Shown in pieces: positions 1 to 64,000 of a stretch of DNA of 64,000 bases; the first letter of the stretch is position 1; each line of letters opens with the position of its first letter. The DNA lies in NCBI RefSeq assembly GCF_009707365.1, contig NZ_CP046122.1:1674001-1738000 (forward strand). The letters run 5' to 3'. The notes beneath the pieces are model-generated. The model was given only the letters and a program-made list of their open reading frames with translations, searched no databases and had not been told where the DNA came from. Source of the DNA: Microlunatus sp. Gsoil 973. Its GTDB lineage: Bacteria > Actinomycetota > Actinomycetes > Propionibacteriales > Propionibacteriaceae. The translations under genes and the position numbers were made by a program.

Positions 1-1377
1 CGTCGGATCCGGGCCGGTCGACCAGCCGTCCATCAGGATGTCCCAATCACCCTTGGCCAGATTGTCGTTGAGCTGGCTGAAACTCATCGGCTCGACCTTG
101 AGCTTGATCCCGATCGCCTTCATCCACGGCACCAGATAAGTCGCGATGGCGGCGTCGTTGCTGTCGTCGGAGTGGATGCCGAGACGGAAGCTCAGTTGCT
201 TGCCGGTCTTCTTGTCCACCCGGATCCCGTCGGAGCCCTTCGGGTAGCCTGCCTGGTCGAGCAGCTGGTTGGCCTTGTCCGGGTCGTACCCGATCTTCTG
301 ACCCGCGCCGGGTTGCCACGCCCACTGCGGGTAACCGGACGGGACATAGCCGGCGCCGACCTGACCCAGACCGTCCAGCACCTTGGTCACCAGGGTCTGG
401 CGGTCGATGCCGTACTCGATCGCCTGCCGCACCGTCTTGTCGTGCAGGATCGGATTGCCGGTGCCGATCGACTTGCCCGACTTGGTCCGGGCGCCGGGGT
501 TGATCTCGATCGCGGTCCAGCCGGTCGGTTCCTGCCGGTAGGTGGTGATCCCCGATGTGCCGTTCAGCGCCTTGTACTGGGTCGCGGTCAGGCTGCCGTT
601 CTGCTGCACCTGTCCGGTCTTGAGCGCATTGACGGCGGCGTCGGAGCTGGAGAAGTACTGGCTGATCAGGGTGTCGTACTTGGGGGCCCCGAGAACGAAG
701 TCCTTGTTGGCCTTCAGAGTGGCGTAGGTGGTCTTGAAGGCGGTCAGCGTGTACGGGCCGTAGCCGACGACCGGCTTACCGTCGGTCGGGATGCTGGTGT
801 ACGCCTTCAGGTTCGAGACGTGGGCCTGCCAGATGTGTTGGGGCACAACCGGAAGCGACTCGTACAACAGGTTGGCCTGCTTGGTCTTGGTCTTGACGAT
901 GAAGGTGGTGTCGTTGGGCGCCGAGACCGAGGCGATGTTCTCGACCAGGGTGCCGTTCGCGGTGGCCGCGACGGTGTTGGTCATCACCAGGTTGTAGGTC
1001 CAGGCGATGTCCTTGGCGGTCAGCGGTTGGCCGTCGGACCATTTGAGGTTCGGGCGGATGTCGAAGGTCCAGGTCAGACCGTCCGGCGAGGTGGTCCACT
1101 TCGAGGCCAGGTACGGCGCCGGCTGGTTGTTCCGGTCGCTGTAGGTGAGCGCCGGGAAGATCATGCTGATCACGTTCAGTTCGCCGTCGTAGTAGGAGAC
1201 GAACGGATTGAAGGTGGTCATCTGGGTGTCCGCGACGACCGTCAGCGTTGTGTTCCTCGGGGTATCGGCTGACGCCGGGACGGTTCCGCCGAGTATCGCC
1301 ATGGCGCTGCAGAGCACCGCGCCCAGTAGTGCGACGACGGCCCGGATCGGCGCCCGCCGTTGACCTGTGACGATCAT
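1..1377 (-). CDS. ABC transporter substrate-binding protein, family 5 (3' end cut by window)
   Basis: Secreted solute receptor of a peptide/nickel/oligosaccharide-type ABC importer (SBP family 5). Translation from the ATG at 1377 gives a basic N-terminus and a hydrophobic Sec-type signal ending near ASADT. Family 5 hallmarks follow: a TTFNPF-like start of the mature domain, LTWTFDIRPNLKWSDGQPLTAKD (read in two pieces in the sequence) and a VRQAIEYGIDR stretch. A GGAG Shine-Dalgarno lies 9 nt upstream. There is no lipobox cysteine, so the protein may be released or anchored through a C-terminal segment beyond the window. About 459 codons are visible and the C-terminus is missing; permease genes would be expected further left. 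The open frames on the plus strand here are shadows. Confidence 0.88.
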   Translation of the reverse strand, partial: MIVTGQRRAPIRAVVALLGAVLCSAMAILGGTVPASADTPRNTTLTVVADTQMTTFNPFVSYYDGELNVISMIFPALTYSDRNNQPAPYLASKWTTSPDGLTWTFDIRPNLKWSDGQPLTAKDIAWTYNLVMTNTVAATANGTLVENIASVSAPNDTTFIVKTKTKQANLLYESLPVVPQHIWQAHVSNLKAYTSIPTDGKPVVGYGPYTLTAFKTTYATLKANKDFVLGAPKYDTLISQYFSSSDAAVNALKTGQVQQNGSLTATQYKALNGTSGITTYRQEPTGWTAIEINPGARTKSGKSIGTGNPILHDKTVRQAIEYGIDRQTLVTKVLDGLGQVGAGYVPSGYPQWAWQPGAGQKIGYDPDKANQLLDQAGYPKGSDGIRVDKKTGKQLSFRLGIHSDDSNDAAIATYLVPWMKAIGIKLKVEPMSFSQLNDNLAKGDWDILMDGWSTGPDPT

Positions 1378-1471
1378 CCTTCACGACTCCTTCATCGATG
1401 TGCTCGCCCAGACGGTACCGGAGCTTGATTCCGGCCACGTTACGGGGATCCGCGCGTTCCGACGGCGGCTC

Positions 1472-2854
1472 TCAGCCTCGTCCGAGCAACTCGTTGATCT
1501 TCTTCAAGCGTTCGGTGACGGCCGCCTCGGTGCCGTGCGTGGTCGGCCGGTAGTAGTCGGCGCCCTCGAGCACATCTGGCAGGTATTGCTGGGCCGCGAT
1601 GCCGTGCGGCTCGTCGTGGGCGTAGCGATAGCCGACGCCGTGACCGTACTTCTGCGCGGACGCGTAATGGGCGTCGCGCAGATGCGGTGGGACGACGCCG
1701 ATCTTGCCATCCCGGACATCCGCCCGGGCCTCACCGATGGCTGTCACCACGGCGTTGGACTTCGGGGCCAGCGCGCAGTGGATCACCGCATGGGCCAGGG
1801 TGATCGCGCCCTCGGGCATACCGATCAATTGCACCGTCTGGGCCGCGGCGACGGCGACCTGGATCGCTGTCGGGTCTGCCATCCCGATGTCCTCGCTGGC
1901 CAGGATCATGATCCGGCGGGCGATGAACCTCGGGTCCTCACCGGCCTCGATCATCCGGGCCAGGTAGTGCAACGAGGCGTTGACGTCGGACCCGCGCATC
2001 GACTTGATGAAGGCGCTGATCACGTCGTAGTGCTGATCACCGTCGCGGTCGTACTGGACAGCGGCGCGGTCGACCGCACGCTCGACGATGGGCGGATCGA
2101 TGATCATGGAATCCACGGCCCTGGCCCCGGCCGCGGACTCCTCGAGATAGGTGAGCGCACGACGGGCGTCGCCACCGGCCATCCGGAGCAGTGAGTCGCG
2201 GGCATCCGGGGTGAGTTCGAAGGTGCTGCCGTCGGGACCCTTCAGCCCGCGATCGTCGGTCAGCGCCCGGTCCAGCAGGCCCGAGATGTCCTCGTCGGTC
2301 AGCGGCTTGAGGGTGAGCAGCAGGGACCGGGACAGCAGCGGTGAGATCACCGAGAAGCTCGGATTCTCCGTGGTTGCGGCGATCAGCGTCACCAGTCGGT
2401 TCTCCACCGCCGGCAACAGGACGTCCTGTTGGGCCTTGGAGAACCGGTGCACCTCGTCGACGAACAAGACCGTCTGCCGGCCGCGGCCGAGGTCACGTTT
2501 GGCCTGGTCGAGAACCGCCCGGACCTCCTTGACGCCGGCGGTGACCGCGGACACCTCGACGAACCGCCGGTCGGTCTGCCGGGACACCACCGAGGCGATG
2601 GTGGTCTTGCCGACGCCCGGCGGCCCCCAGAGGAACACCGACATCGGCTCCCCCGCTGCCAGCCGGCGCAGCGGCGAACCGGGCGCCAGCAGGTGCTGCT
2701 GTCCGACGATCTCGTCCAGCGTGCGCGGTCGCATCCGGACGGCCAGCGGCGTACCGGCATGTTGATCACTGCCCAGGCTTCCGCCGGCCGGTGCCACAGC
2801 ACTGGCAGCATCCTTCGGTTCGGCGATCGGCTCCCCGAACAGGTCCTCACTCAT
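1472..2854 (-). CDS. rarA: Replication-associated recombination protein A (RarA/MgsA AAA+ ATPase)
   Basis: AAA+ ATPase related to clamp loaders that acts at stalled replication forks. The 460 aa length is normal for the family. Walker [10 protein letters not shown] is at about residues 77-85, Walker [15 protein letters not shown] at about 131-144, and the sensor motif AATTENPSF follows. The C-terminal MgsA domain is recognisable by the [18 protein letters not shown] and [16 protein letters not shown] stretches. The ATG at 2854 gives the usual short variable leader before the AAA domain. Three copies of the 42-bp interspersed repeat lie directly upstream, between this gene and aspS. In many actinobacteria rarA sits near aspS, as here. 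Confidence 0.96.
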
Positions 2855-2873
2855 CGCTGCCTCACTCTCCCAC

Positions 2874-2915
2874 CCGCCGAGGGGTCAGTAAATCCCTCAT
2901 TTCTGCGGCGTGTCG
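2874..2915 (-). repeat. 42-bp interspersed repeat, copy A
   Basis: Reverse-strand copy of a dispersed element that begins CGACACGCCGC and ends TGACCCCTCGGCGG, with ATGAGGGATT in the middle. It lies 20 bp upstream of the rarA start codon. See the other copies at 2950, 3028, 24421, 26141, 26204 and 47239. Confidence 0.85.
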
Positions 2916-2949
2916 TCCGGGCATCTCAGCCCGCGGGATCCGCGGTCCG

Positions 2950-2991
2950 CGACACGCCGTCCATATTGGTGATTTTGTGACCCCTCGGCGG
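2950..2991 (+). repeat. 42-bp interspersed repeat, copy B
   Basis: Forward copy with conserved ends CGACACGCCG and TGACCCCTCGGCGG and a diverged centre (ATATTGGTGATTTTG). It sits in the rarA-aspS intergenic region. Confidence 0.85.
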
Positions 2992-3027
2992 ATGGGGGGT
3001 GGGTGGACCGCCGTACATCGGGGGTCG

Positions 3028-3069
3028 CGACACGCCGCGAATATGAGGGGGATATGTGACCCCTCGCGC
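3028..3069 (+). repeat. 42-bp interspersed repeat, copy C
   Basis: Forward copy with one extra G in the central run. Its last base overlaps the aspS stop codon (3069-3071). The following TATTCGGG is also seen after copy D at 24421, so the repeated unit may extend a few bases further in some copies. Confidence 0.85.
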
Positions 3070-4844
3070 TATTCGGGGTTGGCGTCGATGCCGGCTTCCT
3101 TGCGCTGCTGGGCCGTGATCGGGGCCGGGGCGTCGGTCAGCGGGTCGACGCCGCCGCCCGACTTCGGAAACGCGATCACCTCGCGGATCGAATCGGTATC
3201 CGCGAGCAGGGCGACGATCCGGTCCCAGCCGAAGGCGATGCCGCCGTGCGGCGGTGCGCCGAAGGCGAAGGCGTCGAGCAGGAAGCCGAACTTCTCCTGG
3301 GCCTCCTCCTGCGACAGGCCCATCACCGCGAACACCCGCTCCTGGATGTCCCGGCGATGGATACGGATCGAGCCGCCGCCGATCTCGTTGCCGTTGCAGA
3401 CGATGTCGTACGCGTAGGCCAGTGCGTTGCCCGGGTCGGTGTCGAAGGTGTCCAGGTTCTCCGGCTTGGGCGAGGTGAAGGCGTGGTGTACGGCGGTCCA
3501 GGCGCCGGAACCGACCGCGACATCGCCGGCCGCGACAGCGTCGGAGGACGGTTCGAACAGCGGCGCGTCGACCACCCAGACGAAGGACCAGGCGTCCTCG
3601 TCGATCAGGCCGACGCGGTGACCGATCTCCAGCCGGGTGGCGCCGAGCAGGGCCTGAGCCTTGGACCGCTCGCCGGCGGCGAAGAAGACGCAGTCGCCGG
3701 GCTTCGCACCGGTCGCGGCGGCCAGACCGTGGCGTTCGGCGTCGCTGAGGTTCTTGGCCACCGGCCCGCCGAGCTCGCCGTCGTCGCCGACGAGCACGTA
3801 CGCCAGCCCGCGATGCCCGCGCTGCTTGGCGAACTCCTGCCAGGCGTCGAGCGTCCGGCGCGGCTGCCCGGCGCCGCCGGGCATCACGACCGAGCCCACG
3901 TACGGCGCCTGGAAGACCCTGAACGGGGTGTCGGAGAAGTAGTCGGTGAGTTCGGTGATCTCCAGGTCGAACCGCAGATCCGGCTTGTCGGTGCCGTACT
4001 TGTTCATCGCGTCGGCGTAGGTGATCCGCGGGATCGGGGTCTGCACCTGATGGCCGATGAGCTGCCAGATGTTGATCAGCAGTTCCTCCGACAGCGCGAT
4101 CACGTCGTCCTGCTCGACGAAGCTCATCTCGATGTCCAGCTGGGTGAACTCGGGCTGCCGGTCGGCGCGGAAGTCCTCGTCTCGGTAGCAGCGGGCGATC
4201 TGGTAGTAGCGCTCCATGCCGCCGACCATCAGCAGCTGCTTGAACAGTTGCGGGCTCTGCGGCAGGGCGTACCAGGACCCGGGCTTGAGCCGGGCGGGCA
4301 CCAGGAAGTCGCGGGCACCCTCGGGTGTCGAACGGGTCAGGGTCGGGGTCTCGATCTCGACGAAGTCGTGGTCGGCCAGGGTGTTGCGGGCGACCCGGTT
4401 GACCTCGCTGCGCAACCGGATGGCCCGGCCGGGAGCCGGGCGGCGGAGATCGAGGTAGCGGTACTTCAGCCGGGTGTCCTCACCGACATTGACCCGCTCG
4501 TCGATCTGGAACGGCAGCGGCGCGGCCGGGCTGAGCACCTCGAGCTCCTTGGTGACGACCTCGATCTCGCCGGTCGGCAGGTCAGGATTGGCATTGCCCT
4601 CCGGACGCTGGTCGACGACGCCGGTCACCTTGATGCAGTACTCGTTGCGCAGTTCGTGCGCCCCGGACGCGGCCAGGATCTCGTCGCGGACGACCACCTG
4701 GGCGATCCCGCTGGCATCCCGCAGGTCGAGGAACGCCACCCCACCATGATCACGACGCCTGGCGACCCAGCCGGCGAGCGTTACGGTTTCCCCGGCGTGC
4801 TTGGCCCGCAACGTACCGGCCTGATGGGTGCGAATCACTGACAT
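3069..4844 (-). CDS. aspS: Aspartyl-tRNA synthetase, bacterial type
   Basis: Class IIb synthetase that charges tRNA-Asp (or tRNA-Asx in organisms using the amidotransferase route). The 591 aa length fits the bacterial form with a GAD insertion domain. The N-terminal OB fold ([21 protein letters not shown]) is at about residues 24-44, class II motif 2 is in the [20 protein letters not shown] region, and motif 3 is the [13 protein letters not shown] stretch near the C-terminus. The ATG at 4844 abuts the GAGAGGA at 4845-4851; a GTG two codons in, at 4838, is spaced 6 nt from it and may be the real start. The 197-nt gap to the next gene holds its promoter region and no other gene that I can see. 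Confidence 0.97.
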
Positions 4845-5041
4845 TCCTCTCGTGCGACCTGCGTCGGGTCCCAGAATTCGGGCCCTAGCGATCCTACGGG
4901 TCCGCCCGAGCCCCGATCACATCGCGGTGTTGCCTGTCGAACGACGAGAACGTCCTTCCGAACGGGGGCAACGGGCCCGAACCCGCCGATCCGTCCCGCC
5001 GGAATGACGTTCCTGTCTGTCCGCCTATCAATCCGGACATG

Positions 5042-5818
5042 TCAGTTCTGCCCGACGACCACCGTTGCGCCGATGTCGTCATCGGTGATCACCGACGCCA
5101 TCAGCCCGGCCGCCGTCAGCAACCGCAGATCGGTGGCGACCTGCTCGCGCCCGGTCTCGATCAGCAGCGCTCCACCCGGGCACAACCAGGATTGTGCCTC
5201 GGCGATGATCCGGCGATGGACGTCCAGCCCGTCGGGACCGCCGTCCAGGGTGATCAACCGTTCATGATCACGCGCCTCGGCCGGCATGAAGGCGATCTCC
5301 GCAGACGGCACGTAGGGGGCGTTGGCGGTGATCACCCGGGCGTGGCCGCGCAGACCGGCGGGCAGCGGCCTGAAGAGGTCGCCCTCGAACACGGCCGCCC
5401 GGACACCGAGGTTCTGCCGCGCGCAGTCGACGGCGACCGGGTCGATCTCGGTCGCGTACGCCTCCAGGCCGCCGATCCGAGCTGTCACCGCAGCGGCGAT
5501 CGCCCCGATCCCGCAGCACAGGTCGACCAGGACGTCACCGGGTGTGCAACGGCGTACCGCCTCGGCCACCAGCAATCCGGTCCGGGTCCGTGGGACGAAA
5601 ACGCCCGGAGCCACCGCCAGCCGGAGCCCGCAGAATCCCGCCCAGCCGAGGATCTGTTCCAGCGGCTCGCCGCCAACCCGTCGGTCGGCCATCGCGTCCA
5701 GTTCTGCCCGATCGGATGCCTGTTCGACCAGCAGCCCGGCCTCGTCCTCGGCGAAGACACAGCCCGCCGACCGCAACCTGCCGATCAGCAGGTCGCGTAC
5801 CTCCGGGCCGGCAATCAC
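5042..5818 (-). CDS. PrmC/HemK-related N5-glutamine methyltransferase-like protein
   Basis: SAM-dependent methyltransferase of the class related to PrmC, which methylates the GGQ glutamine of release factors. The SAM-binding motif DLCCGIGAIAAAV spans about residues 99-111 and an acidic EIDPVAV follows. The catalytic motif that is NPPY in true PrmC reads NAPY at 166-169, which fits the PrmC-related subfamily of uncertain substrate rather than PrmC itself. At 258 aa it is slightly shorter than PrmC. It is divergent from the LssY_C gene, with starts about 105 bp apart. Whether it modifies release factors cannot be told from sequence. Confidence 0.85.
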   Translation of the reverse strand: MIAGPEVRDLLIGRLRSAGCVFAEDEAGLLVEQASDRAELDAMADRRVGGEPLEQILGWAGFCGLRLAVAPGVFVPRTRTGLLVAEAVRRCTPGDVLVDLCCGIGAIAAAVTARIGGLEAYATEIDPVAVDCARQNLGVRAAVFEGDLFRPLPAGLRGHARVITANAPYVPSAEIAFMPAEARDHERLITLDGGPDGLDVHRRIIAEAQSWLCPGGALLIETGREQVATDLRLLTAAGLMASVITDDDIGATVVVGQN

Positions 5819-5924
5819 GACCGGGAACGCTACACCTCCGGTGCGAAGAGCCGACGGGATTTACGATGCGCCCGTGGCTACCCGGACCGACCCACGCGGC
5901 ATCACCCGGCGGCGACCAGGACGG

Positions 5925-7277
5925 ATGAAGATCAGGATCCCCGAGGCGGGACCGCTGGACCAATTCTTCTTCATCGTCGCCGGCATCGCCGCCATCGGCA
6001 TGACCATCTATCTGCTCCGGCAGGGATTCCGGTGGAGCTGGTCCAATTGGCTGTTCTTCATCCTGTTCTGGGCGATGGCTGCCTATCTCACCCTGCCGCG
6101 GTTGCACCGGATCCTCTCCGACATCTATGTGCCCAACTACTTCATCGGCCGCACCCGGACCAGCGACGGGCTACTGGGTGATCCGATCAACCTGGCCTTC
6201 CGCGGCGAGGAACTGCAACTGCATCAGGCGCTGCGCAAGGCCAACTGGACCCTGGCCGACGAGCTGACCCTCAAGTCGGCGGGCCGGATCATCGTCTCGA
6301 CACTGGGCCGGGACAGCTACCCCGAGGCGCCGGTGTCGCCGTTGCTGCTCTTCGGACGGCAACAGGACTTCGCCTATCAGCAGGAGGTGGACGGCAGTCC
6401 GGGCAAACGGCATCACATCCGCTTCTGGAAGTGTCCCGACGACTGGCTGCTTCCGGGCGGGCACCGGGTGGACTGGCTGGCGGCCGCCACCTACGACCGA
6501 GCGGTCGGGCTGAGCCTGTTCACCCTGCAGGTCACCCACAAGATCGACGCGGACATCGACGTTGAACGCGATCACGTCACCCGCACCCTGACCGAAGCCG
6601 CTCCGGGCGTCACGATCACGCTGTTGGAGGACTTCACCACCGGCTACCACTCCCGCAACGGCGGCGGCGACTCGATCCACACCGACGGCGACCTGCCCGT
6701 CGTCGAACTGCCCGATGTCGACGAGACACCGTTGGAGGGTCGGCACCACCAGGAACGCACGCTGCGCCGGCTCGGCCTGCTCAACGCCCTTGCCGAGACC
6801 CGCGAATCGCAGCGGCGACCGCTGTCCATCCTGGGCAGTGCGGCGCTGGTGCTGGGCAGCGCGGCAACGCTGATCGCGCTGGGTCTGCTCGACTTCATCC
6901 AGACCGGAGAGTTCCGGCTGCTCATCGCCGCCAACCTGCCGTGGGCCCCAATCGGGTCGATGGTCGCGGCGACGGTCCTCGTTGTCGAGGTGATCCTGAT
7001 CGTGTTGACGCTGCGCGGCAGCCAGCCTGCCCGGTTGGTGTTGATGGCCCTGCTGGTGGTCACCATCTCGGTGGGCGCCGTCGATCACCTCGGCTGGCTG
7101 CCGTGGCGACTGGGCACCAATGTGTTGGCGATCTGTCTGCAGATCGCCGGTCTGATGATGTTGTCCAGCCATTCCTCGCGGGAGTACGCCGTCGCCGCCC
7201 GGCTGCTGCGCAAGCAGGCGCAGGAACTTGCCCAGCTGGCGTCCGGGACGCAGTCCGATCCCGTAGGCCGCCGCTGA
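5925..7277 (+). CDS. LssY C-terminal domain membrane protein
   Basis: Membrane protein of about 450 aa with an LssY_C-type soluble core. Two transmembrane helices lie near the N-terminus (IVAGIAAIGMTIYLL; WLFFILFWAMAAYL). The LssY_C domain follows, with DPINLAFRGEELQLHQALR, ADELTLKSAGRIIVS and FGRQQDFAYQQE, and four more helices occupy the C-terminal third. I chose the ATG at 5925 (AGGA 3 nt upstream); an in-frame GTG at 5874 is an alternative that adds 17 basic residues. The upstream part of the open frame overlaps the divergent methyltransferase and is unlikely to be translated. Function is unknown beyond an envelope or lipid-related suggestion from the family name. Confidence 0.75.
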   Translation: MKIRIPEAGPLDQFFFIVAGIAAIGMTIYLLRQGFRWSWSNWLFFILFWAMAAYLTLPRLHRILSDIYVPNYFIGRTRTSDGLLGDPINLAFRGEELQLHQALRKANWTLADELTLKSAGRIIVSTLGRDSYPEAPVSPLLLFGRQQDFAYQQEVDGSPGKRHHIRFWKCPDDWLLPGGHRVDWLAAATYDRAVGLSLFTLQVTHKIDADIDVERDHVTRTLTEAAPGVTITLLEDFTTGYHSRNGGGDSIHTDGDLPVVELPDVDETPLEGRHHQERTLRRLGLLNALAETRESQRRPLSILGSAALVLGSAATLIALGLLDFIQTGEFRLLIAANLPWAPIGSMVAATVLVVEVILIVLTLRGSQPARLVLMALLVVTISVGAVDHLGWLPWRLGTNVLAICLQIAGLMMLSSHSSREYAVAARLLRKQAQELAQLASGTQSDPVGRR

Positions 7278-7292
7278 ACCGCGGGACCGGAT

Positions 7293-9314
7293 TCAGGTGT
7301 CGGAGGGCTCCAGCAGGACGAAGACCGACGACAGCAGGCCGGTGCGGGCCGGCACCGGGATACCGTTGTCGGCCAGTTCGGCGCTGCTGTGGGTCGACCT
7401 GGTGCCGGTGAAGGGGTCGAAGAGTTGGTACCGGCGGTCGGCGGCAAGACCGCGCGGCCGGACGAAGGTCTGCCCCGTGCTTCCCGGCAACCCGAAGGCG
7501 GCGAGCAGATGGTGATCATCGGCACTGAGCTGGAAGGCCGGCGTCCGTTCACCGCGTCCCCGGCGCAGCGGTTGGCCTGTCAGCCGATGCAGCACCCCGT
7601 CCCGCACCAGTGGAGCGACGTGATGGGTGAACACGGTCACGTGGCGGCGCAGCGATTCCCGCTGGTCCGGCCGCAGGTCGGGCAGCCGTAGCGAGACGCC
7701 GAAGCGGTGCAGCATCGCCGCCCTCAGGGTGGCGTCGAACTCCTCCGGGCTGAGCCCGGCGAAATCCAGCTTGGCGGGCGGGTAGTCGCCGCGCCACTGG
7801 GACCAGGACCAGTGCAGGATCGATGCCGGGGGCAGCATCAGGCTGGCGCCCCAGAGGACCTGCAGATGATGTTCGGTGTAGTCGGGGTCGGACAGGAAGG
7901 TGCAGTGCACATGCCGGGCGAGCCCGAGATCGGTGCGCAGCCCGCCGGAGGAGCAGGCCTCGAGGACGACCTCCGGATGGGCGACGCGGAAGTCGTCGAG
8001 CACCTGGTAGAGCCCGAGGTAGTGCCGGTAGAGGCCGTCGGCGGCGCCGTGGCCGTGGTCGGTGCGGGTGCAGCCGGCGTCGGGATCGACGTTGAAGTCG
8101 AGCTTCACCCACTCAGCACCGGTGCGCTGCACAACGCTCTCCAGGCTTTCCCGGACGAACCGCCGTCCCTGCTCGCTGCCGCAGCAGACGTAGCCGAGGA
8201 AGGTGGGGTCGTCCGGATCGAGCGACTCGGTCCCTACGCCGTACGAGCGGTCCGGGCGCCGGCCGTCGACCGCCAGAGCGAGGATCTCGGGCCGCTCCCG
8301 CCGCAGCCGAGCGTCCCGGCCGACCGCTTCGGCCTCGATCCAGATGCCTGCCCGGACGCCGGCCCGCCGGATCCGGGAGCCGAGTGCAGCCAGCCCGGCC
8401 GGGAACCGGATCTCGTTGACCAGATCCCAGTCACCCCGGCAGCGCGACCAGAAGCTGCCGGCGTCGGACGGACCGAACCAGCCGGCGTCGACGGTTGCGT
8501 AGCCGAAACCCAGCTCTGCGGCCAGGTCGGCGTTGGCGGCGATCACGTTCTCGTCCACTTCGGCGTCCTCGTACGGCCACCAGTGGTTCCACTCGACGTC
8601 GAGTCGATCCGAGGCCGGTGACCGTGGCACCCAGTCCGACCCGACGGCAGCGGTCAGTTCGACCGCCGCGGTCTCGAGGTCGGTGCCGGCGGCGATCACC
8701 ACGGACGGGGCGATGATGCTGTCGCCGGGGCCGATCTCGGTCTCGAAGAGCCAGTTGGAGATGCCGGCGGTGAGCGTGCCGCCCTCGGTGACGTCGACAT
8801 GCCAGTTGCCGCTCCACGCCGGAGCGACGACCAGCCCGGCACCGTCGCGTTCCAACCCGACCCAGGGGCTGTGGCCGTGCGCCGAACGGCCGGCCCGCGT
8901 CTCGAACCAGAGGTCGACGTCGGTCTCACCGTGTTCCGGCCGGTACTCGTCGCCCCAGGCCGAACGGAACGCGAGCGTACGCCAGCTGCCGCCCATCAGG
9001 CGCGCCTGGAGCGGGTCCATCCGGGCGACGGCCACGGGATCCGCGCCGGTGTTGGTAAGCGTCATCGAGAGCTCCCACACCGATCGGCCGGCGAGTCGAC
9101 GGGCGGTCCAGCTCACCGCGATCCCGGTGTCCCGGACACGGCCGGAGACGAGCAGCTGATCATCGGCCGAACCGGTGATCTCGGGATCCTGGAGTTGATC
9201 ACGTCGGGCCCGGTCGATCTCGAGCCGGACCGGCGCAGGTCCGGCGAGCGCCGGGTGGCCGTCGATGTCGAGGAGCAGACCGTCGTCGGCGGTGACCCGC
9301 AGCTGGGTGGTCAT
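7293..9314 (-). CDS. Alpha-galactosidase, GH36/melibiase family
   Basis: Glycoside hydrolase of clan GH-D predicted to release alpha-linked galactose from melibiose/raffinose-type sugars. The length is 673 aa. An N-terminal beta-sandwich precedes the TIM barrel, which starts around GFGYATVDAGWFGPSD (about 269-284). The nucleophile is Asp in EWVKLDFN (D406) and the general acid is the Asp in TFLSDPDYTEHH (near D476). No signal peptide is visible, so it should act inside the cell after import. It is the last gene of a minus-strand unit with a binding lipoprotein and two permeases, and the 36-bp gap to the permease suggests cotranscription. Confidence 0.92.
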   Translation of the reverse strand: MTTQLRVTADDGLLLDIDGHPALAGPAPVRLEIDRARRDQLQDPEITGSADDQLLVSGRVRDTGIAVSWTARRLAGRSVWELSMTLTNTGADPVAVARMDPLQARLMGGSWRTLAFRSAWGDEYRPEHGETDVDLWFETRAGRSAHGHSPWVGLERDGAGLVVAPAWSGNWHVDVTEGGTLTAGISNWLFETEIGPGDSIIAPSVVIAAGTDLETAAVELTAAVGSDWVPRSPASDRLDVEWNHWWPYEDAEVDENVIAANADLAAELGFGYATVDAGWFGPSDAGSFWSRCRGDWDLVNEIRFPAGLAALGSRIRRAGVRAGIWIEAEAVGRDARLRRERPEILALAVDGRRPDRSYGVGTESLDPDDPTFLGYVCCGSEQGRRFVRESLESVVQRTGAEWVKLDFNVDPDAGCTRTDHGHGAADGLYRHYLGLYQVLDDFRVAHPEVVLEACSSGGLRTDLGLARHVHCTFLSDPDYTEHHLQVLWGASLMLPPASILHWSWSQWRGDYPPAKLDFAGLSPEEFDATLRAAMLHRFGVSLRLPDLRPDQRESLRRHVTVFTHHVAPLVRDGVLHRLTGQPLRRGRGERTPAFQLSADDHHLLAAFGLPGSTGQTFVRPRGLAADRRYQLFDPFTGTRSTHSSAELADNGIPVPARTGLLSSVFVLLEPSDT

Positions 9315-9350
9315 GATGTCGGGAGTTTCCTTCCGGGATTGATCAGAGAC

Positions 9351-10184
9351 CTACTTCGACGAGCCGATCGAGATGCCCTCGAGGACGTACCGGGAGGTCA
9401 GACCGAGCAGGACGATCGGGACCGAGGCTGCCACCAGCAGACCGGCGGAGACCAGCGGCTGGTCGTTGACGTACCGCTGCCCGATCATGGACAGCGCCGG
9501 GGTCAGCAACCGCTTGCTGTCGTCGGGCAGCAGGATCAGCGCGTAGAGCAGTTCGTTCCACATGCCCAGGAACTGCAGCACGGCAAGCGTTGCCAGGCTT
9601 GGCACGGTGACCGGGACCGCGATCCGTGCCACCGTGCGGAGGAATCCGGCGCCGTCGACCTTGGCCGCGTCCAGGATGTCGTCGCTCAGCGCACGGAATG
9701 ACAAGGTCAGGAAGAAGACCGCGAACGGCAGATTCGTCGCGGTGTAGAGCAACATCAGACTCGCATAGCTGCCGACCAGGTCCATCGCCGACAACAGCAG
9801 GTAGATCGGCAGGATCAGCACCTGGCTCGGGATCAGCATCACCGAGACGAACGACCCGGTGATGATCTTGGCACCCGGCGGGTTCAACTTTGCCAGGGCG
9901 TAGCCGGCGAGGGTGGCGAAGAACAACACCAGGCAGGTGGAGACCGAGACGACGAAGATGCTGCGCAGGAAGGCCGGACCGGCGCCGTACCCGCTCCAGA
10001 TCACGGTGAAGTTGTGCAGCGTCCAGTGTCTGGGCAGACCGAGCGGATTCTCCAGATAGTCGAGTCTGGTGCGGAACGCGGCGATGCCGAGGAAGAACAC
10101 CGGATAGATGATCGTCGCGGCCAGCAGGCACAGGCCGACGAAGATCGGCACACGCGCCGAGCGGTTGAGGGTCGGGCTGGTCAT
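9351..10184 (-). CDS. Sugar ABC transporter permease, MalG type
   Basis: Inner membrane subunit of a CUT1 carbohydrate importer. It is 277 aa with about six helices and a cytoplasmic coupling loop (EAA motif) at DAAKVDGAGFLRTVARIAVP. The N-terminal helix LCLLAATIIYPVFFLGIAAF and the YVLEGISIGSSK tail are typical of MalG-like subunits. It lies 18 bp after the MalF-type permease and before the alpha-galactosidase, so the substrate is probably an alpha-galactoside. No ATPase gene is present here, so a shared MsiK-like ATPase encoded elsewhere is likely, as is common in actinobacteria. Confidence 0.93.
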   Translation of the reverse strand: MTSPTLNRSARVPIFVGLCLLAATIIYPVFFLGIAAFRTRLDYLENPLGLPRHWTLHNFTVIWSGYGAGPAFLRSIFVVSVSTCLVLFFATLAGYALAKLNPPGAKIITGSFVSVMLIPSQVLILPIYLLLSAMDLVGSYASLMLLYTATNLPFAVFFLTLSFRALSDDILDAAKVDGAGFLRTVARIAVPVTVPSLATLAVLQFLGMWNELLYALILLPDDSKRLLTPALSMIGQRYVNDQPLVSAGLLVAASVPIVLLGLTSRYVLEGISIGSSK

Positions 10185-10202
10185 GGTTTCAGTCGCTGTG
10201 TC

Positions 10203-11147
10203 TCAGTCGTTGTCCTGGATGCGGAAGACGCGGTTCTGCAGCACGGTGAGCAGACCGATGAAGATGAAGAGCAGAACCGCCAAGGCGGCTCCGGGTCCGA
10301 GATTCTCGCTGCCGAAGGCTTTCAGATAGACGAGGTAGTCGACGGTCGTTGTGGCATAACCGGGGCCGCCGGCCGTCATGACGAAGATGAAGCCGAACAG
10401 CGAGGTGAACGTGTAGAGCACGTTGATGATGAACACGAACCCGAGCTCACGCCGGATGTTCGGCAGGGTGATCCGCCACAGCCGTCGCCACCAGCCGGCA
10501 CCGTCCAGGGCGGCCGCCTCGAAGACCGTGGTGTCGATCGCGGAGAGCCCGCTCATGATCAACAGCGCCTGGTAGCCGAAGCCGGACCAGACCAGGGCGA
10601 TCACGATCACCCAGATCGCCAGGCTGCCGTCGGTGAAGAAACTGATCCGGGTGCCGCCGAGCGCTGCGATGATCCCGTTGACCGCGCCGTAATAGCCGAA
10701 GATGCTTTTGAACATCACGCCGATCACCACGATCGACAGCACGTTGGGCAGGAAGAAGATGATCCGGAAGGTCTTCCAGCCCCTGATCTTCTCGAAGAGC
10801 AGCACCGAGACGATGATCGAGAAGAAGATCACCAGGGGCACCGACACCAGGAACTTGATGTTGTTCAGAAAGACCTGGTGGACGAGCGGATCGGTCAGGA
10901 TGTTGCCGTAGTTCTTCAGCCAGACCCATTCGAAGTCGACTCCGTCGGTCTTGTTGAAGGAGATGAACAGGGCGTAAAGGACGGGATAGATCATGAAGCC
11001 GACGACGATCACGAACGCCGGGGCGACCGCTGCCAGCCCGATCCGGCGGTCGCGGCGACGCCAGGGTGCGGTCGGCCGCGTCGCCGAGGCGTCGGACCGA
11101 CGATCAGTCGCGCCCAGCACCTCCGAGGCGGCCCCGACCGAGGTCAA
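10203..11147 (-). CDS. Sugar ABC transporter permease, MalF type
   Basis: Second permease subunit of the CUT1 importer, 314 aa. A basic, probably cytoplasmic, N-terminus of about 35 residues is followed by AVAPAFVIVVGFMIYPVLYALF and further helices. The EAA-like coupling motif is EAAALDGAGWWRRLWRITLPNIR (written as two overlapping parts in the protein). The start overlaps the end of the binding-protein gene by 4 bp (ATGA type), so translation is probably coupled. Confidence 0.93.
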   Translation of the reverse strand: MTSVGAASEVLGATDRRSDASATRPTAPWRRRDRRIGLAAVAPAFVIVVGFMIYPVLYALFISFNKTDGVDFEWVWLKNYGNILTDPLVHQVFLNNIKFLVSVPLVIFFSIIVSVLLFEKIRGWKTFRIIFFLPNVLSIVVIGVMFKSIFGYYGAVNGIIAALGGTRISFFTDGSLAIWVIVIALVWSGFGYQALLIMSGLSAIDTTVFEAAALDGAGWWRRLWRITLPNIRRELGFVFIINVLYTFTSLFGFIFVMTAGGPGYATTTVDYLVYLKAFGSENLGPGAALAVLLFIFIGLLTVLQNRVFRIQDND

Positions 11148-12490
11148 CCCTGCTCCGCAGCGAGCGCAGCCTGCAGTTGCTGGACTGCCGACTGCGGTGT
11201 CGTCTTGCCCAGGAACGTTGCCGCGTCGAGCCGGTAGTACAGGTCGATCACCGACTGCGGCATCACGTTGTCGAAGGGATAGACGATGGTGGAGGTCGAT
11301 TTCAGGGCCTCGGCCTGCTGTTTCAGCAGCGGATTCTTGATCACCGACGTGTCGCCCTGCTTGTTGCTCGACCCCTCGGTCTGCGTCAGTTTGACGTAGA
11401 GGTCCTGGGTCTCGGGCTGCGCGAGGTACTTCAGGAACTCGGCTGCCGCGGCCTGGTGCTCGGAGTAGCGGGTGATCGAGATGGCCACCTGCGGGCCGCC
11501 GGCCGCGACGTCGGTGTACTTGGCGCCGTCCTCCATCGGGATGAACGACCAGCCGATGTTGTTCTTGAATTTCTGGTACATGCCCACGTCGGCCCAGGTG
11601 CCGGAGAAGTAGATCGGCGCCTTCCCCTGGATGAATCCGGTGTCGGCGTCGCCGTTGGACACCTCGCCGGCGTCCTTGTTGGTCAGCCCGGTCTTGAAGA
11701 GCTCGGACCAGGTCGTGTACGCCTTGAGCATGGCCGGACCGTCGATCTTGGTCTTGCCCGAGTACATGTCGGTGTAGGCCGGCGCACCAAGATCACCGGC
11801 GGCCAGCGCGGCCACCACCCAGGCGCCGACGTAGCCCTCCAGATCGGCGACGTAGAAGGCCGGCTTGCCGGTCGCGTCGTGGTACTTCCGGCCCTCGGAG
11901 ATCAGGTCCTGCCAGCTGCTGGGCTGGTAGTTGGGGTCGAGGCCCGCCTGCTTGAGCAGCTTCTTGTTGTACCAGAGCGTGAAATAGGTGCCGGAGCCGT
12001 ACGGGAGCGCGAGCAGGCTGCCGTTGGGGTCGTAGTCCTTGCGTACGGTGTTCAGCCCGTTGAACCCCGACAGCGTGTCCTTCCCGAGCACGTCGTTGAG
12101 GTCGACGAAGTACTTGGAGAAGGACAGCGTCGGTCCGCCCGTGTACTGGATGCGGATGTCCGGGCCGTTGCCGGCGATCGATGCCGCCTTGAACTGGGCG
12201 GCGTTGGCGCTGATGTCACCACCCTGCTCGACGATCTTGACGGTGATGTTCTTGTGCGTCGCCTCGAAGTTCTTGGCGGCCTGGTGCAGGAACGAGTCGG
12301 ACTTGGCCGAGCCGTTGTCGTTGGTCTTGGCGAGCAGCCCGGTGTCCCAGATGAGCAGCGTCTGCGGCTCGTCTGCCGAAGCGCCCTTGTCCGAGGACGC
12401 GGAGCATCCGGACAGCCCGACGGTGAACGCCGCCAACACGACGACAACAACCGTCGCCCTCAGTCTTGCCATCGACCTGCGCAGTGTCAT
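11144..12490 (-). CDS. Sugar ABC transporter substrate-binding lipoprotein
   Basis: Extracytoplasmic receptor (SBP family 1) of the alpha-galactoside-type importer, about 448 aa. The signal peptide ends in the lipobox LSGC with the lipidated Cys at about residue 29, followed by a Ser/Asp linker. I chose the ATG at 12490 because GAGG lies 8 nt upstream; a GTG at 12499 sits inside that ribosome-binding site and is unlikely. It is the first gene of the minus-strand operon (binding protein, MalF, MalG, alpha-galactosidase) and is transcribed divergently from the enolase-superfamily gene. Confidence 0.93.
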   Translation of the reverse strand: MTLRRSMARLRATVVVVVLAAFTVGLSGCSASSDKGASADEPQTLLIWDTGLLAKTNDNGSAKSDSFLHQAAKNFEATHKNITVKIVEQGGDISANAAQFKAASIAGNGPDIRIQYTGGPTLSFSKYFVDLNDVLGKDTLSGFNGLNTVRKDYDPNGSLLALPYGSGTYFTLWYNKKLLKQAGLDPNYQPSSWQDLISEGRKYHDATGKPAFYVADLEGYVGAWVVAALAAGDLGAPAYTDMYSGKTKIDGPAMLKAYTTWSELFKTGLTNKDAGEVSNGDADTGFIQGKAPIYFSGTWADVGMYQKFKNNIGWSFIPMEDGAKYTDVAAGGPQVAISITRYSEHQAAAAEFLKYLAQPETQDLYVKLTQTEGSSNKQGDTSVIKNPLLKQQAEALKSTSTIVYPFDNVMPQSVIDLYYRLDAATFLGKTTPQSAVQQLQAALAAEQG

Positions 12491-12684
12491 CCGTCTCACC
12501 TCAGAGCTTCATCGACCCAGTGCCTGACAGCGCGAATATATACTACTTTTTATGGAAGCTGAAGCAGTGTCGTCCCACCTTTTCTACTGACACGGGGATC
12601 TGGTGAACTGCTGGCAAGCAGTCGGTCGGTCTTGCGCGGACAAAAATATGATCTAATGAGGCCGAACGGGGACAGGAGGCGAGA
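12491..12684. promoter_or_regulatory. Divergent control region with inverted repeat
   Basis: This 194-bp gap separates the sugar operon from the enolase/FCD pair. On the plus strand a plausible promoter is TTGCGC (12632-12637), a 16-bp spacer and TAATGA (12654-12659). Just upstream is a perfect inverted repeat ACTGCT-ggca-AGCAGT at 12607-12622, a candidate operator. An A/T-rich block (ATATATACTACTTTTTATGG, 12536-12555) could serve the minus-strand operon. The ribosome-binding site GGAGGCGAGA precedes the ATG at 12685. Confidence 0.5.
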
Positions 12685-13887
12685 ATGCGGATCGACGCCG
12701 TCGACTTCTTCTACGCGTCCATGCCCGAGATCACGCTGGATGCCGACGGCAGCCAGGATGCGCTCCTGGTGCGGGTCCGGTCCGGGAACGACGAGGGTTG
12801 GGGCGAGTGCGAGGCGTCGCCGGTGACGTCCATCGCAGCGTTCGTGACTCCGCGGTCACACGGTGTGTGCCGGCCGATCGCCGATTCTGTGCTGGGTCAG
12901 CGACTGGATTCGGTCAGCGACATCGCCCGGATCACTGCGCTGGTGCGGCGCAACAGCATGGACCTGCTGCAGGCGGCGCACACCTTCTCCGGCATCGAGA
13001 TCGCTTTGTGGGATCTGTTGGGCCGCCGCTTCGGCGAACCGGTCTGGCGGCTGCTCGGCGGGCGCCGCGCCTACCCCAAGGTGCCGTACGCCTCCATGCT
13101 GTTCGGCGCCGACGCCCAGGCCACGCTGGAAGCCGTACGGGAAGCGGTGGCTGCCGGATTCCAAGCGGTCAAGGTCGGTTGGGGCTCGTTCGGCCAGGGT
13201 TCGGTCGAGGCCGACGCCGAGCAACTCGCCGCTGCCCGTGAGGGGCTCGGACCGGACGGCCTGCTGCTGGTCGATGCCGGACAGATCTGGGTCGACGACG
13301 TCGCGAGTGCGGCGGCCCGGCTGCCCGCGCTGCAGCAGTCGGGTGCGACCTGGATCGAGGAACCCTTCCTGCCGCTGGCCTATCGGGCCCACGCGGAGTT
13401 GGCGGCACACAACAGCTCGGTCGGTATCGCCGGTGGAGAAGGAGCGCATTCGGCGCACATGGCGACCAATCTCATCGACTACGCCGCGGTCCGCTTCGTG
13501 CAGATCGACACCGGGCGGATCGGCGGCATCGGTCCCGCCAAGGCGGTCGCCGACTACGCCGCGGCCCGCGACATCGCCTTCGTCAACCACACCTTCACCA
13601 GCCAGTTGGCGCTCTCGGCGTCGCTGCAACCGTTCGCCGCCCTGGCCGACCACCGGATCTGTGAGTTCCCGTTCGCACCCAGCGAACTGGCCCGCGCCAT
13701 CACCTCCGACCAGTTGGAGATCGTCGACGGGGAGCTGCAACCGCTGGACGCTCCGGGGCTCGGTCTGCGGGTCGACCTGGAGGCGATCCGGCCCTACCTG
13801 CACCAGGTGGAGATCCTCGTCGACGGTCGCCCGCTGTATGCTGACCACCACCTCGGCGGGACCCCGGTGGGCAATTCTGAGCCGTGA
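12685..13887 (+). CDS. Mandelate racemase/muconate lactonizing enzyme family protein
   Basis: Enolase-superfamily enzyme of 400 aa, probably a sugar-acid dehydratase or racemase. Metal ligands are visible as D197 (LLVDAG), E225 or E226 (WIEEPF) and E252 (AGGEG). H302 in FVNHTF is a candidate acid/base. The Lys site at the end of the second barrel strand reads AVKVGWG, so one Lys (K163) is present but the usual K-x-K pair is not. The gene is followed with a GTGA-type overlap region by an FCD regulator, which often responds to sugar acids. The adjacent alpha-galactosidase operon makes a galactose-derived acid plausible, but the substrate is not proven. Confidence 0.85.
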   Translation: MRIDAVDFFYASMPEITLDADGSQDALLVRVRSGNDEGWGECEASPVTSIAAFVTPRSHGVCRPIADSVLGQRLDSVSDIARITALVRRNSMDLLQAAHTFSGIEIALWDLLGRRFGEPVWRLLGGRRAYPKVPYASMLFGADAQATLEAVREAVAAGFQAVKVGWGSFGQGSVEADAEQLAAAREGLGPDGLLLVDAGQIWVDDVASAAARLPALQQSGATWIEEPFLPLAYRAHAELAAHNSSVGIAGGEGAHSAHMATNLIDYAAVRFVQIDTGRIGGIGPAKAVADYAAARDIAFVNHTFTSQLALSASLQPFAALADHRICEFPFAPSELARAITSDQLEIVDGELQPLDAPGLGLRVDLEAIRPYLHQVEILVDGRPLYADHHLGGTPVGNSEP

Positions 13888-13895
13888 GGAGCGCT

Positions 13896-14675
13896 GTGAC
13901 CCAGGTCGACGGTGATGTTCCGACCACCTCCGGCTATGCCATGCGAGGCCGCCAGGGCAAGATCATCGAGGCGATCGGACGGGACATCATCGGCGGCCGC
14001 TACGGGCCGGGTGACCTGCTCCCCCGCGAGACGGAGCTGATCGACCAGTACCGCACCAGCCGCACCTCGCTGCGTGAGGCGATGAAGGTGCTCGCCGCGA
14101 AGGGACTGGTCGAGTCCCGGCAGAAGGTCGGCACCCGGGTCAGGGACCGGGAGTTGTGGAGCGTCTTCGACAGCGACATCCTGCGCTGGCAGACGTCGAC
14201 CGGTAACGCCGAGGGCGTGATGCGCGACCTGATCGAGCTCCGTCAGATCCTGGAACCCGCCTCGGCCCGGCTGGCGGCCGGCCGGGCCGGACTGGACGAT
14301 CTGCGTCGCATCGAACAGGCGACGACGCGGATGATCGCCAGTGCCGAGGAGCACGAGGAGTACGCCGCCAACGACGTCGATTTCCACCTGGCCGTCTACG
14401 CCGCCTCGCACAACGAGTTGCTGAGCCGCTTCGGCCGGCTGGTCGCCGACTTCATGCGGCTCAGCTTCGACGTGCAGCAGCGGGCCCGGGCCCATGCCGT
14501 TGTCGACTTCAGCGAGGACGCCCGGGCGCACGCCGCGGTCTTCACCGACATCAACCGGGGTGACCCGGCGGCCGCCGCCGAATCGATGCTTGCCGTCGTC
14601 CTCGACGGCAAGAACGCCCTGATCGAGGCGCTGTCGACCCTCAACCAGAGCGATCAGGGCTCGGTCCGGTCCTGA
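13896..14675 (+). CDS. FadR-type GntR regulator with FCD ligand domain
   Basis: Transcriptional regulator of about 259 aa. The N-terminal winged helix-turn-helix covers IIEAIGRDIIGGRYGPGDLLP through SRTSLREAMKVLAAKGLVESR. The C-terminal all-helical FCD domain starts around LIELRQILEPASARLAA and carries the metal-type pattern D-x-x-F-H (NDVDFHLAVY) with later His residues. The GTG at 13896 follows GAGGAG by 4 nt; a GTG at 13884 overlapping the previous stop is an alternative. It most likely represses the upstream enolase-family gene and perhaps the divergent sugar operon. Confidence 0.9.
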   Translation: MTQVDGDVPTTSGYAMRGRQGKIIEAIGRDIIGGRYGPGDLLPRETELIDQYRTSRTSLREAMKVLAAKGLVESRQKVGTRVRDRELWSVFDSDILRWQTSTGNAEGVMRDLIELRQILEPASARLAAGRAGLDDLRRIEQATTRMIASAEEHEEYAANDVDFHLAVYAASHNELLSRFGRLVADFMRLSFDVQQRARAHAVVDFSEDARAHAAVFTDINRGDPAAAAESMLAVVLDGKNALIEALSTLNQSDQGSVRS

Positions 14676-14689
14676 GCCACGCACTCAGG
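14671..14689. terminator. Small hairpin at convergent stops
   Basis: CCTGAG-ccacgca-CTCAGG forms a 6-bp stem that includes the stop codons of both convergent genes. There is no T run, so it is at most a weak bidirectional terminator. Confidence 0.4.
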
Positions 14690-14891
14690 TCTGCGACGGC
14701 CCCGAGGTCGTCCCGGCACTGCCGGAACTGAGCACCCGGACGTTGCCGGCGTACGGGATGAACGTCGACTCGTGTCCGTCGTCCCACTTCACGTGGAGCC
14801 GGTCGGCGTCCTTGCCGATCACCTCGCCGCACCGCCTGGCACGCCCGAGGGTCTCCGACTCGACTTCGATCCGGTCGCCAACGTTGATCAT
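14685..14891 (-). CDS. DUF1918 small protein
   Basis: Small protein of 68 aa matching the DUF1918 family: MINVGDRIEVESETLG at the start and VIGKDADRLHVKWDDGHES in the centre, likely a small beta barrel. The ATG at 14891 is chosen because AGGAGG lies 8 nt upstream; the in-frame GTG at 14900 is inside that site. The biochemical role is unknown; the fold resembles nucleic-acid or protein-binding SH3-like barrels. It is convergent with the FCD regulator and shares the short hairpin at the stops. Confidence 0.85.
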   Translation of the reverse strand: MINVGDRIEVESETLGRARRCGEVIGKDADRLHVKWDDGHESTFIPYAGNVRVLSSGSAGTTSGPSQT

Positions 14892-15004
14892 CGCGGTCAC
14901 CTCCTGCGAGAACGTCGTTGTCCTGATACCAGGTGACTACCAGCCTGACCTGATCGTCCGGCGGGTGCAAGGGGTAGGCGAGGAGACCGCGTCAGGGACG
15001 GGGT

Positions 15005-16096
15005 CTAGCTGGAGAGCCACCCGAAGTAGAAGAGCCCGACGCCGATCACCATGAACAGCCCGGCCAGGATCCAGAACCTGATGGTGATGGTGACCTGTTC
15101 CCAGCCCTTGAGTTCGAAATGGTGGTGGATCGGGCTCATCCGGAAGATCCGCCTGCCGTGGGTGACCTTGAAGTAGGCCCGCTGGATGATCACCGATCCG
15201 GTCTCGATGCAGTAGAGGCCGCCGATGACCACCAGCAGCAGTTCGGTGTGGGTCAGGATGGCCAGTGCTCCGAGGGTCCCGCCGATGCCCAGCGAGCCGG
15301 TGTCGCCCATGAACACCCGGGCCGGTGACGCGTTCCACCACAGGAAGCCGACCAGGCTGCCTGCCAGGGCAACCGCGACGATGGTCAGGTCGAGCGGGTC
15401 GCGAACCTGGAAACAACCACGGGCCGCACCGACGTTGTGGCAGGCCTGCTTGAACTGGAAGAAGCCGATGAAGATGTACGCCGACAGGGCAAGGATGGTC
15501 GCGCCGGTGGCCAGGCCGTCCAGACCGTCGGTGACGTTCACCGCGTTCGAGACGGCGACCGTCAGGAAGTTGATCCAGATGAGGTAGAGGATCACGCCGA
15601 CCACGGGCCCGAGCCGCATCAGGTCGAGCCAGCTGACGTCCCGGATCGCCGAGATCGCCGCGGTCGCCGGAGTCAGCCCACTGTCACTGTCCCGGAAGAA
15701 CAGGGCCAGCAGCGCGAACACCGTCGCCACCAGGACCTGGCCGCCGACCTTCTGCCAGCCGGTGAGCCCGAGGCTCTGTTGTCGGCGGGTCTTGGTGAAG
15801 TCGTCGACGAAACCCACCGCGGCCATCCCGACCATCATCAGGACGACCAGCAGGCCGCTGGCGGTGAACGGCGTGTTCGGGCCGACCAGGTGGCCGAGGA
15901 AATAGCCGCCGACCGCCCCCAGCACGAACACCAGACCGCCCATGGTCGGCGTACCGCGCTTGATCTGGTGTGTGGTCGGACCGTCCACCCGGATCGGCTG
16001 CCCCCACCCGAGACGCCGCACCAACCGGAGGAAGGCCGGCATGATCAACAGCGTGAACGCCAGTGAGAACGCCCCGGCGACAAGAAGTGCGATCAC
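15005..16096 (-). CDS. mraY: Phospho-N-acetylmuramoyl-pentapeptide-transferase (MraY)
   Basis: Polytopic membrane enzyme that transfers phospho-MurNAc-pentapeptide to undecaprenyl phosphate, giving lipid I. Starting at the GTG at 16096 (GGGGGAG 4 nt upstream) it is 363 aa, the normal length. MraY signatures are present: [45 protein letters not shown] and the [16 protein letters not shown] region with the HHH triad. The longer open frame to 16297 is an artefact of the GC-rich leader. It is flanked by DUF1918 and a cupin gene rather than murF and murD, so this copy is outside a dcw cluster. Confidence 0.93.
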
Positions 16097-16254
16097 CAGA
16101 CTCCCCCTCCGCCTACGGCGGCACGGGAGCGGGCAATGGGGGGCAGGCTCGCGGTCATCGCGGGAAAGCGTACGGGTACCGGGCGGCGAACCTTGAACCC
16201 ACCCGCCGAGGCACCGGCAGACCGTTACCGGTTCGAGGCCTTCCCCCGGCCACC

Positions 16255-16347
16255 CCCTTCCCGCACCAGGTGTTGCACCCCGCACCAGGTGTTGCACCCC
16301 GCACCAGGTGTACAGGGTGCGGCGTGCAACAGGTGGTGCGGGAAGGG
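16255..16347. repeat. Long inverted repeat with embedded 19-bp tandem repeat
   Basis: Left arm 16255-16286 and right arm about 16316-16347 pair over 32 bp with three mismatches, leaving a loop of about 28 nt. The left arm and loop contain two perfect copies of CCGCACCAGGTGTTGCACC (16261-16279, 16280-16298) and the start of a third. It lies in the 270-bp gap between the divergently oriented mraY and cupin genes. Confidence 0.75.
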
Positions 16348-16366
16348 TCGAGTCGGCGGGACTGGC

Positions 16367-16879
16367 ATGATCGGTGGTGTGTCAGACCAGTACGACCACC
16401 GACTGCACCGGGTGGGTCACGACGACCTCACCGAGGACACCACCCAGACTGCGGGGATGCGCCGCCGGGAGGCGATCTCCGGCAAGTCGGTGGGCTCCAG
16501 CGCGATCTGGATGGGCGAGACGATCGTGCCGCCGGCCACCGGATCGGGCAACCACCATCACGGTGAGTCCGAGACCGGGATCTACGTGGTCTCCGGACAC
16601 CCGGAGTTCGTCTTCCTGGAGAACGACCAGGAGACCCGGCTGACCACCTCGCCCGGCGACTTCGTCTACGTCCCGCCGTGGGTGCCGCACCGGGAGGAGA
16701 ATCCCGACCCGCAGATCGAGGCGGTGGTGGTGATCGCCCGCTCGACGCAGGAGGCGATCGTGGTCAACCTCGACGACCTGGTCTGGGTCGGCCCGGTCGC
16801 CGTCGGCCGATCCGAGGACCAGCCGACCTGGCACGCCTACGAGCAGGCCGCGGTCAATCGAGAAGCTCCCGAGCGCTGA
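16367..16879 (+). CDS. Cupin-domain protein
   Basis: Single-domain cupin of about 170 aa. Motif 1 reads [19 protein letters not shown] with three consecutive His and a Glu as metal ligands; motif 2 reads [17 protein letters not shown] with the fourth ligand His. The ATG at 16367 is the first good start; upstream sequence in frame runs through the inverted repeat and is unlikely to be coding. Such proteins bind a divalent metal and may be small dioxygenases, isomerases or sensors; no substrate can be assigned. The 3' end overlaps the end of the convergent phosphotransferase gene by 26 bp. Confidence 0.8.
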
Positions 16880-17729
16880 TCGGCCGTCCGGAATCGAGCC
16901 GGTCCAGACCGCGCTCGGCGATCGTCTCGTACCAGTCGACGACCGCCCGGTCGTAGCCGTGCCGGATCGTCCATTCGACCTGGCGCAGACTCATGTGCGC
17001 CCACCACCGCCGGACGTCTTCCACCGCCGCGCAGGCCAACTGCTCCACCACCCGTTCCACACCGGACCCGTCCAGCCCTCGACATTCGGTCCCGGTCCGT
17101 AGTCTGATGCTCAGGTCGAAGCTCAGGGTCACCAGTGCGAACCGCCGGTCAGCGCGCGCGACGCCGTCCCAGTCGACCAGGCCGCTGATCCGGCCGCGGT
17201 CGACCAGCACGTTGGCGGGATGGAAGTCCAGGTGGACCAGGTCGTTCCCGGATTCCGGTCGGTCATCCGGTTGTTCGGCGGCGATCGCGCGGATCCTGGC
17301 CAGTAACCGCCGGCTCCGATCGTTATGGCCGGCCAAGGTCTCGTGCAGGCAGAAACCCGGTCCGCTCGAGGTGAGGTAGAGCTCGAGGTCGACTCCTCCG
17401 TCGCCCAGCCCGGTGAACCTGTCGACGAGGTCGAGCAGGTCCCCGACCAGCCGATTGTCGACGTTGTCCGGCGGCGATCCCGGCAGTCGTTCCTGGATGA
17501 TCACCCGTTGCGTACCCAGATCGACGATCTTCTGGTACGCCGGAACGGGCAAGCCGGCAGCGGCAGCGCCGGCCAGCAGCCGACCGGTCCGCTGGATCAC
17601 GTCGACCGGCGCCGCGGACCGGGTCAGCACCCCGGTCCGGCCGTCCGGCCACTGCACGTACGCCGCCCCGACCTCGCCGCGATCTGCGAGGCCGGCCAAC
17701 CGGAGGCTCGCGCCTGTCCGGTCGTTCAC
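16854..17729 (-). CDS. Aminoglycoside phosphotransferase-fold (APH) protein
   Basis: Kinase-like protein of 291 aa with the APH catalytic loop LVHLDFHPANVLVD (catalytic Asp in HLDFHPAN) and the metal-binding GLVDWDG. Substrates of this broad family include small molecules such as homoserine, choline and drugs. The GTG at 17729 is the only standard start, yet the same frame stays open for about 39 codons upstream and reads plausibly (LRRYFGYAVRRIRLRTLS). A neighbouring frame has an ATG at 17847, so an N-terminal frameshift or unusual start is possible. It is convergent with the cupin gene. Confidence 0.75.
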   Translation of the reverse strand: MNDRTGASLRLAGLADRGEVGAAYVQWPDGRTGVLTRSAAPVDVIQRTGRLLAGAAAAGLPVPAYQKIVDLGTQRVIIQERLPGSPPDNVDNRLVGDLLDLVDRFTGLGDGGVDLELYLTSSGPGFCLHETLAGHNDRSRRLLARIRAIAAEQPDDRPESGNDLVHLDFHPANVLVDRGRISGLVDWDGVARADRRFALVTLSFDLSIRLRTGTECRGLDGSGVERVVEQLACAAVEDVRRWWAHMSLRQVEWTIRHGYDRAVVDWYETIAERGLDRLDSGRPISARELLD

Positions 17730-17872
17730 TGCGGCGATCAGTCCGGCAGGGGACAGCGTACGTAGCCGGATACGGCGAACGGCGTAGCCGAAGTACCGCC
17801 TCAGCGCCGACGCCCCGGCGGTCGTCGAAGAGAACGATCAAGGACATGGATCATCCCGTGAAGGAGACCGCC

Positions 17873-19093
17873 ATGACCACCCCGACAACTTCCACCCATC
17901 CCAGCCACTCCGGTCAAGCCGTCGAGCCCGCCGCGGCCGTCGAGGCCCGCTCGATCGCCGACATCCGTTCCGCCGTATTGCAGGCCCGCCGCCGCGGGCT
18001 TCCTGTCGCCGTCCGCTCGACGGGGCACGGCTCGCTGGTGAGCCCGGACGGAGCAATGCTGATCAGCACATCGTCGATGACCGGAGTCGATCTTGATCCG
18101 GACCGCCGCATCGCCCGGGTCCGGCCCGGCGCCCGCTGGTCCGATGTCATCGCCGCCGCCGAGCTGTACGGGCTGGCGCCCATGTCCGGTGACACCCCCT
18201 CGGTCGGCGTGGTCGGCTACACGTTCGGTGGCGGCGTCGGCTGGTTGGCCAGACCCTATGGGTACGGTGCGGACAATCTGGTCAGCGCACAGCTGGTGAC
18301 CGCCGACGGCGAACTTGTCCGGGCCGCAGCCGAGGAACATCCGGACCTGTATTGGGCGATCCGCGGTGGCGGCGGCAACTTCGGCATCGCCACTGAACTG
18401 GAGATCAGGCTGGCGCCGGTCTCCCGGGTCATCGCCGGCGTCGCCTACGCCGACATCGATCGGGCAGCGGAGGCGCTGCAGTGGTTCGGTGATCATGCGG
18501 CAGAGTTGCCGTCGACCTTCACCGTCGCGCCCCGCCTGCTGCGCACCTCTCCGCTGCCGCAGCACGCCGGCCCGGTGCTGGCGGTCGGCGCCGTCTACGC
18601 CGGTGATCTCGATTCCGCCGCGACCGCGTTCAGCGGGCTGCATGCCATGATCGGCGCCCCGCTGTACGACGACTTCGCCGTCAGGCGCTATTCGGGGATC
18701 GCCGTCCCCGGCACCCGACCGCAGGGCTTCGAGATGTATCGCGAACTCTCCGACGGGTTGATCAAGACCGCCGTGGACAGCGTGATCGACGAGGACGGTG
18801 GGAACGCCCTCGAGTTCCGGCACTGGGGCGGTGCGACCGCGCAACCGGCACCCGGCGCCGGCCCGGTCGGCCACCGGGACGTTCCGTTCTCGATCAAGAT
18901 CGACGGCGGTCCGGAGGTCGTCGCCGCGCTGGCCCCTACGGCCACCGGCGGGAAGTTCCTGAACTTCCTGGCCGACCCGACGCAGACCCGGCGGGCCTAT
19001 CGGATGCACGACTGGTACCGGCTGCGGGAGGTCAAGCGACGCTGGGATCCCGACAACATCTTCCGGATCAATCACAACATCCCGCCTGCGTGA
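17873..19093 (+). CDS. FAD-binding oxidoreductase (PCMH/BBE family)
   Basis: Flavoprotein of about 406 aa in the berberine-bridge-like group. The FAD domain runs from RSIADIRSAVLQARRRGLPVA through RSTGHGS, where the His is a candidate covalent FAD attachment site, then GVVGYTFGGGVGWLARPYG. There is no Cys in the segment that is bicovalently linked in plant BBE enzymes, so a single covalent link is expected. The C-terminal RRWDPDNIFRINHNI is typical of BBE. ATG 17873 was chosen over 17846 because AAGGAG lies 6 nt upstream. The substrate is unknown, probably an alcohol or sugar. Confidence 0.85.
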   Translation: MTTPTTSTHPSHSGQAVEPAAAVEARSIADIRSAVLQARRRGLPVAVRSTGHGSLVSPDGAMLISTSSMTGVDLDPDRRIARVRPGARWSDVIAAAELYGLAPMSGDTPSVGVVGYTFGGGVGWLARPYGYGADNLVSAQLVTADGELVRAAAEEHPDLYWAIRGGGGNFGIATELEIRLAPVSRVIAGVAYADIDRAAEALQWFGDHAAELPSTFTVAPRLLRTSPLPQHAGPVLAVGAVYAGDLDSAATAFSGLHAMIGAPLYDDFAVRRYSGIAVPGTRPQGFEMYRELSDGLIKTAVDSVIDEDGGNALEFRHWGGATAQPAPGAGPVGHRDVPFSIKIDGGPEVVAALAPTATGGKFLNFLADPTQTRRAYRMHDWYRLREVKRRWDPDNIFRINHNIPPA

Positions 19094-19148
19094 CGGCTGC
19101 CGACCGGGACCTGGCGGTTGGCGCCGGCCGACGATCTGCGGGTACCGC

Positions 19149-19991
19149 TCAGGCCAGGCTCGCTTCGGCGGCCCGTACGGTCTGTTCCAACAACATCGCG
19201 ATGGTCATCGGGCCGACACCGCCCGGCACAGGAGTGATCAGACTCGCCTTCTCGGCAGCAGCCTGCCGTTCCACGTCGCCGACATTGCCCGGGTTGTAGC
19301 CGGCATCGATCACCACGGCCCCTGGCTTGATCCACTCCCCCTTGATCAACTCCGGCCTGCCGACCGCCGCGACGATCACGTCGGCCTGGGCCACCTGGTC
19401 GGCAAGATCGGTCGTCCGGGAGTGGCAGTAGGTCACGGTCGCGTTCTCGTTGAGCAGCAGCATGCCGACCGGCTTGCCGAGAATCGGGCTCCGGCCGACG
19501 ACCACCGCGTGCTTGCCGGACAGCTCGACGTCGTACGCCTTCAGCAGACGCATGATCCCGGCCGGTGTGCAGGAGTGGAACCCTGGTAGGTCGAACGCCA
19601 TCGCCGAGAAGCTGTACATGGTGACGCCGTCGACGTCCTTGCCCGGAGCGATCGCCTCGAACGCCGCCCGCTCGTCGATCTGGCTCGGCACCGGGTGCTG
19701 CAGCAGGATGCCGTCCACCTCGGGGTCCTCGGACAGGTCGGTGATGACCTTGACCAGTTCCTCTGTCGTGGTGGTGTCCGGCAGTTCGACCGCCTTGGAG
19801 GTGATCCCGTTCTTGCGGGACCGGTTGCGCTTCATCTTGACGTAGGTCTCCGACGCGGGGTCGTGGCCGACCAACACCGTGGCCAGACAGGGTGCGCGAC
19901 CCGCCTTCTCGGTGAATGCCGCGGCTCGGGCGGCGGTTTCGGCCAACAGTTGCTTGGAGACGGCAGTCCCGTCGATGATCCCGGCGGTCAT
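19149..19991 (-). CDS. folD: Bifunctional methylene-THF dehydrogenase/methenyl-THF cyclohydrolase
   Basis: FolD interconverts methylene-, methenyl- and 10-formyl-tetrahydrofolate with NADP. It is 280 aa, the usual length. Y50 and K54 (YVKMK) form the catalytic pair. GILLQHPVP, PGKDVDGV, HSCTPAGIMRLL, VVVGRSPILGKPVGMLL and PVPGGVGPMTIAMLL are all present. The ATG at 19991 fits the family start (MTAGIIDGTAVS); the frame upstream to 20381 overlaps the divergent cardiolipin synthase and is not coding. No clear ribosome-binding site is seen. Confidence 0.96.
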   Translation of the reverse strand: MTAGIIDGTAVSKQLLAETAARAAAFTEKAGRAPCLATVLVGHDPASETYVKMKRNRSRKNGITSKAVELPDTTTTEELVKVITDLSEDPEVDGILLQHPVPSQIDERAAFEAIAPGKDVDGVTMYSFSAMAFDLPGFHSCTPAGIMRLLKAYDVELSGKHAVVVGRSPILGKPVGMLLLNENATVTYCHSRTTDLADQVAQADVIVAAVGRPELIKGEWIKPGAVVIDAGYNPGNVGDVERQAAAEKASLITPVPGGVGPMTIAMLLEQTVRAAEASLA

Positions 19992-20123
19992 GGGAGTCAC
20001 CGTACGGCATCCCGGCCCCTCGGCCATCGCTGGCCCGATGTCAGCAACCCGGCGGGCGGTTCGCGCCGCCAACACGGCCGCCGGATGCGTGCGCCGCGGG
20101 ACGGACAGGAGGATGCTTGACCC

Positions 20124-21578
20124 ATGAGTAGCTTCGACCTGTGGGGTATCGCGCTGCTCATCGCCCACGTGCTGGTGATCTTGTTCAGCGCGTTCTCGGT
20201 CTCGGCCAACCGCAAGCCGTCGTCGGCGATCGCCTGGCTGTTGCTGGTGATCTTCGTACCGCTCGTCGGTGTGATCTTCTACCTGCTGATCGGGACCGCG
20301 AAGCTGCCGGCCGATCGCCGGAACAAGCAGCGGCTGGTGATCGACCGGCTGCTGGCCAGGAGCCCGGGAAAACTTGATCATGGCGCCCGGAGCGCGGACT
20401 GGCCGGACTGGCTGCCGAGTCTGGTCGCCCTCAACCGCAATCTCGGTGCTCTACCGATGCTGCCGGACACCCAGGCGGAATTGATCACCGAATACGACGC
20501 GATGATCAAGAGGATCGCCACCGACATCGACGAGGCCGAGAGGTACGTCCACGTCGAGTTCTTCATCCTGGTCTACGACGACGTCACCGCACCCGTCTTC
20601 GACGCGTTGGGCCGGGCTGCTGCTCGGGGCGTACGAATCCGGGTGCTGACCGATCACCTGTCGCTGCTGATGTATCCGTACCGGCGGAAGACCGAGCAGG
20701 TGCTTCGGGAGATGGGCGCCGAGTTCCATCCGATGCTGCCGATCCGCCCGATCCGCGACCCGCACCGCCGGATCGACCTGCGCAATCACCGCAAGCTGGT
20801 GGTTGTCGACGGCCGGATCGGACACACCGGATCGATGAACCTGATCGCCGCGCACTACCACAAGAAGAAGGCGCTCCGCAGAGGCCTGCACTGGCACGAA
20901 CTGATGGTGCGGCTGGAGGGCCCGGTGGTCCGCGAGCTGGACGCCGTCTTCGTCACCGACTGGTTCAGCGAGACCGACGACCTGCTGCCCTTGGACTACC
21001 CGACGCAGCCGGCCGCCGACCCGGACCGGCTGGACGCCCAGGTGCTGCCCAGCGGACCGAGTTTCGACAACGACAACAACCTCAAGCTGTTCGCCGCGAC
21101 GATCCACAACGCCCGTCGCCGGGTCAGCGTCACCAGCCCGTACTACGTGCCCGACGAGACCATCCAGAAGGCGCTGGTCACGGCCGGTTCGCGCGGCCTG
21201 GACGTCGAGCTGTTCGTGTCCGAGATCAGCGACCAGTTCATGGTCTTCCACGCGCAGCGCTCCTATTACGAGGAACTGCTCCGCGCCGGGGTGAAGATCT
21301 ATCTCTACCAGGCGCCGACGGTGCTGCACGCCAAACACCTGAGCATCGACGACGACGTCGCCCTGATCGGCACCAGCAATATGGATATCCGCTCGTTGAG
21401 CCTGCACATGGAGCTGATGGTGATGATGGCCGGCCGGCGGCTGGTCTCCGAGCTTCGCCTGGTCGAAGACGAGTACCGGGCCAAGAGCCGCCGGCTCACC
21501 CTGGAGGAGTGGCTCCGCAGACCCCGTCGCCAGCAGGCGCTGGACAACGTCATGCGGATGACCTCGGCCCTCATGTAG
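20124..21578 (+). CDS. cls: Cardiolipin synthase (phospholipase D family)
   Basis: Membrane enzyme joining two phosphatidylglycerols (or PG and CDP-DAG) to make cardiolipin, 484 aa. Two N-terminal transmembrane helices (residues about 6-26 and 34-58, NRKPSSAIAWLLLVIFVPLVG) precede two PLD domains with HKD motifs: NHRKLVVVDGRIGHTGSMN and VLHAKHLSIDDDVALIGTSN. The ATG at 20124 lies shortly after a GGACAGGAGG ribosome-binding region. It is followed directly by a 13-bp tandem repeat. Confidence 0.94.
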   Translation: MSSFDLWGIALLIAHVLVILFSAFSVSANRKPSSAIAWLLLVIFVPLVGVIFYLLIGTAKLPADRRNKQRLVIDRLLARSPGKLDHGARSADWPDWLPSLVALNRNLGALPMLPDTQAELITEYDAMIKRIATDIDEAERYVHVEFFILVYDDVTAPVFDALGRAAARGVRIRVLTDHLSLLMYPYRRKTEQVLREMGAEFHPMLPIRPIRDPHRRIDLRNHRKLVVVDGRIGHTGSMNLIAAHYHKKKALRRGLHWHELMVRLEGPVVRELDAVFVTDWFSETDDLLPLDYPTQPAADPDRLDAQVLPSGPSFDNDNNLKLFAATIHNARRRVSVTSPYYVPDETIQKALVTAGSRGLDVELFVSEISDQFMVFHAQRSYYEELLRAGVKIYLYQAPTVLHAKHLSIDDDVALIGTSNMDIRSLSLHMELMVMMAGRRLVSELRLVEDEYRAKSRRLTLEEWLRRPRRQQALDNVMRMTSALM

Positions 21579-21657
21579 ACCGGCTCACCCCACCGGCTCA
21601 CGCGACCGGCTCACGCGACCGGCTCACGCGACCGGCTCACTCGACCGGCTCACTCGA
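21579..21657. repeat. 13-bp tandem repeat (six units)
   Basis: ACCGGCTCAC occurs at 21579, 21592, 21605, 21618, 21631 and 21644, separated by 3-nt linkers (ccc, gcg, gcg, gcg, tcg). It begins right after the cls stop codon, and the last unit contains the stop codon of the convergent YciO gene. Units three to five are identical including linkers, suggesting recent slippage. Confidence 0.9.
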
Positions 21658-22271
21658 AGAGGCTCGGATCGCCGGCACCGACGCGTACCACCTCGGGCAC
21701 CGGCTCGCGGAAATCGATCACCGTTGTCGGGTCCGGGCCGCACTCACCGGAGTCGACCACCGCGTCGATCTGGTTGTCGAGCGCCTCCTTGATCTCCCAA
21801 CCCTGGGTCATCGGCTCCTCGTACCCCGGCAGCAGCAGGGTCGAGGACAGCAACGGTTCGCCCAACTCGGCGAGGATCGCCTGGGCAACGACATGATCAG
21901 GGATCCGAGCTCCGACGGTGCGCTTCTTGGGATGCAGCAGCCGCCGCGGCACCTCCCTGGTGGCCGGCAGGATGAAGGTGTAGCTGCCGGGGGTCGCCGC
22001 CTTGACCTGCCGGAAGATCGAGTTGTCGACCTGGACGAACTGGCCGAGTTGGGAGAAGTCCTTGCAGACGAGGGTGAAATGGTGCTTCTCGTCCAGATCG
22101 CGGATCGCGCGGATCCGGTCGAGTCCCTCCCTTGTTGCCCAGCTGGCAACCGAGGGCGTAACAGGAGTCCGTGGGGTAGGCGATCAGCCCCCCGTCGCGG
22201 ATCAGCTCGACGACCTGGGCGATCGTGCGGCGTTGAGGATCCTTGGGATGAACGTCGTAGTATCGCGCCAT
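21650..22271 (-). pseudogene. YciO/Sua5/YrdC-family protein, broken by a one-base frameshift
   Basis: The N-terminal frame (ATG 22271) reads MARYYDVHPKDPQRRT..LIAYPTDSCYALGCQLGNK and the C-terminal frame continues with VPRRLLHPKKRTVGARIPDH to a stop at 21650. Together they make a 206-aa YciO-type protein, the normal family length. The join requires removal of one G from the GGG at 22129-22131 (minus strand AAGGGAGGG should be AAGGAGGG), after which the frame reads GNKEGLDRIRAIRDLDEKHH as expected. Members resemble the threonylcarbamoyl-AMP synthase fold used for tRNA t6A, but YciO itself is a less certain paralogue. The single extra base may be a sequencing or assembly indel rather than true decay. 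Confidence 0.85.
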
Positions 22272-22331
22272 TCCGTGACCCTAGTAGGCCGCTGCACCGG
22301 CGGCCAAGGGGGTTCGCTACCGTTCGGCGCT

Positions 22332-23630
22332 GTGCAATCCCCCAGCAGCCTGCGGACCGGCGAGTCGATGGCCAAGGTGGCCGTCGCCAGCTTCATCGGC
22401 ACGACGATCGAGTTCTTCGACTTCTATGCCTACGGGCTGGCTGCCGCGCTGGTCCTCAACAAGGCCTTCTTCCCCGAGCTCAGTGATGTCGCCGGGATCC
22501 TGGCGGCGTTCTCGACCTATGCCATCGCCTTCGCAGCGCGACCGGTCGGGGCCGCGATCTTCGGGCACTTCGGAGATCGGGTCGGGCGCAAGTCGATCTT
22601 GATCGTCTCGCTGTTGATGATGGGGCTGAGTACGGCACTGGTCGGCCTGCTCCCGGGCTATGCCACCCTCGGTGTCGCAGCACCGATCCTGCTGGTGTTG
22701 CTGCGGCTGGTACAAGGCATCGGCCTCGGTGGTGAATGGGGCGGCGCGGCTCTGCTGGCCACCGAACACGCACCGCAGGGTCATCGGGCCCGCTGGGCGA
22801 TGTTCCCCCAGCTCGGACCTGCCATCGGTTTCATCCTGGCCAACGGGTCGTTCCTCTTGGCCCGGGTCGCGGCGCCCGATTCCTTCGCCACGTTCGGCTG
22901 GCGGATCCCTTTCCTGGTCAGCTTCATCCTGGTCCTGGTCGGGCTGTGGGTGCGGTTGTCGATCACCGAGACACCGGTCTTCCGCCGAGCCGCGCAGGCA
23001 GAGCGGTTGTCCCGTACACCGTTGGCCGAGCTGATCGGCAACCAGTGGAAGCGGCTGCTGCTCGGCGCCGGGGTGATGATGATCCAGTACGCCCTCTTCT
23101 ACACTGCGACGACCTACTGTCTGAGCTACACGACGAGCGTGCTCGAGATCGACCAGACGACGATGTTGATCATCGTGATGCTCGCCGTGATCATGCTGGG
23201 CATCGCGACGGTGGTCAGCTCGGTGTTGGCGGATCTGATCGGACGGCGACGCATCGTGATGATCGCCTGCTCGATCTCCATCGGATGGAGTCTGATCACG
23301 TTTCCGTTGATCAACACCCAGAACCACCTGTTGATCTGGCTGGCCCTTGCCGGCTGCCTGTCCCTGATGGGGCTGAGTTTCGGGCCGATGGGCGCGTTCC
23401 TGCCAGAGCTCTTCCAGACTCGCTATCGCTACAGCGGGGCGGCTCTGGCCTACAGCCTGGGCGGCGTCCTCGGCGGCGCGCTGCCGCCGTTGATCGCCGT
23501 ACAACTCCAGGCAAGCGTCGGCAGCTTCGCGGTGGGTGTCATGCTCGCGGTGATCGCGATCATCTCGCTAGTCTGCATGAGCCGGCTGCCGGAGACGCGT
23601 ACGGCTGATCTTGACCAGGTCAGCGCCTGA
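22332..23630 (+). CDS. MFS transporter, metabolite:proton symporter (MHS) type
   Basis: Twelve-helix secondary transporter of 432 aa in the MHS subfamily (relatives of ProP, KgtP and ShiA), which take up organic acids or osmolytes with protons. Family signatures are VAVASFIGTTIEFFDFYAYG at the N-terminus, GHFGDRVGRKS between helices 2 and 3, and VQGIGLGGEWGGAALLATEHAP around helix 4. The GTG at 22332 gives the usual short N-terminal tail; ATG 22368 is an alternative. The longer frame to 22002 overlaps the YciO gene and is a shadow. Substrate unknown. Confidence 0.88.
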   Translation: MQSPSSLRTGESMAKVAVASFIGTTIEFFDFYAYGLAAALVLNKAFFPELSDVAGILAAFSTYAIAFAARPVGAAIFGHFGDRVGRKSILIVSLLMMGLSTALVGLLPGYATLGVAAPILLVLLRLVQGIGLGGEWGGAALLATEHAPQGHRARWAMFPQLGPAIGFILANGSFLLARVAAPDSFATFGWRIPFLVSFILVLVGLWVRLSITETPVFRRAAQAERLSRTPLAELIGNQWKRLLLGAGVMMIQYALFYTATTYCLSYTTSVLEIDQTTMLIIVMLAVIMLGIATVVSSVLADLIGRRRIVMIACSISIGWSLITFPLINTQNHLLIWLALAGCLSLMGLSFGPMGAFLPELFQTRYRYSGAALAYSLGGVLGGALPPLIAVQLQASVGSFAVGVMLAVIAIISLVCMSRLPETRTADLDQVSA

Positions 23631-24386
23631 TCAACGACCCAGCATCCGGTGCAACGGGCCGGCCATCACCCCACCGTCGACCGGCAGGGTGATGCCGGTG
23701 ATCCACCCTGCGTCGTCCGAAGCGAGGAACGCGATGGCGGCCGCGATGTCCTCCGGCTCGCCCACCCGGCCCAGCGGATAGAGCTGCGCCATCCCCTCCA
23801 GGTTGCGCTCCTGTGGTTCCCAGACCCGGGTGCGGACCGTTCCCGGTGCCACCACGTTGAAGCGGATCCGCTGTGGTCCGTAGCGGACGGCAAGGTTCAT
23901 CGCCAGGTTCGGCAGTCCGGCCTTGGCGGCGGCGTACGGCTCCTCGCCGAAGGCTGCCAGCCCGTTCACCGAGGACACCATCACCACCGCCGCGCGGTCA
24001 CTGTCGACCAACAGCGGGAGCGCGGCCCGGACACAGCGCATCACCCCGGTGAGATTCAGGTCGACCAGGTCGTCCCACAGCTGGTCCGGCAACTCCTCGA
24101 GCGGCGGCATCACCGCAGACCCGCCGGCGACGGCGATCAACTGGTCCAACCGGCCGTACGCGTCCCGGGTCGCGGCGACCGCGGCATCGACCGAGGCCCG
24201 ATCGCGTACGTCACAGCGGACGTACATCGCCCGATCGCCCAACGCGGCCGCGACGGCCCGGCCGGCGTCCTCCTCGCGGTCGGCGATTACCACCGTCGCG
24301 CCCTCCTGGTGCAACCGACGTGCCGTGGCGGCACCGATCCCGTTGGCGGCGCCGGTGACGAAGGCGACCTGATTCTCGAAGCGCAC
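23631..24386 (-). CDS. Short-chain dehydrogenase/reductase (SDR)
   Basis: Classical SDR of 251 aa. The cofactor motif TGAANGIGAAT lies at about residues 11-21, an acidic residue after strand 2 (ADREED) points to NAD preference, IAVAGG replaces the NNAG motif, and the catalytic Ser (MVSSVNG), Tyr and Lys (PYAAAKAG) are present. The C-terminus WITGITLPVDGG is typical. The substrate cannot be inferred; the gene is divergent from metG with no functional link visible. Confidence 0.88.
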   Translation of the reverse strand: MRFENQVAFVTGAANGIGAATARRLHQEGATVVIADREEDAGRAVAAALGDRAMYVRCDVRDRASVDAAVAATRDAYGRLDQLIAVAGGSAVMPPLEELPDQLWDDLVDLNLTGVMRCVRAALPLLVDSDRAAVVMVSSVNGLAAFGEEPYAAAKAGLPNLAMNLAVRYGPQRIRFNVVAPGTVRTRVWEPQERNLEGMAQLYPLGRVGEPEDIAAAIAFLASDDAGWITGITLPVDGGVMAGPLHRMLGR

Positions 24387-24420
24387 GGCTTGAGACTAAT
24401 TGGAAACGCCCGGACTGCAG

Positions 24421-24462
24421 CGACACGCCGCACGGATGAGGGAATATCCGACCCCTCGCGGT
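24421..24462 (+). repeat. 42-bp interspersed repeat, copy D
   Basis: Forward copy CGACACGCCGCACGGATGAG with the TGACCCCTCG end changed to CGACCCCTCG. It lies between the SDR start and the metG leader, and may overlap the metG promoter. Confidence 0.85.
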
Positions 24463-24503
24463 ATTCGGGTTGCGTGCGGACGAGGGCGAGCCACAATGGC
24501 GGC

Positions 24504-24545
24504 ATGACGTTCGTGATCAGCATGATGCGCAGCGGTTCGAGGTAA
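24504..24545 (+). CDS. Candidate 13-aa leader peptide upstream of metG
   Basis: The short frame MTFVISMMRSGSR begins at 24504 and ends with TAA at 24543-24545, about 100 nt before metG. Adjacent Met codons at positions 7 and 8 are what a leader peptide sensing charged tRNA-Met would need. A three-codon frame (MAA) starts at 24496 and its stop overlaps this start, so restart is possible; the ribosome-binding site of the 13-codon frame alone is weak. Coding potential cannot be proven at this length. Confidence 0.45.
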   Translation: MTFVISMMRSGSR

Positions 24546-24642
24546 CCGTTGCGCTGACGAACGCCCGCGTTTCCTCGCAGTCTGAGGGAACGCATCGGTT
24601 CCGCGGTCTGCGATCTCCGCAACAACCCGTGCAGACCAGGAG
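24529..24642 (+). promoter_or_regulatory. metG: Candidate metG attenuator hairpins
   Basis: Hairpin 1 pairs 24529-24537 with 24544-24552 (9 bp, one G-U) and contains the leader stop codon. Hairpin 2 pairs 24575-24580 with 24608-24613 and has an inner stem 24587-24591/24598-24602. Hairpin 3 pairs GTCTGC (24606-24611) with GCAGAC (24631-24636), ending next to the metG ribosome-binding site AGGAG (24638-24642). Hairpins 2 and 3 share bases and cannot coexist. No U run is present, so control of translation start is more likely than termination. Confidence 0.45.
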
Positions 24643-24647
24643 CCATC

Positions 24648-26159
24648 ATGATCAGCTACTTCACCACCTCGATCCCGTACGTCAACGCCCGACCCCATCT
24701 CGGACACGCGCTCGAGTTCGTCCAGACCGATGTGCTGGCCCGCCACCGCCGGCTTCGCGGAGACCAGGTCCGTTTTCTCACCGGGACCGACGACAACGCG
24801 CTCAAGAACGTCACTGCTGCCCGGGAGGCCGGGCTACCGGTGGCCGAGTTCGTCCGGGCGAACGGTGATGCCTTCGTCGGCCTCGCCGACGCACTGGCGA
24901 TCAGCTGTGACGACGTGATCCGGACCGGCTCCGATCCGCGGCATCGACGAGGGGTCGCGGCGCTCTGGGACCGGATCCGCGGCGATCTCTACCGGCGCAG
25001 CTACACCGGCCGCTATTGCGCGGGCTGCGAGCAGTTCTACAGCGAGGCCGAGTTGCTCGACGGCCGCTGCCCGGAACACGGCACCGTACCCGAGATGGTC
25101 ACCGAGCAGAACTGGTTCTTCCGGTTGTCGTCCTATCAGCAGCGGATCGAGGACGCGATCACCTCCGGACGGGTCGACATCCAGCCCGAACACCGGAGGG
25201 CCGAGGTGCTCTCGTTCATCCGGTCCGGGTTGGAGGATTTCAGCGTCTCGCGGGCCGCCGAGCGGACCGGCGGCTGGGGCATTTCGGTGCCGGGTGATCC
25301 GAGTCAGACGATCTATGTCTGGTGGGACGCGTTGGCCAACTACATCACCGCGCTCGGCTATCCCGACCAGCCCGCCTACCAGCGCTGGTGGGCGGGATCG
25401 GACCACCGGACCCACGTGATCGGCAAGGGCATCAGCCGGTTCCATGCCATCTACTGGTTGGGCACCCTGCTGGCCGCCGGCGAACCGTTGCCGAGCCGGA
25501 TCGTTGTCCACGAATACCTGCAACTGGCCGGGCGCAAGATCAGCAAGTCCGACGCCGACGCCCGGGTCGAGACTCCTGCGACGGTCCTCGACCGCTATGG
25601 CCGGGACGCGCTGCGTTGGTGGCTGGTCAGCGATGTCAACCGGGTCGGCGACACCGACTTCTCCGAGGAGCGGCTGCGCCGCCGGTACATCGAGGATCTG
25701 GCCAACACCATCGGCAACCTGGTCAACCGCGTGGTGGTGATCACCGGGCGTCACTTCCCGGACGGGATCGGTGCGGCCGCCGGTCCGGTCCCGGAACTGG
25801 AAGCCGTACGAGGGCTGTCTGCCGGGCTGCCATCGGTCGTTGATGATGAGCTGGATCGGTTCGACCTGCGCCGCGCGACCGGGGCCATCGTCGACGTGGC
25901 CGCCGCGGCCAACCAGGCGATCGAGGCGATCCGTCCCTGGGAGTTGGCACGATCGGAGCGGGCGGCCGACCGCGAGCGGCTGGCGACCAGCTGCCGGCAG
26001 CTGGTCGACGCCTGCCGGACCATCGCGACGGAGCTGGCACCGTTCATCCCCGACGGCGCCACCCGGCTCGGTACGGCGCTGGGCAGCGGGGACCTCGTCG
26101 GCGAGCCGATTCCGGCGTTCCCTCGGCTTCCGGTCTCCGACGACACGCCGCACGAATGA
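24648..26159 (+). CDS. metG: Methionyl-tRNA synthetase
   Basis: Class I synthetase of 503 aa that charges tRNA-Met. The HIGH-equivalent is PHLGHALEF near the N-terminus, the zinc knuckle is YCAGCEQFY..DGRCPEHG, and the KMSKS-equivalent is GRKISKSDAD. The catalytic loop TGTDDNALKN departs from the usual GTDEHG, and the sequence looks unlike the common actinobacterial MetRS, so this may be a second paralogue. ATG 24648 has AGGAG 5 nt upstream. The last five residues (DTPHE) and the stop codon lie inside repeat copy E. Confidence 0.93.
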   Translation: MISYFTTSIPYVNARPHLGHALEFVQTDVLARHRRLRGDQVRFLTGTDDNALKNVTAAREAGLPVAEFVRANGDAFVGLADALAISCDDVIRTGSDPRHRRGVAALWDRIRGDLYRRSYTGRYCAGCEQFYSEAELLDGRCPEHGTVPEMVTEQNWFFRLSSYQQRIEDAITSGRVDIQPEHRRAEVLSFIRSGLEDFSVSRAAERTGGWGISVPGDPSQTIYVWWDALANYITALGYPDQPAYQRWWAGSDHRTHVIGKGISRFHAIYWLGTLLAAGEPLPSRIVVHEYLQLAGRKISKSDADARVETPATVLDRYGRDALRWWLVSDVNRVGDTDFSEERLRRRYIEDLANTIGNLVNRVVVITGRHFPDGIGAAAGPVPELEAVRGLSAGLPSVVDDELDRFDLRRATGAIVDVAAAANQAIEAIRPWELARSERAADRERLATSCRQLVDACRTIATELAPFIPDGATRLGTALGSGDLVGEPIPAFPRLPVSDDTPHE

Positions 26160-26182
26160 GTGATTATCTGACCCCTCGCCGG
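26141..26182 (+). repeat. 42-bp interspersed repeat, copy E
   Basis: Forward copy CGACACGCCGCACGAATGAG..TGACCCCTCGCCGG. It overlaps the 3' end of metG: the metG stop codon is the TGA at 26157-26159 within the repeat. Confidence 0.88.
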
Positions 26183-26203
26183 AGGTGGCGGGCGGTCGGT
26201 GGA

Positions 26204-26245
26204 CGACACGCGGCGGAAATGAAGGATTATCTGACCCCTCGGCAG
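26204..26245 (+). repeat. 42-bp interspersed repeat, copy F
   Basis: Forward copy CGACACGCGGCGGAAATGAA..TGACCCCTCGGCAG, 63 bp after the start of copy E. It lies between metG and soxR. Confidence 0.85.
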
Positions 26246-26291
26246 ACGGGACAGAGCTCAAGCTTCCTTCAACTTCAAGTACCCTCGGGGC

Positions 26292-26744
26292 ATGCAGACC
26301 TCCGACTTGCTGAGCATCGGTGAGGTCGCCGCGCGCTCTGGCCTTGCCGCGTCGGCGATCCGGTTCTACGAGGCACACGGGCTGATCAGCTCGGTGCGGA
26401 CGACCGGGAACCAGCGACGGTTCCGCCGCTCCACCCTCCGGCGGCTGGCGTTCATCCGGTCCGCGCAACGGGTCGGTCTGAGCCTGGAAGAGATCACTGC
26501 CGCCCTCTCCACCCTGCCGGAGGGCCGCACGCCGACCCGGACCGACTGGGCGCGGCTGTCGGAGAACTGGAGGCCGCGCATCGACGAGCAGATCCAACGG
26601 CTGATCAGACTGCGTGATCAACTGGACAGCTGCATCGGCTGCGGCTGCCTCAGTCTGCAGCGTTGTGCGCTGCAGAATCCCGACGACAAGGCGGCTGCGA
26701 CCGGCGTCGGAGCCCGTTATCTGGAGCCCGAAGCGGCCCAATAG
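26292..26744 (+). CDS. soxR: Redox-sensitive transcriptional activator SoxR
   Basis: MerR-family regulator of 150 aa. The helix-turn-helix SIGEVAARSGLAASAIRFYE covers about residues 8-27. The [2Fe-2S] cluster ligands C114, C117, C119 and C125 form the C-x2-C-x-C-x5-C pattern (CIGCGCLSLQRC) that defines SoxR. In actinobacteria SoxR responds to redox-cycling compounds rather than directing a SoxS regulon; no obvious target gene lies next to it here. The ATG at 26292 gives the standard N-terminus. A/T-rich sequence at 26258-26283 just upstream may be its promoter. Confidence 0.95.
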   Translation: MQTSDLLSIGEVAARSGLAASAIRFYEAHGLISSVRTTGNQRRFRRSTLRRLAFIRSAQRVGLSLEEITAALSTLPEGRTPTRTDWARLSENWRPRIDEQIQRLIRLRDQLDSCIGCGCLSLQRCALQNPDDKAAATGVGARYLEPEAAQ

Positions 26745-26753
26745 GCTGGCCCC

Positions 26754-27959
26754 GTGGCTACCCAAGTGTCCAAGGTTGCTCTGCTCACCGCAGGCGGATT
26801 CGCGCCCTGCCTGTCCGCGGCGATCGGCGGGTTGATCCAGCGTTACACCGACGTCGCACCCGAGGTGGAGATCATCGCCTACCGCTACGGCTACCAGGGT
26901 CTGCTGGCCGGCGATTGTCTGACCGTCCCGCCCCAGGTCCGCGCCAAGGCCGGGTTGTTGGACCGCTTCGGCGGATCGCCGATCGGCAACTCGCGGGTCA
27001 AGCTCACCAACGCCGCCGACCTGGTCGAGCGCGGCCTGGTCGCCGACGGCGTCGACCCGCTGCAGGCGGCCGCAGACCGGTTGACCGCTGACGGCGTCGA
27101 CGTACTGCACACCATCGGCGGCGACGACACCAACACCACCGCTGCCGACCTGGCGGCGTTCCTGGCCGAGCAGGGCCACGACCTGACCGTGGTCGGCCTG
27201 CCCAAGACGATCGACAACGACGTCGTTCCGATCAAGCAGTCGCTGGGCGCCTGGACCGCAGCTGAGCAGGGATCGCTGTTCGCACAGAACATCATCGCCG
27301 AACACAACTCCGGTTCCCGGATGCTGATCGTGCACGAGGTGATGGGCCGCAACTGCGGGTGGCTCACCGCGGCCACTGCGGCCGCGTACCGGAAATGGCT
27401 GAAGGCGCAGGAGTTCCTGCCCGGGATCGGTCTCTCCCAGGAGGCCTGGGACGTCCACGGCGTCTATGTACCGGAGGCGGATCTCGACCTCGAGGCCGAA
27501 GGCGTCCGGCTGAAGAAGATCATGGACGAGATCAGCAGCGTCAACCTGTTCATCTCCGAGGGCGCCGGCGTCGAGGCGATCGTCGCCGAACTGGAGCGGA
27601 CCGGTGCCGAAGTGCCCCGGGATCCGTTCGGACACGTGAAGCTCGACAAGATCAACCCGGGCGCCTGGTTCGCCGAGCAGTTCGCCGAGACCCTCGGCGC
27701 GGGCAAGGTGTTGGTCCAGAAGTCCGGCTACTTCTCCCGCTCCGCCCGTGCCAATGATCAGGATCTGGAGTTGATCAAGCAGATGACCGATCTGGCCGTC
27801 GACTGCGCGCTGCGCGGCGAATCCGGGGTGATCGGCCAGGACGAGGAGCGCGGCGGCGAACTGCGCGCGATCGAGTTCCCGCGGATCGCCGGCGGCAAGC
27901 CGTTCGACATCACCACCGATTGGTTCACTGCCCTGTTGGCCGAGATCGGCCAGGCCTGA
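26754..27959 (+). CDS. pfp: 6-phosphofructokinase, PPi-dependent type
   Basis: Enzyme of upper glycolysis converting fructose 6-phosphate to fructose 1,6-bisphosphate, 401 aa. The phosphoryl-donor motif is GGDDTNTT at about residues 122-129; the second Asp is characteristic of PPi-dependent enzymes. The catalytic motif is PKTIDNDV, also with the Lys typical of PPi use, and MGRNCGWLT binds fructose phosphate. The GTG start at 26754 lies 10 bp after the soxR stop, so the two may be cotranscribed. PPi-PFKs act reversibly and are common in actinobacteria with strong polyphosphate/PPi metabolism. Confidence 0.92.
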   Translation: MATQVSKVALLTAGGFAPCLSAAIGGLIQRYTDVAPEVEIIAYRYGYQGLLAGDCLTVPPQVRAKAGLLDRFGGSPIGNSRVKLTNAADLVERGLVADGVDPLQAAADRLTADGVDVLHTIGGDDTNTTAADLAAFLAEQGHDLTVVGLPKTIDNDVVPIKQSLGAWTAAEQGSLFAQNIIAEHNSGSRMLIVHEVMGRNCGWLTAATAAAYRKWLKAQEFLPGIGLSQEAWDVHGVYVPEADLDLEAEGVRLKKIMDEISSVNLFISEGAGVEAIVAELERTGAEVPRDPFGHVKLDKINPGAWFAEQFAETLGAGKVLVQKSGYFSRSARANDQDLELIKQMTDLAVDCALRGESGVIGQDEERGGELRAIEFPRIAGGKPFDITTDWFTALLAEIGQA

Positions 27960-27996
27960 CGGATCGGCAGGACCGCCGGATCGGAGGCCAACTGAC

Positions 27997-29166
27997 ATGA
28001 CCCGACCTGACATGGCCGACCAGGACTCGACCGCAGCATCGACTGTTACCCCAGGGGATCAGGCGATCCCGCGGCAGTCCCGGCTGAAGCACCGGCCCGG
28101 CGAACTGACGATCACCTCCGAGCCCTTCGGCGAGACCGCCGACGGGGTTCCGGTCGAGCGCTACACCTTCGGTTCGGACAGCGGCGTCCAGGTGCGGATG
28201 CTGACCTACGGAGCCACCATCCAATCGATCGAACTACCGGATCGGGACGGCAACCTGGCCAGCGTCCTCCTCGGACTGCCGACGTTGGCCGACTACCAGG
28301 ACCACAGCCCGTACTTCGGCGCCACGATCGGCCGGTTCGGCAACCGGATCGCGGCCGGCCGGTTCACCATCGACGCAACGACGTACCAGGTTCCGGCCAA
28401 CGACGGTGAGAACGCTCTGCACGGTGGACCGCAGGGCTTCGACAAGGTGGTCTGGCACGCGACGGTCATCGAGGAGGACGATCGGGTCGGTGTCAGCTTC
28501 AGCTATCTCAGTCCCGACGGGGAGATGGGGTTCCCCGGCAATCTGGACACCACCGTCTCCTACACGCTGGACGGCACCGGCCGGTTGACCATCAACTACC
28601 ACGCGACAACGGACAGACCGACCCCGGTCAATCTGACCAACCACGCCTATTTCAATCTGGCCGGAGAAGGATCGGGCACTGTCGAGGACCAGTTGCTGTG
28701 GATCGCGGCTGACCGGTACACGCCGGTCGGTGCGGGTTCGATCCCGCTCGGGCCGCCGGCTCCGGTCGAGGGCACGCCCTTCGACTTCCGCGCGGCCAAA
28801 CCGATCGGTCGGGATCTGCGCGCCGGCGACGACCAACTGCTGCTCACCCAGGGCTTCGACCACAACTGGGTGCTCGACGGCTACCAGCCGCAGCGGGTGC
28901 GGCAGGTGGCGGCGGCGTACGATCCCGGATCCGGCCGCTGGCTGAGGGTTTCGACCGACCAGCCGGGAGTGCAGTTCTATTCGGGCAACTTCCTGGATGC
29001 CACTTTCCCTGGTCTGACCGGCAGGATCTATCGCCAGGGCGACGCGTTCACCCTGGAGACCCAGCACTACCCCGACTCCCCCAACCAACCGGACTTTCCC
29101 ACGACGATGTTGCGTCCGGGCGAGTCGTACGACAGCACGACGATCTTCGGCTTCGGCGTGGCTTGA
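27997..29166 (+). CDS. galM: Galactose mutarotase (aldose 1-epimerase)
   Basis: Interconverts alpha and beta anomers of galactose and related sugars, 389 aa. Family residues are visible: NALHGG, the catalytic His in NLTNHAYFNL, and the catalytic Glu in TLETQHYPDSPN. An N-terminal extension of roughly 45 residues precedes the catalytic domain and has no clear signal peptide. GGAGG lies 9 nt before the ATG at 27997. It follows the phosphofructokinase gene by 37 bp and may share its transcript. It could serve the galactose released by the alpha-galactosidase 18 kb away. Confidence 0.93.
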   Translation: MTRPDMADQDSTAASTVTPGDQAIPRQSRLKHRPGELTITSEPFGETADGVPVERYTFGSDSGVQVRMLTYGATIQSIELPDRDGNLASVLLGLPTLADYQDHSPYFGATIGRFGNRIAAGRFTIDATTYQVPANDGENALHGGPQGFDKVVWHATVIEEDDRVGVSFSYLSPDGEMGFPGNLDTTVSYTLDGTGRLTINYHATTDRPTPVNLTNHAYFNLAGEGSGTVEDQLLWIAADRYTPVGAGSIPLGPPAPVEGTPFDFRAAKPIGRDLRAGDDQLLLTQGFDHNWVLDGYQPQRVRQVAAAYDPGSGRWLRVSTDQPGVQFYSGNFLDATFPGLTGRIYRQGDAFTLETQHYPDSPNQPDFPTTMLRPGESYDSTTIFGFGVA

Positions 29167-29190
29167 TCCGGCCCACTGATCAGTAGGCGA

Positions 29191-30351
29191 TTACCGCGCC
29201 GACCAGCGCGAGGATCGGCGCCCGGTGAGCCGCTTGAGGGCCAGGGCAGCCAGCGCGCCCAGCCCGGCGCCGGTCGCGGCCCCGGTCAGGTAGCCGGCTC
29301 CGGTGCCGAGCTGAACCGTACGGGTCGCAACCTCCTGGGAAACGTAGCCCGGGGTACGTGACCAGTCACCCCGCGGATCCGCTGGTTGCCGCTCTGGGGC
29401 AGTGTCCTGATCGGTGTCCTGCTCCTCGGTCGCTTCATGATCATCCAAGGCGGCGAAGTCGGGTTCGGCGGCGTGTTCGGCCGTGCCGATCCACGCGGCC
29501 ACGAAGAGCACCAGCCGGGCGAAGAGGTTGAGGAAGATCATCAGCGCAATCACCGGCCCGAACAGCGCGGCCGTCGGGCTCGCGGCGAACCGGCCGATCA
29601 GGAAGCTGGTCAGATATTGCAGGATGCCGAGGCCGATCGCCCCCATCAACGCCCCCCGGCGGACGGCCGTCCAGGGCTCCCGGGTCTCCGGCAGGACCAG
29701 GAACAGATACATGAAGACCAACCAGCCTGCACCGACGGAGAAGATGATCGGCACGAATGCCAGCACCGGCCGCAGCCAGCCGAACCGGCCGAGTCCGAGC
29801 CATTCGACGATGTCACCGCTCAACGACGTGGAGATCGAGGCCAGGCCGAAGGTGATCCCGATCAACACCAGGAGTCCGAGCAGGATGACGATGTTGTTGG
29901 CGTTCTTGACCAGGAAGTTCTCCTTCTTGACCCGCAGGTCGAAGCTCTCCCGCCATTGCGCCCGAACGGCATCCTTGAGATTTCCGATCCAGCCCGCTCC
30001 CGAATACAGAGCCGACAGCAGGCCGACGATGCCGATCGCCTTGAAGTGTTCCAGGGCGTTCTTGATCACCGAGATGATGCTGTCCGTGGTGCCCTTGTCC
30101 AGACCGCTCAGGGCCGCGGAGATCTGGTCGAGCAGTTCCCGTCGCAGGTCCGGCGCGACCACCACGAGGATGAAGCCGAGGATCGAGAACGCGAACATGA
30201 TGATCGGCACGACGGCGAGCACCGAGAAGTAGGTGATCGCCGCCCCGAACTGGTTGCCCAGCCGGTCACCGAAGCGCTGGTTCGCCCGCAGCACGTGGGC
30301 GATCGCCGGCCTGCTGGTGATCTTCGCGACGCGTTCCTTGAGTGGGGGCAT
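29191..30351 (-). CDS. YhjD/YihY/BrkB-family membrane protein
   Basis: Integral membrane protein of 386 aa with about six helices in the YihY/virulence factor BrkB (YhjD) family. Signatures include FGAAITYFSVLAVVPIIMFA near the N-terminus, LYSGAGWIGNLKDAVRAQW and ALFGPVIALMIFLNLFARLVLF. The C-terminus (from about residue 300) is an acidic and Gln/Pro-rich cytoplasmic tail with a final glycine-rich helix. A transport or envelope role is suspected for the family; nothing specific can be said here. It is convergent with galM. Confidence 0.88.
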   Translation of the reverse strand: MPPLKERVAKITSRPAIAHVLRANQRFGDRLGNQFGAAITYFSVLAVVPIIMFAFSILGFILVVVAPDLRRELLDQISAALSGLDKGTTDSIISVIKNALEHFKAIGIVGLLSALYSGAGWIGNLKDAVRAQWRESFDLRVKKENFLVKNANNIVILLGLLVLIGITFGLASISTSLSGDIVEWLGLGRFGWLRPVLAFVPIIFSVGAGWLVFMYLFLVLPETREPWTAVRRGALMGAIGLGILQYLTSFLIGRFAASPTAALFGPVIALMIFLNLFARLVLFVAAWIGTAEHAAEPDFAALDDHEATEEQDTDQDTAPERQPADPRGDWSRTPGYVSQEVATRTVQLGTGAGYLTGAATGAGLGALAALALKRLTGRRSSRWSAR

Positions 30352-30355
30352 GGGC

Positions 30356-31472
30356 CTAGTGTGTCAAGGAATCGGCCAGGATTGTGGCACCCGTGCAGCC
30401 CAGAATCAGTAGCGGCACCAGCACCAGCCCGCGCCGGGTGAAGCGGCCCCACGGCACCCGGACGCCGGCGGCCCGGCAGCGCGCGGCCCACAGCAACGTG
30501 GCCAGGCTCCCCCATGGCAGGATCAACGGACCGGCGTTGACGCCGATCAGCAGTGCCGCAATCCGATGGCCCGTGTCGGCCAACGGCTCCAGCGCCAGAT
30601 AGGCGGGCAGGTTGTTGACCAGATTGGATCCGGCCGCGGCGACGGCACCGAGCCGGAGCAGGTCCCCGCCGGAATCTCCGTGCCCGGCGACCGCACCGAG
30701 CAGCCGGCCGAGCCCGTGATCATGAGCGAACTGGACCAGCAGGAACAACACCGAGACGCCGATCACCAGTTGCCAGGGGACCAGCTTCCACCGCAACGCA
30801 CGCCGATGGCGTACCAGGCAGGCGCCGACGAGGATCGCCGCGCCGACCGCGGCGCCGGAGGGTGACGTTCACCCCGAGCGCAAAGGCGGGCCCGAGACCG
30901 GCGCAGACCACAGCCGCGATCACGAACAACACCCGGTCACCGACCGGATGCCAACCCGGCATCGCGTACGAACCGCGCAACGATCGCCGGAAGATCGCCG
31001 CGAGCATGGCGACAGTGATCACGAACGCGGCGACTGCTGCCGGCCACATCAGCCCGGCGAACCCGGAGAACGATCCGGCCCCGATCGAGGCGAGCTGCCC
31101 CGATCGCAGCCAGCTCATCGCCAGCAGATTGGTCAGATTGGAGACCGGCAGCAGCAGCGAAGCGGTGTTGGCCAGCCAGACCGCGGTGTAGGCGAACAGA
31201 CCAAGATCAAGCTGCAGTCGCCGGGCCAGGACGAGCACCACCGGGGTGATCAGCACTGCGGTCGTGTCCAACGAGAGCAATGCCGACGACGCGGCGGCGA
31301 CGACAACCACGAGAAGCCACAGGGCAAGGACCGAGCCTCGGGCCAGCCGGGCGGCGCCGTAGGCCAGGGCGCGGAAGATGCCGATCATGTCGGACAGCTC
31401 GGCGATGACCGTGATGCAGACCAGGAATCCGAGGATGGGACCGACCCGCGTCCCGAACGCCTGCAGATCCAC
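30356..31472 (-). pseudogene. SLC13/ArsB-like permease, broken by a one-base frameshift
   Basis: The first frame from GTG 31472 encodes the N-terminal two thirds (ILGFLVCITVIAELSDMIG, SLDTTAVLITPVVLVLARR, ANTASLLLPVSNLTN) and the last frame, to 30356, gives VPWQLVIGVSVLFLLVQFA, AAGSNLVNNLPAYLALEP and GVNAGPLILPWGSLATLL. Both halves match the ArsB/NhaD/SLC13 anion-pump fold. Dropping one C from the CCC run (minus strand) at 30860-30862 restores a single frame of about 372 codons, reading GVNVTSGAAVGAAILVGA. The family includes arsenite, citrate and sodium-proton transporters; no arsenic genes are nearby. It could be an assembly indel. Confidence 0.82.
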
Positions 31473-31542
31473 GCGGCAACACTACGGCCTGCCCGACGTC
31501 GGCCCGGTATCGGCGGCCCGCCGGGTGTGGCAGTCTGAAGCC

Positions 31543-31824
31543 ATGAGTCGACTGCTCGATTCCGACGAGATCGCGCGGCAGTTGGAGCAACTGCCGGACT
31601 GGCGGCTGGACGGCGACCGAATCGTCGCAGACTTCGAATTCGAGAACTTCGGAGTCGCGATGGTCTTCGTGAACCGGACGGCCGAGCAGGCCGAAGAGGC
31701 CAATCATCATCCTGACATCGACATCCGGTGGAACAAAGTTCACTTGGCACTGACCAGCCATGACGCCGGCGGGCTCACCCAGCGGGACGTCGAGCTGGCC
31801 CACCGGATCAGCAGCGGAGAGTGA
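31543..31824 (+). CDS. 4a-hydroxytetrahydrobiopterin dehydratase (pterin carbinolamine dehydratase)
   Basis: Small enzyme of 93 aa that dehydrates 4a-hydroxytetrahydropterin. The family motif is EEANHHPDIDIRWNKV, where the His pair and Asp form the active site, followed by LTSHDAGGLTQRDVELA. The ATG at 31543 fits the family start (LLDSDEI). It is often linked with aromatic amino-acid hydroxylases, but none is present; many bacteria carry it as a stand-alone gene. Confidence 0.92.
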   Translation: MSRLLDSDEIARQLEQLPDWRLDGDRIVADFEFENFGVAMVFVNRTAEQAEEANHHPDIDIRWNKVHLALTSHDAGGLTQRDVELAHRISSGE

Positions 31825-32040
31825 ATTCGGCCAAGAGATAGTAGACGATTCACCCGTGATCAGCGAACCAGGACGCCAACAGGTCACGCTTGGACACAAT
31901 TTTGTTGAAGATGCAGGCGGGTTTGTGTTGCGGGGTTCAAACTAGGCCCTAAGATCGCGTAACGCGATCAAGCCCCATGGGGTCACGCAGGCGCCGGAGC
32001 CAGCAGGCAGCGCCGCCTGTGAACGTCGGAAAGGAACACG
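31825..32040 (+). promoter_or_regulatory. Promoter and palindromic operator of the peptide ABC operon
   Basis: A perfect 17-bp palindrome GATCGCGT-A-ACGCGATC lies at 31953-31969. It overlaps a plausible -10 box TAAGAT (31950-31955), with TTGCGG at 31928-31933 as -35 and a 16-bp spacer. A repressor bound there would block transcription. The region is A/T-richer than its surroundings. GGAAAGGAACACG just before ATG 32041 is the ribosome-binding site. Confidence 0.6.
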
Positions 32041-34173
32041 ATGAAGTCTTCCCAGATCACCCGCCGCGGTTTTCTGTACAGCTCTGCCCTGGTTGCAGGT
32101 GCCGCAGCACTGAGCGCATGCTCCGGTGGCGGGAACAACAACACCGGAACCGGAAGCAACTCCGGTACCGGGACGGGCACGTCCAATGCCAAGGGCTCGG
32201 CGCTCAAGCCGCTGCCCAAACCCGCCAAGTTCCAGGAAGCGCCTTCACTGAAGGGCAAGGGTCTGCCCCCGGTCGAGCAGCGCCTTCCTGAGAATCCCTA
32301 CGTCATCCCGCACAACTGGGTGAAGCCCGGCAAGTACGGCGGCACCATGAACATGAACACCTTCTCCACGCAGGGAGCGGCCAAGGCCGACTCCGATCGG
32401 GAGTTCTTTTACGGGCACTCCCCGTTGCGCTGGCTCAACGACGGTCAGGCCGTCGGCCCGGGCCTGGTGGAGGAATGGGAGTCCAACGACGACGCGTCGG
32501 AATGGACCTTCCACTTCCGCAAGGGCCTGAAGTGGTCCGACGGCAAGCCCTTCACCACCGACAATGTCATCTGGTGGTGGGAGAAGTTCATCCTCGACGA
32601 GAAGATGGCCCAGACCCCGCCGGACGAGACCCGTTCCGGCAAGGGCACCCTGGCCAAGTTCGACGCCGTCGACGACACCACGTTGAAGTTGACCTTCGAC
32701 GCCCCGGCACCGCTGACCGCTGACCGGATGGCCATGTGGGTCAACGGCAACATCGGCCACAACGGACCGATCTGGGTCATGCCGAGCCATTACCTGAAGC
32801 AGTTCCACCCCGACACGGGCAAGAACGTGCCGGACGACTGGGACACCGTCGGCGGGCTGATGGAGCAGAAGGCGGACTGGCACCGGAATCCGGACTGCCC
32901 GACGCTGATCGGCTACAAGTGCAAGTCGTTCGACAACAACAAGGGTGTCGTCCTGGAGCGGAACCCGTACTACTACGCGGTGATGCCCAACGGCGATCAG
33001 CTGCCGTACCTGGACGAGATCCAGATCAGCGTCGTGACCGACGCCGAAGCGGGCAAGCTGCAGGTCCAGCAGGGCAGCGTCGACTACTGCCAGGCCGGCT
33101 TCAACAGCATGACCCTGAACGATGTCCAGGGTGTCCGGGACAGCGCCGGCAAGTCCAATATGGACGTCATTCTGTGGGACAGCGGTTCGGGCACCGGCTC
33201 GATCTTCTTCTTCAACTACGACTACTTCGACGACGACCTGCGCGAACTGATCCGGAACCCCAAGTTCCGGCAGGCACTCTCGCATGCGTTCAACCGGGAA
33301 GCCGTGCAGAAGGCGGTCTACTTCAACACCGGTGAGCGGACCACCGGCACCCTGAGCCCCAAGGCGAAGGAGTACCACGTCAACGCCACGGGCGAACAGG
33401 TCTACAAGCAGTGGCGGGATTCCTACGTCACCCACGACCCGGAGAAGGCCAAGCAGCTGCTCGACGAGATCGGCTGCAAGGAGGGTTCCGGTGGCATGCG
33501 GACGATGCCCAACGGCAAGCCGCTCAAGCTGCGCCTCGATTACGCCGCTGACGAGTCCGACGAGCACAAGACCAAGGACGATCACCTGGTCTCCGACCTC
33601 AAGGCCGTCGGCATCGAGATGCAGATGAACCCGATCGCGCCGCAGACCTACGACGACCAGTGGAAGTCCGGCAAGTTGATGTCGCACAGCAACTGGGAGG
33701 TCGGCGACGGTCCCAACCATCTGTTGTACCCGCAGTGGCTGGTGCCGCTGGAGTACACCCGCTGGGCTCCCCTCGAGGGCCAGTGGTACCAGCAGATCGG
33801 AACATCGACCAACGCCAAGGAGACCAACGTCGACCCGTGGAAGCGGCACCCACCGCGGATGGAGCCGGACAAGAACGGTCCGATCCAGAAGATGTGGGAC
33901 ATCTACAACCAGACCAAGGTCGAGCCGGACGAGATGAAGCGGACCCAGATGGTGTGGGACCTGATCAAGATCCACGTCAGCGACGGTCCGTTCTTCCAGG
34001 GCACGGTGGCCAACTACCCGCAGGCGATGTATGTGAAGAAGGACCTGCGGAACGTTCCGAAGCGAGAGAACCTCGCCCAGGGCGGGATGGTCAATCCGTG
34101 GATCCACCCGACGCCGGCGGTCTACGATCCGGAAACCTATTACTGGGAGAATCCGGACCAGCACAGCGCCTAG
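32041..34173 (+). CDS. Peptide-type ABC transporter substrate-binding lipoprotein (Tat signal)
   Basis: Family 5 extracytoplasmic receptor of 710 aa, longer than the usual 500-600. The signal has a twin-arginine motif (ITRRGFLYSS, R8-R9) and a lipobox LSAC with Cys at residue 27, so it is probably exported folded and lipid-anchored. The mature protein begins with a Gly/Asn/Thr linker. Family features include WTFHFRKGLKWSDGKPFTTD and FRQALSHAFNREAVQKAVY. It is the first gene of a five-component operon. The large size and lack of metal or peptide-specific features leave the ligand open; large members often bind oligosaccharides. Confidence 0.92.
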   Translation: MKSSQITRRGFLYSSALVAGAAALSACSGGGNNNTGTGSNSGTGTGTSNAKGSALKPLPKPAKFQEAPSLKGKGLPPVEQRLPENPYVIPHNWVKPGKYGGTMNMNTFSTQGAAKADSDREFFYGHSPLRWLNDGQAVGPGLVEEWESNDDASEWTFHFRKGLKWSDGKPFTTDNVIWWWEKFILDEKMAQTPPDETRSGKGTLAKFDAVDDTTLKLTFDAPAPLTADRMAMWVNGNIGHNGPIWVMPSHYLKQFHPDTGKNVPDDWDTVGGLMEQKADWHRNPDCPTLIGYKCKSFDNNKGVVLERNPYYYAVMPNGDQLPYLDEIQISVVTDAEAGKLQVQQGSVDYCQAGFNSMTLNDVQGVRDSAGKSNMDVILWDSGSGTGSIFFFNYDYFDDDLRELIRNPKFRQALSHAFNREAVQKAVYFNTGERTTGTLSPKAKEYHVNATGEQVYKQWRDSYVTHDPEKAKQLLDEIGCKEGSGGMRTMPNGKPLKLRLDYAADESDEHKTKDDHLVSDLKAVGIEMQMNPIAPQTYDDQWKSGKLMSHSNWEVGDGPNHLLYPQWLVPLEYTRWAPLEGQWYQQIGTSTNAKETNVDPWKRHPPRMEPDKNGPIQKMWDIYNQTKVEPDEMKRTQMVWDLIKIHVSDGPFFQGTVANYPQAMYVKKDLRNVPKRENLAQGGMVNPWIHPTPAVYDPETYYWENPDQHSA

Positions 34174-34205
34174 TGGTAGTCGGCTGACGAGATAGGACTT
34201 TCCCC

Positions 34206-35192
34206 GTGCTGGTATTCATCGTTCGCAGGTTGGCCTATGCCATTCTGACGATCGTCGCGGTGTCGTTGATCGCGTTCTTCATCATCGAGCTGGCGCCCGG
34301 CTCGGCGATCACCCAGGAGATCTCCAGGCTTCGTGCCCAGGGCAATGTGGTGAGCGTCCAGCAGATCGCTGCGATGGAGGAGCAATACGGGATCAACGAC
34401 CCGTGGATCGTCAAGTACTGGAAGTGGGCCAGCGGGCTGTTACACGGTCAGATGGGCCAATCGTTCCTCTACCACGAGCCGGTTGCCAATCTGATCGGGA
34501 GTCGACTGGCACTCTCGGTGACGTTGAGCTTCGGCGCGATCATCGTGGCGTGGGCGGTCGCCATCCCGATCGGGGTGTATTCGGCCACCCATCGCTACAC
34601 CGTTCCGGATTACATCGTGACGGTGATCCAGTTCGTCGGTGTTGCGATTCCCGAGTTCCTGTTGGCACTCGGCGTGATGACAGCAGCGGTGCGATGGTTC
34701 GGTGTGGAAGTCGGCGGGCTGTACTCCAACGAGTTCCGAAACGCGCCCTGGAGTATGGCCAGATTCGGCGACCTTGTAGGTCACCTCTGGATGCCCTTGG
34801 CGGTGATCGCGGTAGGCAGTACGGCGTGGCTGACCCGTGTCATGCGGGCCAACCTCTTCGACGTACTCGGCCAGCAGTACGTGCAGACCGCGCGCGCCAA
34901 GGGCGTTCCAGAACGCAGGGTGATCTGGAAGCACGCCGTCCGCAACGCCCTGCACCCGTTGGTGATGACCTTCGGGACCACGTTGTCGGCGTTGATCTCG
35001 GGTGAAGCGATCGTCTCGATCGTCTTCGCCCTGCCGACGACAGGGCAGGCGTTGGTGCAGACATTGATCAGCAAGGACACCTATGTGGCGGCCACACTGC
35101 TCACCCTGCTGTCGATCTTGCTGGTGATAGGCAACCTGATCTCGGATCTACTGCTTGCCTGGATCGATCCACGGGTCAAGGTCACGGATTAG
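34206..35192 (+). CDS. ABC transporter permease, OppB/DppB type
   Basis: Inner membrane subunit of the operon's importer, 328 aa, about six helices. It starts MLVFIVRRLAYAILTIVAVS, typical for OppB-like permeases, and carries the coupling-loop sequence YVQTARAKGVPERRVIWKHAVRNAL. The GTG at 34206 lies 33 bp after the receptor gene. GTG rather than ATG keeps the conserved N-terminus. Confidence 0.94.
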   Translation: MLVFIVRRLAYAILTIVAVSLIAFFIIELAPGSAITQEISRLRAQGNVVSVQQIAAMEEQYGINDPWIVKYWKWASGLLHGQMGQSFLYHEPVANLIGSRLALSVTLSFGAIIVAWAVAIPIGVYSATHRYTVPDYIVTVIQFVGVAIPEFLLALGVMTAAVRWFGVEVGGLYSNEFRNAPWSMARFGDLVGHLWMPLAVIAVGSTAWLTRVMRANLFDVLGQQYVQTARAKGVPERRVIWKHAVRNALHPLVMTFGTTLSALISGEAIVSIVFALPTTGQALVQTLISKDTYVAATLLTLLSILLVIGNLISDLLLAWIDPRVKVTD

Positions 35193-35203
35193 GAGGCGCC
35201 ACC

Positions 35204-36340
35204 ATGAGTCAACTCGCTGAGGCAGAAGCGACCGGCCTGATCCCCGACGACGACCGGGCAGCCCTTGCGCCCGAACAGTCGAACATCGGTGAGGTCTCCC
35301 AGACCCGGCTGATGCTCCGCCGGTTCAAGCGGAGCAAGCTTGCGGTGGTCAGCGTGATCATCCTCGGACTGATGTATCTGGGCGCGGTCTTCGCCCCGTT
35401 CCTGTCGCCGAACGACCCGGCCGCGGTCGACGCCGACTACAAGTTCTCCAAACCCAGTCAGCTGACCTTCAGCGGCGGCGGCCCGGGGATCTGCCGGGTC
35501 TCGCAGAAGATCGACCCGATCAACATCAGGACGATCTACACCACTGACTGCAACAACGCGATCCCGCTGCACTTCTTCGGCAAAGGGTTCGAGTACAAGC
35601 TCCTGGGGATCATCCCGACCGACCGGCACCTGGTGACCGTCAACGAGGGCAAGTTGTTGCTCTTCGGAGCCGACAGCCAGGGCCGCGACATCATGAGCCG
35701 GATGATCTTCGGCTCCCGGGTCTCGATGACCATCGGTGTGCTCGGCGTGCTGATCGCAACGGTCCTCGGATCGATCATCGGCACCATCTCGGGATACATC
35801 CGCGGGGCGACGGACACGATCATCCAACGGTTCATCGAGATCGTGATGTCCATACCGCAGCTGCCGCTGTGGGCGACGATGGCCGCCGTGTTACCGCAGA
35901 ACATGTCGGTGACCAAGCGGTACCTGCTGATGACGCTGATCCTGTCGCTGGTGACCTGGACCGGCCTGGCCAGACAGGTGCGCGGCAAGGTCATGTCCTA
36001 TGCCAGCGCCGACTACGTCAACGCCGCCAGGTCGGCCGGCTCGTCCGACACCCGGATCGTGCTGACCCACCTGGTGCCGAACGCCGCCAGCCACATCGTG
36101 GCCGTATCGATGTTGGCCGTCCCGGCAGCCATTCTGGCCGAGACCGCACTGTCCTTCCTCGGCATCGGCATGCTGGATCCGGCGATCAGTTGGGGTGTCC
36201 TCCTGCAGGACGCATCAAAGATTGACGTGCTGCAGCAGTATCCGTGGGTGCTCATCCCGGCACTTGCCGTGATCTTGTGCATCACCTGTTTCCAACTGCT
36301 GGGCGACGGCGTGCGGGATGCCGTCGATCCGTACAGCTGA
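35204..36340 (+). CDS. ABC transporter permease, OppC/DppC type
   Basis: Second permease subunit, 378 aa. An N-terminal cytoplasmic region of about 45 residues precedes the first helix (LAVVSVIILGLMYLGAVFAPF). A large periplasmic insertion of roughly 100 residues with two Cys (GICRVSQK, TDCNNAIP) lies before the core domain LFGADSQGRDIMSRMIFGSR. The coupling loop is YVNAARSAGSSDTRIVLTHLVPN. The insertion is longer than in typical DppC and matches receptors with large ligands. AGGAGG lies a few bases before the ATG at 35204. Confidence 0.94.
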   Translation: MSQLAEAEATGLIPDDDRAALAPEQSNIGEVSQTRLMLRRFKRSKLAVVSVIILGLMYLGAVFAPFLSPNDPAAVDADYKFSKPSQLTFSGGGPGICRVSQKIDPINIRTIYTTDCNNAIPLHFFGKGFEYKLLGIIPTDRHLVTVNEGKLLLFGADSQGRDIMSRMIFGSRVSMTIGVLGVLIATVLGSIIGTISGYIRGATDTIIQRFIEIVMSIPQLPLWATMAAVLPQNMSVTKRYLLMTLILSLVTWTGLARQVRGKVMSYASADYVNAARSAGSSDTRIVLTHLVPNAASHIVAVSMLAVPAAILAETALSFLGIGMLDPAISWGVLLQDASKIDVLQQYPWVLIPALAVILCITCFQLLGDGVRDAVDPYS

Positions 36341-36373
36341 CCGGCCACCCTGTAGATGACTGACGGGAGAATG

Positions 36374-37543
36374 ATGACTGACGGCCAAAGCGACACGATC
36401 GTCTCGGTGCGGGACCTCGAGGTGGAGTTCCCGACCACGTTGGGCTTGGTGCGCGCTCTCAACGGCGTCAATTTCGACATCCCCCGGGGCAAGGTGATCG
36501 GGATCGTCGGGGAGAGCGGTTGTGGCAAGAGCGTCACAGCGCGGGCGATCATGCAGATCATCGAGCGGCCGGGCCACATCACCTCGGGCTCCATCGAGTT
36601 CCACCGCACGCCCACCGAGGGCGCGACCACTGAACTGTTGAGCGAGCCCGAGGACAAGGATGCGGCGACCCGCTCGGGCGGCGTCGACATCGCCAAGCTG
36701 GATCCGAACAGCCGGGCGATGCGTTCGATCCGTGGCGGAGAGATCGCGATGATCTTCCAGGAGCCGATGACCTCGCTGAATCCGGTCTACACGGTCGGTT
36801 CGCAGATCGAGGAAGCGATCCTGCTGCACCAGACCGACGACAAGGAACAGGCTCGGCAGCAGGCGGTAGACATGCTCCGCCAGGTCGGCATGCCGAACCC
36901 GGAGCGGATCGCGAAGTCCTATCCGCACGAGCTTTCCGGCGGTATGCGGCAGCGGGCCATGATCGCGATGGCGCTGTCCTGCCACCCGGCGCTGCTGATC
37001 GCCGACGAGCCGACCACAGCGCTGGACGTGACGACAGAGGCGCAGATCCTGTCACTGATGCGGAAGCTGAAGTCCGACATCGGGATGTCGATCATGTTCA
37101 TCACCCACAGCATGGGCGTCGTCGCCCAGCTGTGCGACGAGGTGATCGTGATGTATCTGGGCCGCGTGGTCGAACGGGCGTCGGTCGACGAGATCTTCTA
37201 CAACCCCAAGCATCCCTACACCCGGTCACTGTTGCGTTCGATCCCACGGATCGGCGCGCAACGCCAGGAGAAGCTGGAAGTGATCAAGGGCTCGATCCCC
37301 GACCCGTACGTCCGGCTACCAGGATGCACCTTCCATCCGCGCTGCCCCGACTACATGGACGGCATCTGCAACACGATCATCCCGGCCGAGACCCTGCTTG
37401 CAGGTCCGACCCGGCACGGCGTCCGGTGCCATCTCTATTCGGAGAACAACGAGGGCGAGCTGGATCCGCTGGCCACGTCCAAGGGCGTCGACGGGATGAA
37501 GAACGACAAGCAGCCGGCGACCGCCGCGACCTCGGAGGCATGA
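36374..37543 (+). CDS. ABC transporter ATPase, OppD type
   Basis: Nucleotide-binding subunit of about 389 aa. Walker A GESGCGKS is at about residues 47-54, the ABC signature is [12 protein letters not shown], and Walker B is [13 protein letters not shown]. The oligopeptide-type C-terminal extension is present, with the Cys-rich [18 protein letters not shown] pattern that binds an Fe-S cluster in some members. An unusual acidic insert of about 35 residues lies between Walker A and the Q-loop. The ATG at 36374 follows GGGAG by 4 nt; ATGACTGACGG is duplicated at 36356 and 36374, giving an alternative upstream start. Confidence 0.93.
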
Positions 37544-37544
37544 G

Positions 37545-38678
37545 ATGACCGAGACTTCTGCGCAGACCGCGACCGGGACCGCCGCTGCCGTCTCCGAGGA
37601 CGAGCGGCCGCTTCTCCAGGTCACCGATCTGAAGAAGCACTTCCCCATCCGGGGCGGCCTGCTTCGCCGCCAGATCGGCACGGTGAAGGCTGTCGACGGA
37701 GTCAACCTGTCGGTCAAGCGCGGCGAGACGATGGCGATCGTCGGTGAGTCGGGCTGCGGCAAGAGCACCACGGGACGCACGATCCTGCGCTTGGAGGAGC
37801 CGACCGGAGGCGAGATCGTCTTCGACGACTCCGAACTCGGACCGGTGAACGTGGAGAGCGCCGATCGGCGCACCATGGAGAAGATCCGGCCCAAGATGCA
37901 GATCATCTTCCAGGACCCGTTCGCCTCGCTGGACGCCCGGATGACGGTCGGCCGGGTGATCGCCGAGCCGTTGCTGATCAACAAGGTGGTCCAAGGACGC
38001 GCACTGCGCGACCGGGTCGCCGAACTGCTCACCCTGGTCGGGCTGCGCCCGGAACACGCCAGCCGCTACCCGCACGCCTTCTCCGGCGGTCAGCGGCAGC
38101 GGATCGGCATCGCCAGGGCGATCGCTCTCAATCCGGAGTTGATCATCTGCGACGAGCCCGTCTCCGCGCTGGACGTGTCGGTCCAGGCCCAGGTGATCAA
38201 CCTGATGGAGGACCTGCAGGACCGGCTGGGACTGACCTACATGTTCATCTCCCACGACCTGTCGGTGGTCGAGCACATCTCCGACCGGGTCGCGGTGATG
38301 TACGTCGGCCGGGTCGTCGAGATCGGCACCACCGCGGAACTCTTCTACAACCCGCAGCATCCCTACACCGAGGCGTTGCTGCAGGCGGTTCCGCAACCGG
38401 ATCCGCGGCAGCGACTCGAGGTCGTGCCGCTGACCGGGGACGTCCCCAGCCCGGCGTCACCGCCGTCGGGCTGCTATTTCCACACCAGGTGTCCCTACGC
38501 CCAGCCGATCTGCTCGGAGGAAACGCCGCCGCTCCGAGAGATCAAAGTGGACGGACTGACCACCGGCCATCAGGCCGCATGTCACTTCTCCGAGGAGTTG
38601 AGCTTAAAGGGGGCCGTGGTCTCATCCGAGGAGACCATTCCCGAGGCGGCATCAGCAGCAGGAGCAACAACCGCGTGA
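37545..38678 (+). CDS. ABC transporter ATPase, OppF type
   Basis: Second nucleotide-binding subunit, 377 aa. Walker [10 protein letters not shown] is at about residues 67-75, signature FSGGQRQRIGIARA, Walker B LIICDEPVSALD. The C-terminal oligopeptide extension has the Cys pattern GCYFHTRCPYAQPICSEE. An N-terminal tail of about 22 residues and a C-terminal Ala-rich tail flank the domain. It begins 1 bp after the OppD stop with GGAGG upstream, so the two ATPases are cotranslated and likely form a heterodimer. Confidence 0.94.
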   Translation: MTETSAQTATGTAAAVSEDERPLLQVTDLKKHFPIRGGLLRRQIGTVKAVDGVNLSVKRGETMAIVGESGCGKSTTGRTILRLEEPTGGEIVFDDSELGPVNVESADRRTMEKIRPKMQIIFQDPFASLDARMTVGRVIAEPLLINKVVQGRALRDRVAELLTLVGLRPEHASRYPHAFSGGQRQRIGIARAIALNPELIICDEPVSALDVSVQAQVINLMEDLQDRLGLTYMFISHDLSVVEHISDRVAVMYVGRVVEIGTTAELFYNPQHPYTEALLQAVPQPDPRQRLEVVPLTGDVPSPASPPSGCYFHTRCPYAQPICSEETPPLREIKVDGLTTGHQAACHFSEELSLKGAVVSSEETIPEAASAAGATTA

Positions 38679-39229
38679 CGAACCAAGCCAGCAAGTCCGA
38701 CCGTCCCGAGCGCCCTCGGTTCACCGGAACCACCGTCTTCAACGACCCCAAGGGTCGCTTCGAGTTCCGCTACCCGTGGGATTGGATCGAGTCCGATCTC
38801 GAGGATGATCGCGAAGGCGTGATCATGCGCCCGGTCGAGGACGACGAGTCCACCTATTTCGCCGTCTGGGTCAACGAACTGGAGGTCGAGGTCGTCGCGG
38901 ATGATCTTCCCGACCTGCGTGAGGGTTTCGAAGCGGGCCTGCGGCAGTTGACCGACTGCCAGGTCGAGAACGTCGACGACAAGAATTACAACAACATCGT
39001 CAAGGTCGAGCGGCTGATCACGTTCACCGAGGATGGCGAGACCCGCAAAAGGCGGGTCTGGGCCCTGTACGCCGACCGCTGGCAGATCCTGGTCGCCTTC
39101 CAGGGGTCGACCGTCGAGGAGTACCACTACTGGCTGCCGATGGCCAACTACTGCTTCTCCACCTTCAAGCTGCCCGAGGCCCTCTGGTACGCCACCGACC
39201 CGTCGATCCAGAAGACACCCACGGCTTGA
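38675..39229 (+). CDS. Uncharacterised soluble protein encoded at the end of the ABC operon
   Basis: Protein of 184 aa starting at a GTG that overlaps the OppF stop codon (GTGA), so it is translationally coupled to the transporter. No signal peptide or helix is seen. The core reads FNDPKGRFEFRYPWDWIES and later RRVWALYADRWQILVAFQG and YCFSTFKLPEAL, which resembles the PsbP/DcrB-like fold in pattern (RFEFRYPWDW..GV..., then a final aromatic strand), but I do not recognise a named family. It is rich in acidic residues. Function unknown; the coupling suggests a role in transport or in handling its substrate. Confidence 0.78.
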   Translation: MTNQASKSDRPERPRFTGTTVFNDPKGRFEFRYPWDWIESDLEDDREGVIMRPVEDDESTYFAVWVNELEVEVVADDLPDLREGFEAGLRQLTDCQVENVDDKNYNNIVKVERLITFTEDGETRKRRVWALYADRWQILVAFQGSTVEEYHYWLPMANYCFSTFKLPEALWYATDPSIQKTPTA

Positions 39230-39269
39230 CCGCTCCGCTGAGGGCCGTTCTTCCCTCAGCGGTGCGGTC
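39228..39269. terminator. Strong bidirectional hairpin terminator
   Basis: CCGCTGAGGG (39235-39244) and CCCTCAGCGG (39253-39262) form a perfect 10-bp stem with an 8-nt loop. It extends by GACCGC/GCGGTC beyond one T-T mismatch to 17 positions. It lies between the ABC operon and the convergent gcvP gene. No T run follows. Confidence 0.8.
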
Positions 39270-39307
39270 TGCCGCGCTCCCGGCGTTCGGACCTTCGACC
39301 GGACAGA

Positions 39308-42187
39308 TCAGTCCTCGAAGGCCTCCGGGGGCGGGCAGGAGCAGACCAGGTTGCGGTCGCCGTACACGCCGTCGATCCGTCCGACCGGCGGCCAGTACTT
39401 GTCCTGCGCCCCGGCAGCGATCGGGCCCTGCCGCAGGCCGAACGGATAGGCGGCGATCGTCCGGCTGTACGGATGGTGCCACTCGTCGGCCATCACCACG
39501 GCCGCGGTGTGCGGGGCGTTGTGCAGCGGATTGTCGTCGACCGGCCACTCCCCCGATGCGACTTTGTCAGCCTCCTGACGGATCGCGATCATCGCGTCGA
39601 TGAAGCGGTCGAGCTCGGTCAGGTCCTCCGATTCCGTCGGCTCGACCATCAGGGTGCCGGCCACCGGGAAGCTCATCGTCGGGGCGTGGAAGCCGTAGTC
39701 GATCAGCCGCTTGGCGACGTCGTCGACGGTGACCCCGGTCTGCTTGGTCAGCGGCCGCAGATCGAGGATGCACTCGTGGGCGACCAGGCCACCGTGTCCG
39801 GTGTAGAGCACCGGATAGTGATCGCCCAGTCTGGCCGCGACATAGTTTGCCGCCAGGACGGCCAGCTGGGTGGCCTTGGTCAGCCCTTGTGGGCCCATCA
39901 TCGCCATGTAGGCCGCGCTGATCGCCAGGATGCCCGCCGAGCCGTACGGCGCTGCCGACACGTTCTTCGGGATGAACGGCACGAGGTGTTCTGCGACGCC
40001 GATCGGACCGACGCCGGGACCGCCGCCACCGTGCGGGATGCAGAAGGTCTTGTGCAGATTCAGGTGGCTGACGTCACCGCCGAACCGGCCGTACTGTGCC
40101 AGCCCGAGCAGCGCGTTGAAGTTGGCGCCGTCGATGTAGACCTGCCCGCCCGCATCGTGGACGTCGGCGCAGATCTGACCGATACCGTCCTCGTAGGCCC
40201 CGTGGGTGGACGGGTAGGTGATCATGATCCCGGCCAGTTGATCACGGTGGGTGTTGATCTTGGCCCGCAGGTCTTCGCGGGAGATCGTGCCGTCCGGATT
40301 CGCCTTCACCACAACGACTTTCAGGCCCGCCATCGCCGCCGACGCCGCGTTGGTGCCGTGTGCCGAAGACGGGATCAGCATCACCCGACGCTGATCATCA
40401 CCGCGGCTCTGGTGGTAGGCGTGGATGGCCAGCAGTCCGGCGAACTCGCCCTGGCTGCCCGCGTTGGGTTGCACCGACACCTTCGCGTAACCGGTTGCCT
40501 CGGCCAGCCAGCCCTCGAGCGTCGAGATCAACTCCCGGTAGCCGTCGGAGTCCTCCTCCGGCGCGAAGGGATGCAGATCGGCGAAACCGGGATAGCTGAT
40601 CGGCTCCATCTCGGCCGTCGCGTTCAGCTTCATGGTGCAGGAGCCGAGCGGTATCATTCCCCGGTCGAGTGCGTAGTCACGGTCGGACAGCGATCGCAGG
40701 TAGCGCAGCATCGAGGTCTCGTTGTGGTGGCTGGTGAAGACCGGATGGGTCAGGAAGTCGCTGGTCCGTTCCGATCCGGCAAGGTCACCCCAGCGATCAC
40801 CCGTGGTGCCGGCATCGCCGCCGAACGCCTGCCGCACCGCGGCGAGATCCACCGGCGTCGTGTCCTCGCCCACCGAGACGCCGACATGATCATCGTCGAT
40901 GAGCCGCAGGTGCACGCCCCGCTCGCGCGCGTCGGCGACGACAGCCCGCGCCCGGCCGGGGACGGTGAGCTGCAGCGTGTCGAAGAAGGACCGGTGATCG
41001 ACGTCAACGCCGTCGATCCGTCGCAGATCCGCGGCCAGGGCGGTCGCGTGGTCGTGGATCCGTCGGGCGATTGCCCGCAGCCCGTCCGGGCCGTGGTAGG
41101 TCGCATACATTGCCGCCACGACGGCCAGCAACACCTGGGCGGTGCAGATGTTGGACGTCGCCTTCTCCCGGCGGATGTGCTGTTCCCGGGTCTGCAGCGC
41201 CAGACGGAAGGCGGAGACACCCTGGGCGTCGACGGACGCGCCGACCAGCCGGCCGGGCAGGGAGCGTTCCAGTCCCGACCGGACCGACATGAAGCCGGCG
41301 TGCGGGCCGCCGTAGAAGAGTGGCACTCCGAAACGCTGGCTGGAGCCGACCGCGACGTCGGCGCCCCACTCCCCCGGCGGCGTGGTCAGGGTGAGCGCCA
41401 GCAGGTCGCATGCTGCGATCACCATCGCCCCCTTGGCGTGGGCGGCATCGGCGATCTCGCGCAGCGCGTCGGTGCCGAGCAGTGCACCACTGGTGCCCGG
41501 CGTCTGGACCACAACCCCGAAAAGATCATGATCGGCGATGGCATCAAGCAGCGGGCCGTCGGCGACGACGACCTCGATGCCCAGCCCCTCGGCGCGGGTC
41601 CGGGTGACGGCGACCGTCTGCGGCAGCGTGTCGGCATCCATGATCAACACCGCGCCCTGCTTGGTGTTCCGCCGAGCCAGCGCGGCGGCTTCGGCAACGG
41701 CCGTCGCCTCGTCCAGCAGGCTGGCGCCGGCGACCGGCAGCCCGGTCAGGTCCTCGATCACCGTCTGGAAGTTGATCAATGCCTCCAACCGGCCCTGGCT
41801 GATCTCCGGCTGGTAGGGCGTGTAGGCGGTGTACCAGGCCGGATCCTCCAGCACGTTGCGGCGGATCACCGGAGGGGTGACGGTCCCGTGGTAGCCCAGG
41901 CCGATCATGGCGCGTCGGGGACTGTTCCGGGCGGCGAGCCCGCGCAGCCACTCCAGTGCCTGGGTCTCGGTCAGCGCCGGCGGCAGGTCGAGGCTGCCGG
42001 ACATCCGGATTCCGCCGGGGATGGCCCGATCGACCAGTTCGTCCAGGGTCGACATGCCGAGCGCCTTCAGCATCATCGCGGTCTGGTCGTCGTCGGGACC
42101 GATGTGCCGGTCGGCGAAGACGTACGACGCACCGGTCGAGGCACCGTTCGGGGCAACTGTCGATGCAGCTTTCGAGGCAACTGTCAT
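39308..42187 (-). CDS. gcvP: Glycine dehydrogenase (decarboxylating), P-protein
   Basis: PLP enzyme of the glycine cleavage system that decarboxylates glycine and loads the aminomethyl group onto lipoylated GcvH. The chain is about 959 aa, a fused alpha-beta P-protein. The N-terminal half starts [20 protein letters not shown]; the PLP-binding Lys is in [20 protein letters not shown] in the C-terminal half. ATG 42187 is the first start consistent with the family; GTG 42235 upstream is possible but reads into the leader. A glycine riboswitch precedes it. GcvH is encoded about 6 kb away on the same strand; no gcvT is in the window. Confidence 0.96.
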
Positions 42188-42269
42188 GGGAGGGCCGCTG
42201 ATCCTTTGTGACGAGTCGGTCGGTTGGCGGCACACCGCTGGTGGGCCGTCTCCCCACTGTCACCCCAGG

Positions 42270-42385
42270 AGGCTCCAGATTGCCTGTCGTCCGCGGTCCT
42301 TGGTGCCTGAGAGGTTCCGGGGAGGTTGCCCCTTCGGCGCCGTTCCGTGGCCGGAATGGTCTCTCTCGCGTCGACATTCGGCATC
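42270..42385 (-). ncRNA. Glycine riboswitch (leader of gcvP)
   Basis: Read on the minus strand, the leader shows the glycine aptamer signatures GCGAGAGAGACC, GCCGAAGGGGCAACC and CCCGGAACCTCTCAGGCACC followed by AAGGACCGCGGA. They are in the right order and spacing for one aptamer. I see only one complete aptamer; the tail CAGGCAATCTGGAGCC may close the P1 helix or represent a remnant. It should raise or lower gcvP expression with glycine level. Confidence 0.85.
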
Positions 42386-42426
42386 GCCGAGTTTACAGGA
42401 ACCCTGACGGGAACCGCTTCTCCCGG

Positions 42427-43362
42427 TCAGCTGCGCAATGTCTGGCTCGGCGTCTCGCCGAACGCCTCGCGGTAGAGGGCGGCGAAGCGGCTGGGGCTCA
42501 AGAAGCTCCAGCGCAGGGCGACCGACGTGACCGAGTCGGGACCGTACGGGTCGGCAGCCGTCAACTCGGCGCGGGCGCGATCCAACCGGGTCTGCCGTAG
42601 GTAATTCATCGGCGTCATCCCGACGTGCCTCCGGAAGGCGTACTGCAAGGCGCGGACGGTCAGGCTGCTCGCCGCGGCGATCTCTCCCACTGACACCGGC
42701 GAGCCGGCGTTCTCATCGATGTACGCCTTCGCGCGCCGGACCGCGGGCGGCGCCGCCACCGGGGTCGGAGCGTCCCCGTCGGCCGCATTGTTGGGGAAGG
42801 TCTCCAACACCCGCGCGACGAGATAGTCGATCGCCGAGGCCCTGACGAGCGGGCTCCCACCCATCTCGGGTTCGGCCAACACCGACCGGAGATGGGTGAT
42901 GGTGCGCTGCAGCTGCGCGGCTGCGTTGGCGCTGATCGGATGGTGGTCGAGGAGTTCGATCCGTCGGTCCGCATCGGCGAACCGCGCCAGCAGCGAAGGA
43001 TCCACCATGGTGAAGCTGTACCGGGCGTTGTGGATGCGGCCCCGGAAGGAGCGGTCCGGCGGAGTGAACGACAACAGCTGGCCGGGACCGAACGACTCCG
43101 CGTCGCGCCAGCCATCGACCTGATGATCAGCGATGGCGCCAGACTCGATGCTGCACAGACAGATCTTGCCGAGCGCGTCGACGTCGTAGCTCATCTCGAA
43201 GGCGAACTCGTTCTGGTCGATGGTCACGCCGGGCTCACCGATCCGGTCGACGGAAGCACGGATGTCGTCGGTGCTGCTGCCGATCCGCATGGGAGCATAG
43301 GAGTTGATCAGGAAATGTTCCGTCTGCTCCAGGTTCGTACTTTCGAATGTCAAAGCGCCCAA
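42427..43362 (-). CDS. AraC-family transcriptional regulator
   Basis: Regulator of 311 aa. The N-terminal part looks like the AraC-binding cupin-like domain (FGPGQLLSFTPPDRSFRGR) and the C-terminal 100 residues hold two helix-turn-helix motifs: VSVGEIAAASSLTVRALQYAFRR and VALRWSFLSPSRFAALYREAFG. The best start is the TTG at 43362, because GGGGAGG is 5 nt upstream. It is divergent from the GAF-ANTAR gene across a 194-bp gap; no target gene is evident. Confidence 0.88.
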   Translation of the reverse strand: MGALTFESTNLEQTEHFLINSYAPMRIGSSTDDIRASVDRIGEPGVTIDQNEFAFEMSYDVDALGKICLCSIESGAIADHQVDGWRDAESFGPGQLLSFTPPDRSFRGRIHNARYSFTMVDPSLLARFADADRRIELLDHHPISANAAAQLQRTITHLRSVLAEPEMGGSPLVRASAIDYLVARVLETFPNNAADGDAPTPVAAPPAVRRAKAYIDENAGSPVSVGEIAAASSLTVRALQYAFRRHVGMTPMNYLRQTRLDRARAELTAADPYGPDSVTSVALRWSFLSPSRFAALYREAFGETPSQTLRS

Positions 43363-43556
43363 TCTGACCTCCCCCCGCCGGCGCCCCGGACGCCATCTGC
43401 GCCTCGGGACTCGACGCCATCAGGTCTGCCTATTCTGCCACGCGAACCTTCGTTTTCTGATCCGAATGGTTCGCTTTTGGCGCTAGTGCTCAGCCGTCCG
43501 CCGCGGCAGAGTTGACTCCTACGGTTCAGGCGAGGAACGCCGTTCGCCGCCGAGAG

Positions 43557-44369
43557 ATGGGCTTACAACTGATGGCCGACGCGTACACCTTCGAGTGCCA
43601 CCCGCGCACTCCGGCCCCGATGACCCGTCTCGAACACGCGGCCGAATTCGCTCGGCTTGCCGAGCAACTGCATTCCGAGCCTCAAGAAGAGCGGACCCTC
43701 GGGCGCATCGTGTCCCTCGCCCTCCAGACGGTGGAATCGGCGGACAGTTGCAGTGTCACGGTCAGTCGGGGCAAGGGCAAGCTCACGGTTGCCGCCGCAA
43801 CGGACGAGGTGGCGGGCAGGATTGCCGCGCTGCACCAGCAGGTCGGTGAGGGACCCTATCTCGACGTGTTCTCCACCTTCGGAATGGTCAGCGTTGACGA
43901 TCTGACCCTCGACGCCAGGTGGCCGCTGCTGACCCGGGCCGCGGCCGACCTCGACGCGCGGAGCCTGTTGAGCATTCGGCTGGATCTCAGTGACCCGGCG
44001 CTCACCGCGTCGCTGAATCTGCTGGCGGATCTGCCGTACGCGTTCGACACCAACGATCTGGCGATCGCCGGAATCTTCGCCCGACATGCCGCCTCCGCGC
44101 TGGATGTTGCCCGCCAGGGGGACAGCTTGCGGGCGGCGGCCCGATCCCGGCAGATCATCGGCGTGGCCGAGGGCATGCTGATGCAGCGCTTCGGGCTGAC
44201 CCTCGACCAGGCCTTCGAACTGCTGCGCCGCTATTCGCAGACGCACAACATCAAGCTCCGGGTGCTGGCCGAGCGACTCGTCGAATCGGGGCAGGTGCCC
44301 GCAGTCGGTGATGTCGCGGACAATCTGCAGCGGGCCTTCGGCCTGGAGAATCCGCCACCGGAATCCTGA
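43557..44369 (+). CDS. GAF and ANTAR domain protein (RNA-binding antiterminator type)
   Basis: Signalling protein of about 270 aa. A GAF-like sensor domain spans roughly residues 25-185 (RTLGRIVSLALQTV, LHQQVGEGPYLDV, DARSLLSIRL). The C-terminal ANTAR domain (SRQIIGVAEGMLMQRFGLTLDQAFELLRRYSQ) binds paired RNA hairpins to prevent termination. Start is uncertain: ATG 43557 is listed, with TTG 43512 and ATG 43572 or 43620 as options, none having a good ribosome-binding site. Such proteins are abundant in actinobacteria. A hairpin overlaps its stop codon. Confidence 0.88.
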   Translation: MGLQLMADAYTFECHPRTPAPMTRLEHAAEFARLAEQLHSEPQEERTLGRIVSLALQTVESADSCSVTVSRGKGKLTVAAATDEVAGRIAALHQQVGEGPYLDVFSTFGMVSVDDLTLDARWPLLTRAAADLDARSLLSIRLDLSDPALTASLNLLADLPYAFDTNDLAIAGIFARHAASALDVARQGDSLRAAARSRQIIGVAEGMLMQRFGLTLDQAFELLRRYSQTHNIKLRVLAERLVESGQVPAVGDVADNLQRAFGLENPPPES

Positions 44370-44375
44370 TTCCGG
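44358..44375 (+). terminator. Hairpin over the GAF-ANTAR stop codon
   Basis: CCGGAATC-CT-GATTCCGG is a perfect 8-bp inverted repeat containing the TGA stop at 44367-44369. It is a candidate terminator between convergent genes, without a T run. Confidence 0.5.
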
Positions 44376-44431
44376 CGTGAGCTCGACGCCGCGAATCCCG
44401 GCGCAGTGTTGGCCGGGCAGCAGACGTCGCG

Positions 44432-45049
44432 TCAGCCGGCAGCGCGGGCCTTGCGACGCCGTGACAGCTCGTCGTCGGTCGCCTCGAGGATCGCCGCGGT
44501 CTCTGCGTCGTGCGCGTTCTCTTCGACCCGCTCCACCGGCAGGGTCGCCAGCGATCCCTCGATGTCCTTCCACACGCCGCCCAGGGCGATGCCGAAGACG
44601 CCCTGGCCGCCGCGGAGCAGGTCGATCACCTCGTCATCGGAGGTGCACTCGAAGACCGTGACGCCGTCGCTCATCAGGGTGACCTCGGACAGGTCGTTCA
44701 CTCCGCGGGACCGCAGGTGATCGATCGCCGTGCGGATCTGCTGGAGCGAGATGCCGGCGTCGATGAGCCGCTTGATCACCTTGAGGATCAGGATGTCGCG
44801 GAAGCTGTAGAGCCGCTGGCTGCCCGAGCCGCTCGCCCCGCGGATCTCCGGGGTCACCAGGCCGGTGCGGGCCCAGTAGTCGAGCTGGCGATAGGTGATC
44901 CCGACGACCGTGCAGGCCACCGGGCCGCGGAAGCCGCGATCGCTGGGCAGCGGTGAGAAGTCTCCCTCGAAGAGCAGGTCCTGGGTCTCGCCCATCGGCA
45001 GAGCGGGCTGATCGGCCGCGTTGTCGGCCGTACGTCCCTTGCTTGTCAC
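44432..45049 (-). CDS. MerR-family regulator (Rv1830-like)
   Basis: MerR-type regulator of 205 aa. The winged HTH begins unusually far into the protein (ACTVVGITYRQLDYWARTGLVTPEIR at about residues 49-74) followed by LYSFRDILILKVIKRLIDAGISLQQIRTAIDHL. The GTG at 45049 has GGGAGG 5 nt upstream. Gene order with the DUF151 gene, a second MerR gene, an FHA gene and gcvH matches the mycobacterial Rv1826-Rv1830 region, where the orthologue has been linked to cell division control. The palindrome array described below lies in its upstream region. Confidence 0.88.
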   Translation of the reverse strand: MTSKGRTADNAADQPALPMGETQDLLFEGDFSPLPSDRGFRGPVACTVVGITYRQLDYWARTGLVTPEIRGASGSGSQRLYSFRDILILKVIKRLIDAGISLQQIRTAIDHLRSRGVNDLSEVTLMSDGVTVFECTSDDEVIDLLRGGQGVFGIALGGVWKDIEGSLATLPVERVEENAHDAETAAILEATDDELSRRRKARAAG

Positions 45050-45139
45050 GGATGCCTCCCAGGAAGGACTCTCATCAAGGTAATTCCACACTGCGGATTA
45101 CCTCTACGAACCTACGACCGTCGGTCTTCGGGGGGTCAA

Positions 45140-45157
45140 CGACACGCCGCGATGGAA
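45140..45157 (+). repeat. 42-bp interspersed repeat, partial copy H
   Basis: CGACACGCCGCGATGGAA matches the 5' part of the 42-bp element; the TGACCCCTCG half is absent. Confidence 0.5.
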
Positions 45158-45300
45158 CCGCATCTCCCGCCGTCTCTCAACCTCAACTTGAGGCTGGCCC
45201 ACGGGGAGAGTGATGCCTGCCAGGGTCCTACGCCGCCCCGGATCCGGCCGCCCGACCTGCGTGGTCCACGGCACCGGCCCCCGAACGTCCCAGACGCAAA

Positions 45301-45673
45301 CTCAACGTTTGAGCCAGCGGCTCCCAAACCACGATGATTCGAGCCGCACACTCAACGTTTGAGTTTGCGATCACCGCCCGACCGGGGACAGGCCACACCC
45401 AAACTCAACGTTTGAGCCAGCGGCTCCCACACCACGATGATTCGAGCCGCCCACTCAACGTTTGAGCTTGCGACCACCGCCCGACCCGGGAGAGGCCACA
45501 CCCAAACTCAACGTTTGAGCCAGCGGCTGCCAAACCACGACGATTCGAGCCACACCCTCAACATTTGAGTTTGCGACCACCACGCCGCGCCCCGGAGAGG
45601 CACACCCAAACTCAACGTTTGAGGTAGCGGCTCCCACACCACGACGATTCGAGCCGCCCACCCAACGTTTGAG
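45301..45673. repeat. Tandem array of four large imperfect palindromes
   Basis: Eight boxes of CTCAACGTTTGAG or close variants start at 45301, 45351, 45404, 45454, 45507, 45557, 45611 and 45661, with alternating spacing of 50 and 53-54 bp. Each pair encloses GCGGCTC and GAGCCGC, which can pair around a 17-nt loop, so the four units (45301-45363, 45404-45466, 45507-45569, 45611-45673) are extended palindromes. Box variants are ATTTGAG in the sixth and CCCAACG in the eighth. Linkers of about 40 bp are also similar to each other. Confidence 0.92.
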
Positions 45674-45730
45674 CTTGCGACTCGCCGGACTCACCGGGCA
45701 GTGACGGCGCCGACAACGAGGTGGGTCCGA

Positions 45731-46240
45731 TCAGTGATCCGGGCCGCCGGTCACGAAGTCGTCCGGGTTGACCTGGTCGAGGAACTCACGGAACTTGGCG
45801 ACCTCGGTGTCGGAGTCCAGGGACTCCTCACCCTCCTCGGGGGCATCCTCGTCCGGCATCAGTACGCCGGCCTCGTCGAGTACGTCTTCAGCACAGTAGA
45901 TCTCACACCCGGCCCGCAGCGCGATCGCAATCGCATCCGAGGAGCGGGAACTGATCTCGACGCCGTCGATCACCAACACCGCGTAGAACGTCCCTCCGGA
46001 CAACTCGGTGATGTGCACTTCCGACAGCGTGTGGCCCAGACCCGACAAGATGTCCACGATGAGATCGTGGGTCAGCGGGCGCGGCGGTACGACGCCCTCC
46101 TGGGCGTTGGCGATAGCCGAGGCCTCGCCGGCACCGATCCAGATCGGCAGGTAGCGGGCGCCACCCACCTCACGCAGCAGCACCATGGGCGAGTTCGATG
46201 GCATTTCCACTCGCACACCGACCACATCGAGTTCTCGCAT
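45731..46240 (-). CDS. DUF151 bifunctional nuclease-like protein
   Basis: Protein of 169 aa in the DUF151 (bifunctional nuclease) family. It starts MRELDVVGVRVEMPSNSPMV and has LPIWIGAGEASAIANAQEG, THDLIVDILSGLGHTLSEV and SSRSSDAIAIALRAGC, all typical. The C-terminal 40 residues are strongly acidic. It sits between two MerR genes as in mycobacteria. Some plant and bacterial members cut DNA and RNA; the role in actinobacteria is not established. Confidence 0.92.
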   Translation of the reverse strand: MRELDVVGVRVEMPSNSPMVLLREVGGARYLPIWIGAGEASAIANAQEGVVPPRPLTHDLIVDILSGLGHTLSEVHITELSGGTFYAVLVIDGVEISSRSSDAIAIALRAGCEIYCAEDVLDEAGVLMPDEDAPEEGEESLDSDTEVAKFREFLDQVNPDDFVTGGPDH

Positions 46241-46353
46241 ACGACCACAGTACGTCGCACCGCAGGGGTTGGAACATGCGCCCGGCCGGATTGATCTTCA
46301 CGTAACGAAGGTCGTTACGAACGCCATTGACCCGGCCCGACGGCCTGCCGCCG

Positions 46354-47151
46354 TCAGCGATCCATGCCGGTACGGATCAGGGCTGCGTGTACGCCGATGA
46401 CCAGCTGGGTGACCTCGGCGGTGACGTCGCCGCGACCGTTCTTGCCGCGGGAACGGGCGTGCGGGGCAATCGCCTGTTCGACCAGACCGATCTCCCGGTC
46501 GGCGGCGAGTTTGAACGCCCGGAGATGACGGCTGTCGATCCCGTAGACGGCCAGCCGGCGGGCGGCGACGGCGATGGCCAACGCCTCGCGTCCGTAGTAC
46601 TGGGTGCCACGCCGCGGCACGATCACCTGGATCGACTCCAGTTCGGCCAGCGCCGACTCGGTCAGCCCGCTGGCCTCGAGAAGGTCGGCCCGGGACAGCC
46701 GCAGCTGTTTCGGCGGCTGCCGGGACTGTCCGCCGGCCTGGGTTGGCTGGGCGTCCGGCGGCGCTGGACGCGGCGGCAACTCCTCGGACCGGGCCGCCTC
46801 CTGTCCTACGGGGTCGACGGCCGGCTCGGGACGGACGACTCCGTTGACCTTCGGCCGGTCCGACGGCCGGACATCGAGTCGGGGCCGCTCCAGACCGCGA
46901 TCGAGCTGTTCCAGGTGCTCGCGGATCACCTTCAGCGGCAGGTACTGGGACTTCTGCACCCGCAGGATGTACCGCAGGCGTTCCACGTCGGCCGGGCGGT
47001 AGCGGCGGTATCCCGACGTGGGCGCACGTTCCGGCGCGAGCAACCCGACGCTCTCCAGGAATCGGATCTTGGAGATGGAGATGTCAGGAAACTCTGACTT
47101 CAACGAGGCGAGCACCTGACCGATGCTTCGCACCGTCGAGTTCGCTGCCAT
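46354..47151 (-). CDS. MerR-family regulator (Rv1828-like)
   Basis: Regulator of about 265 aa with an N-terminal HTH (SIGQVLASLKSEFPDISISKIRFLES, then SGYRRYRPADVERLRYIL). A Pro-rich linker of about 60 residues follows, then a conserved C-terminal domain (LSRADLLEASGLTESALAEL, GIDSRHLRAFKLAADREI). This two-domain layout matches Rv1828 of M. tuberculosis. The ATG at 47151 has no strong ribosome-binding site. It forms part of the conserved gcvH-FHA-MerR-DUF151-MerR block. Repeat copy G lies upstream. Confidence 0.9.
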   Translation of the reverse strand: MAANSTVRSIGQVLASLKSEFPDISISKIRFLESVGLLAPERAPTSGYRRYRPADVERLRYILRVQKSQYLPLKVIREHLEQLDRGLERPRLDVRPSDRPKVNGVVRPEPAVDPVGQEAARSEELPPRPAPPDAQPTQAGGQSRQPPKQLRLSRADLLEASGLTESALAELESIQVIVPRRGTQYYGREALAIAVAARRLAVYGIDSRHLRAFKLAADREIGLVEQAIAPHARSRGKNGRGDVTAEVTQLVIGVHAALIRTGMDR

Positions 47152-47238
47152 GCGTGTTCGGTGCCCCCTCGGGATCAATCGGCGGATCGGGCCCAGCCTA
47201 ACTGGGGGTGCGCACCGGTCAACGAACCCACCCGCGCA

Positions 47239-47280
47239 CGACACACCGCTAATATCCGGGAATTTGTGACCCCTCGCCGG
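47239..47280 (+). repeat. 42-bp interspersed repeat, copy G
   Basis: Forward copy CGACACACCGCTAATATCCG..TGACCCCTCGCCGG, located between the MerR start and the end of the FHA gene. Confidence 0.83.
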
Positions 47281-47304
47281 TTGGGGGTGGCGGCCGGTGC
47301 GGGC

Positions 47305-47808
47305 TCAGGAGCGGGCGGCGTAGTAGACCAGGCGGAACTTGCCGATCTGCACCTCGTCTCCGGGCTGCAGCAGCTGCTCGTCGACCATCTGGCGGTTGAC
47401 GTAGGTGCCGTTCAGGCTGCCGACGTCCTTGACCACCACACCGTCCTCGGTACGGGTGAAGACGGCATGCCGACGGGACACCGAGATGTCGTCCAGCAGG
47501 ATGTCGGCATCCTGGCTGCGTCCGACCGTGCTGGCCTCGGTGTCCAGCAGGAACCGGCTGCCCGCCTCGGCGCCCCGGCGCACGATGAGCAGGGCCGAAC
47601 CCTTCGGCAGGGCGTTGACCGCCGACTCGTCGTCCGGACTCAGCCCGTCGTGTTCCATCTCCGGAACAGCCGACATCGTCCGGGTGGTGTCCATCGATTC
47701 CGGTGCCGCCTTTTCGGCGCGCTCGGGCTTCTCCAGCGGGCTGCCGCACTGACTGCAGAAGTTGCTGCCGTCAGGATTGGCGTGGCCGCAATTGTTGCAA
47801 TAGATCAT
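47305..47808 (-). CDS. garA: FHA-domain protein, GarA/OdhI-like, with zinc ribbon
   Basis: Protein of 167 aa. An N-terminal zinc ribbon has C4, C7, C18 and C21 (MIYCNNCGHANPDGSNFCSQC). A linker with a Thr-rich stretch (MDTTRTM) may carry the regulatory phosphothreonine. The FHA domain follows, with GRSQDADILLDDISVSRRHA and DVGSLNGTYVN for phosphothreonine binding. GarA and OdhI restrain 2-oxoglutarate dehydrogenase and glutamate metabolism under Ser/Thr kinase control. The zinc ribbon is an addition compared with M. tuberculosis GarA. Placement next to gcvH agrees with that assignment. Confidence 0.9.
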   Translation of the reverse strand: MIYCNNCGHANPDGSNFCSQCGSPLEKPERAEKAAPESMDTTRTMSAVPEMEHDGLSPDDESAVNALPKGSALLIVRRGAEAGSRFLLDTEASTVGRSQDADILLDDISVSRRHAVFTRTEDGVVVKDVGSLNGTYVNRQMVDEQLLQPGDEVQIGKFRLVYYAARS

Positions 47809-47828
47809 TCGGTCGGACTCTCCCCACT

Positions 47829-48215
47829 TCAGCTGTCCACGTGTTCAGCGTAGGCGTCGGCGTCCAACAATTCGTCAAGATCGGTGCCGTCTGCCGTTTC
47901 CACCTCGAAGAGCCAGCCGTCTCCGTACGGTTCGGCGTTGACCAGCTCGGGCCGGTCCTCGAGGGCCTGGTTGATCGCGGTGACCGCGCCCGAGACCGGT
48001 GAGAACACGTCGGAGACCGACTTGGTCGACTCCAGCTCGCCGCAGGAATCTCCGGCCGTCACCTCGTCACCGACCGACGGCAGGGACACGAACACGATGT
48101 CGCCGAGCTGCTCGGCCGCGTACTCGGTGATGCCGATCCGGACGGTGGACTCGTTGCCCTCGCGCACCCACTCGTGTTCAGCGGTGTACTTCAGATCCTC
48201 TGGGTATTCGGGCAC
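47829..48215 (-). CDS. gcvH: Glycine cleavage system H protein
   Basis: Lipoyl carrier of the glycine cleavage system, 128 aa. The lipoylation Lys is K65 in ELESTKSVSDVFSP. The start region YPEDLKYTAEHEWVR and the glycine-containing C-terminus (GDGWLFEVE) are typical. The GTG at 48215 has AAGGAG 8 nt upstream. It works with gcvP at 39-42 kb but has no riboswitch of its own that I can see. Confidence 0.96.
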   Translation of the reverse strand: MPEYPEDLKYTAEHEWVREGNESTVRIGITEYAAEQLGDIVFVSLPSVGDEVTAGDSCGELESTKSVSDVFSPVSGAVTAINQALEDRPELVNAEPYGDGWLFEVETADGTDLDELLDADAYAEHVDS

Positions 48216-48252
48216 GAACCTGACTCCTTGAGGTTGTGGGGTCGATGGTGGG

Positions 48253-49094
48253 TCACCGCTTCGCCGTTGGCGACGATGCGGGGTGAGCGTACTGATTCTT
48301 CTTCTGGGTGTGCAAGGAGTCGATGATCACACTCGACTCGCGATCAATGCTGATTCGGCCCTGGGCGTTTCCGGTGACCTGATCGGCGAAGCCGCCGCGG
48401 AAGCTCGCCCCGGACGCCAGGCTGTCGCTGTCGCCGATCGCCTCGATGACGACCGGAGTGGTGACGGGTTGTCCGTCGACCGTCACGTTACCGGCACCGC
48501 CACCGAACCAGGTAGACGCCACCACTCGGTAATGATCATTGATCTCGATCGCCTCGGCCCCGGCATCACGCAGTTCCTCCACACCTTCCAGCATCAGCTC
48601 CGGGGTGAGCTTGCCGTTCGGATCCTTCACGGTGATGCGTACGCCCGGGCCTTGGGCCTTCTCGGTCCCGGCCAGGATGCCGAGATCACCGATCCGCTTG
48701 CGGGTCTCGCTGCGGGCGACCCGCTGCCGGTCGGCACCCGACCGCAGCGTCTCCCGGGTCTTCTGCAGGTCCTCGATCTCGGCCTCCAGCCTGCGGGACT
48801 CGCTGTTCAGACCGTCGAGGATCTGCACCAGGTCGTCCTGTCGGGCGTTCTGGTACGGGTTGTCGGCGTTGTTGGTTCGGATCTGCAACACGCCGCCGAA
48901 GGCGACCAGGAACAAGATCAGGGCGGCGATCAGCTGGCCGCGGCCCGGCCGGACGAACGCCTGTCGGGCGCGACGCCGTGGGCTCTCCCCGTCGTTGTCT
49001 CCTCGGGTTCGACGGCCTCCTCGGGCACGGTCTGCTGGGACTCCTTGTCCTCGGGCACCCTGTCGTCGGTCGGGTCGGAGTCTTCGTCAGGCAT
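48253..49094 (-). pseudogene. DUF881 protein, apparently frameshifted near its N-terminus
   Basis: The C-terminal frame (stop at 48253) encodes one transmembrane helix (LIAALILFLVAFGGVLQ), a coiled coil (ILDGLNSESRRLEAEIEDLQ) and a complete DUF881 domain (GPGVRITVKDPNG, AGAEAIEINDHYRVVA). It has no ATG or GTG start; its longest version starts at a TTG inside the helix. A second frame from ATG 49094 gives an acidic cytoplasmic N-terminus (MPDEDSDPTDDRVPED). Adding one G to the GGGG run (minus strand) at 48987-48990 joins them into about 280 codons. The start overlaps the end of the small basic protein gene. Probably an assembly indel. Orthologue position Rv1825. Confidence 0.82.
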
Positions 49095-49419
49095 GGAAGA
49101 GCGCTCTGCGGATCGCGGCGGCGTTGGTGAAGATCCTGATCCCCAGGACGACGACAACACCGGTGGACAGCTGGGAACCGACGCCGATCTGATCGCCGAC
49201 GTAGACGATGGCCGCGGCGATCAGCACGTTGGAGATGAAGGAGACCACGAACACCTTGTCGGTGAAGGTGCCTTCCAGATAGGCCCGGAACGCGCCGAAC
49301 AGCGCATCCATCGCGGCGACGATGGCGATCGGCAGATACGGCTGGAGGAACTGCGGTACGCCCGGTTGAAGGATCAGGCCAAGAATGACGCCCGCAATCA
49401 GGCCGAGGATCGGGATCAT
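49087..49419 (-). CDS. Small basic membrane protein (DUF1290, Sbp-like)
   Basis: Membrane protein of 110 aa with three hydrophobic segments (LGLIAGVILGLIL, IAIVAAMDALFGAFRAYL, FISNVLIAAAIVYVGDQIG). The motif ALFGAFRAYLEGTF is diagnostic for DUF1290. The ATG at 49419 has AAGGA 4 nt upstream. It overlaps both neighbours: its start by an ATGA with the upstream DUF881 gene, and its stop with the start of the next DUF881 gene. This DUF881-DUF1290-DUF881 trio matches Rv1823-Rv1825 and some Gram-positive cell-division loci. Confidence 0.92.
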   Translation of the reverse strand: MIPILGLIAGVILGLILQPGVPQFLQPYLPIAIVAAMDALFGAFRAYLEGTFTDKVFVVSFISNVLIAAAIVYVGDQIGVGSQLSTGVVVVLGIRIFTNAAAIRRALFHA

Positions 49420-50267
49420 CGCGTCCTTCCGGTCCGTACGGTCAATCCGGGAACACCGTTGAGTCGCAGCTGATCTGCCGGCGAGACGTCGTAGCGCATC
49501 CCCTGGTTCTCCTTCAGGGCATTCCACCACGGGCCGGCCGACGTCTCCAACAGTCTGGCCTGAAGGGTCTGCGGACTGCCGATGGCGTCCACCTCGTAGG
49601 GCGGGGTGAGCGAGCGGTAGTTGACGGTGATCGCCTGTCCTGCCTCCCGGATCGCAGTCAGCGCGGTGAGTCGTTGGCCGTTGATCTGGATCGCCTCGGC
49701 GCCTGCCGTCCAGAGTCCGTTGACCAGGACCTGAAGGTCGACATCGAGGACCTGGTTGCTGACCTGCGCGCCGCTCTGGCTCTGGCCGGTGCCGTCGTCG
49801 ACGATGATCTTCAGACCGGGTCCGGTGACCGCCGCTGCCCCGGTCCTGGATTCCAGATCGGACAGGTGAGTACGCAACCGTTCGGCCTGGGCATCATTGC
49901 CCAGCCCGGTGCTGCGCAGCCGGGCGTTCTCGGCGGCCAGCTCATTCTCCTCGTCGCGCAGCCGGGCACGGTTGGCCTCGGCAGTCTTGATCCGGGCGAC
50001 GAGTTGATCACGTTCCTTCGCGACCACCGGCCGGGACCGGGTGGTCTGCAGCGCCGCCACGGTGAACAGGGTTCCGACGATGACGGCGATCACCGCGAAG
50101 GCCACCCGGGAGCTGGTGCTGTGCCGCTTGCGCCGATCGGCCTCCCGCGCCGCCACGACGGCGTAGTCCGGATCGATCGGGTGCTCGGCGATCTGCTTGA
50201 GCAGATCCATGCTGGCGTCGAGGGCGCGCGGGGACCGCTGATCACGCGTTCTTGTCGCCTGTCCCAC
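49416..50267 (-). CDS. DUF881 membrane protein (Rv1823-like)
   Basis: Protein of 283 aa: a cytoplasmic N-terminus, one helix (VAFAVIAVIVGTLFTVAAL), a coiled coil (ARIKTAEANRARLRDEENEL) and an extracellular DUF881 domain (TGPGLKIIVDDG, LWTAGAEAIQINGQRLTALT). The GTG start at 50267 fits the family. It is the first gene of the coupled trio. Function is unknown; paralogues are intimately linked with envelope assembly. Confidence 0.9.
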   Translation of the reverse strand: MGQATRTRDQRSPRALDASMDLLKQIAEHPIDPDYAVVAAREADRRKRHSTSSRVAFAVIAVIVGTLFTVAALQTTRSRPVVAKERDQLVARIKTAEANRARLRDEENELAAENARLRSTGLGNDAQAERLRTHLSDLESRTGAAAVTGPGLKIIVDDGTGQSQSGAQVSNQVLDVDLQVLVNGLWTAGAEAIQINGQRLTALTAIREAGQAITVNYRSLTPPYEVDAIGSPQTLQARLLETSAGPWWNALKENQGMRYDVSPADQLRLNGVPGLTVRTGRTR

Positions 50268-50285
50268 CGCTCCGACCCTAATGCG

Positions 50286-51548
50286 TCAGCTGCCCGAATC
50301 GGCAATGCGATCCGGCACGGACGGGGCCGCGGGGCCACGGAGGACGTCGGCGTAGAGGGTACGGATCTGTGGTCCGACGACCGACCAGTCGTAGCGGCGC
50401 ACGGCCCGCCGCGCACGGGCGTTCAACAACGTGCGGTCCGTGTCCAGGGCACGGTCGACGGCCCGGGCCAGACCGGCCGGGTCGCCGGCCGGGAAGACGA
50501 AGCCGAGTGGGTCGCCGCCGGTACCGCCGAGCAGATCGGTGAAGGCCGGCAGGTCGGACGCGACCACCGTCGCACCGGCCGCGATCGCCTCGATCAGCAC
50601 GATGCCGAAGCTCTCCCTGGCGATGTGCGGCGCAATGAACAGATCCGCGCTGCGCAGCAGCCTGGTCCGGGTGGCGTCGTCGATGCGACCGGCGAGCAGC
50701 CTGTCGACCGGCAGCCCGCGACGGCGGATGATCTTGGTCATTCGTGCCCGGTTGCCGCTGCCGGCGATCACCACCTCGAGATCGGGCCGGCGTCGCTTGA
50801 TGATCGGCAGCGCATCGAGCAGCACCGGCAGACCCTTTCGGGGTTCCTCGAGACGGCCGAGGAAGACCAGCCGCGGATGATCACCGCCGCGCCACTGACC
50901 TTGGGCGACCGGATCATGATCGAGATCATGATCGAACTCGTCGGCCCGGAAGCCGTTCGGGATCACAGCCGGGTCGCGGGCGAGATGGCTGACGACGACA
51001 CCGCGGGCCGGCTCGGAGACGGCAACCCCGGAGTTGATCTTGTCCACCACCGGGCCGAGGACCCGCCCGGCCAGTCGCATCAGCGCCGACCGGGGTGTCG
51101 CCGTGTGATAGGTCGCGACGACCGGCGTCCGACTTGCGATCAAGGAGGACAGCGAGGCGCCGGGGGCCAGCGGCTCGTGGATGTGCACCAGGTCCGGTCG
51201 TACCGTCGCGAGCCACCGCCGGACCCGGTGGTCGACGGCAGGCCCGAACCCGACCCGCGCGATCGATCCGTTGTACGGGACGGGAAGCGACCCGCCCGCC
51301 GAGGTCAGCTGGTCGGGAGCGACGCCGTACTGCCCGGCCCGCTCCGGATCAAGATCACCGGGAGCCAGGATCCGGACCCGATCACCGATGCTGGTCAGGT
51401 AACCGGCCAGCCCCAGGACATGGTTCTGTACGCCGCCGGGCACCGACAGTGAGTACGGGCAGACCAGCCCGACGGTCAGCCCCCGATCCTCCGACCAGTC
51501 GGGTCGCGGGGCCGCAGCCTGCAAGGATGTCGGCAGCACATCGGTCAC
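50286..51548 (-). CDS. pimA: Phosphatidyl-myo-inositol mannosyltransferase (PimA)
   Basis: GT4 glycosyltransferase that adds the first mannose from GDP-mannose to phosphatidylinositol, beginning PIM and lipoglycan synthesis. It is 420 aa. The acceptor-domain start VGLVCPYSLSVPGGVQNHVLGLA is typical of PimA, and the E-x7-E nucleotide-sugar motif ESFGIVLIE is at 312-320. The GTG at 51548 overlaps the patA stop codon. Neighbours pgsA and patA complete the early PIM pathway, as in mycobacteria. Confidence 0.93.
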   Translation of the reverse strand: MTDVLPTSLQAAAPRPDWSEDRGLTVGLVCPYSLSVPGGVQNHVLGLAGYLTSIGDRVRILAPGDLDPERAGQYGVAPDQLTSAGGSLPVPYNGSIARVGFGPAVDHRVRRWLATVRPDLVHIHEPLAPGASLSSLIASRTPVVATYHTATPRSALMRLAGRVLGPVVDKINSGVAVSEPARGVVVSHLARDPAVIPNGFRADEFDHDLDHDPVAQGQWRGGDHPRLVFLGRLEEPRKGLPVLLDALPIIKRRRPDLEVVIAGSGNRARMTKIIRRRGLPVDRLLAGRIDDATRTRLLRSADLFIAPHIARESFGIVLIEAIAAGATVVASDLPAFTDLLGGTGGDPLGFVFPAGDPAGLARAVDRALDTDRTLLNARARRAVRRYDWSVVGPQIRTLYADVLRGPAAPSVPDRIADSGS

Positions 51549-52426
51549 GCCGCGCCCTCCGGGGTCTGTGATCGATCGACGAAGAACGGCTGCATCAGGT
51601 GCCAGTCCTGCGGATGCTCCGCGACACCGGCGGCGAAGAAGTCGGCCTCGTCCTGGACCATGGCGATCAGGCCGTCCCGGCCGGGACGATGCTCGATGCG
51701 CGGGCCGATGTCCAGTTGCAGACCCTCGGGAGTGAACCAGCTGACCATCGGGAAGAGCGCTGCCCCGGTGCGCCGGGCGACCACCGCCGGACCGGCAGGC
51801 ATGGTGACCGGGTGGCCGTTCCAGGTCACCGGCACTCCGCTGCCGAGCAGATCGCGATCGGCCACCAGACACACCAGGCGACCGCCGCGGGCGGCGGTCA
51901 TCAGCTCCGGCAACGCCGCCGGATCGCGGTGCCCGATCACCTGCATGCCGAGGCCCTCACGGAAGGCACGGAAGGCGGCGAACGCGGGGCCGTCGAGCTC
52001 CTCGACGACAGTGCTCACCGGCATCCCCGTGACGCAGGCCCAGGCTCCGGCCAGGTCCCAGTTGCCGCTGTGCGGCAGGGCGATCACCGCACCCTCACCT
52101 GCCATCGCCCGGCGCAGCTCACCCTCGCCGGTCGTCGTCACCCGGGAGATGATCTTGGAACGGCTCCAGCCCGGCAGGGCGAACACCTCGAGGAGATTCC
52201 TCAGGTAGGAAGCGATCCCAGCCCGGAGCAGGTCGCGGTCGGGCTCCCGGTCGGTGGCGTAGCGGAGGTTCTGGGCGTACTGCCGGATGTGCGGTCCGCT
52301 GCGGTCGACGGCGATCGCCGCTCCTGCGGAGCTGATCATCCGCTGCACCGAGGCCGGGATCCGCGGGCCGATGCGCCAGCCGACCTGGTAGAGCAGCCCG
52401 AGAGACCAGTCAGGCGCCGGCGCCAT
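51545..52426 (-). CDS. patA: Phosphatidylinositol mannoside acyltransferase
   Basis: Lipid A acyltransferase-family membrane-associated enzyme (HtrB-like fold) of 293 aa. The catalytic pair is H119 and D124 in PHSGNWD. LVCLVADRDLLGSGVPVTW and FPMVSWF are consistent with the family. In mycobacteria the equivalent (Rv2611c) palmitoylates a mannose of PIM. It overlaps both pgsA upstream and pimA downstream, so the three are cotranslated. Confidence 0.92.
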   Translation of the reverse strand: MAPAPDWSLGLLYQVGWRIGPRIPASVQRMISSAGAAIAVDRSGPHIRQYAQNLRYATDREPDRDLLRAGIASYLRNLLEVFALPGWSRSKIISRVTTTGEGELRRAMAGEGAVIALPHSGNWDLAGAWACVTGMPVSTVVEELDGPAFAAFRAFREGLGMQVIGHRDPAALPELMTAARGGRLVCLVADRDLLGSGVPVTWNGHPVTMPAGPAVVARRTGAALFPMVSWFTPEGLQLDIGPRIEHRPGRDGLIAMVQDEADFFAAGVAEHPQDWHLMQPFFVDRSQTPEGAA

Positions 52427-53063
52427 GGGCGTCCTGCTCGGCCGCCTGGCCGCGTACCTTCAGGATCCGTTGGAAGACGGTGAAGGTGCTCATCGCGGCA
52501 AGGGCGGTGACCGCAAGCTCCAACACATACGGGATGCCGAGGCCGCTGAGCCAGGCACCCATCAGGATGATCAGCAGCCGGTCGGCGCGGGCGGCGAGGC
52601 CGCCGCCGGCCTGGTAGCCGAGGCTCTCCGCCCTGGCCTTGACATAGGAGGTCAGCTGGCCCATCACCAGCGCCCACAGGGTGACTGCCGCCCAGATCGT
52701 GGTCCAGCCGAAGGCCGGTGTCCGGTCGGCGACGGTGTGGCCGTAGACGAAATACAGAGTGATGCCGGCGAAGACCGCGCCATCGCCCACCCGGTCGAGG
52801 CTGGAGTCGAGGAACGCGCCCCACTTGCTGCTGCGCCCGGTGGTGCGGGCCATCTGGCCGTCGACCATGTCGGCGAAGACGAACAGGAAGATGATCACCG
52901 TGCCCTGCCACAGCCAGCCCTGCGGATAGCAGATGACGGCACCGAAGACGACGCCGAGCGTGCCCACGATGGTGATCACGTCCGGTGAGACGTTGTGCCG
53001 GACGAAGAAGGCGGCGATCGGGGCAATCACCTTGGTCCAGGCGGTGCGGAATCGTTCCAGCAT
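52410..53063 (-). CDS. pgsA: Phosphatidylinositol phosphate synthase (CDP-alcohol phosphatidyltransferase)
   Basis: Integral membrane enzyme of about 217 aa that makes phosphatidylinositol phosphate from CDP-DAG and inositol phosphate. The CDP-alcohol motif D-G-x2-A-R-x8-G-x3-D-x3-D is intact: D68, G69, A72, R73, G82, D86 and D90. About six helices are predicted. ATG 53063 is listed; GTG 53075 overlapping the HIT gene stop is an equally possible start. Location between a HIT gene and patA/pimA fits PIM synthesis. Confidence 0.93.
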   Translation of the reverse strand: MLERFRTAWTKVIAPIAAFFVRHNVSPDVITIVGTLGVVFGAVICYPQGWLWQGTVIIFLFVFADMVDGQMARTTGRSSKWGAFLDSSLDRVGDGAVFAGITLYFVYGHTVADRTPAFGWTTIWAAVTLWALVMGQLTSYVKARAESLGYQAGGGLAARADRLLIILMGAWLSGLGIPYVLELAVTALAAMSTFTVFQRILKVRGQAAEQDAHGAGA

Positions 53064-53071
53064 CGATTGGC

Positions 53072-53656
53072 TCACTCCCTACCAGGGTCTGGGCGGTCGG
53101 CGTCGTCCAGCCAGGCGTCGTGGACCAGCTTCCAGGTGTCACCCAGCAGTTGCGGGATCGCCTTGGTTCGGCCGATCACCGGCAGGAAGTTGGAGTCGCC
53201 TCCCCAGCGCGGCACAACATGCTGGTGCAGATGAGCGGCGATGCCGGCGCCGGCCACCGCTCCCTGGTTGAGGCCGAGATTGAAGCCGTGCGGGGCGCTG
53301 ACCCGGCGGAGCACGCTCATCGCCCGGGAGGTCAGTTCGCCGACGGCGACCCGCTCCTGGGCCGTCAGGTCGGTGTAGTCGGCGACGTGACGATAGGGGC
53401 AGACCAGCAGGTGACCCGGTGAGTACGGGTAGAGGTTGAGAACCACGAAGCCGAGTTCGTCGCGATGGACGATCAGACCGGTCTCATCGTCCAGCGTCGG
53501 GATGCGGCAGAACGGACAGGTCTCCGGCGTGCCGTCCGGCGGCTTGTTCTCGCCCTCGATGTAGACCATCCGGTGCGGGGTCCACAATCGCTCGAACCCG
53601 TCGGGCTCGCCGGCGAAGTCGGCTGCGCTCTCGTCGTTCATGTCGGGTCCAAGCAT
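53072..53656 (-). CDS. HIT-family nucleotide phosphorylase (AP4A-type, Rv2613c-like)
   Basis: Histidine-triad protein of 194 aa. The triad HLHQH is at 142-146 (AAHLHQHVVPRW), with an upstream CPFC (47-50) and further metal-type residues. The actinobacterial orthologue Rv2613c is a diadenosine tetraphosphate phosphorylase. ATG 53656 is used; ATG 53641 is a second option. It is cotranscribed with pgsA, patA and pimA. Confidence 0.92.
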   Translation of the reverse strand: MLGPDMNDESAADFAGEPDGFERLWTPHRMVYIEGENKPPDGTPETCPFCRIPTLDDETGLIVHRDELGFVVLNLYPYSPGHLLVCPYRHVADYTDLTAQERVAVGELTSRAMSVLRRVSAPHGFNLGLNQGAVAGAGIAAHLHQHVVPRWGGDSNFLPVIGRTKAIPQLLGDTWKLVHDAWLDDADRPDPGRE

Positions 53657-53735
53657 GCCGGATCAGCTCCCCAGATTCCGCAACGCCCCGCGCAGCGTCG
53701 GCTCGGAGCCGTCCTGTGGGCGGCGGCCGGCCGAC

Positions 53736-55724
53736 TCAGACCTGTTTCCGGTCGGCGATCGCCTGGGTGATTTCGGCGATCGCCTCATCCACCGGTACGC
53801 CGTTGCGCTGGCTGCCGTCGCGGAACCGGAACGACACCGCTCCCGCCTCGACGTCCTGGCCGCCGGCGATCAGCTGGTAGGGCACCTTCTGCTTGGTCCA
53901 GGTGCGGATCTTCTTCTGCATCCGGTCGTCGCTGGTGTCAACCTCAACTCGAACTCCAGACTTTCGGAGTTTCCCTGCGACGCCGAGCAGATACTCGTCG
54001 AACTCGGCCGCGACCGGGATGCCGACGACCTGAACCGGCGCCAGCCAGGGCGGGAACGCGCCGGCGTAGTGCTCGGTCAGCACACCGATGAAGCGTTCGA
54101 TGGAGCCGAACTTGGCCGAGTGGATCATCACCGGCTGCTGCCGGGTGCCGTCGGCCGCCTGATACTCCAGCCCGAACCCGGCGGGCTGGTTGAAGTCGTA
54201 CTGGATGGTTGACATCTGCCAGGTGCGGCCGATGGCGTCCCGGGTCTGCACGGAGATCTTCGGACCGTAGAAGGCGGCGCCGCCGGGATCGGGAACCAGC
54301 TCCAGGCCGGAGTCGACGCCGACCAGTTCCAGGATGCGGGTGGCGGTCTCCCACTGCTCCTCGGTGCCGATGAACTTGTCGGAGTTCGGGTCGCGGGTGG
54401 ACAGCTCCAGGTAGTAGTCATCCAGGCCGAAGTCGCCGAGCAGGCCGAGGATGAAGTTCAGCAGGTGCTTGATCTCCCCCGGCGCCTGCTCGGGTGTGAC
54501 GTAGGAGTGCGAGTCGTCCTGGGTCATGCCGCGGACCCGGGTCAGGCCGTGCACCACGCCCGACTTCTCGTAGCGGTAGACCGAGCCGAACTCGAAGAAC
54601 CGCAGCGGCAGTTCGCGGTAGGAGCGGCCGCGGGACCGGAAGATCAGGTTGTGCATCGGGCAGTTCATCGGCTTGACCCGATACTCCGCACCCTCCAGTT
54701 CCATCGGCGGGAACATGGTGTCGGCGTAGTACGGCAGGTGGCCCGAGGTGTAGAAGAGGTTGTCCTTGGTGATGTGCGGGGTGCCGACGTAGGAGAAGCC
54801 CTCCTCGATGTGCCGGCGGCGGACGTAGTCCTCCATCTCCCGCTTCAGCACGCCGCCCTTGGGGTGGAAGACAGCCAGGCCGGAGCCGAGTTCGTCGGGG
54901 AAGCTGAACAGGTCGAGTTCGATGCCGAGCTTGCGGTGGTCACGCTTGGCCGCCTCGGCCATCCGGTGCTGATAGTCGGCCAACGCCTCCTTGCTGGGCC
55001 AGGCGGTGCCGTAGACGCGCTGCAGCTGCTGGTTGTTCTGGTCCCCCAGCCAGTACGCCGCCGAGCTGCGGGTGATCGCGTAGGCGGGGATGTAGCCGGT
55101 GTGCGGCACGTGCGGCCCGCGGCAGAGGTCCTTCCAGGCGACCGAGCCGTCGCGGCGGACGTTGTCGTAGATGGTCAGCTGGCCGGCGCCCACCTCGACG
55201 CTGGAGCCCGACTCATCATCCGCCGATCCCTTCTTGCCGATCAGCTCGATCTTGAACGGCTCGTTGGCGAGTTCCTCACGGCCCTCGTCGTCGCTGATCT
55301 CGCGACGGACGAACCGCTGCCGCTCCTTGATGATCCGGGTCATCTGCTTCTCGATGGCCTTCAGGTCGTCGGGGGTGAACGGCTCGGAGACCTGGAAGTC
55401 GTAGTAGAAGCCGTCGGTGATCGGCGGGCCGATGCCCAACTTGGCCTCGGCGTACAGATTCTGTACGGCCTGGGCGGTCACGTGGGCGGCCGAGTGGCGG
55501 ATGATGTTCAGCCCGTCCTGGCTGCCGATGGTGACCGGTTCGACGCTGACCTCGTCTCCGCCGCCGTCCACCAGTGGTCGGGCGAGGTCGCGCAGCTCGC
55601 CGTTGACCCTGACCGCGACGACGCTGCGGTCCTCACCGTAGAGATCCAGACCCGTCGTCGTCTCGTCGACCACCTGTTCGGTTGCGTTGTTGTCGCGAAC
55701 CACAGTGATCCTGGTTGACGCCAC
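53736..55724 (-). CDS. thrS: Threonyl-tRNA synthetase
   Basis: Class II synthetase with TGS, SAD/editing-like, catalytic and anticodon-binding domains; 662 aa from the GTG at 55724 (AGGAGG 4 nt upstream). The editing region has [12 protein letters not shown]; catalytic motif residues include [21 protein letters not shown] and the zinc ligand Cys in KPMNCPMHN. The C-terminal domain begins near [13 protein letters not shown]. The longer open frame to 55838 adds a Pro/Gly-rich leader that is not conserved. It is the first gene of the conserved block running down to pimA. Confidence 0.96.
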
Positions 55725-56217
55725 GGGTCCTCCTGCTCCTGGTGGTGGGTGTGCCGGGCTAGTCGCCCGAATCGCACCGGCAAGCCTAAACCCAGCGTCT
55801 GGGCCGGCCAGGCATGAGCCCCGGCCCACTCCGCGCATCCCGCAGACGCCGGGATGTCCGTCCGATCAGTTCGAGCCACAGCGCGTCGTGCAAAACAGAC
55901 ACGGGCAGCGTCGTGTAGGTGTCGCGGATGCGTAATTCTGTCGAAGAAGTCGGTTAGCTCTGCTCAACACGGGGTAAACGCCACAGCTAACATCGCCCCT
56001 GTACACAGCGACGCGTGGGCTTGTGTTCTTTTCGGGGCTACCCGCGGCCACATGCCGGGCTTCACTCAAGCCACTCTTCTCTGCTAGCTTCCCTTCTGTC
56101 CCAGAAATCATGGGACCGCAGCGTGGCACTCGAACAGCTGGGGGTCGGCGCCGGCACCGGAGAGGAGGCCCGGGCCAAAGTCAATCCGCGATAGATCGGC
56201 ATGGAGAAAGGGTCAGT
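55725..56217. promoter_or_regulatory. Control region between thrS and the polysaccharide operon
   Basis: A divergent gap of about 490 bp. It holds the thrS ribosome-binding site and leader, and on the other side the start of the polysaccharide operon. An inverted pair GTTAGCT (55953-55959) and AGCTAAC (55985-55991) is separated by 25 nt and could be a two-half-site operator. I see no gene in it; the in-frame extension of the kinase gene from 56023 is not convincing. The base composition becomes less GC-rich from about 55.9 kb. Confidence 0.45.
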
Positions 56218-57723
56218 GTGGATCTGCAGACCTATTTGAGGATCCTTCGGAAGCACTGGCGAGTGATTCCTATTGTCAGTCTTGCGGTCCTGGCAGCGAC
56301 TGCGGGCATCACCTATCTGATTCCCAAGACGTACGAGTCACAGCTGCAATTCTTCGTTTCGACGGTCGACACCAGCAACAACAGCCAGCTGGCACAGGGC
56401 AGCGACTTCCTGCAGCAGCGCGTGAAGTCCTATTCCCAGCTGCTCAAGGCACCGGTCGTGCTCCAACCTGTTGTCGAGAAGGTCGGGCTTACAACGTCGC
56501 CGAGTCGATTGGCAGAGCAGGTGACGACCACGATCCCGACGGATACCGTCCTGATAGACGTAACAGTTACCGAACGGTCACCGCAGACGGCGCAGAAGAT
56601 TGCAGCGGCAATCGGAGACCAGTTTCCGAAGACAATCACGGAGCTTGAACGCGTGTCCTCCGACGGCCAAAGCCCCGTCAAGGTAACTGTCACTCAAGCA
56701 CCCACGCTTGAGCTCATTCCGGTGAGTCCAAGACCAATCAGGAACTTCGCGTTAGGCCTTGTCCTCGGACTCATTATTGCCATTGCGACCGTCGTACTCA
56801 GGCACGTGCTGGACACGCGGATTCGCACAAAGGATGACGTTGAACGGCTAATCGATGACGTTGCTGTCATCGGCACGATTCCGTTCGATGCCGAGGCCAC
56901 GACGGCGCCCCTTCTTGTGGAGACGGGCCCCCTGTCAACCCGGTCGGAATCATTCCGGACACTCCGAACGAACTTGTCTTTCGTCGGTACAGCGGAGCGC
57001 GCTCGAACGATCGTGATGACGTCTTCGCTACCTGGTGAAGGCAAAACGACCACTTCGGCGAACCTCGGCGTGGTCCTTGCCGAATCGGGTGCAAGCGTCT
57101 GCCTCGTCGAAGCTGATCTTCGTCGTCCTCGTCTGCTCGACTATTTCGGAATGGAAGGAGCCGTTGGGCTCACTGACCTTCTGATCGGCCGGGCGGACTT
57201 GGCTGACATTCTCCAGCCCTATGGGCGGCACCAACTCTCTCTGGTCGGAGCCGGCCAGATACCACCGAACCCCAGCGAGCTTCTCGGCTCCCCCGCTATG
57301 AGAGAAGCGCTCCAAGAGCTCTCGGAGAAGTTCGACTACGTGCTATTGGATGCTCCTCCAATGCTGCCGGTCACGGATGCAGCAGTGCTAGCGACCATCA
57401 CCGATGGAGCCGTAATCGTCGTCGGAAGCGGATTGGTCACCCGAGATCAGCTGGCAACCGCGGTCGACGGATTGGACAAGGTAAATGCACGAGTCTTGGG
57501 AACGGTTCTGAATCGTATGCCAAGACCTATAAGAGGTCGATATTACGACTACAAGTACGAATATCACCCACGTCGGGAGAAGGCGACCTTTCCCGACGGC
57601 CCGATCGACTGGGGAAACGACACGATTGACGACAGAGTCAACCATCGCGCCGGTTCTGTGGTTGCTGAGGCCGACACGGCAGCTCGAGCTGCGCGTGCTC
57701 TCGAAGCCGCTGACCCGGCCTGA
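56218..57723 (+). CDS. Fused chain-length determinant (Wzz) and BY-kinase
   Basis: Polysaccharide co-polymerase of 501 aa. A Wzz domain with two transmembrane helices (about 17-37 and 179-199) flanks a periplasmic loop; a cytoplasmic BY-kinase domain follows. Walker A is SSLPGEGKTTTSANLG (K276), Walker A' is VCLVEADLRRPRL, Walker B is YVLLDAPP. The C-terminal tyrosine cluster YYDYKYEY (442-449) is the likely autophosphorylation site that controls export. GTG 56218 lies 5 nt after AAAGGG. Codon and base use are more A/T-rich than in the housekeeping genes. Confidence 0.92.
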   Translation: MDLQTYLRILRKHWRVIPIVSLAVLAATAGITYLIPKTYESQLQFFVSTVDTSNNSQLAQGSDFLQQRVKSYSQLLKAPVVLQPVVEKVGLTTSPSRLAEQVTTTIPTDTVLIDVTVTERSPQTAQKIAAAIGDQFPKTITELERVSSDGQSPVKVTVTQAPTLELIPVSPRPIRNFALGLVLGLIIAIATVVLRHVLDTRIRTKDDVERLIDDVAVIGTIPFDAEATTAPLLVETGPLSTRSESFRTLRTNLSFVGTAERARTIVMTSSLPGEGKTTTSANLGVVLAESGASVCLVEADLRRPRLLDYFGMEGAVGLTDLLIGRADLADILQPYGRHQLSLVGAGQIPPNPSELLGSPAMREALQELSEKFDYVLLDAPPMLPVTDAAVLATITDGAVIVVGSGLVTRDQLATAVDGLDKVNARVLGTVLNRMPRPIRGRYYDYKYEYHPRREKATFPDGPIDWGNDTIDDRVNHRAGSVVAEADTAARAARALEAADPA

Positions 57724-57737
57724 TCCTGGAGCCCCGT

Positions 57738-59696
57738 ATGGACACCCCCCACCCCATACTTCACGCCTCGAAAGCAACTTCATCTCGAGTTGTTGCCAAT
57801 GCGGGCTGGCGCCGCAGAGAAACCCTGGTTCAGGCCGGGTGGGCGGCGGCGGATGCATTGGTCATGGTCGTTGCGTCATTCGTTGCGGCCTGGGTCCGAT
57901 ACGACCTCAGCATCGAGACCGTACTGCTCCGGCCGACCGCGGCGTTCGCAGTGTTGGCAGCCTTCTTGTTCCTGATCTTCGGGGTCCTGATCGGTCCTTA
58001 CCGAATCGGACACCTGCGAGGCTCATTCGAGGAAACGGCAGATCTCGGCCGCGCCGTGGTCGCGACCGCCCTGCCTCTGATCGCTACCGTCCTGTTTACC
58101 GACTGGCTCCGTGGCGTACCGCGCAGCTTGGCCCTGCTTGCCCCAGCGCTGGCTCTCGGAGGAATGTTCACATTGCGATTCGTCGTCCGGTCCTATCGCT
58201 GGGGTCGCGGTACCGAAGGACCCGGCCTCCGCAAGGTGATCATCTTCGGTGCCGGTCTCTCCGGGCGGCAGCTCGTACGTGCCTTGCAGAACGACTCCCA
58301 TACGTCGTACGCGCCGGTTGCCATTTTGGATGACGACCCGCACAAGCGACGCCTACGCATCGACGGCCTGCGAGTGCAAGGCGGACGTGAGGCCATCGCG
58401 CGGGTCGCCGAGCAGACGGATGCATCGGCGTTGGTGATTGCCATCCCGTCGGCGGAGCGGGAACTTCTCGCTGACCTGCGAGCGGCGGCTCGCGGCGCAG
58501 GACTGGATGTCCTCGTCCTCCCGCCAACCGACGCGCGCATAGGTCGCATCAACAGCGGAGATCTCCGCAATCTTGACCTGGAAGATCTACTCGGTCGCCG
58601 TCGTGTGCAACTGGACGAGGGTGCAATATCCGAGTCGATCAGGGGCAAGGTGGTCCTCGTCACGGGAGCCGGCGGATCGATCGGCTCCGAACTAGCGCGA
58701 CAAATCGATCGCTTCGGCCCCCGGAAGTTGGTTCTGCTCGACCGCGATGAGTCGGCCCTCCACAAAGTGCAGATGAGTCTGACCGGCCGCGCGCTTCTGG
58801 ATGACGGGACGCTCGCGCTGGTGAGTATCCGCGATCTCGACGGGCTGCGGGACATATTCGCTCGCGAGACGCCCCACTTGGTCTTCCATGCAGCAGCACT
58901 GAAGCATCTGACCCTGCTGGAGCAATTCCCGCTCGAAGCGTGGAAGACCAATGTCCTCGGCACCTTGAACGTGTTGCGCGCCGCCGAGGAGAGTGGCGTT
59001 GAGGTCTTCGTCAACATCTCGACGGACAAAGCTGCCAATCCGAGTTGCGTGCTCGGGTACAGCAAACGCGTCGCGGAGCGACTCACCGCCCACTACGCGA
59101 CCAAGCAGAACATCGGCCGGTTTGTCAGCGTTCGGTTTGGCAATGTTTTGGGATCCCGTGGCTCGGTCATCGAGGCGTTCACCGCCCAGGTCCAACGTGG
59201 CGGACCGATCACCGTCACTGACCCCGAGGTCGAGCGTTACTTCATGTTGATCCCCGAGGCCAGCCAGCTGGTCCTCCAGGCCAGCGTGATCGGACGCGAC
59301 GGGGAGGTCATGGTCTTGGACATGGGGTCACCCGTCAAGATCGTCGATGTCGCGAAGACGTTGATCGAGATGTCCGGTCGCTCAGACATCGAGATCGTCT
59401 ACACCGGGCTGCGCCACGGCGAAAAGCTGTCCGAGGAGTTGTTCGCGCCCAACGAAGCGATCCGCAACTCGGGGCATCCCCTCGTCAACGCGGTCGGCGT
59501 ACCACCGATCAATCCATGGGACGTGGTCAATGCCGACCCGACGAGCGGCGAAGAAGCGCTTAAGTGGATGCGTCACGCCGCCACTTACGACCTGCCGGCT
59601 CCGGATCCGAATGAAATGATCAACGGCGCGGGCACGCCTGTTGACGGTGACCTGGCGTTGACGGCTGCGGACCTGCGGCCGCATGTCCGTCGTTAA
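57738..59696 (+). CDS. UDP-GlcNAc 4,6-dehydratase, long membrane form (CapD/WbpM/PglF type)
   Basis: Membrane-bound nucleotide-sugar dehydratase of 652 aa. Four to five N-terminal helices (about 30-155) are followed by two Rossmann units: GAGLSG near 171-176 and TGAGGSIGSE near 309-318. The catalytic stretch NISTDKAANPSCVLGYSKRV has the TDK triad and a Lys, with Leu in the position usually Met/Tyr. The family makes UDP-4-keto-6-deoxy-GlcNAc, the first step to bacillosamine and related sugars. A DegT aminotransferase follows by 9 bp. Confidence 0.9.
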   Translation: MDTPHPILHASKATSSRVVANAGWRRRETLVQAGWAAADALVMVVASFVAAWVRYDLSIETVLLRPTAAFAVLAAFLFLIFGVLIGPYRIGHLRGSFEETADLGRAVVATALPLIATVLFTDWLRGVPRSLALLAPALALGGMFTLRFVVRSYRWGRGTEGPGLRKVIIFGAGLSGRQLVRALQNDSHTSYAPVAILDDDPHKRRLRIDGLRVQGGREAIARVAEQTDASALVIAIPSAERELLADLRAAARGAGLDVLVLPPTDARIGRINSGDLRNLDLEDLLGRRRVQLDEGAISESIRGKVVLVTGAGGSIGSELARQIDRFGPRKLVLLDRDESALHKVQMSLTGRALLDDGTLALVSIRDLDGLRDIFARETPHLVFHAAALKHLTLLEQFPLEAWKTNVLGTLNVLRAAEESGVEVFVNISTDKAANPSCVLGYSKRVAERLTAHYATKQNIGRFVSVRFGNVLGSRGSVIEAFTAQVQRGGPITVTDPEVERYFMLIPEASQLVLQASVIGRDGEVMVLDMGSPVKIVDVAKTLIEMSGRSDIEIVYTGLRHGEKLSEELFAPNEAIRNSGHPLVNAVGVPPINPWDVVNADPTSGEEALKWMRHAATYDLPAPDPNEMINGAGTPVDGDLALTAADLRPHVRR

Positions 59697-59705
59697 GGAG
59701 TTCGG

Positions 59706-60851
59706 TTGTCTCGCATCTTCCTGTCACGGGCTCATGTCACCGAGGTCGAAGAACGCCTCGTTCTAGAGGCTCTGCGATCGGGTTGGGTCGCGCCGCTAGG
59801 CCCCATGGTCGACCGATTCGAGTCCGAGATCGCCGACCGGGTGGGGGTCCGGCATGCCTTGGCACTGTCGTCGGGCACGGCGGCACTACATCTCGCGCTG
59901 CTGGCCGAAGGTGCCGGGCCGGGCAAGGTCGTTGTGCTTCCGTCGATGACGTTCGCTGCGACCGCCAACGCTGTTCTCTACACGGGGGCGGAACCGGTTT
60001 TCGTGGATTCGTCAGCGGGAGACGCCAACGTCGATGTCGACCTTCTGGTGTCCGCTGTTGACACGTTGCTCGCGGAAGGCCGAGACATCGCTTGCGTCCT
60101 GGCCGTTGACCTGTTCGGGCGCTGTCTGGATTACAGCCGACTTCTTCCCGAGCTCGAGATACGTGGCGTGCCACTGGTCGAAGACGCTGCCGAGGCGCTT
60201 GGGGCGAGCCATGCCGGCGAGGCAGCCGGGTCGTTCGGACACAGTGCAGCTCTATCCTTCAATGGCAACAAGATCATGACCACGTCGGGCGGCGGCATGC
60301 TGCTCAGCGACGACGTCGAATTGATCAACCATGCCCGGTACCTGTCCACCCAAGCCAGACAGCCAGTGCCTTGGTACGAGCACACGGAGATGGGTTTCAA
60401 CTACCGGATGTCCAACATCCTCGCTGCGCTCGGTGTCGGTCAGCTGTCGCGGCTCGACGACATGATCCGGCGGCGTCGGCAGCATCGAGAACGGTACGCC
60501 GCGGAACTCGCCGACCTGCCGGGAGTCCGACTCCTGGGTGGTGGCCTGCCCGAGGATGCCTCGAACGACAACTGCTGGTTGACGTGTCTGGTGATCGACG
60601 GCGTAGGTACGAGTGCCGATGCAGTGGTCGCCGAGCTCGGAAAGCACGAAATCGAAGCCCGGCACCTGTGGAAACCCATGCATTTGCAGCCGCTCTACTC
60701 GTCGGCGCGTGCCTTCCTCACAGGAGCCTCCGAAACCCTGTTCGCACACGGAGTGACACTGCCGAGTGGGTCGGAGCTGAGCAATACTGATATTGATCGT
60801 GTGATCTCCGCCCTAACCGGCATTCTGAAGGGAAGAGTGGAAGCCGCATGA
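59706..60851 (+). CDS. DegT/DnrJ/EryC1/StrS-family sugar aminotransferase
   Basis: PLP enzyme of 381 aa that typically aminates a 4-keto sugar nucleotide. PLP region: SSGTAALHLALLAEG near the start, EDAAEALGASH and the internal Lys in LSFNGNKIMTTSGGGM. The TTG at 59706 follows AAGGAG by 5 nt and is the only reasonable start. Together with the upstream dehydratase it would make UDP-4-amino-4,6-dideoxy-GlcNAc, as PglF/PglE do; the acetyltransferase is not in the window. Confidence 0.9.
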   Translation: MSRIFLSRAHVTEVEERLVLEALRSGWVAPLGPMVDRFESEIADRVGVRHALALSSGTAALHLALLAEGAGPGKVVVLPSMTFAATANAVLYTGAEPVFVDSSAGDANVDVDLLVSAVDTLLAEGRDIACVLAVDLFGRCLDYSRLLPELEIRGVPLVEDAAEALGASHAGEAAGSFGHSAALSFNGNKIMTTSGGGMLLSDDVELINHARYLSTQARQPVPWYEHTEMGFNYRMSNILAALGVGQLSRLDDMIRRRRQHRERYAAELADLPGVRLLGGGLPEDASNDNCWLTCLVIDGVGTSADAVVAELGKHEIEARHLWKPMHLQPLYSSARAFLTGASETLFAHGVTLPSGSELSNTDIDRVISALTGILKGRVEAA

Positions 60852-61876
60852 ACAATCCGGTGTCCGGCACGGTCGTCGCGATAACCGGAGGAACCGGATC
60901 CTTCGGATCAACGATGGTCCGGCAATTGTTGGATTCGGACGTCGCGGCGGTGCACGTTCTCAGTCGTGATGAGGCCAAACAGGACCAGTTGCGAACCGAG
61001 TTGGCCGACCGTCGTCTGAAGCTGTTCCTCGGCGATGTCCGTGATTACGAATCCGTCACCGAATCGATGGTCGGTGTTGACTTCGTCTTTCACGCCGCGG
61101 CACTGAAGCAGGTGCCCTCGTGTGAGTTCTTCCCTGAGCAAGCGGTGCGCACCAATGTGGATGGCAGCCGCAACGTCATTCGTGCGGCTGCAGCTGCGGG
61201 TGTGCGGTCTCTTGTGTGTTTGAGCACGGACAAAGCGGTCTATCCGGTGAATGCCATGGGCATGTCCAAAGCATTGATGGAGAAGACAGCCCAAGCTTGG
61301 GCGCGAAACCATCCGGACGGTCCAACAACCGTTTCGATCACCCGCTATGGAAATGTCATGGCGTCCCGCGGCTCAGTCATCCCGCTCTTCATCTCGCAGC
61401 TTCGCAAGGGTCTGCCGCTGACCATCACCGATCCGGATATGACCCGGTTCCTGATGTCGCTCGATGAGTCGGTCGAGTTGGTCCTCCACGCCTTCACCAA
61501 CGCACAGCCGGGCGATCTCTTCGTGCGGAAGGCGCCCGCTTGCACAATCGAGGTGCTTGCCCGAGCCGTCGCGAAGGTGCTAGGTCAGAATCCCGAGTTC
61601 AAGGTGTTGGGCACACGTCATGGGGAGAAGCAGCACGAGACGTTGTTGAGCCGTGAAGAGATGGTTCACGCCCGGGACCAAGGCGACTACTTTCGGGTGC
61701 CTTTGGATGCCCGCTCACTCGAATACGAACTGTACTTCGAGGAAGGTGAGCAGAGGCCGGCGCAGATCGGTGACTACACGTCGGCGAACACCACCCAACT
61801 CGACCTCGATGGTGCATGTGAATTGATCAGCGGATTGCCGGTCATCCAGGCGGCACAAAGAGAACTTGCCCGATGA
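60848..61876 (+). CDS. capE: UDP-GlcNAc 4,6-dehydratase/5-epimerase (CapE/FnlA/WbjB type)
   Basis: Soluble SDR of 342 aa, start overlapping the aminotransferase stop (ATGA). The cofactor motif TGGTGSFG is at 13-20; the catalytic region has LSTDKAVYPVNAMGMSKALME with Met137 in place of the usual Tyr and Lys141, as in CapE. It makes UDP-2-acetamido-2,6-dideoxy-beta-L-arabino-hexos-4-ulose, the first intermediate to UDP-L-FucNAc. GTRHGEKQHETLL near residue 258 is also a family signature. Confidence 0.93.
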   Translation: MNNPVSGTVVAITGGTGSFGSTMVRQLLDSDVAAVHVLSRDEAKQDQLRTELADRRLKLFLGDVRDYESVTESMVGVDFVFHAAALKQVPSCEFFPEQAVRTNVDGSRNVIRAAAAAGVRSLVCLSTDKAVYPVNAMGMSKALMEKTAQAWARNHPDGPTTVSITRYGNVMASRGSVIPLFISQLRKGLPLTITDPDMTRFLMSLDESVELVLHAFTNAQPGDLFVRKAPACTIEVLARAVAKVLGQNPEFKVLGTRHGEKQHETLLSREEMVHARDQGDYFRVPLDARSLEYELYFEEGEQRPAQIGDYTSANTTQLDLDGACELISGLPVIQAAQRELAR

Positions 61877-62979
61877 GGGTTCTTCTGACGGGAGCCCAGG
61901 GATTCCTGGGCTGGCACACTCACGCCCGGATTCATGCACTCAGTGGTCACCAGGTCGTGCCCGTTGGTCGGACCGACTGGCATCGGCTCGGCGAGCTGGC
62001 GGCCGACTGCGACGCTGTGATCCATGTCGCAGGGATAAACCGCGGCGAACCTGATGAGGTCGAGAAAGGCAACGTCAAGCTGGCCGAGGATCTGGCCGTC
62101 GTGATGAGACGTTCGCCGTTCTCTCGGATGATCTACGCAGACTCGATCCAGGCAGGAAGTGACACTCCCTACGGCCGAGGCAAGTCACGAGCCGGCCAAA
62201 TCCTTGCTGCCGCCAGCGAGGATGTCGGAGCTGACTTCTCCGACCTGCGGCTACCGAATCTCTTCGGCGAGGGATGCCGACCGAACTACAACTCCTTCGT
62301 GGCCACCTTCGTTCAGCACGTGCTGAACGACTCATCACCACAGATCGTTGACAGGCCTATCGACTTGTTGCACGTCCAGGATGCGGCAGCAGTCCTGATC
62401 GATGCGCTCGAGAGCCCATCTCCTCCCGCGGTCCCGTCTGGGACGTCGACCACAGTGCAGTCGGTCTTCGATACATTGGCATCGATGTACGCCCTCTATC
62501 AAAGGGGCGACATCCCGGCGCTCGCCACGGACTTCGACCTCCAGCTCTTCAACACGTTGCGGTACGCGATGTTTCCGGCGTTCTATCCGATCCGACTGCC
62601 CAGGTATGCCGACCATCGTGGGGCGCTCACCGAGGCCGTAAAGGTCCACGGCGGCCAAGGCCAAAGCTTTGTTTCGACCACCGTTCCCGGCGTGACGCGC
62701 GGTGAGCATTTCCATCTGCACAAGGTGGAGCGGTTTGTCGTCGTCAGCGGCCGAGCGCGGATCGAGCTGCGCAAGGTGTTGTCGTCGGACGCGGTGACTT
62801 TCGACGTCGACGGCGACAATCCGGCGGTCATCGACATGCCGACGCTGTGGGCGCACAACATCACCAACACGGGCGATACTGAGGTGGTGACGCTGTTCTG
62901 GGCGAATGAGATCTTCGACCCGGCCGCACCAGACACCTATGCTGAGCCGGTCCGCAAGGTCGAGGAGGTGCCCGAATGA
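61873..62979 (+). CDS. capF: UDP-L-FucNAc pathway reductase/epimerase (CapF/FnlB/WbjC type)
   Basis: Bifunctional enzyme of 368 aa: an N-terminal SDR domain (LLTGAQGFLGWHTH; DSIQAGSDTPYGRGKS with Tyr-x3-Lys) and a C-terminal cupin domain with a metal site in GVTRGEHFHLHKVERFVVV. CapF epimerises C3 and then reduces C4, giving UDP-6-deoxy-L-talosamine (N-acetylated). The domain order and the capE-capF-capG gene order are exactly those of known L-FucNAc loci. Start overlaps the capE stop. Confidence 0.93.
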   Translation: MRVLLTGAQGFLGWHTHARIHALSGHQVVPVGRTDWHRLGELAADCDAVIHVAGINRGEPDEVEKGNVKLAEDLAVVMRRSPFSRMIYADSIQAGSDTPYGRGKSRAGQILAAASEDVGADFSDLRLPNLFGEGCRPNYNSFVATFVQHVLNDSSPQIVDRPIDLLHVQDAAAVLIDALESPSPPAVPSGTSTTVQSVFDTLASMYALYQRGDIPALATDFDLQLFNTLRYAMFPAFYPIRLPRYADHRGALTEAVKVHGGQGQSFVSTTVPGVTRGEHFHLHKVERFVVVSGRARIELRKVLSSDAVTFDVDGDNPAVIDMPTLWAHNITNTGDTEVVTLFWANEIFDPAAPDTYAEPVRKVEEVPE

Positions 62980-64000
62980 AGGTAATGACAGTCGTCGGCA
63001 CCCGACCCGAGATCATCCGGCTTTCCCGCGTCATCCATCGGTTGGACGACACAGTCGATCATGTGCTGGTCCACACCGGGCAGAACTACGACTACCAACT
63101 CAATGAGGTCTTCTTCGAAGATCTTGATCTTCGCAAGCCCGATCACTTCCTCCAGGTGGACACCTCGTCCCTGGGACGCGTGCTCGGCGAGACCTTGATC
63201 AAGTCCGAGGAAGTCCTGCGTTCGGAGCAGCCTGACGCCGTTCTGGTGCTGGGTGACACCAACAGTTGTATCGCCGCAGTGATGGCGAAGAGGATGAAGA
63301 TCCCCGTTTATCACATGGAGGCGGGCAACCGTTGCTTCGACGAGAACGTTCCAGAGGAGACCAACCGTCGGCTTGTTGATCACGTCGCGGACTTCAACCT
63401 GGTGTACACAGAGCACGCCCGACGCAACCTGCTCGCAGAGGGCCTGCACCCGCGGCGAATTATCAAAACAGGGTCTCCGATGTGCGAGGTATTGGAGGCC
63501 TACCGCGAGGGCTACGAAAGTTCCGACGTGCTGCAACGATTTGGGCTCAACCCTCAGGGGTTCCTGCTCGTCAGCGCGCACCGCGAGGAGAACGTCGACT
63601 CCCCCACCCGGTTGCGCCAGCTTCTGCGCGGGGTCACCGGGGTGCATGAGGCAACGGCACTTCCCGTCTTCGTGTCCACCCATCCGCGAACCCGCAAACG
63701 GCTCGAGGCCCTGGACGACTGGCGTCCCGAGACGTGGATGACGTTCTCGGAGCCGCTAGGCTTCAACGACTACATCAGGCTGCAACTCGAATCCGCATGT
63801 GTACTCAGCGACTCCGGGACAATTGCCGAGGAGTCCTCCATACTCGGCTTTCCAGCCGTTACGCTGCGCGATTCGATCGAACGACCCGAAGCTCTCGACA
63901 CCGGTGCGATCATCATGACCGGATTAAGCGCTGATGACATGGTTTCGGCTGTGCAACAGGCGACTCGCGACCTCGCCAAGGATCGTGACAGCGTGGTGCC
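62976..64000 (+). CDS. capG: UDP-N-acetyl 2-epimerase (CapG/FnlC/WbjD type), cut by window end
   Basis: GT-B fold 2-epimerase, about 341 residues visible. It begins MKVMTVVGTRPEIIRLSRVI and has the family's LVLGDTNSCIAAVMAKR, HMEAGNRCFDENVPEETNRR and SDSGTIAEESSILGFP. It converts the CapF product to UDP-N-acetyl-L-fucosamine. ATG 62976 overlaps the capF stop and has GAGGAGG upstream. The C-terminal end lies outside the window, where transferases and flippase genes would be expected. Confidence 0.92.
   Translation, partial: MKVMTVVGTRPEIIRLSRVIHRLDDTVDHVLVHTGQNYDYQLNEVFFEDLDLRKPDHFLQVDTSSLGRVLGETLIKSEEVLRSEQPDAVLVLGDTNSCIAAVMAKRMKIPVYHMEAGNRCFDENVPEETNRRLVDHVADFNLVYTEHARRNLLAEGLHPRRIIKTGSPMCEVLEAYREGYESSDVLQRFGLNPQGFLLVSAHREENVDSPTRLRQLLRGVTGVHEATALPVFVSTHPRTRKRLEALDDWRPETWMTFSEPLGFNDYIRLQLESACVLSDSGTIAEESSILGFPAVTLRDSIERPEALDTGAIIMTGLSADDMVSAVQQATRDLAKDRDSVV

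Follow-up and report, generated by a model that had tools for sequence, protein, structure and literature searches.

The window analysed here, a stretch of 64 000 nucleotides from Microlunatus sp. Gsoil 973, holds an array of four palindromic units (45290–45684). As the sequence-only reading had stated, the array lies between a MerR-family regulator gene (44432–45091, minus strand) and a bifunctional nuclease/DUF151 gene (45731–46240, minus strand). A second MerR gene follows at 46354–47244. From synteny with the Rv1826–Rv1832 gene order, we take the first MerR gene to be of the Rv1830/McdR type (mcdR below) and the second to be of the Rv1828/FtsR type. A glycine riboswitch aptamer (42284–42378, minus strand) is also seen in the window, just upstream of a glycine dehydrogenase (gcvP-type) open reading frame (ORF).

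Four palindromes with eight boxes at alternating spacings of 50 and 53–54 bp had been described, and the box positions confirm this: boxes start at 45301, 45351, 45404, 45454, 45507, 45557, 45611 and 45661, with gaps of 50, 53, 50, 53, 50, 54 and 50. The units, all on the plus strand and each matched by the repeat model described below, are unit 1 at 45290–45374 (boxes 45301–45313 and 45351–45363), unit 2 at 45393–45477 (boxes 45404–45416 and 45454–45466), unit 3 at 45496–45580 (boxes 45507–45519 and 45557–45569) and unit 4 at 45600–45684 (boxes 45611–45623 and 45661–45673). Unit 1 runs from an outer arm through a box, the inner palindrome GCGGCTC/GAGCCGC and the other box to the opposite outer arm; the spacer between units 1 and 2 (45375–45392) is outside the conserved arms. 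Six of the eight boxes read exactly CTCAACGTTTGAG, with one change each in the second boxes of unit 3 (CTCAACATTTGAG) and unit 4 (CCCAACGTTTGAG). The pairing of GCGGCTC with GAGCCGC around a 17-nt loop, claimed for every unit, is present in units 1, 2 and 4, while unit 3 has GCGGCTG/GAGCCAC. Between neighbouring units, 42–43 nt separate the 11-nt box cores. Viewed as 103-nt direct repeats starting at 45290, 45393, 45496 and 45600, the units are 100, 92, 81 and 76% identical to the first; the base changes are few, as had been said, between neighbours, but not between units 1 and 4, where about a quarter of positions differ.

The array belongs to a genome-wide family. The 4.91-Mb genome contains its 11-nt core, TCAACGTTTGA, 33 times and the pattern read backwards not once, so the array is not due to chance. 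The core matches are spread over numerous further clusters, of which several are tandem with a period of 102–104 nt, and the earlier suggestion of an expanding palindromic repeat is thereby supported. A repeat model built from the sequences of 46 copies gave at least 151 matches in the genome, both strands counted. From 171 both-strand model rows at 42 loci, 86 non-overlapping rows were chosen by hand, comprising 77 full two-box copies (one of them, with box spacing 52, doubtful) and nine partial or degenerate copies; because copies were first found by their boxes, strongly decayed ones may be missed. The 77 full copies form 43 clusters, 24 with a single full copy and 19 with two to five.

A copy contains a pair of 11-bp dyad boxes, TCAA-N3-TTGA, whose three central bases vary. 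Box starts are 50 bp apart in 70 of the 77 copies, 51 in four, 49 in two and 52 in one. The consensus continues beyond the boxes with AA/TT outside and GGC/GCC inside. The 10-mer CGACACGCCG is the inner block of most copies outside the window and is degenerate in the window array; CGACAC, a part of it, is found in 55 of the 77 copies. In only 14 of the 77 is the left box the exact complement of the right. Pairwise identity across loci is at most 89% among the 70 copies with spacing 50, and the window array is at most 73% identical to any other copy, so the family is not freshly spread. A half-site pattern occurs 128 times in the genome, and every one among the matches listed (up to 4037129) is in or beside a cluster, so that no ordinary transposon with such ends was seen. 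At 23 single-copy loci no offset with flanking repeats of 2–10 nt stands out as a target-site duplication. A miniature element (MITE) of a DDE transposon was rejected on these two grounds, the absence of a target-site duplication at the 23 loci and of a full transposon with the same ends among the half-sites listed. The left flanks of these loci are C-rich (C 0.44, G 0.30) and the right flanks G-rich (C 0.27, G 0.46), a skew that fades by 100–200 nt. Two clusters, L209:2811–3234 and L203:2889–3324, contain half-elements repeated at steps of about 73 bp and 42–43 bp, which suggests that parts of a copy were tandemly duplicated.

Clusters at 1666.7 and 1668.3 kb flank a gene for a protein of 343 aa (L227:3431–4462, genome 1667230–1668261), 51 kb from the array, and the downstream element starts 2 nt past the stop codon. 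The protein is predicted to combine a candidate AbiEi-antitoxin fold (residues 9–206) with a Vsr/homing-endonuclease-like domain (residues 208–312). The AbiEi fold pairs an N-terminal winged HTH with a C-terminal domain; the structural match to it has a moderate Z and a high rmsd (5.8), and Foldseek alone gave none with E <0.001. For residues 208–312 the best structural match is I-Bth0305I, of the Vsr/EDxHD type, and the predicted domain has a Vsr-like fold with a conserved acidic motif. The nearest homolog among the DNA read, at 57% identity, is in M. endophyticus, inside the gap between the DUF151 gene and mcdR where Gsoil 973 has the array. A different palindrome of 55 nt, present twice, brackets this homolog, and the arm word of that palindrome is found nowhere else in the 1.19 Mb read. 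A tblastn search with the 343-aa gene had no hits in the 79 other mcdR loci.

Most related genes elsewhere are bracketed by palindromes of their own. Two M. elymi paralogs, at positions predicted from locus tags, were both found in the 0.4 Mb read, one between two copies of a TTGCTCGAG...CTCGAGCAA palindrome with spacing 46, the other flanked by AATTCCAGGAGG...CCTCCTGGAATT palindromes in arrays with a period of about 105 nt. Neither in M. endophyticus (1.19 Mb read) nor in M. elymi (0.4 Mb read) were the palindromes beside the genes clearly dispersed. The matches listed from a plasmid collection were six more distant genes, from Tsukamurella (three), Arthrobacter (two) and Nonomuraea (one). 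For a set of 12 genes, which also takes in two further distant homologs from the M. endophyticus and M. elymi DNA, we determined the longest word common to the two 350-nt flanks, with ORFs of at least 250 aa as controls. A word of at least 13 nt was shared by the flanks of 9 of the 12 genes and 26 of 945 control ORFs (Fisher 8e-12; 8 of 11 genes, p 1.7e-10, minus the lead gene of Gsoil 973, which is among the 12), and a word of at least 16 nt by those of 6 of the 12 genes and 3 of the 945 controls, start codons being guessed and the controls coming from three Microlunatus-type genomes while six of the 12 genes come from other genera. The three failures are a 29% M. endophyticus homolog, the Nonomuraea gene and one M. 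elymi ORF, whose palindromes at 172861 and 174021 lie on either side of it only when a shorter start is assumed. In an earlier four-gene version of the comparison, all four genes and 73 of 946 controls had 12-mers common to both flanks, and a hairpin word recurred on the two sides of three of the four genes and of 2 of the 946 controls. The control ORF with the second-longest shared word (L282:2205–3203, Gsoil 973 at about 4752205–4753203) itself encodes an AbiEi_4 protein (PF13338, 47.6 bits) and has a palindrome of its own, containing GTGCTGGGTAGTCACAGCA, on either side; the remaining three longest-word controls inspected were ordinary enzymes or a regulator. A partial arm word of the L282 palindrome, CTGGGAAGTT, is also seen in L217. 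The best downstream palindrome starts from −3 to +5 nt of the stop codon in 8 of the 13 tabulated genes. The link between gene and repeat is well supported.

Dispersal is also seen outside Microlunatus. Tsukamurella tyrosinosolvens has at least three such genes (NZ_LR134451, NZ_LR134454 and NZ_LR134464), each with a different dispersed palindrome family. Their palindromes matched 8, 9 and 5 records of the T. tyrosinosolvens genome at 20, 12 and 7 places and the Arthrobacter palindrome had 10 places in its own record, some of them the array beside the gene; because places count both strands of a palindrome, true site numbers in both genera may be about half of these. In T. tyrosinosolvens the best place was under no annotated feature in 17 of 22 records. 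Within the plasmid collection each Tsukamurella or Arthrobacter palindrome family was found in its own genus only.

The family of the window array has a narrow distribution. The repeat model matches two of 20 same-genus genomes, Gsoil 973 itself and M. endophyticus (five matches), and none of the other 18. In an even sample of 97 family genomes, treated with stricter filters and with M. endophyticus outside the sample, Gsoil 973 alone had a match, and the exact two-box pattern is absent from 56 relatives. Family copies of M. endophyticus at L117, L118 and L260, the last degenerate, have a box spacing of 60 rather than 50, one helical turn more. Both flanks of six Gsoil 973 clusters (L205, L206, L207, L226, L227 and L242) align to M. 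endophyticus, and the corresponding gaps there have no model match. One of these six, at 1654 kb, occupies about 640 nt with its array against about 40 nt in M. endophyticus, with edges that are not clean, and no M. endophyticus comparison gave a clean empty site.

Substitutions were counted over 27 pairs of neighbouring tandem units at least 80% identical. Changed cells numbered 9 of 432 in the box dyads, 3 of 108 in AA/TT, 4 of 162 in GGC/GCC and 6 of 270 in the CGACACGCCG block, against 34 of 323 in the spacers, 63 of 621 at other inner positions and 43 of 270 at other outer positions. The core thus changes about five times more slowly than the spacers over all arrays (box dyads versus spacer, p 8e-7); the two-box criterion for picking copies biases the box figure somewhat, while the GGC and CGACACGCCG blocks lie outside that criterion. 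Length differed between neighbours in 6 of 34 inner parts and 9 of 15 spacers (p 0.006).

A small RNA or a cruciform, both raised by the sequence-only reading, would be kept for its hairpin, and single copies do fold strongly, each of the four window units beating all 200 of its own shuffles (z −8.1, −4.9, −3.3 and −3.7). Across copies, however, RNAalifold found no consensus pair, pairing in the obvious 28-bp stem fell below all 500 shuffles, and within a copy the two arms matched each other no more closely than arms drawn from separate loci (whole arms and parts, five draws over 43 loci; p 0.75–0.98), and we regard this explanation as very unlikely. Since the arms do not covary and the core changes slowly, the palindrome is better described as two inverted copies of one double-stranded DNA site than as a maintained hairpin. 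A multi-site operator had also been proposed, with binding of the neighbouring MerR protein as a check. The array does lie about 200 bp upstream of the MerR gene, whose promoter has a dyad, CTCAACTTGAG (45182–45192), separate from the array and also present in M. endophyticus. The repeat, though, proved on genome search to be a common dispersed one with copies in 42 other clusters, an outcome that the sequence-only reading had itself named as refuting and that here tells against the tie to the MerR gene; the repeat model had no match in 80 mcdR loci of relatives (79 of which contain at least 200 nt upstream of the gene), including the locus of the sister species M. endophyticus, from which the array is absent; and the box looks unlike the published McdR motif AATnACAnnnnTGTnATT (PMC9040748) and FtsR motif AACCCTAAAGTAAAGGTTGAGGGTA (PMC6683498). 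Control of the neighbouring MerR gene by the array is not supported, and an operator for McdR or FtsR is extremely unlikely; what may survive of the proposal is the multiplicity of sites, with the predicted AbiEi-nuclease protein encoded at a distance as their reader. The mcdR promoter also contains CGACACGCCG at 45140–45149, which fits the WhiB2 motif cGACACGc published in PMC9040748. Among 79 readable relatives, 72 have a site of the CGACACGC type, on either strand, no more than about 330 nt upstream of mcdR, in part perhaps by chance.

Two further explanations were weighed. The palindromes might be autoregulatory operators of the AbiEi type, together with terminators, the dispersed copies being a regulon or a protein sink with no mobility. 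AbiEi and Rv2827c autoregulate through paired inverted repeats (PMC7319586), the core positions here are constrained, and a fixed 50-bp spacing suits cooperative binding. Divergent gaps hold 15 of the 43 clusters, against about 8 expected by intergenic length (p 0.012 over three classes, with a crude gene caller) or about 12 by gap number (p 0.048), and with this modest excess some clusters may have a regulatory role. As a full account we find it unlikely, given that copies also stand directly downstream of stop codons, that 14 of the 43 clusters are in convergent gaps and that the family is absent from 18 of 19 other same-genus genomes. Alternatively, these could be ordinary REP/BIME/REPIN elements that owe their spread to a RAYT (Y1 tyrosine transposase), whether still there or since lost, with the nuclease gene merely lying among copies; paired inverted ends, fixed spacing and flank-including tandem arrays fit REPINs as characterized in PMC3116915. 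Against this, a search for the RAYT family PF01797 at an E of 0.001 or better was negative in all 20 same-genus genomes, Gsoil 973 included, while 5 of 14 control genomes were positive; replication-strand bias is absent (24 of 43 loci); and in three genera the nuclease gene has relatives with palindromes of their own. We judge spread by a RAYT improbable.

The array is probably a set of tandem-amplified two-site repeats, in which gene and palindromes make up a selfish unit resembling REP/RAYT with an unrelated AbiEi-nuclease in place of the transposase. The repeat family, its fixed spacing and constrained core, the gene-specific palindromes around this gene and most of its relatives, and the domain predictions are observations; binding, cutting and spreading are the parts that we infer. 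Each repeat is a pair of inverted sites of about 27 bp, built from AA on the outside, the dyad box TCAA-N3-TTGA and GGC on the inside. The protein encoded 51 kb away most likely recognizes them in double-stranded form through its AbiEi-like part; fold similarity and the constraint data point to this binding of the arms. Two monomers may occupy the inverted sites, in the manner of AbiEi and Rv2827c at their operators, and on such a site pair would position the nuclease. Cleavage at or near the pair, followed by repair from another copy, could then disperse the palindrome or duplicate it in tandem, with the gene as the autonomous unit. Counting against this explanation are the lack of recent spread, of a target-site duplication and of a clean empty site, the three flank failures among 12 genes, the unclear dispersal of the M. 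endophyticus and M. elymi palindromes, the divergent-gap excess and the moderate quality of the AbiEi match. We see an even balance on the broader proposal that actinobacterial AbiEi-nuclease fusions are a previously undescribed selfish class in which each gene has its own palindromic site pair on both sides, the DNA-binding part and the palindrome co-diversify, and in some genomes (Gsoil 973, Tsukamurella) the palindrome has reached tens of places with no recognised transposase at work, perhaps through repair copying set off by the nuclease. Among the entries listed from an open-licence full-text library there was no prior description of such an AbiEi-nuclease system. If the proposal is true, RAYT transposases are joined by a second, independent cause of dispersed bacterial palindromes, and a role is found for 'DUF559' and orphan AbiEi-like proteins. 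The old question whether such repeats are operators, parasites or both becomes testable, and the gene-palindrome pairs are a natural set for deriving rules of DNA recognition.

MITEs, Correia elements and ERIC sequences are short, non-coding, dispersed intergenic repeats with inverted ends. The repeat described here is likewise short, non-coding, dispersed and inverted at its ends, but it shows no prominent target-site duplication at the 23 single-copy loci, and the half-sites listed revealed no transposon ending in this way. Homing endonucleases cut the allele that lacks them, and a free-standing one of the Vsr/EDxHD type, I-Bth0305I, is the best structural match to residues 208–312; here, unlike in that group, copies of a palindrome found dispersed as well lie on either side of the gene. 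With the AbiEi antitoxin of AbiE systems and with Rv2827c there are in common a possible AbiEi fold predicted for residues 9–206 and paired inverted sites of similar length beside the gene (PMC7319586), whereas the protein here has an extra nuclease-like domain and its sites flank the gene at both ends and recur in 41 further clusters. There is also a parallel with REP, BIME and REPIN elements and their RAYT genes: RAYT genes are bracketed by cognate REPs whose abundance tracks the gene (PMC2817692), and REPINs have paired inverted ends at a fixed spacing and form tandem clusters that include flanks (PMC3116915). Both systems have dispersed palindromes whose two inverted ends stand a fixed distance apart, tandem arrays that extend into the flanks, cognate palindromes on either side of a gene and several gene-palindrome pairs per genome. 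As in REPINs, inverted pairs at a preferred distance (70 of 77 at 50 bp) occur with tandem clusters (19 of 43 with at least two full copies). The repeat's gene here, unlike a RAYT, encodes an AbiEi-like and Vsr/homing-endonuclease-like protein with no Y1/HUH transposase, and there is neither strand bias nor arm covariation; by eye, the GTAG/GT(A/G)G head at the palindrome foot is absent from the weighted consensus of the 70 spacing-50 copies, and compensatory changes preserving the palindrome are in no excess over controls. Because of this last result and the lack of a PF01797 match in the 20 same-genus genomes, we do not place the family within REP/RAYT, though it may work alike.
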